From: Verrucomicrobiaceae bacterium
Lineage (GTDB): Bacteria > Verrucomicrobiota > Verrucomicrobiia > Chthoniobacterales > Chthoniobacteraceae
Assembly: GCA_005791535.1 (NCBI GenBank)
Contig: SXWH01000219.1
Span: 1 to 63,094 of the forward strand
Length of the DNA stretch: 63,094 nucleotides
Direction: 5' to 3'
The notes under the pieces are model-generated. The model was not told the origin of the DNA. It saw nothing but the letters and a program-made list of their open reading frames with translations, and did no database searches. Position 1 is the stretch's first letter; each line of letters opens with the position of its first letter. The position numbers were made by a program, and so were the translations under genes. Positions 1 through 63,094 of this stretch are shown in pieces.

Positions 1-419
1 AGTTCCCGGAAAAGCTCATCCCGCTCATGATCACAAACGCCCTCGGCGACCTGCAACTGCCGGTCTATGGCGACGGCCTGAATGTGCGCGACTGGATTCA
101 CGTTCACGACCACAACGAAGCCGCGCTGGCGGTGCTGGAGAAGGGACGCAGCGGCGAAGTTTACAACATCGGCGGCGACGGCGAGATGACGAACATCGAG
201 GTCGTGCGCATGATTCTCGACGAATTAAGGAAGTCCGATTCGCTGATCAAATACGTCACCGACCGCCCCGGGCATGATCGCCGTTACGCGATCGACTCCT
301 CGAAGATTCAGAACGAACTCGGCTGGAAACCGCGTCACCGCCCCGAGCAGGGAATCCGCGAGACCATCGCGTGGTATGTCGCCAACCGCGCGTGGTGGGA
401 GCCCCTGCGGAAGAAATAG
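1..419 (+). CDS. rfbB: dTDP-glucose 4,6-dehydratase, C-terminal part (cut by window edge)
   Basis: This is the last ~139 residues of an extended short-chain dehydrogenase that converts dTDP-glucose to dTDP-4-keto-6-deoxyglucose, the entry to dTDP-rhamnose and related cell-envelope sugars. The reading frame is open from base 3 and its beginning lies left of the window. The visible part has the family's C-terminal signature: a VYGDGLNVRDWIHVHDH stretch, then EVYNIGGDGEMTN, then DRPGHDRRYAIDSSK and GWKPRHRPEQGI. The stop TAG is followed directly by the GTG of the next gene. The N-terminal GxxGxxG NAD site and the catalytic YxxxK are not in view. A closely related sugar-nucleotide epimerase is a weaker alternative. 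Confidence 0.88.
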   Translation, partial: FPEKLIPLMITNALGDLQLPVYGDGLNVRDWIHVHDHNEAALAVLEKGRSGEVYNIGGDGEMTNIEVVRMILDELRKSDSLIKYVTDRPGHDRRYAIDSSKIQNELGWKPRHRPEQGIRETIAWYVANRAWWEPLRKK

Positions 420-1274
420 GTGACGCACCGCCGCGCCGTCGTCCTCCTATTCATCTCCGCCGCGCTCTGGAGCCTCGGCGGAGTGTTGATCAAATCCGTG
501 GAATGGCCCTCGCTCGCAAAAGCGGGTGCACGGTCATTCTTCGCCGCGCTAGTCTTCCTCGCATGGCTGCGGCGTCCGGTCATCACATTCTCCCGCGCCC
601 AAGTGAGTGCCGCCGTGGCTTACGCGGGAACGGTTTCATTTTTCGTCGTGGCGAACGATCTCACGACTGCCGCGAACGCCATCTTTTTACAATACACCGC
701 GCCGATTTACGTCGTCTTCCTCGGTCACTGGCTGCTCGGCGAGAAGGCGCGGAAGTCCGATTGGGTCTGCATCGCCGTGGCGCTCTGCGGCATCGCGCTT
801 TTCTTCCGCGACCAGATCGATAGGCGCGGCGCATGGGGCATCGCCGCGGCGCTCGGGAGCGGGCTTTCGTTCGGCACGATGGTGGTGTGCCTGCGGATGG
901 AGAAAAACAATTCGCCCGCGACGGCTTTGCTGCTCGGCAACGTGCTGACCGTGCTCATTTCCATCCCGTCCATCGCCTCGGCGGGACTGCCGTCCGGAAG
1001 CGCATGCGCGAGTCTCGCGATTCTGGGGGTGCTCCAACTCGGCATTCCCTACGTCCTCTACAGCATGTCGATCCAGCGCGTCACGGCGCTCGAAGCCATC
1101 CTCATCCCGATGCTCGAACCGATCTTGAATCCCATCTGGGTCGCCCTGAAAAAAGGCGAGGTTCCAGGCCTTTGGAGTCTCTGCGGCGCGGCACTCGTGA
1201 TGGGCGCCGTGTTCTTCAGATCGTTCCTGAGTGTTGAAAGGTCTGACGCTCCTCCGCCCAAAGAATCACGGTAG
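420..1274 (+). CDS. EamA/DMT-superfamily inner-membrane permease
   Basis: A 284-residue, almost entirely hydrophobic protein with about ten transmembrane helices arranged as two EamA repeats (roughly residues 5-130 and 145-270). The second repeat carries the typical ending in which the helix VTALEAILIPMLEPILNPIW is followed by a final hydrophobic helix. Drug/metabolite transporters of this kind export amino acids, sugars or metabolites; the substrate cannot be read from the sequence. The GTG start abuts the stop of the upstream dehydratase gene, so the two are probably co-transcribed. No ATG in frame near the start gives a better first helix, which supports the GTG. Confidence 0.85.
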   Translation: MTHRRAVVLLFISAALWSLGGVLIKSVEWPSLAKAGARSFFAALVFLAWLRRPVITFSRAQVSAAVAYAGTVSFFVVANDLTTAANAIFLQYTAPIYVVFLGHWLLGEKARKSDWVCIAVALCGIALFFRDQIDRRGAWGIAAALGSGLSFGTMVVCLRMEKNNSPATALLLGNVLTVLISIPSIASAGLPSGSACASLAILGVLQLGIPYVLYSMSIQRVTALEAILIPMLEPILNPIWVALKKGEVPGLWSLCGAALVMGAVFFRSFLSVERSDAPPPKESR

Positions 1275-1315
1275 CTGGCCGGAAAACTGCTAAAACAAGA
1301 GGCTGTTTGAGCACG

Positions 1316-3298
1316 ATGTTTTCCACACTGAAGCCCATTCCATTTTACGATTCGGCAAACGCCGCTGCGGATCCGTCGCCATCACCTCAGGTGAAGGTCG
1401 ATTCTCCCAGCCGGAATCAGGATCCGGGATTTGATCTTCTTTTCCATCGCAGCCCCCTGCCGATGTGGATTTTCGACATCACCAACGAGAACTTTCTGGA
1501 GGTAAATTCGGAGGCGGTAAAACGCTACGGGTGGAGCCGCGAGGAGTTTCTCGCAAACAATGTGGACCGCATCCGGCCACCCGGCGACGTCGCCATGTTC
1601 GCAGACTATCGAAAGCAGATGGAATGCGTCGCAGCATCCGGACTCCCAACCATCGACCCGTGGGAACACGTTACAAAAAGTGGCGAAATCCTTTACGTGG
1701 AGGCGGCGTGGCAACTCATCGATTTCCGGGGCCACCGGGCCGCGCTCGTAACCATCTCCGACCGCACCGCGCTGAATGAAACCGAGGCGGAGAATGAGGA
1801 ACTTGCCCAGGTTTTGAACCTCTCGGCCAACGCTATTATCGTCTGCAATCTCGAACGGGAAATTCTGTTCTGGAACCTCGGCGCGGAGAAGACCTATGGC
1901 TGGACCGCCGACGAAGCGGTCGGACGCAACGCTCTTGAGGTTCTTGGAATTGACGTGAACACCGCCTTGACCTGCATCACGACCCTGATCGACAGCGGCG
2001 AGTGGGCGGGAGAAATGAAGCAGAAGCGAAAGGATGGCACCGACGCAGTCGTCGAGGGACGCTGGACGCTTGCGCGGGACCCGGATTCCCGGAAGCCGAA
2101 ATCAATCCTCATCATCAATAGCGACGTCACCGAGACGCGAAAGCTGGAGTCGAAGTTCCTACGCTCCCAGCGTCTGGAAAGCATCGGAACCCTCGCCAGC
2201 GGAGTTGCTCACGACCTCAACAACATCCTTTCGCCAATCATGATGGCCGTGGGATTCCTTCGCCAGAATGCGAAACCCGGCGACCACAAGATGCTCGGCA
2301 TCATCGAGGACAGCGCAAGTCGCGGGGCAGGAATTGTGAAACAGGTTCTCTCGTTCGCAAGGGGCGTCGAGGGCGACCGCGTCATGCTGCAACCGAAACA
2401 TCTCGCGGTCGAGATGACCAAGGTGATGCAGCAGACGTTCCCAAAAAATATCGATATTCAAACGCATTTCCCTGCTGACTTGTGGATGATCCGCGGCGAT
2501 TCCACGCAGATTCATCAGATTCTGCTCAATCTGTGCGTCAACGCGCGGGACGCCATGGGAGAGAAAGGCGGCGTGCTCCGTATCGCCATCGAGAATACCG
2601 AAGTGGATACGCAACTCGCAAAGAGCAACCCGGACGCCGTGACAGGGCCGCACGTGTGCTTCACCGTGTCGGATTCAGGAAGCGGAATGTCCCCCGAGGT
2701 GATGGCGAAGATTTTCAATCCATTCTTCACTACGAAGGAGCAGGGAAAGGGCACCGGACTCGGCCTTTCGACAGTATTCGACATCGTAAAAAGCCACAAA
2801 GGATTCATCACGATCCACAGCACAGTCGGCGTCGGCACGACCTTCAAAGTCTTCATTCCTGCCGACCGCGAAGCAAAAGCAGAACAGTCGAATCCAATCT
2901 CAATGGACGCTCTGCGAGGCAACGGCGAACTCGTCCTCGTCGTCGATGATGAAGCGCCAGTGCGCGAGGCTGTGGTCGGAACCTTGGAAGCGCACAACTA
3001 CCGGTGCTTCACGGCGGAAGACGGGACCGATGCGCTCGCGCTTTACTTCGAACGACGCGAAATCGAATTCGTGGTCACCGATCTTCATATGGGAATGATG
3101 GACGGCATTACCCTCACGCGCTCACTCCAGAAACTGAATCCGAACGCGAAGATCGTAGTTTCGAGCGGGCACCTTGAGAAGCATAAGCGCGACGAGCTCG
3201 CGGCGCTAGGCGTGAAGCACATGCTCGAAAAGCCATACACCGCAGACAAGCTTCTGAAGGCGCTGAAGGACCTGAAGGAAACGGCGAAAACACCCTGA
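1316..3298 (+). CDS. Hybrid sensor histidine kinase, PAS-PAS-HisKA-HATPase-REC
   Basis: A 660-residue cytoplasmic sensor with no membrane helices. Two PAS domains (about 40-155 and 160-275) precede a dimerisation/phosphoacceptor helix with H299 in a GVAHDLNNILSP motif, an ATPase domain with N-box NLCVNARDAM, DSGSGM and GKGTGLGLS motifs, and a C-terminal receiver whose phosphoacceptor is D589 (VVTDLHMG) with conserved K639 (EKPY). ATG at 1316 is chosen; a TTG three codons upstream (1307) sits closer to an AAGAGG sequence and may be the true start. No response regulator gene is adjacent, so the output partner is elsewhere. It ends 25 bp from the convergent selO gene. Confidence 0.9.
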   Translation: MFSTLKPIPFYDSANAAADPSPSPQVKVDSPSRNQDPGFDLLFHRSPLPMWIFDITNENFLEVNSEAVKRYGWSREEFLANNVDRIRPPGDVAMFADYRKQMECVAASGLPTIDPWEHVTKSGEILYVEAAWQLIDFRGHRAALVTISDRTALNETEAENEELAQVLNLSANAIIVCNLEREILFWNLGAEKTYGWTADEAVGRNALEVLGIDVNTALTCITTLIDSGEWAGEMKQKRKDGTDAVVEGRWTLARDPDSRKPKSILIINSDVTETRKLESKFLRSQRLESIGTLASGVAHDLNNILSPIMMAVGFLRQNAKPGDHKMLGIIEDSASRGAGIVKQVLSFARGVEGDRVMLQPKHLAVEMTKVMQQTFPKNIDIQTHFPADLWMIRGDSTQIHQILLNLCVNARDAMGEKGGVLRIAIENTEVDTQLAKSNPDAVTGPHVCFTVSDSGSGMSPEVMAKIFNPFFTTKEQGKGTGLGLSTVFDIVKSHKGFITIHSTVGVGTTFKVFIPADREAKAEQSNPISMDALRGNGELVLVVDDEAPVREAVVGTLEAHNYRCFTAEDGTDALALYFERREIEFVVTDLHMGMMDGITLTRSLQKLNPNAKIVVSSGHLEKHKRDELAALGVKHMLEKPYTADKLLKALKDLKETAKTP

Positions 3299-3323
3299 CG
3301 CATTCAGGCTGTGCGGGACCGAA

Positions 3324-4778
3324 TCACGTGCCGCAGAACGTCTCGTGAACGACTTCGTGCGGTTCCGGCGCGCGCTCGTATTCACGACTCTCGGAACTTT
3401 CTTCGAATGGGCGAGCCAGCACGTCGGCGAGTCTGTGAAAGGGCGCGAAGTCACCAGCGTATGCATGACGGATCGCCTCCTCGACGCGGTGATTCCTCGG
3501 GATAATCACCGGATTTCCCGCAAGCATCGCGTCAACGGCGACTGGTGCAGCGATTGCCCGCCATTCACCAAGCCACTGCGAGCAAACGCTCCGGTCCGGG
3601 AATAGAATCTCGAAAGCACTGGCGTCCGCCCCCGAGGCCAGTCGCGTGAGACGGCGGAAGAACAGCGTAAAGTCCATCTCATCACGAGCCATCATGGAGA
3701 GCGTCCGGTCGATGAACGCAGCAGCTTCGGCGTCTGCAACGGCCTCCGGAATGCCCAGTTTTCCGCGAAATCCCGTTCGGTAATGGGATTGGAATGCGTG
3801 GCCGAATTGGTCGAGCGCAGCCTCTGCAAGCACTCGGGAATCATCCTGCGAATCTGCGATTAGCGGCAGCAGCGTTTCCGCAAGCCGCGTGAGATTCCAA
3901 TCGCCGATGGATGGCTGATTTCCCCACGCATAACGTCCACGTTGATCGATGGAGCTGAAGACACACTGCGGATGGAATGCATCCATGAACGCACACGGTC
4001 CGAAGTCGATGGTCTCGCCGGACACCGCCATGTTGTCGGTGTTCATGACTCCGTGGATGAACCCCAACTGCAGCCATTTCGCGATCAACCGCGCTTGAGT
4101 TGCGATGACTGACTGCAGAAACGCAAGTATGGGATTTGGTGAATCCGCGGCAGCCGGGTAGTGCCGCGAGATCGCATGTTCCGTCAGGCTACGCAGCGCA
4201 TCCAAATCGTTGCGGGCAGCAAAAAACTGAAATGTACCAACGCGGATGTGGCTTGCCGCTACGCGCGTGAAAATACCGCCGGGAAGCCCCCTTTCCCGCG
4301 CGACAGTTTCTCCGGTTGCCACGGCAGCGAGCGCGCGGGTCGTAGGAACTCCGAGCGCATACATCGCCTCGCTCACGAGATACTCTCTCAGAACGGGACC
4401 GAGCGCGGCTTTGCCATCGCCGCCGCGCGAGAACGGAGTGCGCCCCGCTCCTTTTAGCTGGATGTCGCGGCGAACGCCCTTTTTGTCCACTACCTCGCCA
4501 AGCAGAATGGCCCGCCCGTCGCCAAGCTGCGGCACCCATCCGCCGAATTGATGACCGGCGTACGCCTGCGCGATGGGCTCGCTACCGCGCGGGGGACAAT
4601 TCCCGGAGAGCATGCGAAGTCCATCGGGCGAGCGGAGCCACTCCACATCCAGCCCAAGCTCCGCGGCAAGCGAGTCGTTCACGCGAATCAATTGCGGAGC
4701 CGGAACCTGCGCAGGATTCTGTCGCGCGAAGAAGCGCTCCGGAAGACGGGCGTATGTGTTGTCGAATGGAATAATCAT
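3324..4778 (-). CDS. selO: SelO/YdiU protein adenylyltransferase (pseudokinase fold)
   Basis: A 484-residue SelO family protein. These have an inverted kinase-like active site that transfers AMP to protein Ser/Thr/Tyr residues and links to redox stress. Visible are K109 (DIQLKGAG), the loop HGVMNTDNM with D248, the metal-binding D258 in IDFGPCAFMD, and the C-terminal ending VHETFCGT with a single Cys in place of the eukaryotic selenocysteine motif. The frame stays open upstream to 5189, but those extra 137 codons are Arg-rich, match no SelO N-terminus and run into the neighbouring gene. The start MIIPFDNTYARLP at 4778 gives the family's usual length. It lies 65 bp downstream of, and co-directional with, the CotH-domain gene. 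Confidence 0.93.
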   Translation of the reverse strand: MIIPFDNTYARLPERFFARQNPAQVPAPQLIRVNDSLAAELGLDVEWLRSPDGLRMLSGNCPPRGSEPIAQAYAGHQFGGWVPQLGDGRAILLGEVVDKKGVRRDIQLKGAGRTPFSRGGDGKAALGPVLREYLVSEAMYALGVPTTRALAAVATGETVARERGLPGGIFTRVAASHIRVGTFQFFAARNDLDALRSLTEHAISRHYPAAADSPNPILAFLQSVIATQARLIAKWLQLGFIHGVMNTDNMAVSGETIDFGPCAFMDAFHPQCVFSSIDQRGRYAWGNQPSIGDWNLTRLAETLLPLIADSQDDSRVLAEAALDQFGHAFQSHYRTGFRGKLGIPEAVADAEAAAFIDRTLSMMARDEMDFTLFFRRLTRLASGADASAFEILFPDRSVCSQWLGEWRAIAAPVAVDAMLAGNPVIIPRNHRVEEAIRHAYAGDFAPFHRLADVLARPFEESSESREYERAPEPHEVVHETFCGT

Positions 4779-4843
4779 GGATGCGCGATCACCCGTCAGA
4801 TGCGCACCGCCATTGGTAAACTCAAGCCCGAGTCCGAGGATTT

Positions 4844-7800
4844 CTACGGGATAATCTCGACGCGGTAGAAACGCACGCCGCCAGTTCCTCCGCCAACATG
4901 CGTAAAAGTGCCGGCGCTCGTTGCTGGCGCAATCGGCGCGGAGTTTACCGTGCTCCACGCCGAACCGAGCGCCGTCGTGGCCGCAATATTGTACCGACGT
5001 CCGACGATTGCCGGCCAGGTAATCGTCACATCGCCACCGGTTGCCGTCGCTGCGGAGATGCGGAATACGGACGCCGGCGAATTGGCACCGGTGCCTGAAA
5101 GCCACTCTGCCTGGTTGCTCTGACCATCGCCGTCCTTGTCGCCGGCGGCATCGTTTGTGCCAACGGCAAGCCCGTTCGCGGCCTCCCAAACATCTCCCAT
5201 TCCGTCCGCGTCGGAATCAGGTTCCACGTTAAACGTGTTGGTCTCCCCTGTATGGCCAAGACCGTCATTTGCGATCATTTTCACGGTGTTCACCACGTCG
5301 TTCATCGTGAGGTTTCCGTTCCAGATTCCGTTGGTAAAAGTTACGCTCGATGGCGAAACCACGTAATTTGCCGGCGGCGGGATGAATGGGACCGTGAGTC
5401 CGGCGTTGTGCACACCCTTGTTGGATTCGTTGGAGCCGGTCAGCGACCAATTCGACGCCGTGTTGCTGTCCGAAGTCCCGCTCCGAGTGTGGATGTAATT
5501 GAAACCGTTACCCGCAGCCATTCCATTTCCCGACCATTGGGCCGTGGGAACCGTGATGTTTGTGTAAGTTGTCCCATTTACAGTGACTGTGGGAATGACG
5601 ATCGAAGCGATCTGCGCCGATGTGTATCCCCAAGCAACGATGTCCCGAACGGCACCCGAGTTATCACAGAGCATGCACCACCCATTCGCACTGCCGCCAA
5701 AGCCACCGGTGCTCCATTCGATCGGCTGAGGGTAAATCCCGGCGCTGTTCTCGCTAACCGCCACGACACTGCCAGCAGCGACGTTTGCCGGCATCGGCCA
5801 CGGAGCGGTGATTGCACTTACGCCGGCTCCTGCACCGTTTCCATTATTGAGCAGCATGAACCAGCCCGTCGTATTCGCTGTCGCGTTGCCAACGTTTTCA
5901 AATTCGAAGTAATCCACGGTGCCGGATCCGGTCTCTGTGATGAGCACGATGCCCGCGGTGGTTCCGGCTCCCTGACCGCTGACACCAACATTTCCGTTGA
6001 AGGAGACCACGGTACGCCCGACGGAATCCCTCGCGACGAGGCTCGCTCCAAACGCATTGCCAACGGCTTGGGTGTTGATCGTGCTCCACAGGAAACTCGC
6101 CACAGGACCGCTCGCAGCAACATTGAGCACGAGCGTCTCGGAATCCGAACCAGCCGAATTGGTCGCACCTACCGTGATGTTGTAGCTCCCCGGCGTTCCC
6201 AGAGTTCCCGAAATGACTCCGGTCGTGCCGTTGAAACTGAGGCCCGCCGGAACAGGCGTCGCCGTAAATGAAGTCGGGCCTTTCAGGGCAGTGATCGTGT
6301 AGCTGAAGGTGTCGCCCGTGATACCAGCCGCAGTCAGCGGACTGTTGATGATTGGCGGGCCGTCATTGCCGGGTGTTCCATAAACGGTGGAGCTCGCCTG
6401 CCATGTGCTCTTCTTATCCCAATCGCGAGGTTCCGTACTGTTCGCGTCGATAACAGCCAGCGAGCTGTTGTTCGTGGCGGCGTCAGCGGCCGGATACCAT
6501 GTCGGCGAGTAGGAGAAATTCAGGATGTATGCGTCCCACGGCGCGGGCGGGCGAAGTGCGATGGACTCGCCCGCGTTGTCGAGCGAACCTGCAAATACGC
6601 CGGGTGCGAGGACCACGCCGGTTCCAAACTGCGTCTGGAACGCTGCGCGATCACGGCATACAACCACGTATTGCCCGGGTGCCAGCGAGACTCCGGCGGG
6701 GAATGTGTAGGTCACACCTTTGTCGAAGCTCACTCCGTCCAAAGCGAGCGTGGTTGCGCCGATATTGGTGAGTTCGATGTATTCGAGATTGCTCGGCTTG
6801 TAGAGGACCTCATTCACGCGCAATCCGTTGATCAGCGCGAGAATCCCTGCGGGCGGTGCTACGTTTGGCGCGCCCGGCGAAGGGAGCGATGTGGGATTGG
6901 TCTGCGGAGCGCCGAATGTCGCGAAGGTATCCGCACCATCGGTCGAGCGCCCCACCGATGCGTCCTGCGGCTGCGCGATGACGTCCACGCGATCGGAGAT
7001 GGCTCCGTTCTGGCCGATGAGCCCGATCCATGCAAACGAGTCGTCCAGCCCGAAAGGCAGTTCCCCTGCCCTGCCCGGCGTCGCGGTTCCTCCGAGAGCA
7101 CGGAACGTCGCCTTTCCGGACGGTCCGATAAAGCTGAGGATCGGAAGCACGTGCTTCGAGGGATAATTGGCGAAGTCATCGGTGATGCGCATCAATCCAA
7201 TCGGCACAACGTTTGTGGATGAGTTGTGCAACTCCACGAAATCATTGCTGAAACGGAAATCCGGGTTTGCGAGCCATTCGTTGATGCGAACGCTGGAAGG
7301 CTGGCCGAATGTAGTGACAGCAGTGTTCAGCGCACCGAGCGTCGGCGTGCAAAGACCCCAAATCTCGAATTCACCGCTCGTCCGGCCAATCGTGTAATCC
7401 GGAGGCACCGGCCCGAACGCGACGGAATCCAAAAGCGCGGCGCCGGAGGCAACCGACGAACGGAGGTATATCGTCTCGCCTTCGTTATCGATCGAGAACG
7501 GAGCATGCCCGGGTGCAGTGGTTCCATCTGCGTAGATGACGACGCGCCCGAGCGCGGGAATCGTGGTTCCCGCCGGGAAGGTGTACTTTGGCGAGACAGG
7601 ATCATCGCTGAGCGTCATGCCATCGAGCGCCACCGGTGAAGCCGTAATGTTTTGAAGTTCGATGGCGTCAGGAAACGCGCCGCCGACATTCAAAGCGGAG
7701 ACATTGTTGGGAAGGACTTCAGAGATAATCACGCTGCTTGTCGGAAAGCTCTCGAAAGTCGCTGTGGATGTCGGAGCGGCAGGAGTAATCGCACCACTGC

Positions 7801-10027
7801 CAATCAAGCCGAGCAAGTAGGCCTGACGCTGCGTTCCGAATGTTTTGATCGCCGTGATGGTCGCAGCAGGGGCCCAGCCGGTGAGGTGATTGTCGACAAA
7901 CGCATAGAACGGCGGATACGGATTTCCATTCGTGTCTGCATTAAAAACGGTGCCGTAAAGTTCCCGAATCGCAGTGTGATAGAGCGCGCGAAACGTGGCG
8001 TTGCCGGCCGTCGTATTATTTCCAACGAGCGGCAGCAGCGTCCGAAACGTCTGCCCATCGTCGGTCATATTATACAATCCGGTGGAGGTGTTGCCGGGCT
8101 GAGTGTCGCCAAGGTTAAATGCCGTGTCGATGTCGTGCGGCAGTAGGACCATCTTTCGGTGCCCGTTCACGTCCGGCGGCAGAAAATACACCGAATAATC
8201 ATCGTCGACACCATTCGAGAGCTTCGTCTCCAGATCCTGGATAATGGTCATCACCGCGAGGTGCTTCGCGAGCATGGTCAGGTCGGTGACATTTCCGATT
8301 GCCGCGTATTCCGCGGGCGTGAAGGCCGTGCCATCCCACACACCGGAACCCGAAATGCGCGTGCCGTTGCTCTGCGCTACATCGCCCACCGGTGCACCCG
8401 GAAAATGAGGCTGCGCTGCGGTCTGCCACACCGAGAAAAACGTCGTGAGGTCCGTCCAGTCATTTTCGCTTCCGTTGGTTTCCTTCGTATAACCATCGTA
8501 CATGCCGTCGGGCGTCGGGGGCGTCGCGCCACCTGTGCTGCGCCAGTAGTAATTGAGGGCGGCTCCATTATCGATCTTCTTGTAAACATTTCCTCCCGGC
8601 TGGAGGGGGAAGTGATTGTCGGTGTAGCTGCCGTCATTCTGCTCAATTCGAACCCATTTTCCAAAGTCTGGGGTTGTTCCAGTCGACGTCGTGGATTCGA
8701 CGCCATTGCGCCGCAATTCAATCGGCATGGCATTATCCGCTGGAAGTCCCGCGGCCTGAAAAAGCCGCATCCCCAGAAACTGCAGGTGCGGCGCTTTGGG
8801 ATTCATCGCGAAATCGGTGATTCCATCCCATTTGTCATCGTTCGGAATGGAAACGCGCAGCGGCTTGAACTGATAGTTGCGGCTGCTGTTGCCACGAATG
8901 CGCATGTCTGCACGGTAGCGCACAGTGGAATCCGGCCCTCGCCGGCTGATGAAGGTCATGTTGAAACGCCGGTCGCTGTTGGGATTCGACGATGCCAGCG
9001 AATTATACGCCGCGTTTTCCGCGCCGGTCAGAACGAGCAGATAATAGCTGTCCGTCGGATTGAAGACTTCATTGTTTACCTGATACTGGCAATTCGCGTT
9101 CTGCCCTTCCGTCGTAGGCGCGGGCCACGTCCGCGTGTTCGTTCCATCGCTCGCGGCGATGTACCACTCGACGATGGAAAGGTTCGTCGAAATCGCTGCC
9201 ATCGTTGCGGAGAATCCACCGGTGCCATCGCCAGTCATCGGAATCCCCTGAAACGCCCCCGGACTCGTTCCCGTCGCATTGCGCCACCACAGGACAGCCG
9301 ACAAACCGGCCGCAGGTGTCTCGTCGTTCAGTTCACATTGGATTTGAACGCTCTGGGCCGTTGTGGGAACAGCCGGGGAATGGCTCACGGCTTTGATAAT
9401 TGGCGGGATGTCGTTCGTGAGAGCCGAGTTTGCACCGCCCGGCGTTGCCCCAAGCGCGCCGGTGGAAACCGCCCAGTTTTGCCCGTTGTCGTTGCTGATC
9501 GCAGGGTTTCGCAATTCGATCGACTTGTCGCCCCCGTCTGCGGCTGTCTGCCACGCCCATCCGCCAAAAGTCGCTTCGCGGTAACGCTGCCCCCAGTCGC
9601 CTTCGGTCGAATAAGTCACCTCATCAACTTTGTCCCATGTCCCCGGCACGATGCCCGGTTTTGAAAGCGTTAATTTCTCCGAGCTATTCGATAGGCCGCC
9701 GCCTGCCGCCCACGGACCAAAGACGCCGGTGATGGCGTATTTCGTCTGCACAAACGACGGATTGTTCGCCACCACGATGAAGCCGCCCGCAGGAATACTC
9801 GTCGCGGCGGGAAACGTATACGAAATGCCCGAGCGAAATGACCATCCACTGATATCCACCGCCACGAGGCCGGTGTTATGAATCTCCACAAATTCCCCGC
9901 CCACCGGTTCCGGAAAAGCCGTGCCTGGGCGGTACATGATTTCATTGATGACAACATCGGCATGGGCAAATGCGGAGCATGCGATCGCAGCTGCGGCGAC
10001 TCGTTTCAAAGTGCGGAACGGAAGCAT
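4844..10027 (-). CDS. Secreted CotH-kinase / lamin-tail multidomain protein
   Basis: A 1727-residue exported protein. A signal peptide (1-23, ending FAHA) is followed by a lamin-tail domain (INEIMYRPG onward, to ~150), a CotH-kinase domain (about 330-740) with the [15 protein letters not shown] segment near 381 and HDIDTAFN near 630, further lamin-tail domains (starting about 765, 910 and 1090), a putative Ig domain ([13 protein letters not shown]), and a C-terminal calcium-type repeat region ([23 protein letters not shown]). CotH proteins phosphorylate secreted proteins in spore-formers; here the substrate is unknown. It has no PEP-CTERM tail. Its stop is 65 bp before selO, so co-transcription is possible. 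No Shine-Dalgarno is seen before the ATG at 10027. Confidence 0.88.
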
Positions 10028-10178
10028 ACGTGACGGAAGGAGTTCGGAAAGGTGACGATTCGGAGGTGCAAGCGACTAAAACACCAGAAGCTGAAAATTG
10101 TCGCCGGAAATTTCGTTACTGAATTTTCACGCTGGCGGCCCCTCGCAGCGCGCGCATACTCGCCGCTCTTCGCAACTC

Positions 10179-11345
10179 ATGAAGACGCTCCACCTGATTA
10201 TCGTAGCAATCGTTTCCGCCACCCTGTCGCTTTTTGGCGAGGAGGGCGTAGCAGACCTGAAAATCGGCGACACCGCCCCGGACTTTTCACTTCCCGGCAT
10301 CGACGGGAAAACGCACACGCTCGCGACCTACAAGGACGCCAGAATGCTCATGGTGGCTTTCATTTCCAACCACTGCCCATCCTCTCACGCTGCGGAAAAG
10401 CGCATGATGAAACTCATCGCCGACTACAAGGACAAGGGGTTGGCGTTTGTCGCGATCAACCCAAACCATCCTGACGGACTCAGCCTCGATGAACTCGGCT
10501 ACTCGAAATACAACGACGGGTTCGATGACATGAAGAAATACGCCGCAGAGAACGGCTTCACTTTTCCCTATCTTTACGACGGCGAAACCCAGCACACCGC
10601 CAAAGCCTACGGCTGCCTGGCCACACCCCACGTGTTCCTTTTCGACGAGCAGAGGAAGCTGCGCTACAAGGGCTGGTTCGACGATTCAAAATACGAAGAC
10701 CCGGCGACCGTCAAATCAAGCGACGCCAGAAACGCGGTCGAGGCACTCGCCGCCGGCAAAGCCCTGACAGTGGAAGTTACCAAGCCACATGGTTGTTCGA
10801 CAAAATGGCTGAGCAAAAAAGGAACAGTCGCGCAGAAAACGGAAAAGTGGGACAGGACGCCGGTGGATGTAGAACTCATCGACCTTGAAGGGATCTCGGC
10901 ACTGCGGAAGAACGGCACCAAAAAGGTGCGCCTATTCAATGTCTGGGCGACCTGGTGCGCGCCATGCGTTGCCGAATTTCCAGAACTCGTGACTACGCAG
11001 CGAAAATTCGGACTGCGCGACTTCGAACTCATCACCCTCAGCACCGATGAACCGAAGGACGCGGCGAAAGTGAAAGCCTTTCTGGAAAAGCGCGGTGCCG
11101 GCCTGCTGGATCGCCTGAAGCCGTCGCTCAAAGCGGAGGGTCGCACGACGAACAGCTACATCTACAACGGCACCAACACCGCCGACCTCATGAAGGTTCT
11201 CGACCCGGAATGGCCCGGCGGCATCCCGCACACCGTGTTGGTGGACACAGAAGGAAAAATTATCTGGCGCCACACCGGCGCGGTGAACGGTGAGGAACTC
11301 CGCGCCAAAATCCTCGAACACATGGGCGGCGTTTACAAACCGTAA
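10179..11345 (+). CDS. Exported double thioredoxin-fold protein (AhpC/TSA-like plus TlpA-like)
   Basis: A 388-residue protein with an N-terminal signal segment (1-21) and two thioredoxin-like domains in tandem. The first (about 25-190) is AhpC/TSA-like with KIGDTAPDFSLPG and a lone C66 in SNHCPSSH, so it lacks the second Cys of a CxxC. The second (about 225-385) is TlpA/ResA-like with a classical redox pair C260-C263 in WATWCAPC and the IPHT cis-proline loop. Such proteins reduce disulphides in the periplasm, often for cytochrome maturation. ATG 10179 is chosen because the 27 codons upstream are charged and would bury the signal peptide. It is divergent from the CotH gene across about 150 bp. 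Confidence 0.87.
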   Translation: MKTLHLIIVAIVSATLSLFGEEGVADLKIGDTAPDFSLPGIDGKTHTLATYKDARMLMVAFISNHCPSSHAAEKRMMKLIADYKDKGLAFVAINPNHPDGLSLDELGYSKYNDGFDDMKKYAAENGFTFPYLYDGETQHTAKAYGCLATPHVFLFDEQRKLRYKGWFDDSKYEDPATVKSSDARNAVEALAAGKALTVEVTKPHGCSTKWLSKKGTVAQKTEKWDRTPVDVELIDLEGISALRKNGTKKVRLFNVWATWCAPCVAEFPELVTTQRKFGLRDFELITLSTDEPKDAAKVKAFLEKRGAGLLDRLKPSLKAEGRTTNSYIYNGTNTADLMKVLDPEWPGGIPHTVLVDTEGKIIWRHTGAVNGEELRAKILEHMGGVYKP

Positions 11346-11351
11346 TAAGGT

Positions 11352-11849
11352 TCAATTGCCCGAAGGAATGCGAACCTTGCCGGGCTTTGGCACGGGCGCC
11401 GGAGTTCCGGGAAGCGGCACAGACTCGCCGAGCAGCACACCGTTTTCGATGTTTCCGGCGTGATTTCGCCCCTGCGGTGGATTGACCGATTTGTCCGGCA
11501 TTCGAATGCCGCCCGCGATTGGCGGCGTGGAAACACAAGAAGTCAGCGCCGCCGGCAGCAGAAAAATCAACAGTCTCCCAATTGCCGGCTTCCACCCGGC
11601 GATGCGCAGGATCACACGCTCGAAAAAGTTTGGGGAAACCATCGCATCACCGGCCCGGACGTACGCCACACACTCGCTCCCCTTCGAATCATCCGCGAAC
11701 CGTTGAGCCTCGCGCTCGGTCATGGCCGAAAGATTGTAAACGTGCTTCCCGCATTCGGCACAAAAGCGTTTCCGCTCATCTCCGCTCATCGCGGCCCATT
11801 CTGCATGGCAGGGTTTCGGAACGACGAGCGGCGGCGTGATCTTTTTCAT
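11352..11849 (-). CDS. Membrane-anchored protein with a conserved Cys/Met N-terminal motif, function unknown
   Basis: A 165-residue protein. The N-terminal 60 residues carry C14 in PCHAEWAAM and the pair C30/C33 in RFCAECGKHVYNLSAMTEREA, a short cytoplasmic module I recognise from many Verrucomicrobia and Bacteroidetes hypothetical proteins; it may bind metal, but that is inference. A single hydrophobic helix (about 92-104) ends in LTSC, which resembles a lipobox but sits too deep for an ordinary lipoprotein signal. The rest (105-165) is Pro/Gly-rich and probably outside. The start at 11849 (MKKITPPL) is chosen over a longer frame because the conserved motif begins there. It ends 6 bp from the convergent thioredoxin-fold gene. 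Confidence 0.65.
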   Translation of the reverse strand: MKKITPPLVVPKPCHAEWAAMSGDERKRFCAECGKHVYNLSAMTEREAQRFADDSKGSECVAYVRAGDAMVSPNFFERVILRIAGWKPAIGRLLIFLLPAALTSCVSTPPIAGGIRMPDKSVNPPQGRNHAGNIENGVLLGESVPLPGTPAPVPKPGKVRIPSGN

Positions 11850-11921
11850 GGCTTTCAGCCAAAACCAAATTCGCGCGAAGTCAACCCGCGCAATACGCGG
11901 CAACCCTGAGGCAACGCCGGT

Positions 11922-11966
11922 ACAAAAGACAACTCAGCCGCCATGCTGTGTAGCAGGGCGGCTGAG
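11922..11966 (-). terminator. Intrinsic terminator after rpmF
   Basis: A perfect 10-bp inverted repeat (33-42 against 57-66 of the 11,9xx block, CTCAGCCGCC / GGCGGCTGAG) has a further 4-bp inner pairing. On the minus strand it is followed by TTGTCTTTTGT. It lies about 29 bp past the rpmF stop. The plus-strand side also has a TCTTTT tail. Confidence 0.8.
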
Positions 11967-11994
11967 GGTCTTTTCGAAAAGCTATCGTTCGCGC

Positions 11995-12171
11995 TTAGGC
12001 GATCGTCAGAGCCTGGCGTCCGGCATAATAGCCGCAAGCCGGGCACGCACGATGGCTGCGGATTGTGCTGCCGCACTGGCCGCACTTATTCAGCAGCGGC
12101 GCATGCCAGCGGAGTGATGCTTTGTGCGTGCGAAGACGCATCTTGGATTTCTTACGCTTTGGGACTCCCAT
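11995..12171 (-). CDS. rpmF: 50S ribosomal protein L32
   Basis: A 58-residue ribosomal protein. It begins MGVPKRKKSKMRLRTHK and carries the zinc-ribbon pairs C30/C33 (KCGQC) and C43/C46 (ACPAC), followed by GYYAGRQAL. It is therefore the zinc-binding (C+) form of L32 in the large subunit. The gene starts 12 bp after the yceD stop, the usual yceD-rpmF order in bacteria, and is followed by a strong terminator instead of the plsX/fabH genes seen in many genomes. There is no Shine-Dalgarno; the leader is A-rich. Confidence 0.97.
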   Translation of the reverse strand: MGVPKRKKSKMRLRTHKASLRWHAPLLNKCGQCGSTIRSHRACPACGYYAGRQALTIA

Positions 12172-12183
12172 GGTGTTTCTTTG

Positions 12184-12633
12184 TTAAAGTTTCAAGTTAT
12201 CGAGTTCCTTCCACACATCCCGCTGTTCATCGATTGGTTCGACGTCTGCAGGACTCGTGGAAAAGCTGGCTTTGCAGTCAGTTTTCCCATCCCAATCGCA
12301 ATGCGGATGGGCCGGAAGGGCGAGGAGAATGTCTTCCCTCAGATACTCTGTCAAGTCCACCATCTCACGACCTTGAAGCTCCACCTGGCAGGCAAAGTCC
12401 TGAACTCGGACGGGCAGCTTGAAACGCCCCAGACAGCGCACGCACTCGCAGTCGAGGTCCACACCGATTGGACCGTGCGCCCAGAGCCCGCCATCGCTGA
12501 TTCCCACGTCGAGCGAGTACGTGATGGGAGACACCGCTTTAACACGCGGATCGTTCAGTTCCAAAACCGAATTTGATTCCTCTCCCTCGTAGTGCTTCCC
12601 GTCGGGCGGAATTTGCAAAACATGCACTTTCAT
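12184..12633 (-). CDS. yceD: YceD/DUF177 family protein
   Basis: A 149-residue DUF177 protein. YceD is tied to 23S rRNA/large-subunit biogenesis and is almost always next to rpmF, as here (12 bp). The central family segment is visible: a beta-rich N-terminal half, then LDCECVRCLGRFKLPV with a CxxC pair, and the acidic VDLTEYLREDILLALPAHP motif that marks the family's C-terminal half. ATG at 12633 (MKVHVLQIPPDG) is preferred over a codon eight residues upstream because the conserved beta strand begins here. Confidence 0.9.
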   Translation of the reverse strand: MKVHVLQIPPDGKHYEGEESNSVLELNDPRVKAVSPITYSLDVGISDGGLWAHGPIGVDLDCECVRCLGRFKLPVRVQDFACQVELQGREMVDLTEYLREDILLALPAHPHCDWDGKTDCKASFSTSPADVEPIDEQRDVWKELDNLKL

Positions 12634-12693
12634 TTCCAGCAGGTTAGCGCATTCCACCCGAAACTCCAGCGTTCTTCCTCGGCGACTCCGGGT

Positions 12694-13053
12694 CTACGCC
12701 TCGCGACGAAGCCGAACGGCGACGTACTCGGTATCCGGAAGGATATACTTTCGAAGTTCGACCTCGACGGCGGCAAGCGGATACTGCCCGAGGAGCACCG
12801 TCGCGATTTCCTCGCCGAGGGTCTCGATTAGCTGGCGCTGTCCGGTGGCGGCGAGCGCCTTAATCACGCCGGAGACCTCTGCGTAATCGACGGTGTTCTC
12901 AAGTCGATCGTGCATGTGGGTAAATGACGCACGCGGCTCCATGATAACCGTAACGCGAAGCCGCTGCGGCTTCTTTCGCTCCTCTTCAAATGCGCCGATG
13001 AACGACGAAACACCGAGCTGCGAAATGACGATCTGGTCGGGCGATTTTGACAT
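12694..13053 (-). CDS. folB: Dihydroneopterin aldolase-like protein
   Basis: A 119-residue protein of the FolB tunnelling fold. FolB cleaves 7,8-dihydroneopterin to 6-hydroxymethyl-dihydropterin in folate synthesis. The sequence follows the family order: ISQLGVSSFIGAFEEERKKPQRLRVTV, a D/E-rich strand, the segment LENTVDYAEVSGVIKAL, and the catalytic-region ETLGEEIATVLLGQYP, then VEVELRKY. It starts 3 bp after the miaE stop and 60 bp before yceD, so it is inside the same transcription unit. No other folate gene is in the window, and some FolB homologues work on other pterins. Confidence 0.85.
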   Translation of the reverse strand: MSKSPDQIVISQLGVSSFIGAFEEERKKPQRLRVTVIMEPRASFTHMHDRLENTVDYAEVSGVIKALAATGQRQLIETLGEEIATVLLGQYPLAAVEVELRKYILPDTEYVAVRLRREA

Positions 13054-13056
13054 GGG

Positions 13057-13629
13057 CTAGTGAAGCATCGGATTTGGATTTGGCCGGCCTATGAGTTGCG
13101 CATCGAGATTGAGGAAATAGTCGAGCCGTTCTTCAGTCTCCGGCAGGTCGATGTGGCGGGCCATGATAAGGTAGGTCGCGTAGTGATTGCCCTCGCTCTC
13201 GACAAGACTCGCGTAGAAATCGGCGAGCTTGGGATCCAGATCGCGGACTCCTTCGGCGAGAACCTGGAACTTTTCGCACGACCGGCCCTCGATGAGCGCA
13301 CAGACGACCAGGTGGTCGATACACTGCCCGCGCCGCCCCTTGCGAACTTCCTGCATCATACCGGAAATCCAGGGACTTTTTTTTGGAACGGTGAAAGGAA
13401 CGCCGCGCTCACGCATCAACCGCAGCACAAGCTCGAAATGTTGCAGCTCTTCAATAGCGATGGCGTTCAGCTCCGAAACGTGTTCCCAGAGCTCAGGATA
13501 CTTCTCAAGATTCAGCGCCGAGGTCGCAGCCTTGCGCTCGAGATGGGCGTGATCATTCAGCACCGACCCGAGGTCGGAGCGGACGTGCGGAAGCCAGAAG
13601 TCGGGAATTTTTTCGCGCCAGAGCAGCAT
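13057..13629 (-). CDS. miaE: tRNA-(ms2io6A37)-hydroxylase
   Basis: A 190-residue all-helical non-haem diiron monooxygenase. MiaE hydroxylates the isopentenyl group of 2-methylthio-N6-isopentenyladenosine at position 37 of tRNAs reading UNN codons, using oxygen. Candidate iron ligands are all present: E31 (HLERKA), E61 and H64 (EELQHFE), E114 (ALIEGRSCE), and E146 and H149 (ESEGNHY), which is the complete ferritin-like set. The gene begins 6 bp after the SMP-30 gene and ends 3 bp before folB. It implies that miaA and miaB exist elsewhere in the genome and that the organism meets oxygen. Confidence 0.93.
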   Translation of the reverse strand: MLLWREKIPDFWLPHVRSDLGSVLNDHAHLERKAATSALNLEKYPELWEHVSELNAIAIEELQHFELVLRLMRERGVPFTVPKKSPWISGMMQEVRKGRRGQCIDHLVVCALIEGRSCEKFQVLAEGVRDLDPKLADFYASLVESEGNHYATYLIMARHIDLPETEERLDYFLNLDAQLIGRPNPNPMLH

Positions 13630-13635
13630 TGCGTA

Positions 13636-14568
13636 TTACTTTGATGGAGTAGCAAAAAAACTCCCCACAGCCTGCACCTTCCTTCGAAAGATGCGGTCAC
13701 CGTTCGTGACATAAAGAAATCCGCGGCCGTCGCCGCTCAGAGTGCAACTCGTCAGCGGTTTGTCGGGTTGAGGTTTGGTGAGCAGACCACACTCACGGCT
13801 GGTCGGATCGAAGACCTGCACACCCATCGTCGTCGCGACGAAATAGCGCCCCATCTCATCACTAATCATTCCGTCTCCACCGCTCGCAGCGAGCAGCGGC
13901 GGCGGTTCATTGAATTTGGATTCGCCCTTCGGATCCACCGGCCTCCGCATCGTCATCGTCGGAGCTTTCGCACTCAGCGAGCCATCGGGCTCGACTCGAA
14001 ACGTCCACACATTCGCGCCACGATAATCGCTCACAGCGAGTGTTCCCTGATCGGGTGAAAGCGTGATGCCGTTGGGCGCATTAATTCCCGTATCCACCGC
14101 CTTCACAGCCTTGGTTTTCAAATCGAGGAGCGTCACCTGTTTCTTGCCGGTCTCCGTGAAATATGCGCGCCCCTTTGCCGACACGACGAGATCGTTGGGC
14201 TGAACGTCCTCCGCGAGCACTTCAACTTCGGCTCCCTTCGCCAAATCGATTGCGATGATCCGCTTCTTCGCGCCCTGACACGCGATGAGACGTCCGTCCG
14301 GCGCAAACTTCAGCCCGCTCACGCCTTCATCGCTGAGCTTCGATTTCACGCCGCCCGGAGTGACTTTGTAGATACCTGTTCCTTCGCCGCGCATGTCGCT
14401 GAAATAGAAGTTCCCGGCGGCATCGGTCGTTGGTCCGTCTGCAAACGTCAGGCCCTCAGCGACGGGCTGCCATCCTTCGCCTTCAATGAGCAACCGGTGC
14501 AACGTAAGGTCGCCACCTAGATCCTGGGCCACGGCGGCGGTGGCTATGAAGAGAAGACGCTTGATCAT
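13636..14568 (-). CDS. SMP-30/gluconolactonase-family exported beta-propeller
   Basis: A 310-residue protein with a short signal peptide (1-14, ending AVA) and a six-bladed propeller of the SMP-30/gluconolactonase/LRE type. Blade motifs such as FADGPTTDAAGNFYFSD, LKFAPDGRLIAC, NAPNGITLSPDQGTLAVSD and GGDGMISDEMGRYFVAT carry the Asn/Asp residues that hold the catalytic metal in this family. It probably hydrolyses a sugar lactone or related ester outside the cytoplasm. The exact substrate cannot be inferred. It is the first gene of a tight minus-strand run leading to miaE and rpmF. Confidence 0.85.
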   Translation of the reverse strand: MIKRLLFIATAAVAQDLGGDLTLHRLLIEGEGWQPVAEGLTFADGPTTDAAGNFYFSDMRGEGTGIYKVTPGGVKSKLSDEGVSGLKFAPDGRLIACQGAKKRIIAIDLAKGAEVEVLAEDVQPNDLVVSAKGRAYFTETGKKQVTLLDLKTKAVKAVDTGINAPNGITLSPDQGTLAVSDYRGANVWTFRVEPDGSLSAKAPTMTMRRPVDPKGESKFNEPPPLLAASGGDGMISDEMGRYFVATTMGVQVFDPTSRECGLLTKPQPDKPLTSCTLSGDGRGFLYVTNGDRIFRRKVQAVGSFFATPSK

Positions 14569-14631
14569 GCGCGTGCTCTACCCACACAGCGCGTCGGACG
14601 CAAGCGGCGGAAGATCCGCGTCGGAAGCCCG

Positions 14632-16866
14632 CTACAACTTCGGCAAGCCGAGACCTCCGCTCTCCGGGTCGGTCCGCTTGCCGGGTAATGGCCCCGGCTT
14701 CTTTCCCTTTTTCACGAGCAGAAGCCTGCTTTGCAATTCATCCGGATCGAGATTCTCGCCGATCAAAAAGTCGATATAACGGGAGAGATGCGCCTGATAG
14801 ACTCGGTCGGTGAGATGCTTCTCACCAAGGATCTCCATACCGGAGCGCAGCCCGCTTTCGTAGGCCTCCGCCGCTGCTCGCGGCCGGTTGTTTGTCACCT
14901 CTTCATCACCGCGTTTAAAAAGCGCGGCCATCTTCGCGAGACCGGGTTCGCCGGTCTGCTCGGGCTCCACGGGCTCACGCGCGCCCAAAGTCTCCTCAAG
15001 CGCGGCTATCTGCTCCCTCGAAAACTCCAGAAGCCCAAGCTGCGCACGGTACTGGTTCCGCAGGTCACCATACCGCGAATCCTTCCATCTCGCATCGCCG
15101 AGTTCCTGTTTAAACAAGAGCAGCGCCCGCGAAAGATCCTCCGCTGCCTGCCTGTTGTCGCCCGATGTTTTAGCGCGACCGGCGGCCTCTATGTGCAACT
15201 GAGCCTGCTCAAAAAGCCGGGCCGGCGCAATCGGCGTCGCGCTGACCGGGACCGGCTCGGAGAGCGGCTCGACCGGACCTACGACGATCTTCTCCGGTCC
15301 GGCTTTCACGGGCTCCGGCTTTGGCTCCGCCATCGCAGGTGCCACGGGACCATCCACAGGACCTTCACGAGGACCACTGAACAATCCGCGCCCGAAGACT
15401 GCGAAGACCGTAATGGCAATGAGCGCAATTCCGACCCCTCCAACAATCCAGCGAACATCGCGCACGGCGGCCTTTTCCACGTCCTCGAGTTCGTCGTCCT
15501 CGTCGTCGCGCGGCGGGATGATCGGCTGCACTCCAAACTTCAACTGCTCCGACGCGGGCTTGGAGACCGGCTGCAAAGGCTGCAAAGGCGGAGCGCTGGG
15601 ATGCGGGACAACGGCAATCGCACTCTCAGCCTGCCCAACGGCTACCGGCGGCACCACCGGCACCTCAACTGCGCCTGACTTCGCATGCTGCTGCTCCTGA
15701 TGTTTCGATTCCGGACCCGAAGCAGGCGCGGCAACCCCGGAGTTCTCGATGGAAGCTGCAGGCGCGTTCTTCTCAGTCATTACTGGGGGCGCCGGCTTGG
15801 ACGGAGGCGGGACCGCCAACGCCGCGGGCTTCGTGATTGCCGGCGTCTGCGTTCGTTTAGCAACAGCATTCGCCGAGGCCTTTGCATTGGCGACCACGGA
15901 GGCGAGCGAATCGACCGCCGGCCCTGTGGCTGCAGCAGGTTTCTCCGCAGGTCCCTGCCCGACCGTCCGTGCAGGCCCGCCGACTGGCTGCTCGTTTTGT
16001 TTAGGCGGAAGCGGCCCGGAATTCACCACCTTCCGCGGCACAATTTCCGGCGGAGGTGCAACGGGTGCGACCACCGGCGGCAGCGGCACGTCACGCGCAA
16101 ACGCCGCGCGCAGGAATGGCATCACCCGGGCCTCAAGCTCCGCAGCCTCCACTGGCTCCAACATCCACGTAAGGTGCCCAATCGCAGCCTCGACCGACTT
16201 CGGCGCGAATGCAGTGACTGCCTGCTCCATTGTTGCAACGGAAGGAGGTTGCGCATCGGTGCCGACGTCCTTCAACAGATTTCCAAAAAACTCCGAGGCG
16301 GACTCGGCCGCAAGTTTGAGCGCCGGCGGATCGCCCACAACTTCCCGCCAGAGGGACGCATTCATCAATCCCATAAAAAGCGCCGGCAGCCATGATCTTG
16401 CCGGCCCGATCCCGGAATCCACGGCAAACTGCGGGAGATACGGATAGAGGCTTTCCAAAATTGCCAAATCGGATTCGTTGATGCGGATCTCAAAACCCGA
16501 TGTCTCGAGCTCGGTATCCATCTCGGCACACAACGCGGCAAATGCATTCAGGATCGGCGCGAGCGGCGCACCAGCCCTCGCCTCGGCGAAGCGATGCGTT
16601 AGACCTTCGTCGGCAAACAGCCTCGCAACCCGCCGCAGAGCGCGCGCGAGCGCTCCCGTCCACGGCTGCACGGCAAGCGCGAAGTGCGTGTCCGGCGTTT
16701 GCAACGCAGCATCGAATGCCGCGGCAACTCCGGGCGCACGCAAAGGGTCCTTGAAAACGCCAGCCTGCATCCATGCATGGCGTAAAAAAACGCGGAACCC
16801 GCCCCGCGCTACGGCGATGCCATAGCGAACAAGGTGCGCAGCAGGGCTTGGATTGTCTGGTTTCAT
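14632..16866 (-). CDS. Large Pro/Ala-rich single-span membrane protein with C-terminal helical repeats, function unknown
   Basis: A 744-residue protein I cannot place in a named family. Residues 1-260 are Ala-rich and helical. Residues 265-450 are low-complexity Pro/Ala/Val with charged spots. An acidic patch (DDEDDELEDVEKA) precedes one transmembrane helix at about 470-492 (GIALIAITVFAVF), followed by a Pro/Glu/Val linker to ~560 and a helical C-terminus (560-720) resembling TPR repeats. With one internal helix, the two halves must lie on opposite sides of the membrane, probably the N-terminal half in the cytoplasm. It lies between the SMP-30 gene and a phosphate-binding-like gene, all on the same strand. 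Confidence 0.7.
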   Translation of the reverse strand: MKPDNPSPAAHLVRYGIAVARGGFRVFLRHAWMQAGVFKDPLRAPGVAAAFDAALQTPDTHFALAVQPWTGALARALRRVARLFADEGLTHRFAEARAGAPLAPILNAFAALCAEMDTELETSGFEIRINESDLAILESLYPYLPQFAVDSGIGPARSWLPALFMGLMNASLWREVVGDPPALKLAAESASEFFGNLLKDVGTDAQPPSVATMEQAVTAFAPKSVEAAIGHLTWMLEPVEAAELEARVMPFLRAAFARDVPLPPVVAPVAPPPEIVPRKVVNSGPLPPKQNEQPVGGPARTVGQGPAEKPAAATGPAVDSLASVVANAKASANAVAKRTQTPAITKPAALAVPPPSKPAPPVMTEKNAPAASIENSGVAAPASGPESKHQEQQHAKSGAVEVPVVPPVAVGQAESAIAVVPHPSAPPLQPLQPVSKPASEQLKFGVQPIIPPRDDEDDELEDVEKAAVRDVRWIVGGVGIALIAITVFAVFGRGLFSGPREGPVDGPVAPAMAEPKPEPVKAGPEKIVVGPVEPLSEPVPVSATPIAPARLFEQAQLHIEAAGRAKTSGDNRQAAEDLSRALLLFKQELGDARWKDSRYGDLRNQYRAQLGLLEFSREQIAALEETLGAREPVEPEQTGEPGLAKMAALFKRGDEEVTNNRPRAAAEAYESGLRSGMEILGEKHLTDRVYQAHLSRYIDFLIGENLDPDELQSRLLLVKKGKKPGPLPGKRTDPESGGLGLPKL

Positions 16867-16918
16867 GAGCCGGTCGGGATGATTGAGTCTCGGAGCATGC
16901 GGGTGAAAGGATAATCGT

Positions 16919-17782
16919 TCACCGCCCTTCGAGTTGCGCTAGCGGAACATGGCCCGCCTTTGCTACGGCCGTCTGTCCTTTCTCGGAAAGCATGAAATCG
17001 AGCATCTTCTTCACCGAACCGGTTGGCTTCCCCGAGGTGACAAGAAACAGCGGGCGCGAAAGTGGATATTTCCCCGACGCAACGTTCGCGGGCGTTGGTT
17101 CCACGATGTTTCCGTTATCGAGCTCCACAGAAAGTGCCCGTAGTCCGGCCTTCGGCATTTCGCTGAACTCCAGCAGCGAAACAGCACCGGTATTGAACTC
17201 CACCGTGTCTCGAACCTCGTCCGGCGTTTCCAGAATCTCGGCCTTTGAAAGCGGCGCTTTGCGCACGTCTTCGTAAAGCCAGATTACAAACAAATCCCAC
17301 ACGCCGCGGCCCGCATTGGTGCCCGGTCGATTGAAAAAGACGATCTCACGGTCGGCGCCTCCCAGTTCCTTCCAGTTCTTCACGCGGCGTTCGTAGATCG
17401 CGATTAACTGCTTCTTTGAAAGCCTCCGGACACCAGCCTGCCAGACCTCCTCGGGAACGACCACCAGCACGGCCTGTGCGCCGATTTTCGTCTCGGTGAA
17501 CCGCTTGTCGGGAAACGCCGCACGCTCTTCTCCGCTCACCGGGCGCGATGACAGACCTATGTCCACGACTTCCTGCCCGACTCCCGCGATACCCGCCGAA
17601 CTTCCGCCTTCGGTGACCACCTTGAACTCGATGTCATGCTCGCGCTTCAAATCCGCCGACACTGCCGCGACAGGAATCCCGACGACGGGAGTGCCGCGCA
17701 CGACGAGCAGGTCCGCCAGTGCCGTGGACGCCGCAGCAAGACCGCACATGGAAAGAAGGAGTGTGAACCGGGTTTTGGTCAT
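16919..17782 (-). CDS. PstS-like phosphate ABC transporter substrate-binding protein (orphan)
   Basis: A 287-residue exported solute-binding protein. A signal peptide (1-23, ending STALA) is followed by the PstS-family pattern: VTEGGSSAGIAGVGQEVVDIGLSSRPVS, which forms the anion-binding loop; IGAQAVLVVV; LSKKQLIAIYERRVKNWKELGG; FNRPGTNAGRGVWDLF; and a C-terminal YPLSRPLFLVTSGKP. It probably binds phosphate or a similar oxyanion in the periplasm. No pstC, pstA, pstB or phoU is adjacent. The start at 17782 is preferred to an ATG four codons earlier because it puts the basic residues directly before the hydrophobic core. Confidence 0.85.
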   Translation of the reverse strand: MTKTRFTLLLSMCGLAAASTALADLLVVRGTPVVGIPVAAVSADLKREHDIEFKVVTEGGSSAGIAGVGQEVVDIGLSSRPVSGEERAAFPDKRFTETKIGAQAVLVVVPEEVWQAGVRRLSKKQLIAIYERRVKNWKELGGADREIVFFNRPGTNAGRGVWDLFVIWLYEDVRKAPLSKAEILETPDEVRDTVEFNTGAVSLLEFSEMPKAGLRALSVELDNGNIVEPTPANVASGKYPLSRPLFLVTSGKPTGSVKKMLDFMLSEKGQTAVAKAGHVPLAQLEGR

Positions 17783-17863
17783 GCGCGGGACCATAGAGGG
17801 TTCCCACAGCGGTGCAAAGTTCGCTTTAACACCGTACCCATATTCGGGTTGAAATTGACAACC

Positions 17864-20800
17864 ATGCGTCCACTCCAGCTTCTAGCCTTCGCCGTCGTCT
17901 CCTCACTGCCACTTCACGCCGAGACGTGGTTGAAATGCCACATTCGCGTGCCCGACAATCTCGTCACCCCGCAGGAAAAGGACCTCTGGCGGGACTCCAT
18001 GGTGCTCACTCTGGGCGAACTTCGCGGGCCTTTTACGGTATTTCTCAACGGGCAGAAAATCGCCGAGGGCTCGTCTTCCATCGCTGGGAAGCGGCTAAAA
18101 GTGCCGAAGGGGATTTTGGAAAAAGGCGTGTTTAACACGATCGCCGTCCGGCTCGGAAAGGATGAGCGCTTCGCCGAGCCTCCTGTGTTTCGCACCTACT
18201 TCGATGAACTCGTGCTCGGGGGCGAATGGGACAAATTCTCCGGCGATGCCACAGCACTGAAACCGCTCACGCAGTCGCCGGAAAAAGCGGCGTTCACCGA
18301 GAAAGCATTTCGCCTTTCCACGATGCCGCTTGTCGCCACGGAGAACATTCCCGGCCAGCGACTGTCGCCCGCGGACTCGCTTGCAAAAATGCGCGTGGAA
18401 CCGGTTCTAGCAGTGGAACTTATACTCGCAGAACCGCTCGTCGCGCAGCCCACGCACATGTCTTTCGACGAGCACGGGCGGCTGTGGGTTTCCCAATACC
18501 GGCAGTATCCTTATCCGGCGGGAATCCGGCAACTCAGCCGCGATCAGTATTACCGCGCGGTGTTCGACAAAGTGCCGCCGCCACCGCCAAACCACGACCG
18601 CGGCGCGGACATCATTTCGGTTCATGAAGACACGGATGGCGACGGCGTTTTCGACAGCCACAAAAACGTGCTCGAAGGCCTGAATATGGCCAACGCCGCG
18701 GTTTACGGCCACGGCGGAATCTGGGTGATGAACACGCCGTACCTCATGTTTTATCCGGACAAAAACGGCGACGACATTCCCGATGGACCGCCGGAGGTGC
18801 GGCTTTCCGGCTTTGGTCTGGAGGACACACACAGCATCGCAAACGGACTCGTATGGGGACCGGACGGCTGGCTCTACGGCGGGCAGGGCAGCACGGTGAC
18901 GTGTCGCGTAAAACGGCCCGATGTGGATTCGCCGAATTCGCCCGGCGTCTATTTCGAGGGCTGCATGGTCTGGCGGTATCATCCGACGCGAAAGACGTTC
19001 GAAATTTTCGCCGAGGGCGGCGGGAATACGTTCGGGCTAGAGTTCGACGCGGAGGGGAATCTGTTCAGCGGACACAACGGCGGAGACACGCGCGGCTGGC
19101 ACTTCATTCAGAACGGAATCTATCTCAAGCAGGGCAAGGATCCCGGCAAGTTCGGCGCGACGGGACACGAATTTTCGTTCGGCGAATTCGGCCCGATGAA
19201 GAGCGCGAATCCCATCCAGCGATTCACTCACAACATCATCATGGTCGAAGGCACCGCCGTCCCCACACTGCGCGGAAAGCTGCTCGGTGCCGACCCGCTG
19301 CACCGCAACATCACGGCGTCCGAGCGCATCACAGTCGGAGCGACATTTTCCACAAAGGACACCGGCATTCCGCTCGCTGGCGACGACATCGCGTTCCGCC
19401 CGGTCTTCCTCGCCAACGCGCCGGACGGCTCGGTCTTCGTCGCCGATTTTTACGAGGAATACATCGCGCACGGTCAGAACTACCAAGGCCAGCTCGACCC
19501 GACGACCGGCCGCATTTACCGCCTGCGCGGAAAAGACGCGCCGCTGGAACGCGACCTCAACCTAAAAAGCAAAACGACACCCGAACTCATCGCGCTGCTG
19601 CGGCATCCGAATAAGTGGCACCGCATGACGGCGGTGCGGTTGCTTGGGGAGAGGAAGGATAAATCAGCGCTGGAGCCGTTGAAGAGACTGCTCGCGGAAA
19701 AGGAGACGCATCCCGCGCTGGATGCCCTTTGGGCGCTGCATCAGGCCGGGCTTTTGAAGGAGGAACACTACCGAAACGCGTTACACCATCCGTCTTCCGA
19801 CGTTCGCTCGTGGGCATTTCGTCTAGCCTGCGAAAGCGACGAGTATGGCGCGGGACTCGCGAAGTATATGGATCTGGACTACATTCAATCAGCCCCCAGA
19901 GACCTGCGGCTCTCTATCGCAACCCAGCTTCGCCGTCTCACTCCCATTTGGCGGAGTCATCTGCTCTACTGGCTCATCAGACTGGAACCCGATTCTTCCG
20001 ACCCAATTCTTTCACTGCTCTGCTGGTGGTCGTTTGAGGACGCGATGAGACAGGAGAGCTCTGCCGGCACGTTCGCCAAAACGCTGGAGCTCACCGGAGT
20101 CTTGAAGAAGCAGCCGATGATGCGCGACGTGATTGCTCCGCGCATGATGCGTCGATTCGCTGCTTCCGGCACGCGCACCGATTTTCTCGCCGCCTCACGG
20201 TTGCTGAACATCAACTCTCCGGAGAACGGAACTGCGCTGGTTGCGGCTTTCGAAGGTGAGTTCAAAGGCCGACAAATCCCGCCGCTTCCCGACGAACTTG
20301 TATCCGCGCTTATCAATGCAGGCAGCACCTCCATCGGCTTTCGCATTCGCCGGGGCGATTCCGCCGCGGTGTCCGATGCGCTTAAGCTCATCGCCGACCA
20401 AAAGGCAAAGCTCGAAGAGCGGCAGCTCTGCATCCGCACACTTGGTGAAACGAAGACCGCTGCTTGTATACAGCCGCTCCTCGCACTAGCGACGACCGAC
20501 GCAAGCAATGCCATTCGCAGAGCCGCGCTTGGCGCATTGCTTCCGTTTGACGATGCACAAATCGGCGCAGCCATCGCGGCGCAATTCGCTTCGATTCCCA
20601 AAGACGCCCAGTCGGCCGCAATCACGTTACTCGCGAGCCGGGACACGACGCGAGCTATGCTGCTAACGCTCGTCGAAAACGGTACGCTCGCCGCCACCGA
20701 CGTGCCGCCCGACGCCGCTGCGTGGCTTCGCGAAAAGAGCGCCGACCGCGAAAGGGCCGCCCGCGCTCTACCAGTCAATGCCGGAACAGCGGACCGCGCG

Positions 20801-21256
20801 AAGTTCGATAGAATCCGCGCCGTTCTCGCAGCAGGAAACGGTAATCCCTACGACGGCGAAGCCACCTACATGGCCCGCTGCGCCGCATGCCATCAGCTTT
20901 TCCACAAAGGCGGAAAAATCGGGCCGAATCTCACCGCCTACCAGCGCGAAGACATTGGCACCATGCTTACGAGCGTCCTCACGCCAAATGCCGAGATTCG
21001 CGAAGGCTTCGAGAATTTCACCATCACCACAAAAGACGGGCGCACGCTCGGCGGCTTCGTCACCGACAAGGACGCCAACGTCGTGACACTGCGCGGACTG
21101 GACGGGCAGGACATCGCGCTTCCCCGCGATCAAATCACCGGGATGAAAAGCGCAGGCCGAAGCCTCATGCCCGAGGGATTGCTCGAAGGACTCACCGACC
21201 AGCAACTCCGCGACTTTTTTGCCTACCTCCGCATCCCGCAGCCGATTTCCCGATAA
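17864..21256 (+). CDS. PVC-type dehydrogenase: beta-propeller, HEAT repeats and cytochrome c domain
   Basis: A 1130-residue exported protein of the kind expanded in Planctomycetes and Verrucomicrobia. After a signal peptide (about 1-18) and a carbohydrate-binding-like N-terminal region, a membrane-bound-dehydrogenase propeller (about 170-560) contains DTDGDGVFDSHKN, ANGLVWGPDGWLYGGQG and VFVADFYEEYIAHG. Helical HEAT-type repeats fill 570-960, and a c-type cytochrome domain carries CAACHQLF at 1006-1010 followed by KIGPNLTAYQ. It probably oxidises a sugar or alcohol in the periplasm, passing electrons to its haem. ATG 17864 gives the signal peptide; the frame upstream to 17636 is Arg-rich and overlaps the divergent gene. 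Confidence 0.9.
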   Translation: MRPLQLLAFAVVSSLPLHAETWLKCHIRVPDNLVTPQEKDLWRDSMVLTLGELRGPFTVFLNGQKIAEGSSSIAGKRLKVPKGILEKGVFNTIAVRLGKDERFAEPPVFRTYFDELVLGGEWDKFSGDATALKPLTQSPEKAAFTEKAFRLSTMPLVATENIPGQRLSPADSLAKMRVEPVLAVELILAEPLVAQPTHMSFDEHGRLWVSQYRQYPYPAGIRQLSRDQYYRAVFDKVPPPPPNHDRGADIISVHEDTDGDGVFDSHKNVLEGLNMANAAVYGHGGIWVMNTPYLMFYPDKNGDDIPDGPPEVRLSGFGLEDTHSIANGLVWGPDGWLYGGQGSTVTCRVKRPDVDSPNSPGVYFEGCMVWRYHPTRKTFEIFAEGGGNTFGLEFDAEGNLFSGHNGGDTRGWHFIQNGIYLKQGKDPGKFGATGHEFSFGEFGPMKSANPIQRFTHNIIMVEGTAVPTLRGKLLGADPLHRNITASERITVGATFSTKDTGIPLAGDDIAFRPVFLANAPDGSVFVADFYEEYIAHGQNYQGQLDPTTGRIYRLRGKDAPLERDLNLKSKTTPELIALLRHPNKWHRMTAVRLLGERKDKSALEPLKRLLAEKETHPALDALWALHQAGLLKEEHYRNALHHPSSDVRSWAFRLACESDEYGAGLAKYMDLDYIQSAPRDLRLSIATQLRRLTPIWRSHLLYWLIRLEPDSSDPILSLLCWWSFEDAMRQESSAGTFAKTLELTGVLKKQPMMRDVIAPRMMRRFAASGTRTDFLAASRLLNINSPENGTALVAAFEGEFKGRQIPPLPDELVSALINAGSTSIGFRIRRGDSAAVSDALKLIADQKAKLEERQLCIRTLGETKTAACIQPLLALATTDASNAIRRAALGALLPFDDAQIGAAIAAQFASIPKDAQSAAITLLASRDTTRAMLLTLVENGTLAATDVPPDAAAWLREKSADRERAARALPVNAGTADRAKFDRIRAVLAAGNGNPYDGEATYMARCAACHQLFHKGGKIGPNLTAYQREDIGTMLTSVLTPNAEIREGFENFTITTKDGRTLGGFVTDKDANVVTLRGLDGQDIALPRDQITGMKSAGRSLMPEGLLEGLTDQQLRDFFAYLRIPQPISR

Positions 21257-21271
21257 CCAGTGCCTGCGAAA

Positions 21272-22267
21272 TCAGGCGCGTATGTTTGCCCACACATGGA
21301 CATGCGGCGAGCCGCGGAAGTACCACACCATATTTGGTCCTTCGAGCTGCCAGACGTCCCACACGCCGTCCTTGCCGATGTCTCCCGCCTTGTAAAACGC
21401 CATGTGCAGGTCCTCGAACGCGATCAGCTTCATCGCTTCATCCGCGTCCTCTTTCCGGAAAGGCGCGAGCAAATCGCGGATGACCGCGCGCACACCTTCC
21501 TGTTGGTCCTTCGACATATCGCGAACCGCGAGTCCATCGAGACCGGTCTTCTTTCCGGTGAGTTTCACCGTGTCATCACTCGTCTCTTCGCGGCCGCGGT
21601 CGAGCAGCGCGGTCTCCCTCTGCTTGCCGTCGAGCATTTTGAAAACCTCATTCGCGCGCTTCGCCTGAAACCAATACGCATTCCCTTCGTGGGCAGGTCC
21701 CTCATTGAAGCTGCCTGCGGCGTGTCCGTAAAAAATCGGTCCGCCGAACGCCGCGCCGTCCACGCTGTCACCATCGCAGCGCCGCGTGCAGTGGCGTCCG
21801 GTGAGCACGAACTCGAACTTGCCGGTTCCGGGCTCGCCAAAAAGCGCCACACTGCTCGCGCCAAATCCCGCTTTACCCGAATCACTCGCGACCTGCTTCA
21901 TCACAGTTTCGGCATACTCAGGGGAGTGAAGACCGGTGAATATATCGCGGATGAGAGCCTGCTGGTCGGCGGTGAAGAAACCACCAACGGTCTGCGGGAC
22001 GATCTGCCAGTTGTTGTCCACCATCGAACGTTTTGGGTCGTTGAATCCAAAGCAGACAGCCTTCCGCTGCTCCTCACTAAGACTTTTGTAGAGTTGCTGA
22101 ACGAGCGTCTCGCTTTTCGCAGCGCGGACCGTCGGCGCAGCGACTGCCGCAAGCGCAGCAGCAGCGGTCTTTTTCAAAAATCCACGGCGATCAAGCGATG
22201 GAAGCGATTCGTTCACGACAATCATGCGCGAGTCGCATGACGGGCATTCGGAGAGGTTTCTTTTCAT
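21272..22267 (-). CDS. DUF3500 family protein with Tat-type signal
   Basis: A 331-residue protein of the DUF3500 family, whose biochemical role is not established. The N-terminus has C8/C11 (ECPSC), then a twin-arginine signal R27-R28 (DRRGFLKK) and an Ala-rich hydrophobic stretch, which suggests folded export with a cofactor. The family body contains NDPKRSMVDNNWQIVP, a GGPIFYGHAAGSFNEGP segment with conserved His, and the end motif WQLEGPNMVWYFRGSPHVHVW. ATG 22267 is chosen; an in-frame GTG at 22291 is possible. It ends 15 bp from the convergent PVC dehydrogenase and follows the metalloprotease giant by 44 bp. Confidence 0.75.
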   Translation of the reverse strand: MKRNLSECPSCDSRMIVVNESLPSLDRRGFLKKTAAAALAAVAAPTVRAAKSETLVQQLYKSLSEEQRKAVCFGFNDPKRSMVDNNWQIVPQTVGGFFTADQQALIRDIFTGLHSPEYAETVMKQVASDSGKAGFGASSVALFGEPGTGKFEFVLTGRHCTRRCDGDSVDGAAFGGPIFYGHAAGSFNEGPAHEGNAYWFQAKRANEVFKMLDGKQRETALLDRGREETSDDTVKLTGKKTGLDGLAVRDMSKDQQEGVRAVIRDLLAPFRKEDADEAMKLIAFEDLHMAFYKAGDIGKDGVWDVWQLEGPNMVWYFRGSPHVHVWANIRA

Positions 22268-22311
22268 GCGCGCATACTGCCGACTCCGCACCCATCGGGC
22301 AAGCAGGCAAA

Positions 22312-25300
22312 TCAGGGCCTCGCGACTCTCACGCGGAGAAACCCAGCGGGATCGACTCCAACCGGAATGGTCGCCCGAATCACACGCACCGAACCGTCGT
22401 CCGACAAAACGTCTTCAATCGGCGCAGCAGGCATCCAGAAGGCCGCGTCGGTGCTTTTCTGGATCAAATACTCGAGGTCCGTCGCCAGGAGATTCCGGCG
22501 GTAGATGATCGAGAGTCCGGCCGCACCAAGTGAGGGCTCCGCAGGCGGGTCGACCGCAAGCGGTTCGAGTGCAAACGCGTATTCAAGGAGGTTCACGAGC
22601 CCGTCGCCGTCCGGGTCCGCGAGATCTCCGGATATCAGCGGATTTCCTGAATCTGCGCCAAACTTCCCAAAGCGCCACGAGTCTGCGGGGAGGTCTTCGA
22701 TCGTAACAACGGCGGGCGCTCCGGAAACTGCAAATGCGGCTCCCTCAACAACGGTGAGCGTTGCGGTTTCCGGGCCTTCCGCAACGGCGTCGGCAAGCGG
22801 CTGAATCGGGATAATCAACGACGCCTGCCCCGCCGGAAATTCGAACACCGGCCCGGGGTCGGCGTAATCCGAACCGGCAATTGCGCTCCCTCCCCTCACA
22901 GCGGAGAAGGCGAGCGAGTCGCTCAAGTCGCCGCTGCGGGTCGCCGTGATCGTTCCGGAGGTAAGTCCAAGCTCGGTTGCAACCGCGTCCGTCGCTGCAA
23001 TCGAAATCACCGGCGCATCGAGGATATTCACTGTCGCGCTTGAATTCACGCCGACGGCAAAAGAACCGTTCGCGGCGAGAGTCAGCGTGAGGGTTTCGGT
23101 GCCCTCGACGACGGCATCCTTCACGATGCCGGCACTGACGACGGTGCTGGTGTTGCCGAAATCGATGGTAGCCGCGCCGGAATGCAACACCTCTGACGGA
23201 TCCGAGTAATCGCTTTCGACGGCGCTTCCTCCGACGGTGAAGTTCACCTGCATCGATGAGCTCCCCGCGCCGGACCGCACGATCGTGTAGGCGGCAACTC
23301 CGCCATTCTGCTCGGATGCAGAAGGAGCGTTCGCAGTAATATTCAGCTCCGGAAGGCTGGTCGTGACTACTGCATCGCTGAACGTCTTCACCTGCGAGTC
23401 GTCGGCGATAAGCCGCAGCACATAGGTGCCGGGTACGCTGAATTGCGCTGTAGTCGACGGCGACGTAGCATCGGCAAACTGCACCAGTCCCGGTCCGCTT
23501 CGCTTTTCCCAAGTGGTGGTGAAAGCAACCGGCAACCCGTCGTCCGACACGCTTCCGCCAAGCGCCACAGGCTCCGGGAGGACCACGGAGCCATTCGGAC
23601 CCGCGCTGACAAACGGCGCGACATTTGAAGTCATCGTGATGCTCACATTATCAAACAGCGCCGTGCAAAGCGCGCTCGTGTTGTTCGAAGTGACGGCGAG
23701 ACCGATGAGCATTGGTTCGGTCATGTTGACCGTCCCAGCAGAGCCAGTCGCCGTCCATGTCGTGCCATTCGTTGACGTGAAACCGGTGTAGGAATTTCCC
23801 GTGCGAACCACCCGTACCCATCGGGGAAATGACGGGGTGCCCGTAGTATTGGAGGTGGCCCAGCTCGCGCCATCCGTGGCGCGCGTGCGCCAGGACACCG
23901 TGCTTCCACCGGTGCCATACGCAGACATGTAAGCGCCGCGTGATCCACCGGCTGTGCTCTGTCGGATCATCACCCCCGCTTTTGCGGAACTCGCACCACC
24001 GCTCATGCTCACGACCCGTGCGCGGAAATCACAATTACCCACGAGGGCACGGTTCACAAAAAAGAATGTATCGGTGGTTCCGCTGATATTGGTTCCTCCG
24101 CCCTGAACCGTGATAGTGCCGGCATTGTCCGTGAAGTTGCCCGCGGGCGTCGTCCCGGTGACGTTTGTGCCGGTCCACTGCTGTTCCGCAGGCAGTATGC
24201 TCACGGTGATGTCAGCATTCGTGGTCAGCGCGCCATCATTCGCTGCAAGCCGCAGGACATACGTTCCGGGCGCACCAAACAGCGCAGAAGTATCCGCATC
24301 GGCAGCATTTCCAAACGTCACGACGCCGGGCCCGCTCAGCTTGCTCCAGGTCGATACCGTGCCGCCCGCAGGCTTGCCATCGTCGCTCACCGTCGCTTCG
24401 AGAATCAACCCAACCCCGGCGGGTAACACGACATTTCCGACGGTCGGACTGTCAATCACGACGGCGGGCGGGCTGTTCACATCGTCGTCAGCGATTGTCA
24501 CCGTCGCACTCGTCGGGCCGGTCAGGCGGTAGCCAGCCGCCGCGTTCAACGTAAGGATTACCGTTTCCGCCCCCTCTGCCAAGGCATCGTCAATCGGCGT
24601 CACGGGAATGGCGAGCGATGCACTTCCCGCGGGGATGGAGATCGGGATTGTGATGCCCGCGTAGTCCGCTCCGGCCGTCGCCGTTCCAGAAATAGTCGCA
24701 TCGAGGGTCAGCGCCGATGCCGTGGACCCGGTGCGCGAAATCACAATAATCCCCGGATCCGCCCCGGCCTCCGCCGCCGCCGCATCGGTCGCAACCAGAC
24801 TCACGTCCGGCTCGTTGTCCGCGATGGTGACAGTCGCCGATGCGGGACTTCCGATCGAGTAAGCACCCGCAGCAAGAGTAACAATAACCGTCTCGCTACC
24901 CTCGCCGACGGTGTCGTCATTCACGACGACCGGAATCGTGACCGTGGACGAACCCGCAGCGAGCGTCGCAGTAACCGGAATCGCAACATAGTCCGCCGAC
25001 TGCGTTGCCGTACCCGTGACGAGAAGATTGACCGTCGTTTCCGAAGCCGTCGCGCCGGCCCGCGTAATTGTAAAAAGGCCGTTGCCCGCCGGCTCGGCCG
25101 CATTTGCGGTGGTGGCGGCAATCGACAGCGACATCGCATCGTTATCCGTAATCGTGTACGTGTACGAGGCGTTTGCGCCCAAGGCGACCCCGCCGGTCGG
25201 TGCCGACAGCGAGACGATCACCGTCTCGTTTGATTCCTGCTCTGCATCATCGGCAATGGCGCTCGGAATAACTTTCGCAATTTCTCCCGCGGCGAAAGTG

Positions 25301-28300
25301 AGGGTGCCGGCCACAATTCCGTGGTCCGCGACGGATGCCGTGCCGCCTGTCACCGCGTAATCGACAGTCACCGGCGCGGCCTGCGCGCTGCTCAGCGTTA
25401 CATACAACGGAGCAGCCGCCACCGCTTCGCCACCGGTGCCAGCGGTAGCCGTGAAGCCCACCGTCGGCGGAGGCGCCGTGTCGTTATCGGTGACCGTCAG
25501 CGTGAAAACCGTGTTTGAGGTTGTGTTGCTCAACCGCGTATTGCCGGTGGGATTATCGAGGACGAGCGTGATGGTTTCGTTCGCCTCCGGAACCGTGTCG
25601 TCGGTGAGAGGAATGCTAACGGTCTTGCTCGTTTCGCCGGGCTCGAAAACCAGAAGATCGCCGGCGAATGTATGATCGATTCCGCCCCCGAGCGCCGTAC
25701 CTCCGGTGAGTAAAACCTGCACGGTGACCGTGTTTGGGGAGGCTCCGCTGAGCGTTACGGTCGCGGTCGCCGGGCCACCACCCTCCGCAATGGTCGCGAT
25801 GTTCGGATTGAACCGGAGCGACAAAGTCGGCGACTGCGCATCGTCGAGGTAATACGTCGCACTGCCGATTCCAGCGCTGTAAGCGGCATCGGGGGCGACA
25901 CTGAGGACAATCGTTTCCGTGCCCTCCTGAATCGCATCCGCCAGAATCGGAATATCCACATATGCCCCTGCATTGCCAGCGGCGATCGTGACCGAGCCCG
26001 ACGGCGCCGTGTAGTCGGTCCCGCTCGTTGCCGTGCCCGACATAGTGTAGTTTACCGTCATCGCCGCAGTCGTCGCGCCAGTCCGCGAGACAAAGAACCG
26101 CGCCGTCCCCGAGGACTCGCTGAATGTGCTGTTCGTTGTGGAGACATTCACCTGCGGCAATTCATCATCGACGATGTTCAGCGTCGCAGACCGATCGACT
26201 CCCAGCGTGTAGGCCGCGTCGGGAGTAAGCGTGAGCGTGACCGTTTCGTATCCTTCGATGTCCGTGTCCTGAATCGGAACGACCGAGATCGTCGCTGTTG
26301 TGTTTTTTCCGATGCTTATGCTTCCCGGGAGTGCGGTGAAATCCGAACCATTCGTCGCAGTGCCGCTCACAGCGTAATTGACCGTGACATTGCCGCTCCC
26401 GGTCCCGTGTGTGGTTATTCTGAATGTCCCGTTCGTGCCAGATTCCAAGGCGGATCCCGTTGTTCCAATCGTCACGTAGGGAACATCGGCATTGTCAGTA
26501 ATCGTGACCGTTCCCTCCACGGCAGAACCAAGCGAATAGCCGCTCGCCGCACGGAGATAAAGCCGGACGGTCTGCGCCGGCTCACCAATGCCGTCATCAA
26601 CGGGAGTGACGACCACCGTCGTAAAATCGCTGCCGGCGGGAATCGTGACCTGGGCCGGAATGGTCGCATAATCCACACCCTGCAACGCGCTACCCGTAAG
26701 CCCCAACTGCACCACCAGTGCCTGCGCCGTACTACCACTCCTGCTGATGACGAAAATCCCGGGATCATTCCCAGCCTCGGATGCCGCGGCATCGCTCGCC
26801 ACCAGCGACACGACCGGAGTCTGCGCGTCCGTGATGGTGATAGTACCGGCGTAATCCGCCGAGGACGGCGCACGAATGTAAGCGCTCGACGTGCTGATTG
26901 TGATAGTCGCAGTCTCCGGACCTTCGGTCAAAGCATCGGCGACCGGTGTCAGCGCAACGGCTGCCTGACTTTCACCCGGCGGAATCACAATGGTCGCCGG
27001 GATGCTTTGATAATCGGTCCCATTCGTCGCACTGCCGCTCATCGCGACAGAAACATTCAGCGCCGACGAAGTGCTGCCAAAACGCTCAATGACGAATCCT
27101 CCGGTGCCGCCGTCCTCGCTCGCGTCGTTGTCCACCGTAATTAGGCGAACGAGCGGCTTTGTGGTGTCCGGGTCATCGATCGTAATCGTGGCCGAGCTGT
27201 TCGTGAGGACGTAGTTACTGCCCGGCACAACCTCGAATGTCGCGCTCTCAGGTCCTTCCTGCCCCGTGTCATTCTGCGCGTTGAAAGCGATGTTCAAATC
27301 CGACTGCCCGGCCGGAATCGAGACCGTGTAAAAAGTCGTCCCGGAAGTGAGGTCGGGTGTCAGTGTGTAGTCGCTGCCCTTTGTCGCGAAGCCGCCTGGA
27401 AACAGCATGTTCACCGTCAGCGCACTCACGGTGGATCCAGTGCGCGAGAGCCGAAGCGTGCCGCCCGCCCCTTCCGCGACAACCGGGGTTACGGCGGTGA
27501 TACTCAACCGCGGAGAATCGGCCGCAGAGAAGTCCACCACCGCATTTGGTCCTACCGTCACGGTCGCGGCAGAAGTCGCGGAAAACGTGTATCCTTCAAA
27601 AGCCGCGCCGATTGTGTATGAGCCCGCATTGAGCCCCGCGATGACATATATGCCGTCGCTGTTGGTGTAAGAGCCGCGATAGTTGCTGACGGTCAGTCCG
27701 TTGTGAACGCGCACTCCCGGCAGCGGCCGGCCATTCAGCGTGATTGTCCCAGTGACGGAATAAACCGTCGGCGAACCCACCCGGACCACGACCGCCTTCG
27801 ACGCGGTGCCGCCTTTCATATCGCTCGCCACGCACCGCACAACGTAGTCGCCCGCAGTCGCCCAGGATTTGGACGTCCCTGCCGTATTCGTCGTCGCGAA
27901 GTTTTTGTCACCGAAATCCCACCAGTAGCTGAGCGAATCACCATCAGCATCGGTTGCAGTCGCAGAGAAAGTGACCGTCGCATTGGTATTCACGGAAGTC
28001 TGATCCGCCGAGATATCCAGCAGCGGCGCCTGATTTCCGGGAAAAGTGCCCAGATTCACAACTACGTCGAAACTCACCGGCGTCGTCGAGTTTTTCGCCA
28101 CCGGCGTGATATGGATTCCAGCCTCCATGTCGCTGAACGTACGGCCGATGACGATCGGCGCATCCGTCTTGTCGTCGGGCGAGCCCGGCGTCGTGTCCAG
28201 CAGATGCGAACCGCCCGCGCTCGGCACCCAAGGACTCCAATGCAGGAACACGCCGCCCGCGACCCATCGGTTGCTGCTGAATGAACGCTGCCGGAGGTCG

Positions 28301-29988
28301 ACCCAATAGTCACGGTCGCTGTCCTTGCGAATCTTGATCGCGTACCGGAGCGCAGGATCCTGCCGTGGCTGATCCATTTGGTAAATGCGGTAGGTTCCGC
28401 CCGTCCGGACCGTGTGGATCTGGGCATCGGGAATCCAGCCAAGAAGATTCTTGTGACACGCATTGAATTGAAGGTCGCCTGCGCTTGCAGAGCCCATGGT
28501 GTCGAAGTTGTCGCCATATTCCACGTGCGAGCCGTTGCCGATTACGGAGACTCCGCCCGTATTCCAAAAATTCGCATGCCAGAGACCGAAATTGTGTCCG
28601 TACTCGTGACACGCCACACCCACGCCAGTGCCCGATTTCAGCCAGCACCCCTTCCCTCCAACATACGCCTGCCCGCCAAATGAACCAGGCGAGCCCGTGT
28701 AGATGACCGTATCAAAATCGAAATTCGCCGGATCGAATCCAGCCGCTTTAGACGCGGCGCGCGCATCCGCAAGAACCTCGAACGCATCGCCGTCGGTATC
28801 CACGTCCTTGTACCAAGCCTCGGTGCGCGGAAGGATCAGAATCGGCGTCACCGTCGTGATGAAGCTCAGCCGCCCGTAGCTCGAATCCACAAACCAGTCC
28901 TCCACATCCTTGCCGAGCTGATATCCCTCCTTTTCGCTGATGCTCTCTTTGTTTGTCTCCGGAAACGCGACGCGCATCAGAAGGTTGGATTTGAAGCCGG
29001 TTGATTGGGTCGCAGCCGGGAGATTCGATGGTTTGATGGGACCTCCGTTGCCCCCTTCGCGCGCGACCAACGATTCGCGAAACGCGTGGATATGCCCGCC
29101 CGAGCACAAAAACTGAAAACTGCCCTGCGCTTCGACCACAGGTTGGTCATTCGAAACCGGCTCACTACTTTCCGGGAGCGGCGTTGAAACGCCCGAGATT
29201 GGACAAGTATCTACGAGCGGCTTCGGCCTACCCTGCTCCATCAAAACGCGATCCGATGAAAACCCTGCGGAATCGCGAAGCATCACGCGACGGCGCTGCG
29301 TCAGGTTGTTTGGATGGTTGGGAATTTCGCCAGCCTGGACCACCCGGAGCGGACTCTCGTCCACTGCCAGAAAATCATCGACGGCAATTCCGACGATGCT
29401 CGCCCGCTCCGTGGTCGGTTGCTGCGCGCGTGCTCCAAAAACGAAGGCGCGATAACTCGCACCATCGTCTGTCCGGACGTGCCGACGAATGGGCGGTCCG
29501 ACATCGGAGCCCGCGCCGGGAAGCGCACCGAGCACTCCGAAAAAAGCCTCTTCGTTCACCCGCTCCTCGAGCCGTTCCACGATCGCCCGGGGAAGTTGCT
29601 GGCGAACCACCGGCGGAACCGCGGCCGCGATCGCCTCCCGGGCGTTTGTGGCGATAAGTGCCTTCAATTCCGTCCGCCGTGCGGAGGCCAGGGTGATTCC
29701 CTGATCCAGCATCGCGCGCCGTTCTTCCGCGGTTTGCGCCTGGGTGTACTGATCACTCCATTCGCGAAACGCCGCAATCGCATCAGTTCGAACAACTGGC
29801 GCGCTCACCGTCGCCAGATCCGCCGTCCGTTCGGACTCGTGAGAAGCCGGCGCATTTCGCTGCCCCGCTTTCGGTTCGCGCCGACCATGAATCCAAAATC
29901 CACAAATCACCGCCAGAAAGGCAGCAATGGGCGCTATGATTCGAATCGGTTTCGTCACGGGTGAATACGGAAAAGCCGCAACTTTCAT
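22312..29988 (-). CDS. Giant surface metalloprotease-like protein with PKD and Calx-beta repeats
   Basis: A 2558-residue protein. A hydrophobic anchor or signal (about 18-36) is followed by a zincin domain with HEYGHNFGLWH at 461-471, the HExxHxxGxxH zinc motif of M6/M11-like proteases. Then come a PKD domain (~655-735), a carboxypeptidase-regulatory-like domain (~745-815), nine Calx-beta repeats (~820-1745), an Ig/PKD-like domain, a DUF1349-like lectin domain (~1855-2035), another Ig-like domain, two more Calx-beta repeats, and a C-terminal DPDGDGLVNLLEYAFALEP domain typical of Verrucomicrobia. It is probably a calcium-bound cell-surface or secreted protease/adhesin. The start codon lies oddly placed relative to a strong ribosome site (see the short ORF at 29783-30007). 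Confidence 0.85.
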   Translation of the reverse strand: MKVAAFPYSPVTKPIRIIAPIAAFLAVICGFWIHGRREPKAGQRNAPASHESERTADLATVSAPVVRTDAIAAFREWSDQYTQAQTAEERRAMLDQGITLASARRTELKALIATNAREAIAAAVPPVVRQQLPRAIVERLEERVNEEAFFGVLGALPGAGSDVGPPIRRHVRTDDGASYRAFVFGARAQQPTTERASIVGIAVDDFLAVDESPLRVVQAGEIPNHPNNLTQRRRVMLRDSAGFSSDRVLMEQGRPKPLVDTCPISGVSTPLPESSEPVSNDQPVVEAQGSFQFLCSGGHIHAFRESLVAREGGNGGPIKPSNLPAATQSTGFKSNLLMRVAFPETNKESISEKEGYQLGKDVEDWFVDSSYGRLSFITTVTPILILPRTEAWYKDVDTDGDAFEVLADARAASKAAGFDPANFDFDTVIYTGSPGSFGGQAYVGGKGCWLKSGTGVGVACHEYGHNFGLWHANFWNTGGVSVIGNGSHVEYGDNFDTMGSASAGDLQFNACHKNLLGWIPDAQIHTVRTGGTYRIYQMDQPRQDPALRYAIKIRKDSDRDYWVDLRQRSFSSNRWVAGGVFLHWSPWVPSAGGSHLLDTTPGSPDDKTDAPIVIGRTFSDMEAGIHITPVAKNSTTPVSFDVVVNLGTFPGNQAPLLDISADQTSVNTNATVTFSATATDADGDSLSYWWDFGDKNFATTNTAGTSKSWATAGDYVVRCVASDMKGGTASKAVVVRVGSPTVYSVTGTITLNGRPLPGVRVHNGLTVSNYRGSYTNSDGIYVIAGLNAGSYTIGAAFEGYTFSATSAATVTVGPNAVVDFSAADSPRLSITAVTPVVAEGAGGTLRLSRTGSTVSALTVNMLFPGGFATKGSDYTLTPDLTSGTTFYTVSIPAGQSDLNIAFNAQNDTGQEGPESATFEVVPGSNYVLTNSSATITIDDPDTTKPLVRLITVDNDASEDGGTGGFVIERFGSTSSALNVSVAMSGSATNGTDYQSIPATIVIPPGESQAAVALTPVADALTEGPETATITISTSSAYIRAPSSADYAGTITITDAQTPVVSLVASDAAASEAGNDPGIFVISRSGSTAQALVVQLGLTGSALQGVDYATIPAQVTIPAGSDFTTVVVTPVDDGIGEPAQTVRLYLRAASGYSLGSAVEGTVTITDNADVPYVTIGTTGSALESGTNGTFRITTHGTGSGNVTVNYAVSGTATNGSDFTALPGSISIGKNTTATISVVPIQDTDIEGYETVTLTLTPDAAYTLGVDRSATLNIVDDELPQVNVSTTNSTFSESSGTARFFVSRTGATTAAMTVNYTMSGTATSGTDYTAPSGSVTIAAGNAGAYVDIPILADAIQEGTETIVLSVAPDAAYSAGIGSATYYLDDAQSPTLSLRFNPNIATIAEGGGPATATVTLSGASPNTVTVQVLLTGGTALGGGIDHTFAGDLLVFEPGETSKTVSIPLTDDTVPEANETITLVLDNPTGNTRLSNTTSNTVFTLTVTDNDTAPPPTVGFTATAGTGGEAVAAAPLYVTLSSAQAAPVTVDYAVTGGTASVADHGIVAGTLTFAAGEIAKVIPSAIADDAEQESNETVIVSLSAPTGGVALGANASYTYTITDNDAMSLSIAATTANAAEPAGNGLFTITRAGATASETTVNLLVTGTATQSADYVAIPVTATLAAGSSTVTIPVVVNDDTVGEGSETVIVTLAAGAYSIGSPASATVTIADNEPDVSLVATDAAAAEAGADPGIIVISRTGSTASALTLDATISGTATAGADYAGITIPISIPAGSASLAIPVTPIDDALAEGAETVILTLNAAAGYRLTGPTSATVTIADDDVNSPPAVVIDSPTVGNVVLPAGVGLILEATVSDDGKPAGGTVSTWSKLSGPGVVTFGNAADADTSALFGAPGTYVLRLAANDGALTTNADITVSILPAEQQWTGTNVTGTTPAGNFTDNAGTITVQGGGTNISGTTDTFFFVNRALVGNCDFRARVVSMSGGASSAKAGVMIRQSTAGGSRGAYMSAYGTGGSTVSWRTRATDGASWATSNTTGTPSFPRWVRVVRTGNSYTGFTSTNGTTWTATGSAGTVNMTEPMLIGLAVTSNNTSALCTALFDNVSITMTSNVAPFVSAGPNGSVVLPEPVALGGSVSDDGLPVAFTTTWEKRSGPGLVQFADATSPSTTAQFSVPGTYVLRLIADDSQVKTFSDAVVTTSLPELNITANAPSASEQNGGVAAYTIVRSGAGSSSMQVNFTVGGSAVESDYSDPSEVLHSGAATIDFGNTSTVVSAGIVKDAVVEGTETLTLTLAANGSFAVGVNSSATVNILDAPVISIAATDAVATELGLTSGTITATRSGDLSDSLAFSAVRGGSAIAGSDYADPGPVFEFPAGQASLIIPIQPLADAVAEGPETATLTVVEGAAFAVSGAPAVVTIEDLPADSWRFGKFGADSGNPLISGDLADPDGDGLVNLLEYAFALEPLAVDPPAEPSLGAAGLSIIYRRNLLATDLEYLIQKSTDAAFWMPAAPIEDVLSDDGSVRVIRATIPVGVDPAGFLRVRVARP

Positions 29989-30007
29989 GCTCGCGGCGAC
30001 GCAACAT
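29783..30007 (-). CDS. Possible 74-codon upstream overlapping ORF of the metalloprotease giant
   Basis: An ATG at 30007 lies 4 bases after GGAGGTG (30012-30018), the best Shine-Dalgarno I noticed in the window. This ORF reads MLRRREHESCGF and overlaps the first ~200 bases of the giant gene in another frame; the giant's own ATG at 29988 is 23 bases from the same site. A nine-codon GTG ORF in the third frame also ends in an ATGA overlap with the giant's start. The peptide has no recognisable domain. It may be a translational-coupling leader, or the sign of a one-base indel between 29988 and 30007. Confidence 0.25.
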   Translation of the reverse strand: MLRRREHESCGFSVFTRDETDSNHSAHCCLSGGDLWILDSWSARTESGAAKCAGFSRVRTDGGSGDGERASCSN

Positions 30008-30011
30008 TATT

Positions 30012-30018
30012 CACCTCC
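30012..30018 (-). promoter_or_regulatory. Strong Shine-Dalgarno (GGAGGTG) before the giant protease gene
   Basis: GGAGGTG on the minus strand is followed by AATA and an ATG (30007) that is out of frame with the large gene. It decides the start question here. Ribosomes loading at this site would first read the short overlapping ORF or need to re-initiate at 29988. Confidence 0.5.
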
Positions 30019-30144
30019 GAAGTATCCGCCACAGGAATCTCGCACCGCCGCCTTTCCTCGACGAGACCGCCGGAAATGGACGCTCCTTCGCCACCTAAAG
30101 TTCACAGCCACAATATCAAACGATAACCAACCGTTCCACTTACG

Positions 30145-30855
30145 CTAAACTGGCGGCATACCCTGCCTCGCGGCGAGCACCCGCGCATATCCCCACGCGG
30201 CGCGGCAATGCATCACCATGAAGGCGGCCATAATCCCGAGCCAGAAGCTGCCCTTGAAAAAGGCCAGCACCGCCAGAGCTCCCGCACCCGCAAATCCCAC
30301 GCCGGTGGCTATCTGCAAACTTCGAATCGGGCCGAGTCGAAACCACAGCAGTGCGCGGAGAATCTGCCCTCCATCCAGCGGGTAGATTGGCAGCATGTTA
30401 AAAATGAGCAGCCCAAAGTTGACCACCGACATGGTCTGCAACAGCGAATACAGGTTCGGTGAACTCCCGGCCAGACCGGCGGCATCCGCCGCAAAGCCGA
30501 GAAGCAGAAACACAGGCACAAGGACGACATTTACAAGCGGTCCGGCAGCGATGCTCCAAAGCACGGCACCCGGCCGGTTTGGCGGCGCTACGAATGCGAC
30601 CCCGCCCAAGGGCCAGAGGATGATCTGATTCGCCGAGCCTCCCGTCTGCCTGCACGCGAGCGAGTGGCCAAATTCGTGAAGGAGCACGAGAAAGAACAAT
30701 CCGCAGTACTCGGCAACATTCCAAAACAGCGATGCATAAACCGCACTGCGGGAGCTGAGGATGTAATACGCCACAGCAAACCACGTCCAATGGACGAAGA
30801 CCGTAATTCCGGCGAATCGGAAGAATCTAAAGGAACCCTGTCTAGTTGGTGTCAT
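30145..30855 (-). CDS. M50-family site-2-protease-like membrane metalloprotease
   Basis: A 236-residue integral membrane protein with about six helices. The zinc site is H60-E-F-G-H64 (LLHEFGHSLACR) in one helix, and D161 in NMLPIYPLDGGQ in a later helix completes it. This is the compact S2P/SpoIVFB-like form without PDZ or CBS domains. Such enzymes cut substrates inside the membrane, often anti-sigma factors or leader peptides; the substrate is unknown. ATG 30855 (MTPTRQGSFRFF) is chosen over a start 13 codons upstream because it places FRFFRFAGITVFVHW, the family's usual N-terminus, near the start. It is divergent from the DUF1549 gene across 85 bp. Confidence 0.88.
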   Translation of the reverse strand: MTPTRQGSFRFFRFAGITVFVHWTWFAVAYYILSSRSAVYASLFWNVAEYCGLFFLVLLHEFGHSLACRQTGGSANQIILWPLGGVAFVAPPNRPGAVLWSIAAGPLVNVVLVPVFLLLGFAADAAGLAGSSPNLYSLLQTMSVVNFGLLIFNMLPIYPLDGGQILRALLWFRLGPIRSLQIATGVGFAGAGALAVLAFFKGSFWLGIMAAFMVMHCRAAWGYARVLAARQGMPPV

Positions 30856-30897
30856 CGCCGCATGACATAGCACGTTCCGTCCGCACAACAACAAGGC

Positions 30898-30928
30898 TTG
30901 TCCAAGAATCCCTCAATGCCGCTATACT
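30898..30928 (+). promoter_or_regulatory. Candidate sigma70-type promoter for the DUF1549/DUF1553 gene
   Basis: TTGTCC (30898-30903) and TATACT (30923-30928) are separated by 19 bases. The -10 box matches the consensus at five of six positions; the spacer is longer than ideal. Transcription would begin about 6 bases before the ATG at 30941, giving a very short leader. Confidence 0.4.
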
Positions 30929-30940
30929 TCGGCAACCACC

Positions 30941-33436
30941 ATGAACTTCCGCATTCTCGCCGCCGGCATCGCCATCTCACGCGTCATCGCGCCCGGACAT
31001 GCGGCCACGGATTCCGCCGGGAACGAGTTTTTCGAAAAGAACATCCGGCCCGTGCTTTCAACGAAATGCTACTCATGCCACTCGACGGAAAGCGGCAAAC
31101 AGAAGGGCGGTCTTTTGCTCGACACTCGCGAAGCGACGCTCGCCGGCGGCGATTCCGGTCATGCCGTCGTGCCCCGCAGCGCGAAGGAGAGCGAGTTGCT
31201 CAAGCGGATGAAATCCAACGACAAGGATGAGGTGATGCCGCCACCAAAAGAAGGCGGCGCGTTGCCAGCGGAGGTGATCGCGAACTTCGAGCAATGGATC
31301 ATGATGGGTGCGCCCGATCCGCGCGAGAGTGGAACAAAACCGGCCGTCAGAAGAATCGACATCGAAGAAGGCCGGAAGTTCTGGGCATTCCAACCGCCCG
31401 CAGCGACTCAACCGCCCGCAAACAAGGACACGACATGGGCGCGCACGCCGGTCGATAGATTCATCCGCGCCACACAGGAGGACAGGGGACTAAAACCCGT
31501 GGCCGATGCCGACCCGAGGACACTGCTGCGACGCCTTTATTTCGACCTGATCGGCCTTCCACCGCGGCCCGATGAAATGGATGCATTCATCTCCGACCGT
31601 TCCGCTGATTCGCTGGCAAAGGCCGTTGATCGCCTGCTGGCCTCGCCACAGTTTGGTGAACGCTGGGGGCGCCACTGGCTGGACGTCGCGCGCTACGCGG
31701 AAAGCACCGGAAAGGAGCGCAATTTCACATTCCCAGAGGCATGGCGTTACCGCGATTGGGTGATTTCCGCGTTCAATGCGGACAAGCCATACGACCGCTT
31801 CATTCGCGAACAGATTGCCGGCGACCTTCTGCCTCACAGCTCGCCGCAGGAACGCGATCAGTTTCTCATCGCCACAGGCTTCCTCGCGATGGGGCCGAAG
31901 GGCTTGAACGAGAAAAACAAAAAGCAATTCGCTGCGGACCTCGTGGACGAGCAGCTCGATGCCGCCACGCGCTCCGTTCTCGCCGTCACCGTCGCGTGCG
32001 CGCGCTGCCACGATCACAAATTCGACCCGATCACCCAGCGGGACTATTACGCGATGTCCGGGATTTTTCACAGTACCGAGACCTACTACGGCACCGCTGG
32101 TGCGCAGAACCGCAACGGCTCGCAATTGATCCCTCTTACCCCGCCGGAAACTTCGCCCGCTCAGGCGGTGCCGGCTCCGGTAATTGACGACGACACGGTC
32201 GCTGACCGCCTCACACCCGCTCAGGAAAGCCGGATGCTCGCCGCCGCAGAGGCGAAGAATCCTAAGCTCGTGGCCCGCTTGAAATCGATGAGCGACGCCG
32301 AGAAGGTGCGGATGTTCCAGAAATTCCTGGCGAACAACGGCAAGAAGAAGGGCAAAGCCGCGGCTTACGCTGCAAAGGCCGCCGATCCTTCCAGGCCCGC
32401 TGCGATGGGCGTCCTCGAGTCCCGCCCGGTGAATGCGCCCCTGCTCGTTCGCGGAGAGGTTGATCAGCCGTCGGAAGTCGTCCCGCGTGGTTTTGCCGCC
32501 GTGATTAAAACATCCGCGCCCGAGATTCCCGCGACGGCAAGTGGTCGGGCGCAGCTCGCAGACTGGCTGACAAACGGAAACCCGCTTACGGCGCGCGTAA
32601 TGGTCAATCGCGTTTGGCAGCACCTGTTCGGCGAAGGACTCGTCGCAACGGAGGACAACTTCGGCGCGATGGGCGAAAAGCCGAGTCATCCCGCGCTGCT
32701 CGACTATCTCGCCGTGCGCTTTCAGACACCCGTGGAAAATGGCGGTCTCGGCTGGAGCACAAAGCGGCTCATTCGTGAGATCGTCCTGTCCCGGACCTAC
32801 GGACTCTCTTCCGCGCACGACAGCTACGCTGCAGAAATAGACCCATCCAACCGGCTGCTCTGGCGGCAGGAACCACGCAGGCTGGACGCGGAAAGCATCC
32901 GGGATGCAGTTCTCGCAGTGAGCGGCCAGCTCGACCCGGCAGCTCCCGGAGGCTCCGTGATCCATTCGCTCGGAAACGCCTATATCGGGCGCGGCGTTCG
33001 TCCGGAGGCGTTCATGTCCGTCCCGAGTCGGAAGCGCAGCGTGTATCTTCCCATCGTTCGCGACTTCGTTCCCGAAGCGCTGGAACTTTTCGACTTCGCC
33101 GAGCCCAGTCTCGTCATCGCATCCCGCGAAACCACGAATGTGCCCGCGCAGGCGCTCTTTTTGATGAACAGTCCGTTCGTGCGCGACAATGCTCTCGCCG
33201 CCGCGCGCCGCATTCTCGCAAGCCCGCTCGATTTCAACCAGCGCCTCGACATGCTGCACAAGCTCGCGCTTGGCAGGTCGCCGTCCGACGCCGAGCGCAA
33301 ACGTGCGGCCGATTACCTGCTCGCAGAGGCTCGCGGACTGAGCGAAGGGCGAGCCAAAGAGTCCGCGGCCGAGGCTTCCTGGGCGACGCTCTGTCAGGCG
33401 CTTTTCGCAAGCGCCGAGTTTCGATATTTGAATTGA
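30941..33436 (+). CDS. PVC-type cytochrome protein (PSCyt1-DUF1549-DUF1553)
   Basis: An 831-residue exported protein of the family greatly expanded in Planctomycetes and Verrucomicrobia. After a signal peptide (1-21) comes a cytochrome-c-like domain with C43-C46-H47 (KCYSCH). It is followed by DUF1549 (about 145-355) with a second CARCHDHKFDP motif near 353, and by DUF1553 (about 530-800) with the RVWQHLFGEGLV and FGEKPSHPALLDYLA-type segments. A Lys/Ala-rich linker (about 440-490) joins them. The family is thought to take part in polysaccharide breakdown or sulphated sugar use, but the reaction is unproven. It is followed 31 bp later by an AEC transporter. Confidence 0.92.
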   Translation: MNFRILAAGIAISRVIAPGHAATDSAGNEFFEKNIRPVLSTKCYSCHSTESGKQKGGLLLDTREATLAGGDSGHAVVPRSAKESELLKRMKSNDKDEVMPPPKEGGALPAEVIANFEQWIMMGAPDPRESGTKPAVRRIDIEEGRKFWAFQPPAATQPPANKDTTWARTPVDRFIRATQEDRGLKPVADADPRTLLRRLYFDLIGLPPRPDEMDAFISDRSADSLAKAVDRLLASPQFGERWGRHWLDVARYAESTGKERNFTFPEAWRYRDWVISAFNADKPYDRFIREQIAGDLLPHSSPQERDQFLIATGFLAMGPKGLNEKNKKQFAADLVDEQLDAATRSVLAVTVACARCHDHKFDPITQRDYYAMSGIFHSTETYYGTAGAQNRNGSQLIPLTPPETSPAQAVPAPVIDDDTVADRLTPAQESRMLAAAEAKNPKLVARLKSMSDAEKVRMFQKFLANNGKKKGKAAAYAAKAADPSRPAAMGVLESRPVNAPLLVRGEVDQPSEVVPRGFAAVIKTSAPEIPATASGRAQLADWLTNGNPLTARVMVNRVWQHLFGEGLVATEDNFGAMGEKPSHPALLDYLAVRFQTPVENGGLGWSTKRLIREIVLSRTYGLSSAHDSYAAEIDPSNRLLWRQEPRRLDAESIRDAVLAVSGQLDPAAPGGSVIHSLGNAYIGRGVRPEAFMSVPSRKRSVYLPIVRDFVPEALELFDFAEPSLVIASRETTNVPAQALFLMNSPFVRDNALAAARRILASPLDFNQRLDMLHKLALGRSPSDAERKRAADYLLAEARGLSEGRAKESAAEASWATLCQALFASAEFRYLN

Positions 33437-33467
33437 ACGCAGCCGCCGCGTATGACGGCTGCCGCTC

Positions 33468-34427
33468 ATGCTCATCCTGACCGTCTTCGTCCAAGTCCTT
33501 CTGCCGATTCTCATCATGTTCGGCGCGGGCTGGCTCCTGGACCGCAAATGGAACGTGGACCTCGCGACGGTGGTGAAGCTGAACCTGAATCTTTTCGTTC
33601 CGGCATTCATCTTTTACGAACTCACCACGACCCGACTCGGAACCGCAGAGGCCATCAAGGCCGTTGCCTACACGGTCGCCGTGGTTCTCGTGCTTTTTGT
33701 AATCGCCGGCATAGTCGCGCGCCTGCGGAAGCAATCGCGCGAAGAGACGCGCTCGCTCCAAATCGCGAGCATTTTCTATAATTCGGCGAACTACGGCATC
33801 CCGCTGATGCATCTGGCGTTTCTACCACCGAGCCCCGCTGGTGCGCTTCAGGTTTTCGTCATTCTCGTGCAGAATATCGGGAACTTCACTCTCGGCGTGT
33901 TTCTGCTCTCTTCGGCGAAACACACGGGGCTCAAAGCATTCGCGCCCATTCTTCGCCAGACATCCGTGTGGTCGGTGCTCATCGCGCTCAGCGTGCGCGG
34001 GCTCTTCGGTCCGATTGAACCCGATACGGAGGGAATGCGCTGGCTTTGGGTCCCGCTGAAATACTTTCACGACGGGCTCGTAGCCGTCGCGCTCGTCACG
34101 CTCGGCGTCCAGCTTTCCAAATCGAAAGCCGGCGCCGCGCTTCCCCGTCTGCGCTGGGCGCTGGCGCTGCGACTCATCGTCGGCCCGATCGTAGGCTGGG
34201 CGCTCGTGTGGCTGTTCCGCTTCGAAGGAGACATCGCGAAAGCGATGGTGCTCAGCACGAGTTTCCCGACCGCAGTGAACACCGCACTGATCGCTCACGA
34301 ATTCAAAGCCGATACGGAATACGCTTCCGGTGCAGTATTCTGGTCCACCATCTTCAGCATGTTCACGGTCACAGCGCTGATTGCGTTGATGAAATGGCCA
34401 GCCGCAGCGGGCATTTGGGGACCCTGA
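33468..34427 (+). CDS. AEC family (auxin-efflux-carrier-like) transporter
   Basis: A 319-residue membrane protein with about ten helices in two five-helix repeats. It shows the family's broken-helix segments: the Asn-rich FYNSANYGIPLMHLAF in the first repeat and FPTAVNTALIAHEF in the second. AEC proteins move small organic acids or related metabolites; the substrate cannot be assigned. It lies between the DUF1549 gene (31 bp upstream) and a ceramidase-like gene (50 bp downstream), all plus strand. Confidence 0.9.
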   Translation: MLILTVFVQVLLPILIMFGAGWLLDRKWNVDLATVVKLNLNLFVPAFIFYELTTTRLGTAEAIKAVAYTVAVVLVLFVIAGIVARLRKQSREETRSLQIASIFYNSANYGIPLMHLAFLPPSPAGALQVFVILVQNIGNFTLGVFLLSSAKHTGLKAFAPILRQTSVWSVLIALSVRGLFGPIEPDTEGMRWLWVPLKYFHDGLVAVALVTLGVQLSKSKAGAALPRLRWALALRLIVGPIVGWALVWLFRFEGDIAKAMVLSTSFPTAVNTALIAHEFKADTEYASGAVFWSTIFSMFTVTALIALMKWPAAAGIWGP

Positions 34428-34477
34428 CCGACTTTCACTACGCTTCCGAAGCACCGCGGGTTTACACGGGCAAGACC

Positions 34478-35965
34478 ATGAAAGTCCTGTTTACCCTTCT
34501 CGCCCTGCCCTCTCTCGCATTCGCGCAAATCAAAGCCGGCTTCGCCGATCGCGAAGTCGTTCCTGATATCGGAATGGAGTTTCCGGGGAACTACGGGAAA
34601 TCAATTGCGAAGGAAATCCACGATTCACCAAAGGTCCGCGCCGCGGTGTTCGATGATGGAAAAAAGCGCATTGCCATTGTGGGGCTCGACGCCCTTGCGA
34701 TCCGTCGCGAAACCGCCGTGGCGGCTCGCAAGCTGGTGCAGGAGAAAACCGGCATCGCGCCGGAAAACATTCTTCTCGGCGCATCGCATTCACACACATC
34801 CGGCCCCACGGTCATGGTGCTCCCTGGCGAGTATGACCACGCCGATGAACACGTCAAAATGCTCGCCTATGAAAAATCCTCGGGCGCTGATCCGAAGTAT
34901 CTTGAACGCTTCGTCAAAGGCATCGCAGACGCAGTCGTCGCGGCAAACACGAACCTTGCCGAAGTCTCGCTGAGCTTCGGAGTCGGAAAGGAGGACAAGG
35001 TATCCTTCAACCGCCGCCAGCGGATGAAAAACGGATTGAGTTTTTCCCACGCAGGACGCGGCAACCCCGACATCGTAGGATACGCCGGGCCCATCGACCC
35101 CGATGTCGGCGTCATCGGTGCATGGGGCAAGGATGGCAAGCCGCTCGGAGTAGTCGTGAACTTCGCCTGCCATGCCACCACGGGTCCCGCACCGTTCTCT
35201 GCAAATTGGATCTATTATCTCGAAAAGACCATTCGCGGTGGACTCGGTGCCGACGTCCCCGTCGTATTTCTCCAAGGGGCATGCGGCGACATCACGCAGG
35301 TGGACAACCTCGATCCATTTGCGCCAAAGAACGGCGACTACTACGGCCAGTTGATCGGCGGATGCGTCGGGGCGGAAGCCCTGAAAGTGCTCTACCGTGC
35401 GGAACGAAGCACCGGACCTTTTACGGTCGAGAGCCTCGTGAAAACATGGCGAATCCCACGCCGCATTCCGGAGCCGGCAAAGGTCGCCCGCAGCCTGGCC
35501 ATGACGAAGCGCAACCCGAAGGAGGTCGGCACTACGGAATGGATTTTTGCGAAGGAGATCGTGATGCTCGACGCGCTTCTGAAAGAGGAGCGGGACGTGG
35601 AAGTCGAGGTGCAGGTGATGCAAATCGGACCGGTCGCACTCTTCACAACGCCGGCCGAGTATTTTGTCGAATTCGGCCTCGAGTTCAAAAAGAAGTGCGG
35701 ATTCGCCATTGCGTTTCCCGTGGAACTCGCGAACGGCTGTGTGGGCTACGTTCCCACCGAGGAGGCATTTGGCCCGAACGGAGGCGGCTACGAGACACGA
35801 CTCACGAGTTATTCAAACCTCGAAATTACCGCTGGCCGCCAGATGCTCGACGCGGGCCTAGAACTCGTTCGCAAGCTCACTCCGGCGCCCCTTCCCGCGC
35901 CGCCGAAGGCTCCCGATTGGAAGGAAGGCTGGAGCTACGGAAACGTGCCTGCGGAATTGAAATGA
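34478..35965 (+). CDS. Neutral/alkaline non-lysosomal ceramidase N-terminal-domain protein
   Basis: A 495-residue exported protein. A signal peptide (1-16, ending AFA) is followed by the neutral-ceramidase N-terminal domain: IKAGFADREVVPDIG, GLDALAIRRE, the metal-binding GASHSHTSGPT, VNFACHATTGPAPFSANW with a second His, and LQGACGDITQVDNL. In true ceramidases these His residues bind the catalytic zinc. In Planctomycetes and Verrucomicrobia this domain is common, and the real substrate may be another amide, since few of these organisms are known to make ceramide. The long open frame upstream (to 34046) is a shadow of the AEC gene; ATG 34478 gives the signal peptide. Confidence 0.85.
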   Translation: MKVLFTLLALPSLAFAQIKAGFADREVVPDIGMEFPGNYGKSIAKEIHDSPKVRAAVFDDGKKRIAIVGLDALAIRRETAVAARKLVQEKTGIAPENILLGASHSHTSGPTVMVLPGEYDHADEHVKMLAYEKSSGADPKYLERFVKGIADAVVAANTNLAEVSLSFGVGKEDKVSFNRRQRMKNGLSFSHAGRGNPDIVGYAGPIDPDVGVIGAWGKDGKPLGVVVNFACHATTGPAPFSANWIYYLEKTIRGGLGADVPVVFLQGACGDITQVDNLDPFAPKNGDYYGQLIGGCVGAEALKVLYRAERSTGPFTVESLVKTWRIPRRIPEPAKVARSLAMTKRNPKEVGTTEWIFAKEIVMLDALLKEERDVEVEVQVMQIGPVALFTTPAEYFVEFGLEFKKKCGFAIAFPVELANGCVGYVPTEEAFGPNGGGYETRLTSYSNLEITAGRQMLDAGLELVRKLTPAPLPAPPKAPDWKEGWSYGNVPAELK

Positions 35966-35971
35966 GCAGCC

Positions 35972-37234
35972 TTAAGCCGCCTGCGGTTCGAGGGTGATGT
36001 GGTCCGTGATTCGCGGACAAAGCGGCACCTTTCTCTGCAATCTGCAGACGAGGTAAAACAACTCCATCCGCCACCAAATCCCCCACGAAAACCCGACGTG
36101 TCCGGCAAGCACCGCATTTACCGCCGCGGCAAGCTGGAAGCGCTTTGCAGGTGTGGTGAAGACCTCGATAAACTCAGGCTCATACCACGCCGTGACGAAA
36201 CGCAGATACTTGTCCATGATTCCGCCCACGCGCTTCTGATACGCCGCAAACAGCCGGTCCCGACAGGCCGGATCGTCGAGCACACGATCCAGCGCATCCG
36301 CAGCCAACTCGCCGCTTTGAATCGCCAGAAATACGCCGGTGCTGAAAATCGGATCGATGAATCCGGCGGCATCTCCGGCGAGCATCCACCGGTCGCCCGT
36401 GAATCGCTCATTCCGGAACGAGTAGTCTCCAGCGGAGTGAACTTCTCCGATTCGCTTCGCGGCAGCCATCCGCTCCTTCATCAACGGACTCGCCTCAAAA
36501 GCCGCTTCCAGCATCGCCTCCGGGCTTAGCTTCCGCGCACGGAAGGTGGCGGCATCCATCACCAGACCGACGCTGGTGCGCTCCGCATCAAGCGGTATCA
36601 ACCAGAACCAGAATCCCTCGCCCCGGACCAGTCGCGTGAGCGTGCCGTCTATTCCTTCATCACGTTGAACGCCTGTGAAATGTCCGAAGCACGAAAACTT
36701 CCGCAGATTCGGATAGGGCCGTCGGAGTTGCAGTTGGTTGCCGATGATCGAATTCCGCCCGCTCGCATCAATGACATACCGCGCACGCACCTCGCCGGAA
36801 TTTGTGCGGATGGAAACGCCATCCTCACGGAAATCCACGGATTCGACGTGCACTCCCTCGCGGCACTCCGCTCCGACTTCACGCGCGCGGTCGAGCAACA
36901 CTTGATCAAACACCGCGCGCTCGATCTGAAACGCATCGCCGTGTTTGAGGCGGAATCCGTTTTTGAAATAGAATTTCACCATTCGGCTGCCGCAGGCCGT
37001 CGCAATCTCGGCGCCGTTCTTCGGCATCGCCTTCGATTTCAAAACCTCACGCACACCGAGGCGGTCAAACGCCCCCATCGAATACGGGAGAAGCGATTCA
37101 CCGATGCGGAAGCGAGGAAACTTTTCCCGCTCAAGCACGATCACCCGCCTCCCCTTTTGCGCCAGCAAAATAGCCGGCGTCGTGCCCGCGGGACCGCCAC
37201 CGATGATTGCCACGTCGTATTCTTGTTCAGCCAT
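35972..37234 (-). CDS. FAD-dependent oxidoreductase (flavin halogenase/geranylgeranyl-reductase-like)
   Basis: A 420-residue flavoprotein. The FAD-binding GxGxxG is at G12-G17 (IIGGGPAG), an ExxxFPRxxIGESL motif follows, then DASGRNSIIGNQ, and the second FAD motif GDAAGFIDPIFSTGVFLAIQSGE. These are the marks of the p-hydroxybenzoate-hydroxylase-like group that includes tryptophan-halogenase-like and alkylhalidase-like enzymes. The halogenase WxWxIP motif is present only as FWFWLIPL, and the catalytic Lys cannot be confirmed. ATG 37234 (MAEQEYDVAIIGGG) is right before the FAD site; the open frame upstream is spurious. It ends 6 bp from the convergent ceramidase-like gene. Confidence 0.85.
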   Translation of the reverse strand: MAEQEYDVAIIGGGPAGTTPAILLAQKGRRVIVLEREKFPRFRIGESLLPYSMGAFDRLGVREVLKSKAMPKNGAEIATACGSRMVKFYFKNGFRLKHGDAFQIERAVFDQVLLDRAREVGAECREGVHVESVDFREDGVSIRTNSGEVRARYVIDASGRNSIIGNQLQLRRPYPNLRKFSCFGHFTGVQRDEGIDGTLTRLVRGEGFWFWLIPLDAERTSVGLVMDAATFRARKLSPEAMLEAAFEASPLMKERMAAAKRIGEVHSAGDYSFRNERFTGDRWMLAGDAAGFIDPIFSTGVFLAIQSGELAADALDRVLDDPACRDRLFAAYQKRVGGIMDKYLRFVTAWYEPEFIEVFTTPAKRFQLAAAVNAVLAGHVGFSWGIWWRMELFYLVCRLQRKVPLCPRITDHITLEPQAA

Positions 37235-37333
37235 TTCGATTTCTACGAAAGCATACGGCCGGCGGCTGCGAAAACAGGAAAAATCTCCGCATTCTTTCCT
37301 TTCCCGAAATCGCCATGCGGGCAACGCTGTCGT

Positions 37334-38563
37334 ATGCACGTGCCCACATTCATCGAACGGAAGCGAGACGGGAAGGAACTCAGCGCCGCCGAAATCGCAG
37401 AATTTATCTCCGGCTACGCGTCCGGCGCGATTCCCGATTATCAGGCCGCAGCGTGGGCGATGGCCGTCTATTTCAACGGCATGACCGATTCGGAAACCGG
37501 TGCCCTCACCCGTGCGATGCGCGACAGCGGCCGCATCTCCAAATGGCACGCAGGCTCCCCGCTCAAAGTGGACAAACACAGCACCGGTGGCATCGGCGAC
37601 AAGGTTTCGCTCATCCTCGCTCCGCTGCTAGCATGCGCCGGTGTATGGGTCCCGATGATTAGCGGGCGCGGTCTGGGTATCACCGGCGGCACACTCGACA
37701 AACTGGAGAGCATTCCGGGATTCAACGTTGGAATCAGCGAAGCCGAAGCACTCGCGCAACTCGGCAGAATCGGCGTGGTGATGATGGGGCAAACAGCGGA
37801 CCTTTGCCCAGCCGACAAGAAGCTGTATGCGCTTCGCGACGTCACAGCGACCGTTCCGAGCCGCCCGCTCATCGTGGCGAGCATCATGTCCAAGAAGCTC
37901 GCGGAATCACTGGACCGGCTCGTGCTCGATGTGAAATTTGGCAGCGGCGCGTTCATGAAAACGCGGGCGGAAGCCGAAATCCTGGCGGCCGCCATGGTCG
38001 CGGTCGGCACGGACTGCGGCGTGGAAACCAGTGCGATTCTGAACCCGATGGACGAGCCGCTCGGTCACACGGCGGGCAACGCGCTGGAGGTTTTTGAAAG
38101 CGTCGAGACATTGCAGGGGCGCGGTCCGGCGGATCTCGTGGAGTTGACGCTGAATCTGGCTGAGAAGGTCTCCCCGGTTCCACGTACACAGCTTGCCGGA
38201 TGGCTGAATGACGGCACCGCATGGCGGAAATGGTGCGAACTCGTGGAGGCGCAGGGCGGACGCGCCGCCGACACGGAGCGGATCCTCGATATCCACAGCG
38301 CACCGCTGATTCACACCGTTCGGGCGGAACGCGATGGTGTCATCCGCAGAATGGATGCGGAACTTATCGGCCGCGCGTGCATCGCCCTCGGAGCAGGGCG
38401 TTCTAAGGCGACCGATCCGGTGGATTTCGCAGTGGGCTGCAGCGCCATCGCAAAGGTCGGTTCATCCGTGGCAGCGGGCAAACCGCTCATCACCGTACAT
38501 GCGCGCAATCAGTCGACCCTCGATTCGGCGCTCGATTTAATCCGCGGTGCAATTCACTGGTAA
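37334..38563 (+). CDS. deoA: Pyrimidine-nucleoside (thymidine) phosphorylase
   Basis: A 409-residue enzyme that cleaves thymidine or other pyrimidine nucleosides with phosphate to the base and (deoxy)ribose-1-phosphate. The signature is K81-H-S-T-G-G-I-G-D-K90 with VSLILAPLLA after it. The helical N-terminal domain and the LDVKFGSGAFMKT, NPMDEPLGHTAGNALEV and HSTGG phosphate-loop segments are all visible. The length is slightly short of the usual 430-440 residues, with a trimmed C-terminal domain. It may be the pyrimidine-nucleoside type (pdp); substrate preference is not readable. ATG 37334 begins the conserved N-terminal helix. Confidence 0.92.
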   Translation: MHVPTFIERKRDGKELSAAEIAEFISGYASGAIPDYQAAAWAMAVYFNGMTDSETGALTRAMRDSGRISKWHAGSPLKVDKHSTGGIGDKVSLILAPLLACAGVWVPMISGRGLGITGGTLDKLESIPGFNVGISEAEALAQLGRIGVVMMGQTADLCPADKKLYALRDVTATVPSRPLIVASIMSKKLAESLDRLVLDVKFGSGAFMKTRAEAEILAAAMVAVGTDCGVETSAILNPMDEPLGHTAGNALEVFESVETLQGRGPADLVELTLNLAEKVSPVPRTQLAGWLNDGTAWRKWCELVEAQGGRAADTERILDIHSAPLIHTVRAERDGVIRRMDAELIGRACIALGAGRSKATDPVDFAVGCSAIAKVGSSVAAGKPLITVHARNQSTLDSALDLIRGAIHW

Positions 38564-38628
38564 TGTCATGCAACCCAGACTCCGGTTGCCGCATGTGACT
38601 CCTCAGCAACCGACGCTAACCAACTAGA

Positions 38629-41325
38629 ATGGACATCACTCATCCATCACCCGCCGCTCAACGCTCAACCTCGCACCCCAGCGCTGATGTAATTCTCAAT
38701 ACCATCGAGGATGCGGTAATCGTTACGGGACTCGACCTCACGATTCTCGAGTGGAACACCGCGGCAACGAAGATCTTTGGTTGGTCGCACGATGAGGCGG
38801 CCGGAATGTCGCTTTCAAAACTCGACGCGCCGGAGGCTGCGGAGAGTTTTGCGGCAGCCGCGCGCCGCACGCTCGCCAGTGGCACGCGCTGGAGCGGGGA
38901 GATTCAGTTCTCCATCAAGGGCGGCGCAGCAGGACTCTGCGAGGCCCAAATGCTGGTGATGAACTCCGGCAATCTGCTCCTCTGCATTCGCGATGTAAGC
39001 CAGAGACAGAGACAGAACGAGGCCCTGCTGGAAGAACGCCGTTTACTCCGGACCATCATCGACGGAGTTCCGGATATGCTTTTCCTGAAGGACCGCGAAG
39101 CCCGTCACGTGATGCGGAATCGCGCCGAGCGCGAGTTGATGGGCGGCTCTGACGAGGACGTATTCGGTCGAACGGTGATGGAACTCGGGCTTCCTGCAGA
39201 GATCTCCGGGCCATTCTATGCGGATGATCTGCACGTCCTGAAAACCGGTGAACCCGTCGTGAATCGTGAGGAGAAGATCCTGACACGAACGGGCGAACTC
39301 CGGTGGCTCTCCACGACCAAGCATCCGATTTTCGATACAACCGGCAATGTCATCGGAATTGTCGGCATCGCACGCGACATCACCGAACAGAAACGCGTCG
39401 CGAGTGAGCTGAACGAAGCGCGATTGCAGCTCACCAACCATCTGGACAATTCGCTGCTCGCGATTACCGAAATGGATCGCGATGGACGGATAACATCGTG
39501 GAACAAGCGGGCCACGGAAATGTTCGAGTGGACAGCCGAGGAAGCGATAGGAAAAACGGCCGACGAACTCCGTGTTATTCATCCGGAAGAAGCATCACGG
39601 GTGTCAGCGCTCTTTGAACGTCTAACGCGCGGCAGTGAGACACAGAATACCAGCATCAATCGCAATCTCACAAAAAGCGGGAGAGTCGTTCACTGCAACT
39701 GGTTTAACAGCGCGGTCCGAGCCTCGGATGGATCGATCCGCTCGTATCTATGCATGGCGGCGGATATCACAGCAACGATCGAAGCCATCGAGAAACTGAA
39801 CGCTTCCGACCGGCTGCTCCAGACGCTGATCGAAGCCACAAACACCGGTTACATGATGATTGCGCCGGATGGCACGATTCTCGACGCAAACGACAAGTAT
39901 TTGCGCTTCTTCGGTGCCGCAAACAAAGCGGATCTTTCGGGGAAAAACCTCTCCAGTCTCGTCGCGGAGCATCACTCTGCGCTGCTGAACACTGCGTTCT
40001 CGCGACTGCTCGAGGAGGGCTCATTGCGGAATCTTGAACTGGATCTTCACGGCGGACTGAACGCCACGGTACCATTTGAATTTAACGCAAGGACTGAGCA
40101 GACCCGCGATGGACTACGCGTGCATCTGTTTTTCCGCGACATCACCACGCGACGGCGTGCATTGGATGAACGGCAAATAATCGAACGGAAACTGCAGGAG
40201 ACACAAAAACTCGAAAGTCTGGGCGTGCTGGCCGGCGGAATTGCGCACGATTTCAACAATATTCTCACCGGCATTCTCGGCCACGCGAGTATTGCAGCGG
40301 ATACCGTTGGCTCCGGTTCACCGCTGTTCGCAAATCTCGAACAAATCCAGACTGCAGCACTGCGTGCCGCAGACCTCTGCAAGCAAATGCTGGCATACTC
40401 CGGCAAAGGGCGCTTTGTCGTCGAGAAGCACGATTTGAACGGCCTCCTGCGCGACACCGTCTCGCTGCTTGAGCTGTCCGTGAGCAAGCGGGCGCGACTG
40501 GAGTTTGAACTCGCGGAAGACACTCTGCCGGTGCTCGCGGATGCCACACAAATCCGACAGGTGGTGATGAATCTCGTGATGAACGCCTCCGAGGCCGTCG
40601 CTGAATCGACCGGCATAATCCGCGTCCGCTCCGGAGCGATGCTTGCAGATTCCGGTTATCTCCAAAAGGCACACGCCTCGTCCGATGCACATCCCGGAAA
40701 ATACGTGTGGTTTGAAATCGATGACAACGGCTCCGGAATGACTCCCGAAGTCCTCACTCGCATCTTTGATCCGTTCTTCACCACGAAGTTCACCGGCCGC
40801 GGACTCGGTCTGGCGGCGGTTCTTGGAATTGTCCGCAGTCACCATGGTGCGATGCATGTGGAGAGCGTTTCCGGCTACGGAACCCGTTTCCGCGTGCTCC
40901 TTCCCGCAGTGGGAGGCAAAGCCGAAGCAAAGCCCGCGGGCGAAGCGCAAACGCCTTACAAATCGACCGGCCGCGTCCTGGTCGTTGACGATGAGGAGAC
41001 GGTGAGAAAAGTTTCCGGTCGAATACTCGAGGGAATGGGTTTCACACCCGTATTTGCAACGAATGGGCGCGAGGCAATTTCCATATTCACAGCGAATCCC
41101 GATTTTCAATTCGTGCTGCTCGATCTCACAATGCCTTTGGTGAACGGCACGGAAACCTTCATCGAAATTCAGAGGATCAAGCCGGGGGCGAAAGTTCTTT
41201 TGATGAGTGGATACGATGAACAGGATGCGATCTCGCGCTTCGCAACATCCGGGCTGGCGGGCTTCATTCAGAAACCGTTCAACGTGACCCAATTCACGCA
41301 GCACATCAGGCGGATCCTCGGGTAA
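38629..41325 (+). CDS. Hybrid sensor histidine kinase with four PAS domains and a C-terminal receiver
   Basis: An 898-residue cytoplasmic sensor. PAS domains lie at about 18-125, 135-255, 265-385 and 393-510, the second ending in a PAC-type segment (GIVGIARDITEQKR). The phosphoacceptor is H540 in LGVLAGGIAHDFNNIL, followed by an ATPase with NLVMNASEAV, DDNGSGMTPEV and a shortened G2 box GRGLGLAAV. The C-terminal receiver has VVDDEETVR, phosphoacceptor D832 (LLDLTMP) and K849-type KPF. There is no membrane helix and no adjacent response regulator. It ends 51 bp before an orphan solute-binding protein gene in the same direction. Confidence 0.92.
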   Translation: MDITHPSPAAQRSTSHPSADVILNTIEDAVIVTGLDLTILEWNTAATKIFGWSHDEAAGMSLSKLDAPEAAESFAAAARRTLASGTRWSGEIQFSIKGGAAGLCEAQMLVMNSGNLLLCIRDVSQRQRQNEALLEERRLLRTIIDGVPDMLFLKDREARHVMRNRAERELMGGSDEDVFGRTVMELGLPAEISGPFYADDLHVLKTGEPVVNREEKILTRTGELRWLSTTKHPIFDTTGNVIGIVGIARDITEQKRVASELNEARLQLTNHLDNSLLAITEMDRDGRITSWNKRATEMFEWTAEEAIGKTADELRVIHPEEASRVSALFERLTRGSETQNTSINRNLTKSGRVVHCNWFNSAVRASDGSIRSYLCMAADITATIEAIEKLNASDRLLQTLIEATNTGYMMIAPDGTILDANDKYLRFFGAANKADLSGKNLSSLVAEHHSALLNTAFSRLLEEGSLRNLELDLHGGLNATVPFEFNARTEQTRDGLRVHLFFRDITTRRRALDERQIIERKLQETQKLESLGVLAGGIAHDFNNILTGILGHASIAADTVGSGSPLFANLEQIQTAALRAADLCKQMLAYSGKGRFVVEKHDLNGLLRDTVSLLELSVSKRARLEFELAEDTLPVLADATQIRQVVMNLVMNASEAVAESTGIIRVRSGAMLADSGYLQKAHASSDAHPGKYVWFEIDDNGSGMTPEVLTRIFDPFFTTKFTGRGLGLAAVLGIVRSHHGAMHVESVSGYGTRFRVLLPAVGGKAEAKPAGEAQTPYKSTGRVLVVDDEETVRKVSGRILEGMGFTPVFATNGREAISIFTANPDFQFVLLDLTMPLVNGTETFIEIQRIKPGAKVLLMSGYDEQDAISRFATSGLAGFIQKPFNVTQFTQHIRRILG

Positions 41326-41376
41326 CTCGGGACGGGTCGCTTGCAATGCGGCCAGTGCTCGCCTACGAAAAACGCC

Positions 41377-42969
41377 ATGTCGCGTCCCTGGCCTCTTATC
41401 GCAGCACTTGCCGTCGTCATCGTCGGCCCCATCGCGCTCCGCCCGAGCGGCGAGGATCGCCTGCTGAAAGGCGCCGACACAGTTGTGGTTATCACTCCGC
41501 ACAATGAGGCAATCCGCGCCGAGTTTGGTCGCGGATTTCGCGAGTGGTACGAGAAGAAAACGGGACGCACGGTGACTGTCGATTTCCGCACACCGGGCGG
41601 CACAAGCGAGAACTCCCGCTACGTTTCCGGGCAATACAAGGCGGCTTTCGAAGACTATTGGAAAAAGACGCTCAATCAAAAGTGGAGCAAGGAAGTGGAA
41701 TCCGGTTTCGTCGATTCCAAGATCGTTCCCGACGACACGCCAGCCGACGACACACCTGCCGTCGCCGCACGGCGCGCATTCCTGGAATCCCGGGTCAGCT
41801 CGGGAATGGACGTCTTCTTCGGCGGCGGCTCGTTTGACTTCTCCATCATCGCCGGACAGGGATTTCTCGTCGATTGCGGCTACGTCGCGGCGCATCCGGA
41901 GCTTTTCGGAAAAGGCAAACCGATCGAGCCATCCGTCGGTGGCGAGGCTTACTACGATGAAGGCGGCCGCTGGATTGGCTCGGCTATCGGTGCTTTCGGC
42001 ATCGCCTACAATCGCGACCGTCTCGCGACCCTCGGAATCGAACCGCCCCGGCGGTGGGCGGATATATCAAACCCCCGGTTCTTCCGCAGTCTTGCACTCG
42101 CAAACCCGACTCAGAGCAGCTCCGCAAACAAGGCGTTCGAGATGCTGATCCAGCAGCAGATGAACGAAACCGGCACGGACCTCGCGGAGGGTTGGCGACG
42201 TGGAATCCGCCTCCTCCAGCGCATTGGAGCAAACTCCCGCTACTTCAGCGACTCGTCCGCCAAGATCTCGCTCGACGTCGAATCCGGCGAAGCCGCCGCG
42301 GGCATGACCATTGATTTTTACGGCCGCTACCAAAGCGAATCCGTCCGGCGCGCAGACGGCAGTTCGCGAATCGGATACTCCGACGCGCAAGGCGGAACCA
42401 GTTTCGGAGTCGATCCCATCGGCCTTCTTCGCGGCGCACCCCACGAAAAAGTTGCACGGGCTTTCATCGAATACGTCATGAGCGACGGGCAGAAACTCTG
42501 GACCTGGCGCGCAGGTACACCGGGCGGGCCGAAAAATCACGCTCTCCGCCGGCTGCCCGTTCTTCCGTCGCTTTACGCGCCCGAGTTTCGCAAGTTTCGC
42601 AGCGACCCGGATGTCTTCCCATACGTCGCCTCGAAGGAATTCACTTACGATCCAAAGCGGACCGGGAGCCTTTTCGGCGCGATCGCATTCATCGTACGCG
42701 TAATGTGTGTCGATACACACCCCGAACTGACCACTGCGTGGAACGCGCTGATCGATGCAAAGGAACGCACGGGCTCATTTCCGCCGGCGGCGCTTGCAGC
42801 ATTCGAGGACATCGGTGCCGTCGATTACGAGATCGCGAAAGGACGCATCAAGGAAGCCATCGCGAAGGACGCGCCGAAGATCAGACAAGTCCAGCTCGCA
42901 AAAGAACTGTCAGACACCTTCCGCGCCAATTATCTGAAAGCCACCCAGCTCGCCCGCGAGGCCCGCTAG
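41377..42969 (+). CDS. Extracellular solute-binding protein (iron-type), orphan
   Basis: A 530-residue protein with an N-terminal signal/anchor (MSRPWPLIAALAVVIVGPIAL) and a solute-binding family 1/6 fold related to ferric-iron (FbpA/AfuA) binders: VVVITPHNEAIRAEFGRGF, GMDVFFGGGSFDFSII, IGAFGIAYNRDRL, and PRRWADISNPRFF. It is longer than usual (about 330), with extra sequence between 95 and 145 and an extended C-terminus after 440. No permease or ATPase gene is adjacent. A TTG start 12 codons upstream (41341) would add Cys residues, but the ATG gives a standard signal. It may feed a transporter elsewhere or serve the preceding kinase. Confidence 0.8.
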   Translation: MSRPWPLIAALAVVIVGPIALRPSGEDRLLKGADTVVVITPHNEAIRAEFGRGFREWYEKKTGRTVTVDFRTPGGTSENSRYVSGQYKAAFEDYWKKTLNQKWSKEVESGFVDSKIVPDDTPADDTPAVAARRAFLESRVSSGMDVFFGGGSFDFSIIAGQGFLVDCGYVAAHPELFGKGKPIEPSVGGEAYYDEGGRWIGSAIGAFGIAYNRDRLATLGIEPPRRWADISNPRFFRSLALANPTQSSSANKAFEMLIQQQMNETGTDLAEGWRRGIRLLQRIGANSRYFSDSSAKISLDVESGEAAAGMTIDFYGRYQSESVRRADGSSRIGYSDAQGGTSFGVDPIGLLRGAPHEKVARAFIEYVMSDGQKLWTWRAGTPGGPKNHALRRLPVLPSLYAPEFRKFRSDPDVFPYVASKEFTYDPKRTGSLFGAIAFIVRVMCVDTHPELTTAWNALIDAKERTGSFPPAALAAFEDIGAVDYEIAKGRIKEAIAKDAPKIRQVQLAKELSDTFRANYLKATQLAREAR

Positions 42970-43032
42970 AAATCACAAACGTGAATTGGTGCAGCGTTAA
43001 CCAAACACTCGGTTCACTCGCCCGGGAACGCC

Positions 43033-43057
43033 CAAACGCAAGCGTCTAGCGCTTGCG
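43033..43057 (-). terminator. Possible weak terminator overlapping the end of the small secreted-protein gene
   Basis: An 8-bp perfect inverted repeat (CGCAAGCG at 43037-43044, CGCTTGCG at 43050-43057) has a 5-base loop holding the TAG stop. On the minus strand it is followed by TTTGGGCG. The T-run is only three bases. Confidence 0.35.
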
Positions 43058-43492
43058 CCCGGTGGGTTTACCTTTGGGGATTAGATTGCCGTTGGCATCG
43101 TAGCGGTCCACGCCGATCAGCGTGGACTGGCCGCCGCGCGTGCCGAAGATGAAATTGTTCGTTCCGGTGAGATTGCCGCGCGCGTCGTAGACAATCTCCT
43201 GAACTATGCGGTCTGCGCCATCGAGCTTGTAGGTGCATTTCTGAAACACCTGATTCTTGGCGTTGTAGTAAATGCCCGAGACAGGCTGCATCCGCTCGTC
43301 GAGCTGGTAAAGGACGGTCTGGTACGGCGTCTTCGCGCCACTGAGATAGAAACGCTCGATGGCCCGGCGCTTCTCCGGGTCGGTTTCCTTGGAACTCCAA
43401 GTGCCGTCGGGAAATTCGCGGTTGGTTATCTTTTTTGCAGGCAGTGCGAGGGCTGTGGAGGCGAGTGCGAAAATGAAGATGAGCGTTTTCAT
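43046..43492 (-). CDS. Small secreted protein of unknown function
   Basis: A 148-residue protein with a signal peptide (1-17, ending ALALP) and no known family. The mature part looks beta-rich: repeated short strands such as YQTVLYQLDERMQPVSG, GADRIVQEIVYDARGNLTG and VDRYDANGNLIP resemble the YD-type repeats of toxin-like shells but are too few to call. Its ATG overlaps the stop of the ABC exporter by ATGA, so the two are translationally coupled and probably used together. Confidence 0.65.
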   Translation of the reverse strand: MKTLIFIFALASTALALPAKKITNREFPDGTWSSKETDPEKRRAIERFYLSGAKTPYQTVLYQLDERMQPVSGIYYNAKNQVFQKCTYKLDGADRIVQEIVYDARGNLTGTNNFIFGTRGGQSTLIGVDRYDANGNLIPKGKPTGRKR

Positions 43493-45372
43493 GCTGCGAC
43501 TTGATGTGCGTTAAACTGGAGATCGTAAAGGCGCCGGTACTCAGGCGAGCGTTCGTAGAGATCGGCGTGTTTGCCGACGGCTTTGATGATGCCCTTGTCC
43601 ATCACCACGATTTGGTCGGCCTTGAGAATGGTGGAAAGGCGATGAGCGATTGCGAGTACGGTGCGGCCTTTGGAAAGCGCTTCGAGGGCTTCCTGAATTC
43701 GTCGTTCGCTCTCGGTGTCGAGCGCGCTCATCGCCTCGTCGAGAAGCAGAACAGGAGCATCTTTGAGCAATGCACGCGCGATGCTGATACGCTGCTGCTG
43801 GCCACCGGAAAGGTTGCAACCTTTGTCTCCAATCACCGTGTCATAGCCCTGCGGCTGGTTCATGATGAAGTCGTGCGCGTAGGCCATTTTCGCGGCGTGC
43901 TCGATTTCCGCCTGGGTGGCGTCGAGCCGTCCGTAGCGGATGTTCTGGCCGATGGTGTCGTGGAAAAGGAAGACATCCTGACTAACTGTGGCGACGTGCT
44001 CGCGCAGCGATGCCTGCGTGATTTTTCGGATGTCCGTTCCGTCCATCGTGACGCGCCCGGCGTCTCCCTCGTAGAGACGCTGGAGCAGAGCAAAGAGCGT
44101 ACTTTTTCCACTGCCGCTTTCGCCGACAAATGCGCACGTCGTACCGGCGGGAATGTGGAGCTCGATGCCCTTCACGGCGGGTTCCGTTTTTCCGGCGTAC
44201 GTAAAAGTGACGTCATCAAATCGAATCTCGCCGCGGACCTTGCCGATGGCGATAGCATCGGGCGCATCCTGAATCGCAGCAGGGCGGTCGAGCAGCTCGA
44301 AAATCTTCGTCGTGGAAGCGAGGCACTTCTGCATCATCAACTGAATGCGACTCATCGCCTTGAACGCAGGATAAATCAGCACGAGCGCACCGACGAGTGC
44401 GAGCAACGTTCCATTCGGTAGTCGGACCCACCAAGCATACACGAGCGCCGCACTGATCCCGAGCGACGCTACGGTCTCCACTGCGGGGCCGGTGATTTCC
44501 ATCGCCTTGCGCCATTTCATCACAAAGCGGAGCATGGCCTGATTCGCCGCATTGAACCGGCCCGCCTCGTAATCTTCGCGGGCGTGAGTTTTCACCACGC
44601 GGATCCCTCCGAACGCCTCGTGCATGAGCACCATCATTTGTCCCGCTTCATCCTCCTCACGCGCTGCGCTCTTGCGGACTTTTTTGCTGACCATCAAAAC
44701 CGGCAGCAAACACAGCGGAAACAAAAGCAGCGCGGCTAGCGTAAAGCGCCAGTCGAACCAGAGCATCATGGCTACCGCGCTGACAATACTCACGGGCTGC
44801 TTGACGATGTCAGCGGCGATGCTCGTGAGAGCTTGCTGCGCAATGCGCGTTTGATTGAAGACCGTCTGAACAAGGTCGCCGGCCTTCTGGCGGTTGAAGA
44901 ACTCCATCGCCTGCCCGAGCGTGTGCCGATAAACCTGCTGGCGGATGTCATCGAGAACCCGCTGACTTACCCACAGGACGCAATAGGCATTCAGATAGGA
45001 AAAGACTCCCCGCACCGCCATGACAGCCGGCACGAGCAGGCACACAGTCAGAACTACGTGCAGCGGCGAGCGGCCATCCGGGCCTGGTGCCGCCCATTTG
45101 CGGATTGCTTCGGGTAGGTGGGCAAGGCTCTGCGACTGCTGCCCTGGAGCACCCGTAAGCACGAGGTCGCCGACGTGTTTAAAAACAAAGACCAACGCCG
45201 CGTTCGCACCCGCAAAACAAACGCCAAAAAAGATGCCCGCCCAAAATCGCCCCATGTAAGGACGCATATAGCCGAACAGCCGCCCGTACGGTCCGCGGGC
45301 CGAGACAAGGAAGTCTCGAAACGACATTTTCGCCATGTCTTTGCGGGAAATACGTTTGGTCGCTTTGGCCAT
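43489..45372 (-). CDS. MsbA-type ABC exporter (permease fused to ATPase)
   Basis: A 627-residue half-transporter. About six transmembrane helices occupy residues 30-350. The ATPase domain (about 380-615) has Walker A GESGSGKST near 417, the signature LSGGQQQRISIARALL, Walker B VLLLDEAMSALD and the switch-His LAIAHRLST. Such homodimers flip lipid A core or other lipid-linked molecules, or export peptides. The N-terminus (MAKATKRISRKDMAKMSFRDF) is cytoplasmic and basic. The gene starts 68 bp after dacA and its stop overlaps the next small secreted-protein gene, which may be its partner. The lipid A flippase role is plausible but not proven. Confidence 0.9.
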   Translation of the reverse strand: MAKATKRISRKDMAKMSFRDFLVSARGPYGRLFGYMRPYMGRFWAGIFFGVCFAGANAALVFVFKHVGDLVLTGAPGQQSQSLAHLPEAIRKWAAPGPDGRSPLHVVLTVCLLVPAVMAVRGVFSYLNAYCVLWVSQRVLDDIRQQVYRHTLGQAMEFFNRQKAGDLVQTVFNQTRIAQQALTSIAADIVKQPVSIVSAVAMMLWFDWRFTLAALLLFPLCLLPVLMVSKKVRKSAAREEDEAGQMMVLMHEAFGGIRVVKTHAREDYEAGRFNAANQAMLRFVMKWRKAMEITGPAVETVASLGISAALVYAWWVRLPNGTLLALVGALVLIYPAFKAMSRIQLMMQKCLASTTKIFELLDRPAAIQDAPDAIAIGKVRGEIRFDDVTFTYAGKTEPAVKGIELHIPAGTTCAFVGESGSGKSTLFALLQRLYEGDAGRVTMDGTDIRKITQASLREHVATVSQDVFLFHDTIGQNIRYGRLDATQAEIEHAAKMAYAHDFIMNQPQGYDTVIGDKGCNLSGGQQQRISIARALLKDAPVLLLDEAMSALDTESERRIQEALEALSKGRTVLAIAHRLSTILKADQIVVMDKGIIKAVGKHADLYERSPEYRRLYDLQFNAHQVAA

Positions 45373-45440
45373 CTGCCGGACAGTTAATCACGGCGAACCG
45401 CTGCCGCCGAAGTAATTTTTTGTTCCTTATTCGCTGAGGC

Positions 45441-46391
45441 CTATCGTCCGCTTCCGACCGGAGTCAGTCCGTCCCGAGCCGGCGCGGGGATTCCGAGCCG
45501 CTCAAAACCATACCCAAGCAGCGTGGTCGAGTCGGTCCAAATACCCGGGCTATTCGTGCGAAGAACGACGGAAATCACCTCGCGTCCCCCGCGTGTCGCG
45601 GAGGAAACGAGCGTTTGCTGCGCTGCGCGGGTGAACCCTGTCTTGAGCCCCGTGCAGCCCGGAAATTTCCACAACAGCTTGTTGTGATTGCGGAGCTGTA
45701 CAAACTGGTCGCCCTTCAGCAGCCACGCTTCGGGAGTGGCCACAATCTCGCGAAAGAGCGGGTTCTTCATCGCGGCGAGCGAGATTTTTGCGAGGTCGTG
45801 CGCCGTGGTAAAGTGGTGTGGATCGTGAAGTCCGTGCGGGTTGGTAAAATGGGAGTTTGTCGCACCCAGTTCGCCCGCGCGCTTCGTCATGCGCTCGGCG
45901 AATGCCTCGACGCTTCCCGCATTGTCGCGTGCGAGGCACATGGCAACATCGTTCGCGCTTTTGAGCAGCAATGCATAAAGCAGATGCCGCCGGGGAAACT
46001 GCTCGCCCGGCTTAATCTCAAGCGCGCTCGGCTCAACCTTGGTATCAGCGATATCGACCGTCACCAGTTTGTCGAGTTCGCCCGCTTCAATGACCAGAAG
46101 CGCGGTGAGTATCTTCGTCGTGCTCGCGGGATACTGGATTTCGTCGGGATTCTTCTCGTAAAGGAAACCGCCGGACTCCATGTCGACGAGCACTGCGGAT
46201 TTGGCGGCAAGCGGAAGTTCGCCCGGTGCGATGGGTTCGGGCGACGCCGCAGGCTTGGCGACGGCAGCTTTTGTTTGAACAGCTTTCGCCGTGGATGTTT
46301 TCTTCGGAGCCGCCGCAGAGACGGCGAGAAAGCCGGGCATTAAAAGCGCGGCGCAGCAAAGGAGCAGATTACGTCGGAAGGATTTGGCCAT
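45441..46391 (-). CDS. dacA: D-alanyl-D-alanine carboxypeptidase (penicillin-binding protein, S11 family)
   Basis: A 316-residue exported enzyme that trims the terminal D-Ala from peptidoglycan stem peptides. After a signal peptide (1-28) and a low-complexity Ala/Lys/Pro linker to ~60, the three penicillin-binding motifs are in place: S90-T-T-K93 (PASTTKIL), S146-A-N148 (LKSANDV) and K251-T-G253 (GLKTGFT). The usual C-terminal beta domain of DacA is mostly absent, so this is a short form. Its start overlaps the end of the upstream amidohydrolase gene by 23 bp, so they are co-transcribed. It could be a related endopeptidase (PbpG type). Confidence 0.9.
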   Translation of the reverse strand: MAKSFRRNLLLCCAALLMPGFLAVSAAAPKKTSTAKAVQTKAAVAKPAASPEPIAPGELPLAAKSAVLVDMESGGFLYEKNPDEIQYPASTTKILTALLVIEAGELDKLVTVDIADTKVEPSALEIKPGEQFPRRHLLYALLLKSANDVAMCLARDNAGSVEAFAERMTKRAGELGATNSHFTNPHGLHDPHHFTTAHDLAKISLAAMKNPLFREIVATPEAWLLKGDQFVQLRNHNKLLWKFPGCTGLKTGFTRAAQQTLVSSATRGGREVISVVLRTNSPGIWTDSTTLLGYGFERLGIPAPARDGLTPVGSGR

Positions 46392-47595
46392 TTAACATCA
46401 TCCATCGCACGGGAGCCCGGTGAGCGAGCACGGCTGCATGGACTCCCGCGCTTGTATCGGCTACGGGAAAAGCAATCAAGTCTGCTGCCGCACCAATCGC
46501 AATTTTTCCGCCATCAAAACCAAGTGCGCGTGCACCATTGACGGTGGCAATTGCGACAATCTCCGCCGCATCCAAAGCCGGATGCGCCGTCGCGAGTCCG
46601 CGCATTTCGTCGAACATCGACAGGGAGTCCGTGCTCGCGAGGCTATCGGTCCCGAGGCAAAGATTCACGCCGGTAGCGCGAAGGCGCTCGAGTGGAAACA
46701 CCGCGTGGCGGAAATAGCGATGACTTCCCGGACAGTGCACGACCGAAGGCTTCGCCGGTAGCGCATCCAGAAGTGCGAAGTCCGAATCATCGAGCTCATT
46801 CATGTGCGCCAGAATCCAGCGCGAACCAAGGTCGACGTTGTGTGCAAGCTGGCCAAGCGGCGTATGGGAGTGGTGACAATCGTACATCCACCGTCCGAGT
46901 TTCAGCATGAAATCGTAAAGCTCACCGGTCGCCGATTTGAACATTTCCCATTCCTCGCGCGACTCTGCGACGTGCGTGGTCACCGGCATTCCAAGTTCGG
47001 TCGATGCGCGCGATGCGAGTTCAAACAGCGGCCCGCTTGCAGTGTAAGGCGCATGCGGACTGAGGCCAAATCCACCCAGCCATCCGGGGCGCTCAGGCTC
47101 GAAAAACGCTAGTGCACCAGCGACGGCATCCTCCGTCGAAAACCGATGCCGGATGTCGATCATCTCCATGAACCACCATGTTCGCAGCGGCGGGGGCGGC
47201 ATCCGCAGCATAAGCTCCGGAAATGACTCGATGTTTGCAACGGTGGTCGTGCCCCATTTCCGCAATTCCGAAAAGCCACGCTCAATCGCACCGAGGTAAT
47301 CCTCGTCGTGCAATGCGCGCTTGTGGGAATTGATTGCGCGAATCCATTCCGTGAAGCTTCGCTGCGGAGAAATCGCGTGGCGGAGCTGCGTGTAGTCGAG
47401 ATGGCAGTGCGCGTTGACGAGTCCGGGCATCAGCACCTGGCTGCCAAGCTCAACCGCCTCGCCATCGTGTCTGCGTCGGATTTCCTCGAATCCTCCGAAA
47501 TCGACGATCCGTGCGTTTTCAACCACGACGCCTCCATCACGGATGACCGGCGAGACAATTGGGAGAACGTGCTCTGCGCGAAGGATGACAGCCAC
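46369..47595 (-). CDS. Amidohydrolase (cytosine-deaminase/aminofutalosine-deaminase-like)
   Basis: A 408-residue metal-dependent hydrolase of the amidohydrolase superfamily. Metal ligands are H63 and H65 (NAHCHLDY), His in THVAESREE, and Asp in GTDSLAS, with the substrate-side CPGSHRYF motif. The pattern resembles the ATZ/TRZ group (chlorohydrolases, S-adenosylhomocysteine and aminodeoxyfutalosine deaminases). A role in the futalosine menaquinone route is possible, but no mqn gene is in the window. It starts 6 bp after the TatD-like gene and runs into dacA by 23 bp. Confidence 0.82.
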   Translation of the reverse strand: MAVILRAEHVLPIVSPVIRDGGVVVENARIVDFGGFEEIRRRHDGEAVELGSQVLMPGLVNAHCHLDYTQLRHAISPQRSFTEWIRAINSHKRALHDEDYLGAIERGFSELRKWGTTTVANIESFPELMLRMPPPPLRTWWFMEMIDIRHRFSTEDAVAGALAFFEPERPGWLGGFGLSPHAPYTASGPLFELASRASTELGMPVTTHVAESREEWEMFKSATGELYDFMLKLGRWMYDCHHSHTPLGQLAHNVDLGSRWILAHMNELDDSDFALLDALPAKPSVVHCPGSHRYFRHAVFPLERLRATGVNLCLGTDSLASTDSLSMFDEMRGLATAHPALDAAEIVAIATVNGARALGFDGGKIAIGAAADLIAFPVADTSAGVHAAVLAHRAPVRWMMLNGQILPT

Positions 47596-47601
47596 GCGCG
47601 A

Positions 47602-48402
47602 CTAGACCTTGAACCGCGGATTCTGCGACATGAAGCGCATCGGATTTCCAAATGTGACTGCCTCAATCCGCTCCTGCGACCAGCCGCGCTTCCGCATTTC
47701 CAGTGCGGTGCGCGGAACAGCAAGCGGAACGGAAATCCCCCAGTCGCATGCCGAGTTCATCCAGATTTGCTCGGCACCGTAGTTCTCCAAAATATCGATC
47801 GCTCGCGACGAGGTGCATTTCGACTCCGGATAAAGCGTCATGCCCGCCCACATGCCGGTATTGAGCACCATCTTGACGGTGTGCTCCTCCACGTGGTCGA
47901 TGATGACGCGGGCAGGATCGATCCGTCGGTCTGACTTCAGAACATCGAGGATCAACCGCGTGCCCTTGAGTTTGTCCTCAAGGTGCGGGGTGTGGACCAG
48001 AATCATCTGGTCGTGCCGCGCGGCGAGGTCCACGTGCCATTCGAGGACTTTCAGTTCGGTGCGCGTATTCTTGTTCAGGCCGATTTCTCCGATCCCGAGT
48101 ACGTTCGGGCGATCGAGAAATTCCGGAATGATGTCGATTACCTCCCGGGCAAGCTCCGAATCCTCGGACTCCTTCGGGTTGATGCACAGCCACGAATAAT
48201 GCGGAAGACCGAACTTCGCGGCCCGCTTCGGCTCGTAGTCGGTAAGCTGGCAGAAGTAGTCGTAAAACCCCTGCGCGCTGGAGCGATCAAATCCCGCCCA
48301 AAATGCCGGCTCGCAGACGGCCGCGCAGCCGGAGAGCGCCATCGCAGTGTAGTCGTCGGTCGTTCGGGACACCATGTGTCCGTGTGGTTCGATGTATCGC
48401 AC
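47602..48402 (-). CDS. TatD-family metal-dependent hydrolase
   Basis: A 266-residue TIM-barrel hydrolase. The N-terminal metal site is the HGH of IEPHGHMVSRTTDDY; further metal-site residues are E in GIGEIGLNK, the His in LVHTPH, the His in IIDHVEE, and D in SACDWG. The sequence recalls the TatD-like EboB protein of ebo (eustigmatophyte/bacterial orphan) operons, but I see no other ebo gene here. GTG 48402 (reading VRYIEPHGH) is chosen: the next in-frame ATG at 48375 would cut off the first metal site, and the open frame upstream overlaps the preceding gene. The substrate is unknown. Confidence 0.8.
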   Translation of the reverse strand: MRYIEPHGHMVSRTTDDYTAMALSGCAAVCEPAFWAGFDRSSAQGFYDYFCQLTDYEPKRAAKFGLPHYSWLCINPKESEDSELAREVIDIIPEFLDRPNVLGIGEIGLNKNTRTELKVLEWHVDLAARHDQMILVHTPHLEDKLKGTRLILDVLKSDRRIDPARVIIDHVEEHTVKMVLNTGMWAGMTLYPESKCTSSRAIDILENYGAEQIWMNSACDWGISVPLAVPRTALEMRKRGWSQERIEAVTFGNPMRFMSQNPRFKV

Positions 48403-48428
48403 AGTTTGAAAAAGGTTGGTTTCAGTGA

Positions 48429-48698
48429 CTACGAATTGACTACCGCCCACGCGCCGACAGCACCTTTGCCCGGAGCTTTGGCGATCGGCTCTTCCGTGGG
48501 ATCGCTCAGCGAGAGCAAGACGTTCCGAGCACGCTGCGGCTCGTTGCACGAAAGCTCGTTCATCGCACGCAAAAATGCCGCAAGTCGGAAATCAGCCTCG
48601 CCCGTTCCGCGATCGAGACGGTCGAGAAATGCGGCGATGTCGATGAGCTTCGCGCGCGCATCCATAAAATAAAGGTCCAGAAGTTCGTTCCGCGTCAT
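48429..48698 (-). CDS. Small helical protein of unknown function
   Basis: An 89-residue protein, MTRNELLDLYFMDARAKLI onward, with a predicted helical core (AAFLDRLDRGTGEADFRLAAFLRAM) and a Gly/Ala-rich tail. I do not recognise a named family. It stands 26 bp upstream of the TatD-like hydrolase on the same strand, so it is probably the first gene of the TatD - amidohydrolase - dacA set. ATG 48698 is preferred over a longer frame that begins in the terminator region before it. Confidence 0.65.
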   Translation of the reverse strand: MTRNELLDLYFMDARAKLIDIAAFLDRLDRGTGEADFRLAAFLRAMNELSCNEPQRARNVLLSLSDPTEEPIAKAPGKGAVGAWAVVNS

Positions 48699-48725
48699 GC
48701 CATGCAATTTGACGGGCAATCCCAC

Positions 48726-48765
48726 AGGAAGCAAGAAGGGCGGCGCACTTTTCGTACGCCGCCCT
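48726..48765 (-). terminator. Intrinsic terminator after the cytochrome b562-like gene
   Basis: A 9-bp perfect stem (AGGGCGGCG at 48737-48745, CGCCGCCCT at 48757-48765) with partial inner pairing is followed on the minus strand by TTCTTGCTTCC. It lies 25 bp past the stop of the cytochrome-like gene and separates it from the next minus-strand gene set. Confidence 0.65.
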
Positions 48766-48789
48766 CCTTTCAAATATCAGAACTGTCGT

Positions 48790-49209
48790 TTAGTCAGCCT
48801 TGAAAGCCTTGTGGCCGTCCTTCTTTCCGGCATTCAGCTTCTCGAGAATCTTGCCGACTTCGTCAGCCTTCTCTGCTTCAACAGCCGCCTTGAGAGCGTC
48901 GAGCTCCTTGATCGAAGCTTCCATGGCAGCTTTGTAGTCGGCAAGGAACTTGGCTTTGTCCGCAGCCGGCACGTCCTTGGTCTTGGCGGGCTCGAGCTTG
49001 GCGGCGGCTTCAAAGGCGGCCTTGATATCGGCGACCTTGGAGGCCAGATCCTTAGTTACTTTGCCTTCCTTCTGAGCGCGGCCAATCGCCTTCAACGCCT
49101 TGCTGGCTTTTTCCATCTCCTTGCCAAGCGGCGTTTCTTCCTCTGCGAAAGCAGGAACGGTGATTGCGAGCGCGAGCACGGCGGCGGTGAACAGGTGTTT
49201 GAGTTTCAT
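48790..49209 (-). CDS. Cytochrome b562-like periplasmic four-helix protein
   Basis: A 139-residue exported protein. A signal peptide (1-22, ending PAFA) is followed by ~117 residues predicted as four helices, rich in Lys/Ala/Glu. The pattern follows cytochrome b562: a Met in helix 1 (LGKEMEKASKALKAIGRA, M32 of the precursor) and a His in helix 4 (LNAGKKDGHKAF, H133). In E. coli b562 the axial haem ligands are a Met near the start and a His near the end, 95 residues apart, against 101 here. No CxxCH is present, so haem would be non-covalent. This is inference from pattern; it could be a ligand-free relative. It has its own promoter and terminator. Confidence 0.7.
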   Translation of the reverse strand: MKLKHLFTAAVLALAITVPAFAEEETPLGKEMEKASKALKAIGRAQKEGKVTKDLASKVADIKAAFEAAAKLEPAKTKDVPAADKAKFLADYKAAMEASIKELDALKAAVEAEKADEVGKILEKLNAGKKDGHKAFKAD

Positions 49210-49283
49210 CTGGATGTAGAATTGTTGTTTGTTTGTTTGAGTTGCAAACGCTCCGACCCGGAAGGCGGCCCGTTTGTTAGATG

Positions 49284-49313
49284 CATAGACGACAGAGCCG
49301 CCCGTTTAGTCAA
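49284..49313 (-). promoter_or_regulatory. Candidate promoter for the cytochrome b562-like gene
   Basis: TTGACT (49308-49313 on the minus strand) and TCTATG (49284-49289) are separated by 18 bases. The -35 box matches the consensus in five of six positions. The leader downstream contains a CAAACAAACAAACAAC stretch and no Shine-Dalgarno. Confidence 0.45.
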
Positions 49314-49359
49314 AAAATCTTTTTGAAAATCCGGCGCCGACGGGAATCGGCGGTGTAAA

Positions 49360-50025
49360 TCACGCTGGCCGTGCGCAGCAGCAGCCCTGCTCCCGAATGC
49401 CGCAGCAAAGCGGTACTGCAGCCAGCGCGCCAATCACCGGCGCCGTGAGATACACCCACAAATGCTGGAGGTTTCCTCCCACAACCGCCGGCGCAAGCGA
49501 CCGCGCGGGATTCATGGATGCGCCGCAAATCGGCCCGGCAAACATCGCTTCCAGCGCGATCACGGAACCAATTGCGATGCCCGCAGTAATCCCCTTCTCT
49601 TTCGCGCCGGTGCTGACGCTCAAAATCACGAACATGAGCAGGGCGGTGAGAATCACTTCCAGCACGAAGCTTTGCATAGCCGTTCCCGTGGGGAGCGTGG
49701 CGCCGAGTTTTGCGTCCATCGGAAAGAGCACACGCAACGTACTGCTCGCAGCGAAGGCTCCCGCAATTTGCGCAGCGATGTATGGCGGCACTTCGCTCCA
49801 GTTTGTTCGGCGCGCCGCAGCAAAAGCGATGGTGACGGCGGGATTCAGATGCGCGCCGCTTACGTCACCCAGCGCATAAATCATCGCGAGCACGATCAGG
49901 CCAAACGTTATCGCGATTCCCGCGTGGCCGATGGCTCCGTTGCTCGCGTTGTTGATAACGATCGCGCCGGTACCCGCAAATACGAGCGCGAACGTTCCGA
50001 GGAATTCTCCGAGTAACTTCTTCAT
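49360..50025 (-). CDS. Aquaporin (MIP family channel)
   Basis: A 221-residue membrane channel with six helices and two half-helices. Both NPA boxes are intact: N61-P-A63 (HLNPAVT) and N172-P-A174 (SMNPARS), the latter followed by the pore Arg of the selectivity filter (R175). It probably passes water and perhaps glycerol or another small neutral solute. The C-terminal tail is unusually rich in Cys (CCGIREQGCCCARPA), which could respond to metal or redox. ATG 50025 (MKKLLGEFLG) is chosen; the frame open to 50310 overlaps the UBact gene on the other strand and has no helix. Confidence 0.92.
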   Translation of the reverse strand: MKKLLGEFLGTFALVFAGTGAIVINNASNGAIGHAGIAITFGLIVLAMIYALGDVSGAHLNPAVTIAFAAARRTNWSEVPPYIAAQIAGAFAASSTLRVLFPMDAKLGATLPTGTAMQSFVLEVILTALLMFVILSVSTGAKEKGITAGIAIGSVIALEAMFAGPICGASMNPARSLAPAVVGGNLQHLWVYLTAPVIGALAAVPLCCGIREQGCCCARPA

Positions 50026-50081
50026 GAACGATGCACTAACGCAGCGCAGACGGACCGGCAAGATTTCGTCCGATTCCATGT

Positions 50082-50109
50082 TTGCAAACTCACCGACCAC
50101 AGCTACGAT
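50082..50109 (+). promoter_or_regulatory. Candidate promoter for the UBact-prcB operon
   Basis: TTGCAA (50082-50087) and TACGAT (50104-50109) are separated by 16 bases. A start seven bases after the -10 box would fall at or next to the ATG at 50117, giving a nearly leaderless mRNA. The whole divergent region with the aquaporin gene is only 91 bp. Confidence 0.35.
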
Positions 50110-50116
50110 TACAAAC

Positions 50117-50293
50117 ATGCCAGATCGGATGCAAAAACCAACCGGACCGGCGCCGTGGGAACCCAAACAGGGCGACGGCGATGGCCCCAAGTCACCGGAC
50201 GTCAAGAAGCCCGAAACAAAAAGCATTCTCGAGCGGATGCGGAAGGTCGACCCCGACCAGGCCCGCCGATACAAGCAGCGCACCGGACAGTAG
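50117..50293 (+). CDS. ubact: UBact, ubiquitin/Pup-like protein modifier
   Basis: A 58-residue, highly charged protein with a disordered Pro/Gly/Asp N-terminus (residues 1-34) and a helix-forming C-terminus ending VDPDQARRYKQRTGQ. The final Gly-Gln matches Pup and UBact, whose C-terminal residue (Gln deamidated to Glu, or Glu directly) is joined to target lysines. The C-terminal half of Pup binds the proteasomal ATPase coiled coil, and the corresponding helix is present here. It lies 4 bp from a proteasome beta gene, which strongly supports the call. The ATG at 50117 gives the known size; the frame open upstream is a shadow of the divergent aquaporin gene. Confidence 0.88.
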   Translation: MPDRMQKPTGPAPWEPKQGDGDGPKSPDVKKPETKSILERMRKVDPDQARRYKQRTGQ

Positions 50294-50297
50294 CGCG

Positions 50298-51107
50298 ATG
50301 CACCAGCCAAGCGCTCCCATTTCGCTCACGGACCCGACGGCGCCGGATTTCGCGACACTGCTCCAGCGCTCCGGCCTTTATCCAAAGGCGCCCGCGGAGT
50401 TTCACGCCACGACATCACTTCAACCGACGCACGCGACAACCATTCTCGCGTTCAAATTTGCAGACGGCGTCCTCGTTGCCGGCGACCGCCGCGCGACTGC
50501 GGGAAATATGATCATGTATGACCGCGCCGACAAGGTTTTGGAGATTGACCGTCATTCCCTGATGGCGATTGCCGGCGTTCCGGCTACCGCATGGGAAATG
50601 GCGCGCGTGCTTGAGCACAGCTTCCATTTTTTCCGGCGCAGCCAGCTCGCGGAAATGAGCATCGAAGGAAAAGTCCGCGCGCTCTCAAAGCTGCTGCGCG
50701 ACAACCTCGGCTTCGTGCTTCAGGGCGTCGGCGTGGTCGTGCCCATCTTCGCCACCTACGATGCCGTTGCAGATTGTCCGCGCGTGTATTTCTACGATGC
50801 AATGGGAGCGGGATTTGAAGCGGCGGAGTTCTCCGCAACGGGAAGCGGAAGCCCGGCCGTGCGCGCCGTGCTCCACTACGAAAATACTTACGGCAAACGA
50901 CCGCTGAAAAAGCTCCGCGCCAGCGATGCCACGCTCCTCGCACTTCGCGCACTCGATACCGCGGCAGAGGCGGACTCGGCGACCGGCGGCGTGGATCGAA
51001 GAGCGAAAGTTTTTCCCATCGTAAAACTGATCACGAAGGACGGCATCGCAACCCTGCCGGAGGCGCGGCTCGCGAAACTCTATCGCGGCAATCTCTCGAC
51101 AAGCTAG
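50298..51107 (+). CDS. prcB: 20S proteasome beta subunit
   Basis: A 269-residue protein with a 46-residue propeptide ending at A46, then mature Thr1 = T47 (HATTILAFKF). The catalytic set is complete in mature numbering: T1, D17 (AGDRR) and K33 (DKVLEI), plus the SGS-type Gly/Ser-rich loop near 177 (ATGSGSPAVRAV). This is an actinobacterial-type PrcB, not HslV: it has the propeptide and longer length. With UBact it predicts tag-directed proteolysis. The ATG is 4 bp after the UBact stop, and tauE follows with no gap. No alpha subunit gene (prcA) lies next to it. Confidence 0.93.
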   Translation: MHQPSAPISLTDPTAPDFATLLQRSGLYPKAPAEFHATTSLQPTHATTILAFKFADGVLVAGDRRATAGNMIMYDRADKVLEIDRHSLMAIAGVPATAWEMARVLEHSFHFFRRSQLAEMSIEGKVRALSKLLRDNLGFVLQGVGVVVPIFATYDAVADCPRVYFYDAMGAGFEAAEFSATGSGSPAVRAVLHYENTYGKRPLKKLRASDATLLALRALDTAAEADSATGGVDRRAKVFPIVKLITKDGIATLPEARLAKLYRGNLSTS

Positions 51108-51875
51108 ATGCCCGAATTGACGACGTTCCAGTGGGTGCTTGCCGTCATCGCAGCGCTCGGCATCGGCGTTTCGAAGAGCGGCTTCGCGGGCGTGAGCCTC
51201 GTCCACGTGCTAGTGATGGCGCATATCTTCGGCGACCGCCTTTCCACCGGCGTCGTGCTGCCGATGCTTGTCGCGGGCGACATTTGCGCGGTGCTCGCTT
51301 TCAAGCGGCACGCCATTTGGAAACATGTCGGCCGCACACTGCCGATCGCCTGCATCGGCGTGGCGCTCGGAACGTGGCTGATGACGATCGTCCCCGATAC
51401 CGCCTACAAGCCGTTCATCGGCTGGACCGTCCTCGTGCTCGTGGTTCTTCAACTCTGGCGGATGTGGAAACCGGCAATGTTCGAGACCGTGCCGCATTCA
51501 TGGCCGTTTGCCGCGGCGATGGGGATGCTTGCGGGAATCACGACGATGATGGCCAACGCCGCCGGGCCCGTCATGGGACTCTACTTCCTCGCAGTGGGGC
51601 TCCCAAAATACCAGCTCACCGGCACGAGCGCGTGGTTTTTTCTGATCATCAATGTCTTCAAAATTCCGTTCAGTGCGGGACTCGGGCTGATCCACGCGCA
51701 GACGCTGATGTTCAATGCCGTGCTCGTTCCGGGAATTGTCGCCGGGCTGTTCCTCGGCCGCTGGCTGCTCGCCCATGTGCCGCAGCGACTGTTCGACGGA
51801 CTCATTCTCGCCTTCGCAGCGATCGCGGCGCTGATGCGCACGGGCTTTTTCGCGTGGGTTCAGTCCCTAATTTAA
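51108..51875 (+). CDS. TauE/SafE family sulfite/anion exporter-like permease
   Basis: A 255-residue membrane protein with about eight helices. The TauE/SafE repeat signature is visible twice: GIGVSKSGFAGVSLVHV near the N-terminus and GMLAGITTMMANAAGPVMGLYFL in the second half. These proteins are linked to sulfite, sulfoacetate or other anion export. The ATG is directly after the prcB stop, so it is transcribed with the proteasome gene; I see no functional link. Its end overlaps the convergent yqgE gene by 9 bp. Confidence 0.87.
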   Translation: MPELTTFQWVLAVIAALGIGVSKSGFAGVSLVHVLVMAHIFGDRLSTGVVLPMLVAGDICAVLAFKRHAIWKHVGRTLPIACIGVALGTWLMTIVPDTAYKPFIGWTVLVLVVLQLWRMWKPAMFETVPHSWPFAAAMGMLAGITTMMANAAGPVMGLYFLAVGLPKYQLTGTSAWFFLIINVFKIPFSAGLGLIHAQTLMFNAVLVPGIVAGLFLGRWLLAHVPQRLFDGLILAFAAIAALMRTGFFAWVQSLI

Positions 51876-52430
51876 ACCGGGTTCGTCCGGCGCTTCGGCG
51901 ACGAGTTTGAACCATGGGCCGAAAGTGCTCGTCATCTCCCGCCAGATGCGCGGTGCACGCTCAACTTCGAGCACTTCCTCCTTATCTGCCTTGCGCACGA
52001 GCCACGCACGCTGCGCGAGTTCACCCTCGATTTGCCCGCCCGTCCATCCGCTGTAGCCAATGAACGCGCGGACCGTGTGATCTTTTGCGACGGTGAGATG
52101 CGCGGCTTCCTCCAGGGAAATGTGATGCCGGCATTCGATGAGGCGTTTCTCCGGATTCCATCGAAATGCTGCGAGAAGCATTTTATCCGGCTCCACCGGC
52201 CCGCCGTTGAGCACCGGCACCCGCGCAAGCTGCCCGAGCGGCTGGTCCTCCAGCAATTCACCGACCAGCTTGCCCATCGGACGATTTAGCACGAGCCCGA
52301 AGCTCCCAGTTTTCGCATCATGATCGGCGAGGAAAATCACCGTTCTCCGAAACGTCGCCTCCGTAAGGCTTGGGTGGGCAATCAGAAAACTGCCCGACAA
52401 AGTCAGCGATGTAGAAACCGATTCTCGCAC
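51867..52430 (-). CDS. YqgE/AlgH family protein
   Basis: A 187-residue cytoplasmic protein of the YqgE/AlgH (DUF179) family. The family order is clear: LSGSFLIAHPSL, FRRTVIFLADHD, GSFGLVLNRPM, VLNGGPVEPDKMLL, and the Gly/Trp segment AFIGYSGWTGGQIEGEL. Its biochemical role is unproven; it has been tied to transcription regulation in pseudomonads. The start is a GTG at 52430; a TTG nearer the LSGSF motif is a possible alternative. It converges on tauE with a 9-bp overlap. Confidence 0.9.
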   Translation of the reverse strand: MRESVSTSLTLSGSFLIAHPSLTEATFRRTVIFLADHDAKTGSFGLVLNRPMGKLVGELLEDQPLGQLARVPVLNGGPVEPDKMLLAAFRWNPEKRLIECRHHISLEEAAHLTVAKDHTVRAFIGYSGWTGGQIEGELAQRAWLVRKADKEEVLEVERAPRIWREMTSTFGPWFKLVAEAPDEPGLN

Positions 52431-52768
52431 CGCCGAAAGCTAGCACGCAGGAATTTTTCGTCCAACTGTTCCGCCAGTTCGTCCGGCAATTAAGCGCAAC
52501 GGAAACCATCGAATCGCACAGGCGGAACAAGGAAACCGGACACCCCGGACGACGATCAACCCCAGCCAGAACGTGGAATCCACCGATCACCGCAGATAAA
52601 GCTGCCCCAAAATGGGGGAGCCGCGACAAAAAATTACCGTTGCCCAGCCAATCCGCGCGAAGATGCTAAATTCACAGGCGAACCAGATATGAGCTTCCTG
52701 CCGGAAACCGATCACCCGCATCCCGTTCGCATTCACCAACTGCAATTACAAACCGACCATTCTCTCAC
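52431..52768 (+). other. 338-bp intergenic region before the PEP-CTERM giant
   Basis: The region has no convincing gene; a minus-strand frame at 52318-52629 is a shadow extending out of yqgE. It holds a short CCCC-AAAAT-GGGG hairpin at about 52605-52617 and the candidate promoter below. The last 100 bases would be the leader of the large gene and have no Shine-Dalgarno before ATG 52769. Confidence 0.6.
52640..52669 (+). promoter_or_regulatory. Candidate promoter for the PEP-CTERM giant
   Basis: TTGCCC (52640-52645) and TGCTAA (52664-52669) are separated by 18 bases. Both boxes are only partial matches. It would give a leader of about 92 bases. Confidence 0.3.
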
Positions 52769-55700
52769 ATGAAATCACGCTTCGTTCCATCGCATTCGCG
52801 CCCGACCAGCCGCGGCAGCCGCGCCGTCATTCTCGCCACTTCGATCGCATCGCTATTCGCCACAGGCAAGGCTGTCGCAGCCAATGATTCGTGGACCGGC
52901 GCAACCGACGGAGTTTGGGCCACAGCGGGCAATTGGCTCGGCGGAAATGTCCCCGGAGCAGGAGACATCGCCACGTTCAACGGCGCGAGCGCAAACACCA
53001 CGATTGATCTCGGCGCGGGCGTGACCATCCAGTCCCTCGCCTTCGACACCGCGGCCGTGGCTAATTATACAGTTGGCGCAGGCGCTGCAGGAAGCCAGAC
53101 GCTGACGCTCGGAAATGCTGGATCGATTGTAATGCTGCCGACAGCGACGACCAATCAACTCGTCAATGCGTCGCTCGTCCTCGGCACCGACGGCTCGTCA
53201 CAGACCTTTGCGATCACCAACGGCGTCGCGACCAATCAGCTCACCATCGCGGGCGGAATCTCAGGCTCGACCGGTTCGGGGGCAAAAACAATCTCTCTCA
53301 CGGGCAGCGGAGTGACCACGTTCAGCGGTCCAATTTCCAACGGAACCGGAGGCACGGTGGGAATCTCGCTAACCGGTACTGGTCATCTGAATCTCTCGAA
53401 TACCGGCAATACCTTCTCGGGCGGCGTCACCATCGGACCGGCTGCCGGAACCGTCACGGCGACGACGAACAACGGCACGAATGCATCGGGCCTCGGCACG
53501 GGAGCGGTATCCATCGGCGGAGGCTCGACCGTCAATCTGCTCAGCGCAAACACGGTTGCTACAGCGACGACCCTCAACAACACATTCACCGGCAGCGGGC
53601 TTCTCAAACTGACATTCACCGGGACCACGGCAACGAACACGATCTTGAATGGCATATCCGGGTTTACTGGAGCCATCCAACTCGCGAACGCCGGAATCAA
53701 CGCGGACAAGCTGAACACGAATGCGAATATGGGCAACATGGCCGCTTCGCTTACGATTGACAACGACAGCCAGCTCTTCGTCACCGGTAGCAGCACGACG
53801 AATTTCAACGGAGGTATCTCCATAATTGGCACCGGCAACAGCGAAAATCGCGGTGTCATCCGTCTCGGCGTCGGCGTCCTGGGTGGAAACATCTCGCTTG
53901 CGGGAAGCAGCACCATCGGCATGGAAGGTGGTATATTGGCCGGCAACATCTCGGCAACCGGCACGAATACGCTCACGTTTGGCACGGCAAACTCGGCCAC
54001 CCGGGCTTACGCCACGGGCATCATTGGCAACGGTGCAGGAACACTCGCGTTGACGAAGGTCAACGGCGGCACGCTCTGGCTGTCCGGCGCAAATACCTAT
54101 ACAGGTGCGACAACAATTTCGGCCGGCTCGTTGCAACTTGGAATCGGACAGGACGGCGGGACCACGGGGTCGCTCTCGACAAACAGCGCCATCGGCATCG
54201 CTTCGGGAGCAAACCTCATTTTCGGCCGTTCAAATGCAATCGCCTTGGGAACCGATTTCGGCGCGATCTCCGGTGCGGGCAACGTGGCGCAAAACGGCAC
54301 AGGCACCACCACCTTCGCTCCGTCCGCAACGATGGCGTACACCGGCCAGACTCAGGTAAACCGCGGAACCCTCGCACTCGATTTCGCCAACATGGCGACG
54401 CCGACAGACCTGATCAACGCCACGTCCATCCTGAACCTCGGCGGCGGCACTCTCTCGATCCTTGGCAAAAACACAGGCACGACCGCACAGACGTTTGCGA
54501 GCACGACCTTCAGCCCCGGGCGTTCGGTCGTTTCGCCAAACCGGAACGGCGGAACCTCGACGACCGTCTCCCTCGGCGCGCTGACGAATGGACCGGGAAG
54601 TGCGGTTCATTTCATCCCGGCCACCGCCTGGGCCGCAGGTGCAAATGCAACGACTCCAGGGGTCGCTTCGACGACGGAAATCGTGACGGTCGCTTCCGTG
54701 ACCCGCAATGGTACCGCGATTACGATGCCGACAACCGGGTATGTCTTTATCGGCGCAAACATGTTCAATGGCACCGGCAGTGGAGCACGCTATGTTGTGG
54801 CGAAGGGCGCAGCATCGGGGCCATACCAACTCGTGGCCATGCCGACCAGCAATGCGTTTGTGACGACTGGCGGCTCCGCAAGCTTGGTCTACAATATCGC
54901 CGCCGCCCAAACGCTGACGGGGGCGGTGACAAACTACGCGCTTATCGGCAATAGCACAGGCGCAGTGACGCTCACGCTTGGTGCCAATGCATACACTTCA
55001 AACGGTTTCCTTAACGCGCAAACCGGCACCATCACAATATCCGGCGCCGGCGGACTGACCATCGGTGCGGAGAAGGATTTCGTGGTGAACAATGCAAATA
55101 CCGGCGGCCTCACGATCAGCGCCGTGATTGCAAATAACGGCGGCGGCGCTTCGAGCATCACGAACTCCAGCACGGGCACCGGCATTCTCACACTCAGTGG
55201 AGCCAACACCTACACGGGCAGCACCTACTTTAATAGTGGCACCACGTCCATTGCAACGGACGGTGCAGCGAGCGCGGCCTCGCCGCTCGGCACCGTTCCA
55301 GCGGCGGCCACGCCCGGGAATCTGGTATTCAATGGCGGCACGCTGCGGTTCGTGCCGACTGCGGCAGCTACGCTGAATGCAAATCGCGGCATCACCCTCG
55401 GTGCGAGTGGCGGAACTATTACGAACACCGCTGCATTTGCTGTCACGATAAGCCCCATCATCGCGGGCATCGGCGGGCTGACGCTCAGCAACACCAGCAC
55501 GAACACCCTCGTCATCGGCGGTGCGAACACCTTCACAGGCGGCGCAACACTCACTGGAACCGGCTTAATCGTTGCCAACAACAACGCTGCATTTGGTGCC
55601 GGCGGAATCCTCACGCTGAACGGTGCCCCGCTCCGCGCTGCCACCGGTGCAAATATCTCCCTCGCCAACCCGGTGAACATCGCGGCTGATACGACATTCC

Positions 55701-58700
55701 CAACAACAGGAACCGAAAAGAGCCTTATTTTCAATGGCCCGGCGACACTCAGCGGAACACGGACACTCACCTCGGCAGTCGGCACGACCGTCGGCGGAGT
55801 GTCGGTGCAGTTCAACAATGCGATCGGCGAATCCACTCCGCTCAGCGGTCTCGTAAAGGCCGGTGCCGGCGAACTGGTGCTCGGCGGTCTGAATACGTTC
55901 ACCGGTCCGACATCGATCACAGCGGGCCGGGCTACTTACACGAGAACGTCCGCACTTTACTCCAGTACTCCAGCGAGTTGGACGGATACGAATATCACCG
56001 TTGCGAGCGGCGCTACGCTGAATCTGCGGGTCGGTGGAACGAATGGATTCTCCACCGCGGATGTCTCCACGATTTCCGCGCTCGGCACGGCAACGGGCGG
56101 TTTCCAGACGGGTTCGGTCCTCGGACTCGACACGACCAACGGAGACTTCACGCACACCGGCGTCCTTGCAAATCCGAATGGCGGCGCCAACAGCGTCGGC
56201 CTGCTCAAGCACGGCGCGAACAACCTCACGCTGACCGGCACGAATACATACACCGGCACGACCTATCTCGCCGGCGGTGTCACCGTCGCGGCAAATACCT
56301 CGGCATTCGGACCCGCGGGGAATTCCATTGTCTTGAACGGGACGGTCAATCTGAGCGGCACCACCGCGCTCCAGACTTTCGGCAACGTGGAATTCGCGAC
56401 CGACTCCAGCGTAAATGCCTACAACTTCACCGGCAGCAGCAATTCGCCATCGTCCATCACCGTGAGTCGCGCAACTTCCGGTGCTGCGGTAACCCATCTG
56501 CTCGGGCAGATCAATTGGGGAAATAACATCCTCACCGTGCAAGCGGGAACGAACAACGCGAGCGGCACGCCGGGTGTTTCATTTTCCGGATTCAACGCGA
56601 CGGCTGGCGGCTCAGGAAACAGCACTCTCAACCCGACGACCGCGACCATCGCAATCACTGGACCAACGAATATCGGCGGCAACAGCTTTGCGAAGACACT
56701 CGTGCTCGATGGCACGATTGCGGGCAACACGATTTCGGGCGTCATTAGCAACGGGATCAACACGCTGTCCGTCAACAAGTCCAATACCAGCGTCTGGGAC
56801 CTCTCCGGTGCGAACACGTATTCGGGAACAACCACGGTCACCGCGGGCACGCTCATCCTCTCCGGCACGAACACCGGCACCGGCGCGACGAGCATCGTCG
56901 GCGGCACTATGCGGGCCGGAGCAAGCGGGGCGCTGAATCCGAATTCCGCCGTCACCATGACCGACGCGGCAACCGCGATCCTCGACCTGAACGGCTTTGA
57001 CGGCACCATCGCCTCGCTCTCGGGCGGCGGCACCCTCGGTGGCAACGTCACACTCGGCAATGGAACGCTCACGACAGGCGATGCGACATCGACCAGCTAC
57101 TCCGGAAACATCACCGGCATCGGCAACGTCATTAAGGCCGGCGTTGGCACTTTCACGCTCGCGTCCGCGCAGAGCTACACGGGCTCGACATCGGTCAACG
57201 CCGGCACGTTGCTCGCGAATAGCACCCTCGCATCCACGACGGTGAACGTCGCAGGCGGAACACTTGGCGGTACGGGCGCGCTCGCAGGAACCGTGACGGT
57301 TAACGCCGGCGGCATGCTGTCGCCTGCAACCTCTACAACTGCGGGAACAATCACGCTCGCCGGCCTCACGCTGAACGCGGGCTCGGGCATCGCCTACGAG
57401 TTCGGCGCCACCAGCGATCTGGTCGCCGTCACCGCGCCAAACGCACTTACGATCAACGGCGGCGCACTGAGTCTGTTCGCCGCGGGCGGTCTTACTCCGC
57501 TCACGACAAACGGCACCTACACGCTCTTCAGCTACACCACCGGATTCGGCGGCGCTCTCGCCAATCTGTCGGTTGCAAATTCCCAAGCCGGCAAGACCTA
57601 CTCCGTCGCAGACGCAGGCGGAACAATCACGCTCACCATCGGAACCGCGACTGCATCGGAGTGGAACGGCGGAGCAGCCGACGGACTCTGGACGACAGCC
57701 GGGAACTGGACGGGCGGAACGCCGAACAGCGTCGGCGCAGTCGCGACATTTGGCACCACGCCGGCCACACCGACGACTGTAGCGGTGAATGGCCCGAAAA
57801 CAGTGGGCTCGATCATCTTCGACAACGCCAATTCCTACACCGTTACCGGCGGCGCGACTGACACAATCACATTTGATAACGGCATCGCAGCGGGTGCCAT
57901 CTCCACAACCACCGGCAACCACACAATCAACGCTCCGATCGTCCTGAACGGCCCGGCAAACATCACCCCGGGAACCGGCACCACGCTGACGCTCGGCGGA
58001 GTCATCACCGGAGCAAAGACCGTCACCTACAGCGGCGCGGGAACCGCCGTGGTCTCCGGCACAAACACCTACTCCGGCGGCACGACGCTTGTTTCGGGCA
58101 CGCTGAGTCTCGCAAACGGCGCGGCGCTCGGCACGGGCACCTTCACCATCAACGGCGGCACCATCGACGCCGCCAGCGTGGTCACGGTCACAACCAACAA
58201 CGCCCAGGTCTGGAACGGCGACTTCACGTTCGCCGGAACAAACAGTCTCGACCTCGGCAACGGCACTGTGTCCGTTCCGATTCCAAGAACCATCACCACG
58301 ACGGCGGGCACCCTCACCGTGGGCGGCTCGATTTCCGGCAGCAGCCTCACGAAAGCCGGCAGCGGCACGCTCGTGCTGGCCGGAAATAATACATACACGG
58401 GAACCACGACCCTCGGCAGCGGAAACGCGACCGCTGGCGGCGGCGGCACACTGGTTCTCGCAGGAACCAATGCCGGCACCGGAAACGTCAATGTCGGCAA
58501 CGGAGCGACACTCGAATTGCGCGCATCCAACGCCCTCGGAACGCTTGGCACCTCAGCGTCGCGCGTTGCCCTCTTCGCAGGCTCAACCCTGCGCCTCCGA
58601 GCCGACAGTTCGGTCACCTTTAGCGGCACAAACGCCATCGCCGGCTTGAACACCGCAACTGTAAGCATTGACGTGGATCAGCTCACGAGCGCAGGCTCCA

Positions 58701-61360
58701 ACCAGACGCTCACGATTTCGCCTGGCGTCACGCCCGTCGGGAACGCCGTGACATTCAATATCACCGGCGGCAACGGCTATTCGCTTGGATTTGGCACAAT
58801 TCAGAACATCACGGGAACCGCGACCAACGTCACGCTCAACCCGACGACGGCAAATGTCTCGCTCGCGGGCTACAACGCACTCAACAACGGCGCGAACAGC
58901 AGCACGCTCACTCTCGGCGGAACGACGACTGGAAACGTGGTGACCGGCGTCATCGCCAACCAGGCGGCGGGCTCCACGGGCACGGGAACGACAGCGGTCG
59001 TAAAAACCGGCCCCGGCACTTGGAATTTGCAGGGAGCAAACACCTTCACCGGCCCAATCACTGTCGTCGAGGGCCTGCTGCGCCTCACCGGCGCGAAGAC
59101 CGGGGCCTCCGGCATCATTACCGTCGGCAACACCGCCGGACTGAACGCCACGCTCGACATCACGGCGGGCACTTACACCATCGGCGGTGCGGGCTCTCGA
59201 ATCAACGTTGGCAATCAGGCGACCACACCGGCCACGGCCACCGTCAATCAAAGCGGCGGTTCCGTTGTGTTCACCGCGGGCGGCGATCAAGTTCTGGTCG
59301 GACAAAACACCGTCGGCAACACCGGCATTTACAACCTCAGCGGCGGCAGCATCACCACCACGACCAGCGCCGCGAGAGGAATCATCCTCGGCGTGAATCC
59401 GAATCCCGCGCCCGGGACAACCAGCGGCGGCGGCATCTTCAACCTGAGCGGAACCGGCGTCATCAACATGACCGCAGCCTCCGGCGGTGGCGGGGATGCG
59501 ATCCTCCAGATTGGTCGCTCGGACGCCTTGGCGGGCAACACTACCAACGAGTTCAATCAGACCGGCGGCACTGCAAACGTGGGCATCCTTGCAATAGGCG
59601 GAGCCGCCAGCGCTGGTTCCACCGGCGTAAACTCCACGCTCAATCTCACAGGTGGAACATTTGCTGCAAACTCCTTCACGTTGCTTGCTGCGGGTGGCAC
59701 CAACACCGCCATCATCAATATCGGCGGCACCGCGAATGTAACACTGCCCGCATTTCCAACTGCACGCGGCGCCGGCTCCACTGCGACCGTGACCTTCAAT
59801 GGCGGCACGCTGAAAAACGCCGCCGCCAGCGCGACCTACATGGGCGGTCTCACCAACGCGTTCATCAAGGCCGGCGGTGCGACGTTCGACACCACCGCAG
59901 GGAACATCACCATCACCCAGTCGCTCCTCACGGATACCGTCTCCACAGGCGGCGGACTCACGAAGCTCGGCACAAACACACTCACGCTCACCGGCGCCAA
60001 CACCTACACGGGCAAAACGGTGGTCTCCGCAGGCGGGCTGACGATCAACTCGATCGGCTCCGTTGGTGGCGGTGCCAGCGCGATCGGAGCACCGACGACC
60101 GTTGCAGAAGGAACCATCGACCTCGCCGGAACGCTCACCTACACGGGCCCCGCGGCGACGACGGACCGCGTGTTTAACCTCTCCAATGCGGCTGTGAACG
60201 TATCAATCTTCAACAGCGGCACGGGGCTTCTCACGCTGAACGGCAACTTCACCGGTTCCGCTTCGAACCTGCTGTTCCGCGGTGCCCAGAACATCACGGT
60301 GAACGGTCTGATTCCAGCGACGCACACCGGACCCGTCACCCACACCGAGACGAGCACTCTGACGCTCACAAATGCTGCGAACGCCTTCACCGGCGCGCTC
60401 GTCGTCTCGAAGGGAACTGTCAGCGTGGATACCATCGACAACAAGGGAGTCGCTTCCGCCATCGGTGCCGGAACGCTCATCACGCTCGGCCAGTCCGGAT
60501 TCAACAACACAGGCACGTTCCAATACACCGGTCTCTTCGGCGGCGCGAGCGACCGCGATATCGACATTCAGAGCAATGCGGCAAACGGCAACGGCGGTAT
60601 CATTGAAAACACCGTCGCCGGACAACTGCTCTCGCTGAGCGGCGACATCACCGTCGGCGGCACCGGCACACTCCCGACGCTCGGCCTCACCGGCGCGGGC
60701 AACGGTCTGCTCAGTGGCGACATCCTCGGCAGCTCCCCGCTCGCCGTCACCAAGACCGGCACGGGAACGTGGACGCTCTCCGGCGCGACCACCTACACCG
60801 GCGCCACCACCGGCAATGCAGGCACGCTCATGGTCAGCGGCAGCATCAGCGGCAGCGCGGTCACCGTGAACACCTCCGCCACCCTCGGCGGAGTCGGCGG
60901 CACCATCGGTGCACTGAACGTCACCTCGGGAGGCATCGTAGCTCCCGGCGCAGGCATCGGCACGCTGAACAGCAGCGACGCCATCTTCGCCTCAAACTCC
61001 ACGTTCGCGCTCGAAATCAACACCACCACGAACACGACCGACCGCCTCGCCGTCACCGGCAGCATCAGCCTATCGCTCGCGCAGGATACCATCCTGAGCG
61101 TCACCGACCTCGCCGCATCAACATACAACGGCACACCGCTGCAATTCGTCACCTACACCGGTGCGTGGAATGGCGGCCTCTTCAGCGTCGGCGGCATCCC
61201 GGTGCCGGACGAAGGCACATTCACCGTGGGCGCGAACACCTTCACGCTCGACTACGACTACGGCGGCAACAGCATCGCCCTCATCCCCGAGCCCGGCAGC
61301 GCCGCGTTGCTCCTCGGCGGTCTTGCGATGCTCGGCTTCCGCCGCCGCCGCCAATCGTAG
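52769..61360 (+). CDS. Giant autotransporter-repeat protein with PEP-CTERM sorting tail
   Basis: A 2863-residue exported beta-helix protein. After a long signal region (about 1-38) the mature chain is built of about 14 autotransporter-associated beta-strand repeats of the type LTLSGANTYTGTT-x-AGTL, from ~434 to ~2690. The chain is extremely rich in Gly, Thr, Asn, Ala and Ser. It ends in a PEP-CTERM sorting signal near 2840: PEPGSAALLLGG, a hydrophobic helix, then RRRR. It needs an exosortase for anchoring; none is in the window. There is no C-terminal beta barrel, so it is not a true autotransporter. The tandem build is described in the findings. Confidence 0.9.
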   Translation: MKSRFVPSHSRPTSRGSRAVILATSIASLFATGKAVAANDSWTGATDGVWATAGNWLGGNVPGAGDIATFNGASANTTIDLGAGVTIQSLAFDTAAVANYTVGAGAAGSQTLTLGNAGSIVMLPTATTNQLVNASLVLGTDGSSQTFAITNGVATNQLTIAGGISGSTGSGAKTISLTGSGVTTFSGPISNGTGGTVGISLTGTGHLNLSNTGNTFSGGVTIGPAAGTVTATTNNGTNASGLGTGAVSIGGGSTVNLLSANTVATATTLNNTFTGSGLLKLTFTGTTATNTILNGISGFTGAIQLANAGINADKLNTNANMGNMAASLTIDNDSQLFVTGSSTTNFNGGISIIGTGNSENRGVIRLGVGVLGGNISLAGSSTIGMEGGILAGNISATGTNTLTFGTANSATRAYATGIIGNGAGTLALTKVNGGTLWLSGANTYTGATTISAGSLQLGIGQDGGTTGSLSTNSAIGIASGANLIFGRSNAIALGTDFGAISGAGNVAQNGTGTTTFAPSATMAYTGQTQVNRGTLALDFANMATPTDLINATSILNLGGGTLSILGKNTGTTAQTFASTTFSPGRSVVSPNRNGGTSTTVSLGALTNGPGSAVHFIPATAWAAGANATTPGVASTTEIVTVASVTRNGTAITMPTTGYVFIGANMFNGTGSGARYVVAKGAASGPYQLVAMPTSNAFVTTGGSASLVYNIAAAQTLTGAVTNYALIGNSTGAVTLTLGANAYTSNGFLNAQTGTITISGAGGLTIGAEKDFVVNNANTGGLTISAVIANNGGGASSITNSSTGTGILTLSGANTYTGSTYFNSGTTSIATDGAASAASPLGTVPAAATPGNLVFNGGTLRFVPTAAATLNANRGITLGASGGTITNTAAFAVTISPIIAGIGGLTLSNTSTNTLVIGGANTFTGGATLTGTGLIVANNNAAFGAGGILTLNGAPLRAATGANISLANPVNIAADTTFPTTGTEKSLIFNGPATLSGTRTLTSAVGTTVGGVSVQFNNAIGESTPLSGLVKAGAGELVLGGLNTFTGPTSITAGRATYTRTSALYSSTPASWTDTNITVASGATLNLRVGGTNGFSTADVSTISALGTATGGFQTGSVLGLDTTNGDFTHTGVLANPNGGANSVGLLKHGANNLTLTGTNTYTGTTYLAGGVTVAANTSAFGPAGNSIVLNGTVNLSGTTALQTFGNVEFATDSSVNAYNFTGSSNSPSSITVSRATSGAAVTHLLGQINWGNNILTVQAGTNNASGTPGVSFSGFNATAGGSGNSTLNPTTATIAITGPTNIGGNSFAKTLVLDGTIAGNTISGVISNGINTLSVNKSNTSVWDLSGANTYSGTTTVTAGTLILSGTNTGTGATSIVGGTMRAGASGALNPNSAVTMTDAATAILDLNGFDGTIASLSGGGTLGGNVTLGNGTLTTGDATSTSYSGNITGIGNVIKAGVGTFTLASAQSYTGSTSVNAGTLLANSTLASTTVNVAGGTLGGTGALAGTVTVNAGGMLSPATSTTAGTITLAGLTLNAGSGIAYEFGATSDLVAVTAPNALTINGGALSLFAAGGLTPLTTNGTYTLFSYTTGFGGALANLSVANSQAGKTYSVADAGGTITLTIGTATASEWNGGAADGLWTTAGNWTGGTPNSVGAVATFGTTPATPTTVAVNGPKTVGSIIFDNANSYTVTGGATDTITFDNGIAAGAISTTTGNHTINAPIVLNGPANITPGTGTTLTLGGVITGAKTVTYSGAGTAVVSGTNTYSGGTTLVSGTLSLANGAALGTGTFTINGGTIDAASVVTVTTNNAQVWNGDFTFAGTNSLDLGNGTVSVPIPRTITTTAGTLTVGGSISGSSLTKAGSGTLVLAGNNTYTGTTTLGSGNATAGGGGTLVLAGTNAGTGNVNVGNGATLELRASNALGTLGTSASRVALFAGSTLRLRADSSVTFSGTNAIAGLNTATVSIDVDQLTSAGSNQTLTISPGVTPVGNAVTFNITGGNGYSLGFGTIQNITGTATNVTLNPTTANVSLAGYNALNNGANSSTLTLGGTTTGNVVTGVIANQAAGSTGTGTTAVVKTGPGTWNLQGANTFTGPITVVEGLLRLTGAKTGASGIITVGNTAGLNATLDITAGTYTIGGAGSRINVGNQATTPATATVNQSGGSVVFTAGGDQVLVGQNTVGNTGIYNLSGGSITTTTSAARGIILGVNPNPAPGTTSGGGIFNLSGTGVINMTAASGGGGDAILQIGRSDALAGNTTNEFNQTGGTANVGILAIGGAASAGSTGVNSTLNLTGGTFAANSFTLLAAGGTNTAIINIGGTANVTLPAFPTARGAGSTATVTFNGGTLKNAAASATYMGGLTNAFIKAGGATFDTTAGNITITQSLLTDTVSTGGGLTKLGTNTLTLTGANTYTGKTVVSAGGLTINSIGSVGGGASAIGAPTTVAEGTIDLAGTLTYTGPAATTDRVFNLSNAAVNVSIFNSGTGLLTLNGNFTGSASNLLFRGAQNITVNGLIPATHTGPVTHTETSTLTLTNAANAFTGALVVSKGTVSVDTIDNKGVASAIGAGTLITLGQSGFNNTGTFQYTGLFGGASDRDIDIQSNAANGNGGIIENTVAGQLLSLSGDITVGGTGTLPTLGLTGAGNGLLSGDILGSSPLAVTKTGTGTWTLSGATTYTGATTGNAGTLMVSGSISGSAVTVNTSATLGGVGGTIGALNVTSGGIVAPGAGIGTLNSSDAIFASNSTFALEINTTTNTTDRLAVTGSISLSLAQDTILSVTDLAASTYNGTPLQFVTYTGAWNGGLFSVGGIPVPDEGTFTVGANTFTLDYDYGGNSIALIPEPGSAALLLGGLAMLGFRRRRQS

Positions 61361-61421
61361 AGTCTCGCGAACCGCGTTGGATAGGAGCGCGACCGTGCTT
61401 TCCGGCGGTAGTCAGTCGTGG

Positions 61422-61556
61422 GTAGGCAGTAGGCAGTAGGCAGTTGGCAGTTGGCAGTTGGCAGTCGTCCGACGCCGCACTACCGCACTACCGCACTACC
61501 GCACTACCGCACTGCCGCACTGCCGCACTGCCGCACTGCCCACTGCCCACTGCTTA
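61422..61556. repeat. Short tandem repeats in facing orientation (foldback candidate)
   Basis: From 61422 to about 61464 a 7-bp unit repeats as TAGGCAG (three copies) and then TTGGCAG (three copies). From about 61476 to 61556 an 8-bp unit repeats as CCGCACTA and CCGCACTG (four each), ending as 7-bp CACTGCC copies. The end of the right block and the left block are near-complementary (one mismatch per 7 bases), so the DNA or RNA can fold back. The region is non-coding, 60 bp after the giant gene and about 96 bp before leuC. Confidence 0.75.
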
Positions 61557-61652
61557 CTGACAACCGCCCACTGTCCGCACGCGGACTCCAGTTTCCATTT
61601 GCACCAAACGCCGCAGCAATGCAGGGTGACCGCCCTTTTTCATACAAATAAC

Positions 61653-63026
61653 ATGACGCTTACGGAAAAACTTCTCGCCCGCGCTGGCGGTAAAACCCAC
61701 GTCGCACCCGGTGACAACGTCTGGGTGAATGTCGACGTCCTCATGACCCACGACGTCTGCGGACCGGGCACCATCGGCGTGTTCAAACGCGAATTCGGCA
61801 AGGACGCAAAAGTCTGGAACCGCGAGAGCGTCGTCATCATCCCCGACCACTACATCTTCACTGCGGACTCCATGAGCAACCGCAACGTGGACATCCTCCG
61901 CGAATTCGTCCGCGAGCAGGATCTCCCGTATTTCTACGACGTCATCGACGACCCGAACGGCTCGTGGAAATTCGACCCGACACGCGGCCAGCTCAAGCAA
62001 CAATACGGCTCGCGCTACTCCGGCGTCTGCCACACCACGCTCGCCTGGAAAGGCCACACCCGCCCCGGCGAAGTGCTCGTCGGCACCGACTCCCACACCT
62101 GCATGGCCGGCGCGTTCAACCAATTCGCCACCGGCATCGGCAACACCGACGCTGGCTTCGTCCTCGGCACCGGCAAAATCCTCCTCAAAGTGCCTGAAAC
62201 CATGCGCTTCTTCCTCGAAGGCCAGCTCGCACCCGGCGTCATGGCAAAAGACGTCATCCTCCACGTCATCGGCGACATCGGCTTCGACGGCGCCACCTAC
62301 CGCGCCATGCAGTGGGAAGGCCCCGGCGCTTCCCACATGGACATGGACGACCGCATGACCATCACCAACATGGCCATCGAAGCAGGCGGCAAAAACGGCA
62401 TCTTCGCCTACGACGAAAAATGCGGCGACTACGTCCGCGCCCGCGCCAAGGAAAGCGGCGTGAAGTCCACCTTCGAGCCCGTCCTCACCGACGCCGACCA
62501 GTCGTTCGTCTTCGACAAAACCTACGACCTTTCGAAACTCGAGCCCACCGTCGCCTGCCACCCCGACCCAGGCAACCGCAAGCTCGCCCGCGAAATGCGC
62601 GACGTGAAACTCGACCGCGCCTACATCGGCTCCTGCACCGGCGGAAAAACCAGCGACTTCCTCGCATTTGCCCGCGTCGTCAAAGGCAACAACGTCAAAA
62701 TCCACACCTTCGGCGTCCCAGCGACCACGAAGGTCGTCGCCGAGCTCAAAGAAGCGCAGATCGACGGCAAGAGCGTCTGGAGCATCCTCGAAGACGCCGG
62801 CGTGCAAATGACCGAAAACGCCTCCTGCGCAGCCTGCCTCGGCGGACCACAGGACACCTTCGGCCGCATGAACGAAAAAGCGCTCAAATGCATCAGCGCC
62901 ACGAACCGCAACTTCCCCGGCCGCATGGGCCACAAGGAATCGCAAGTCTTCCTCGCCTCGCCCTACACCGTCGCCGCCAGCGCCCTCACCGGCCACGTCA
63001 CCGACCCGCGCGACTACATCGGCTAA
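61653..63026 (+). CDS. leuC: 3-isopropylmalate dehydratase large subunit
   Basis: A 457-residue aconitase-family enzyme of leucine synthesis that isomerises 2- to 3-isopropylmalate with the small subunit LeuD. Family motifs are in order: VLMTHDVCGPGTIGVF near the N-terminus, LVGTDSHTCMAGAF, GSCTGGKTSDFL and ENASCAACLGG; the Cys in the last two supply the 4Fe-4S ligands. A related homoaconitase or methylthioalkylmalate isomerase is possible. ATG 61653 matches the family N-terminus (MTLTEKLLARAGGK); the frame upstream is encoded by the tandem repeats. No leuD follows before the terminator. Confidence 0.92.
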   Translation: MTLTEKLLARAGGKTHVAPGDNVWVNVDVLMTHDVCGPGTIGVFKREFGKDAKVWNRESVVIIPDHYIFTADSMSNRNVDILREFVREQDLPYFYDVIDDPNGSWKFDPTRGQLKQQYGSRYSGVCHTTLAWKGHTRPGEVLVGTDSHTCMAGAFNQFATGIGNTDAGFVLGTGKILLKVPETMRFFLEGQLAPGVMAKDVILHVIGDIGFDGATYRAMQWEGPGASHMDMDDRMTITNMAIEAGGKNGIFAYDEKCGDYVRARAKESGVKSTFEPVLTDADQSFVFDKTYDLSKLEPTVACHPDPGNRKLAREMRDVKLDRAYIGSCTGGKTSDFLAFARVVKGNNVKIHTFGVPATTKVVAELKEAQIDGKSVWSILEDAGVQMTENASCAACLGGPQDTFGRMNEKALKCISATNRNFPGRMGHKESQVFLASPYTVAASALTGHVTDPRDYIG

Positions 63027-63044
63027 AGCCCCCCGCAGCCCGCA

Positions 63045-63090
63045 AAAGCAAAACGTCCAATGGCCCGTGCGTCATTGGACGTTTTGCTTT
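63045..63090 (+). terminator. Strong intrinsic terminator after leuC
   Basis: A perfect 18-bp inverted repeat (63045-63062 against 63073-63090) has a 10-base loop GCCCGTGCGT. The arm ends in TTTTGCTTT, and the A-rich left arm makes it work in both directions. It starts 19 bases after the leuC stop. Confidence 0.9.
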
Positions 63091-63094
63091 GTAC

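What the first reader, a model, noticed from the sequence alone, without database searches (positions are those of the whole stretch)
50117..51107. UBact-proteasome pair in a reduced locus with no alpha subunit, ligase or ATPase next to it
Seen: a 58-residue Pup-like protein ending in RTGQ is 4 bp from a proteasome beta gene with intact T47/D63/K79. Known: Pup/UBact systems need PafA-type ligase, Dop-type deamidase (required when the last residue is Gln), a ring ATPase and the alpha ring; as I recall, published loci often cluster these. Here prcB is followed by an exporter and flanked by an aquaporin. Inference: the system is split across the genome, or the beta ring works with other partners.
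Basis: partly seen in the sequence, partly recalled or inferred. Interest (0 to 1): 0.85.

Follow-up and report, generated by a model that had tools for sequence, protein, structure and literature searches.

The report
Bacterial tag-and-proteasome genes, scattered
This bacterium carries a small protein tag and the cutting half of a proteasome side by side; the tagging enzymes and the motor sit elsewhere in its genome, and the one part not found, the outer ring, has also moved away in its closest relatives, so it is probably hidden in the part of the genome that was not assembled.

Summary
Window 50117-50293 encodes a 58-residue UBact ending RTGQ; 4 bp on, 50298-51107 encodes a proteasome beta subunit with Thr47/Asp63/Lys79. 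No alpha, ligase, Dop or ATPase gene lies beside them. The draft genome (86.6% complete) does hold an Mpa/ARC ATPase directly upstream of dop (contig C221) and a pafA gene (C289). That scattering is normal in the family: pafA is near UBact in 2 of 21 genomes that have these genes. The unusual part is alpha. Of 101 sampled genomes of the order with beta, 99 have alpha, 93 within 1 kb. It is truly unlinked in three, all in this genus; two are the window's sister genomes, which share its aquaporin-UBact-prcB-TauE-YqgE order. In this genome alpha is absent from the assembly, and both flanks of the sisters' relocated alpha are present without it. UBact and PrcB are under purifying selection. Best reading: an ordinary UBact-proteasome system whose alpha gene moved away in this clade and lies in the unassembled part. 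True loss of alpha, with a beta ring working without it, is not excluded (about 8%).

The parts
50117..50293 (+). UBact, 58 aa, C-terminus RTGQ
   Evidence: adjacent to beta in 98 of 98 genomes
50298..51107 (+). prcB, proteasome beta subunit, 269 aa, 46-residue propeptide, Thr47 as mature residue 1
51108..51875 (+). TauE/SafE-type exporter gene; occupies the place just after prcB where prcA stands in most relatives; neighbour, not shown to be part of the system
   Evidence: PF01925; same place in G015 and G148
49360..50025 (-). MIP aquaporin gene, divergent from UBact; neighbour, shared with G015 and G148
51867..52430 (-). YqgE/AlgH-like gene (DUF179); neighbour, shared with G015 and G148

Best explanation
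This is the tag-and-protease pair of an ordinary UBact-proteasome system in what is most likely a Chthoniobacterales bacterium. Mechanism, inferred from the actinobacterial Pup system: Dop deamidates the C-terminal Gln of UBact, PafA joins it to substrate lysines, the Mpa/ARC ATPase unfolds tagged proteins and feeds them into a chamber of alpha and beta rings whose active subunit is PrcB. In this genome the genes lie in at least three places: UBact-prcB, arc-dop, and pafA. prcA, which follows prcB in nearly all relatives, was separated from it before this genome and its two sister genomes diverged, and TauE now abuts the prcB stop. Most likely prcA still exists at an unlinked site in the unassembled part of the genome. 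Shown: UBact, prcB, pafA, dop and arc present as open genes; prcA absent from the assembly; prcA unlinked in the sisters. Inferred: the mechanism, and where prcA is.
For: ATPase, Dop and PafA genes found in the same draft. Both sister genomes have the same UBact-prcB surroundings and an intact alpha on another contig; G066 of the same genus is also unlinked. G000 is sister to G015+G148, bootstrap 100. Of the 100 other sampled genomes with beta, 99 have alpha and in the last, G141, the contig ends at prcB. The draft is 86.59% complete. dN/dS between G000 and its sisters: UBact 0.024-0.026, PrcB 0.075-0.079. PrcB departs from near-invariant positions 1 time in 131, range 0-6 in 80 others.
Against: No trace of prcA in the draft with TIGR03691 up to E = 10, with the sister protein (best E 0.067) or with profile A1. 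Both flanks of the sisters' relocated prcA are assembled in G000 without it. Several models score below their curated cut-offs (PrcB, PafA, Dop, ATPase). No function was tested.
Confidence: 0.84

Rival explanations
1. prcA has really been lost in this lineage. PrcB then forms a chamber without an alpha ring or with other partners, or UBact acts without the proteasome.
For: Alpha absent by three searches; absent at the beta site and at both flanks of the sisters' alpha site. Another genus member, G005, has lost the system and keeps only a UBact-prcB deletion scar, so loss does happen in the genus.
Against: Alpha kept in 99 of the 100 other genomes with beta, the last being cut by a contig end. 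UBact and PrcB under purifying selection, PrcB not degenerate. About 13% of the genome is missing.
Confidence: 0.08
2. An alpha gene is in the assembly but too divergent for the profiles used.
For: PF00227 alone misses some alphas: G023 and G139 show one match but have alpha.
Against: Profile A1 found alpha in 102 of 197 genomes across several families; the sisters' alphas are 96% alike, while PrcB of G000 is 86% identical to theirs, so an alpha of similar divergence would be found.
Confidence: 0.04
3. Assembly or binning artefact: UBact-prcB belongs to another organism, or the junction is chimeric.
For: The genome is a fragmented draft of 294 contigs, 1.93% contamination.
Against: The same five-gene order is in two other genomes; PrcB, PafA and Dop trees each put G000 with the same two sisters.
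Confidence: 0.02

Closest known systems
UBact-proteasome system of Gram-negative bacteria (Pfam PF20513, NCBIfam NF033388; the 2017 paper of Lehmann and colleagues is recalled, not seen)
   Same: UBact, beta, PafA, Dop and Mpa/ARC-like ATPase present
   Different: prcA not found in this draft; genes on at least three contigs; TauE follows prcB
Pup-proteasome system of Actinobacteria
   Same: Homologous enzymes and, by inference, the same chemistry; terminal Gln as in some Pups (PMC8223512, passages seen)
   Different: There one locus holds the genes (PMC8223512). The ATPase here ends PTVI rather than the GQYL quoted; relatives that have alpha end in similar VI or VV tails
UBact-prcB-prcA arrangement of other Chthoniobacterales
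   Same: UBact directly before prcB (98 of 98)
   Different: There prcA follows prcB within 1 kb in 93 of 99 genomes with both
HslV and Anbu, beta-type proteases without alpha subunits
   Same: Related beta fold
   Different: PrcB scores 174 bits for 20S_bact_beta, 28 and 22 bits for HslV models; no Anbu model was among the hits shown

Membership tests
UBact-proteasome system | UBact tag with conjugatable C-terminal Gln or Glu | tested here: met
   RTGQ end; NF033388 over cut-off; 67 RTGQ and 13 RTGE among 80 loci with UBact
UBact-proteasome system | Catalytic beta subunit | tested here: met
   TIGR03690 below its cut-off
UBact-proteasome system | Alpha subunit | tested here: inconclusive
   Not found in an 86.6% complete draft; present in both sister genomes
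UBact-proteasome system | PafA-type ligase | tested here: met
   C289 gene: PafA 336 bits, Dop 311 bits; in solved structures Dop chains score higher (243) than PafA (217) but only PafA matches the full length, so the label has a small margin
UBact-proteasome system | Dop-type deamidase | tested here: met
   C221 gene: Dop 469 bits, PafA 357, below the cut-off of 492; Dop structures best
UBact-proteasome system | Mpa/ARC ring ATPase | tested here: met
   C221: pup_AAA 443 bits, below the cut-off of 504.75; proteasome-associated ATPase structures best
UBact-proteasome system | Tagging and degradation activity | not testable with these tools
HslV/Anbu-like alpha-less protease | Sequence closest to HslV | tested here: not met

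The most novel reading that the evidence does not exclude
A bacterium that keeps UBact, PafA, Dop, the ATPase and a selected, catalytically intact PrcB but has lost PrcA, so that PrcB works in a chamber without an alpha ring or with a replaced one. The genus would then be a natural series: operon intact, alpha unlinked, alpha lost, system lost.
Probability: 0.08. Interest if true: 0.75.

Novelty: new member of a known kind. Interest (0 to 1): 0.33.

Why it matters
In this clade the alpha and beta genes of a bacterial proteasome have come apart while the tag gene stays next to beta: UBact-beta adjacency held in 98 of 98 sampled genomes, and alpha-beta linkage broke only in this genus. An early survey (PMC2588565, passages seen) stated that Pup is always next to a PafA gene; in this family that holds for 2 of 21 genomes. 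If prcA proved truly absent, the question whether a beta ring can work without alpha would become testable.

Tried and rejected
Considered and set aside. (a) Alpha too divergent for Pfam: PF00227 does miss some alphas, so I built a 12-sequence alpha profile (A1; it matches solved PrcA chains). It found alpha in 102 of 197 genomes but not in G000. (b) Alpha at the site used by the sisters: the flank on contig C55 is followed by a convergent gene and the flank on C131 by a long unrelated gene, no alpha. (c) Loss of an alpha-docking tail of the ATPase as a sign of alpha loss: six relatives examined that have alpha end in similar VI or VV tails, so uninformative. (d) One split event or two: grouping G066 with the window's clade is not rejected (AU p = 0.31), so this stays open. 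(f) Where the alpha site of G066 lies in G000: not tested, same reason. (g) Literature: searches listed no paper whose title or abstract start reports unlinked bacterial prcA and prcB; only passages of PMC2588565, PMC8223512, PMC7947786, PMC6466877 and PMC5666114 were seen (PMC7203096 was opened but none of the terms were found), and most subscription papers are not held. No structure was predicted and no fold search run.

Full report
What is there. The window is one complete contig (C201, 63,094 bases) of a draft genome, G000, of 5,162,034 bases in 294 contigs, 86.59% complete and 1.93% contaminated. UBact is at 50117-50293 and prcB at 50298-51107, 4 bp apart. UBact matches PF20513 (2.8e-22) and NF033388 (2.2e-23, over its cut-off). 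PrcB matches PF00227 and TIGR03690 (3.8e-51, 174 bits, below the cut-off of 191.9) and, among solved structures, mycobacterial PrcB best (2.5e-29); mature chains begin where the query has Thr47. The next gene, a TauE/SafE exporter, starts on the base after the prcB stop.

Which organism. The nearest named relatives of PrcB are records labelled Chthoniobacteraceae, Spartobacteria and Chthoniobacter, and two labelled Prosthecobacter debontii. That the order is Chthoniobacterales is therefore inference.

The other components. G000 has two Pup_ligase genes, C221:5018-6388 and C289:16802-18103. By NCBIfam the first is Dop (469 bits against 357 for PafA) and the second PafA (336 against 311), all below the curated cut-offs. 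Solved structures agree for Dop. For PafA the top solved chains are Dop at 243 bits, with PafA at 217, but only the PafA match spans the full length, so that label rests on a small margin. An Mpa/ARC-like ATPase gene lies directly upstream of dop, 15 bases between them (proteasome-associated ATPase structures best; 443 bits against a cut-off of 504.75).

How usual is the scattering? In the family 40 genomes were searched and 21 have Pup_ligase genes. Of the 21, pafA lies within 2 kb of UBact in 2 (G139, G158), UBact and both enzymes are on different contigs in 18, and in G164 UBact is not in the assembly (positions). The same two appear as L093 and L092. The ATPase gene was found directly upstream of dop in 7 of the 21 (G000, G041, G083, G092, G136, G144, G150); in G032 and G166 the contig ends within 300 bases; in the other 12 it was not in the 1.5 kb upstream (2.5 kb or more in eight of them). 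Whether those 12 have it elsewhere was not tested. Iyer and colleagues 2008 (PMC2588565, passages seen) wrote that Pup is invariably next to a PafA gene.

Alpha. In a sample of 197 genomes of the order, PF00227 matched 103. I dropped G018 and G185, whose only match is weak (1.8e-4, 6.1e-5), leaving 101 with beta. Profile A1 found alpha in 102 and NF033388 found UBact in 98. Of 99 genomes with both beta and alpha, 93 have them on one strand within 1 kb. Of the other six, G162 and G166 have 1.5 and 2.2 kb between them, G095 is only cut by contig ends inside prcB, and G015, G148 and G066 have alpha on another contig while prcB is followed by other genes in its own contig. Beta without alpha: G141, where the contig ends at prcB, and G000. 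Alpha without beta: G164, G188, G115; in G164 alpha lies 119 bases from a contig end. UBact and beta are adjacent in 98 of 98. The sets overlap, so these are not independent samples.

The genus. Ten genomes are held. UBact-prcB-prcA together: G088, G124, G154. Unlinked: G015, G148, G066. G164: alpha at a contig end, beta not found. G000: alpha not found. G152 (76% complete): none. G005 (96% complete): no alpha, PafA or Dop, and only a scar in which the start of UBact runs into the end of prcB, with a stop inside.

Where is alpha in G000? G000 is sister to G015+G148 (bootstrap 100) and shares their aquaporin-UBact-prcB-TauE-YqgE order, so the separation probably predates their divergence. In G015 and G148 alpha lies between a ketosynthase-like gene and a hydrolase-like gene (these names are my reading, not tested against a library). 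In G000 both flanks are assembled, on C55 and C131, with other genes next to them. Searches of the draft with TIGR03691 (E up to 10), the G015 protein (best E 0.067) and A1 found nothing. A search of the same kind with PrcB picked up a 22-residue fragment in G154, so a fragment at a contig end would probably have shown.

Weighing. About 13% of the genome is missing. Loss of alpha with an uncut beta was seen in none of the other sampled genomes. A rough balance (13% against about 1%) favours a gap by about ten to one; this is my estimate, not a computed result. Selection agrees: dN/dS between G000 and its sisters is 0.024-0.026 for UBact, 0.075-0.079 for PrcB, 0.043-0.046 for Dop and 0.037-0.039 for PafA, with 0.06-0.10 for the three neighbours TauE, aquaporin and YqgE (synonymous sites are near saturation, so the values are rough). 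PrcB of G000 departs from positions conserved in 95% once in 131, range 0-6 in the other 80. Selection on PrcB would also be expected if it worked without alpha, so it argues for function, not for alpha.

Conclusion. The unusual part is the separation of prcA from prcB, confined in this sample to the window's genus, in one or two events (a single-origin grouping is not rejected, AU p = 0.31). The mechanism is taken from the Pup system (PMC8223512, passages seen) and was not tested.

Noticed in passing
L198 4187-4357 (G005:C62): A deletion scar: the first 20 or so residues of UBact run in frame into the last part of PrcB, with a stop inside, in a genome without alpha, PafA or Dop matches.
   Followed up: partly
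L037 (G023:C66): G023 (96% complete) has UBact with a glycine-rich insertion, PrcB and PrcA together but no Pup_ligase (PafA/Dop) match in its genome.
   Followed up: no
G022, G047, G065, G077: These genomes of one genus have two strong beta-type matches on different contigs and one alpha, which suggests a second beta gene.
   Followed up: no
G004:C227:16626-16781: A second UBact match away from the prcB locus in one genome.
   Followed up: no
L007 3236-6502 (G000:C221): The ATPase gene is directly upstream of dop in G000 but not in the 2.5 kb or more upstream of dop in the seven other genus members that have dop; where it lies in them is unknown.
   Followed up: partly
window 52769-61360 +: A 2,863-residue ORF with ten passenger-associated-transport-repeat matches and a C-terminal PEP-CTERM motif.
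   Followed up: no
   Followed up: no
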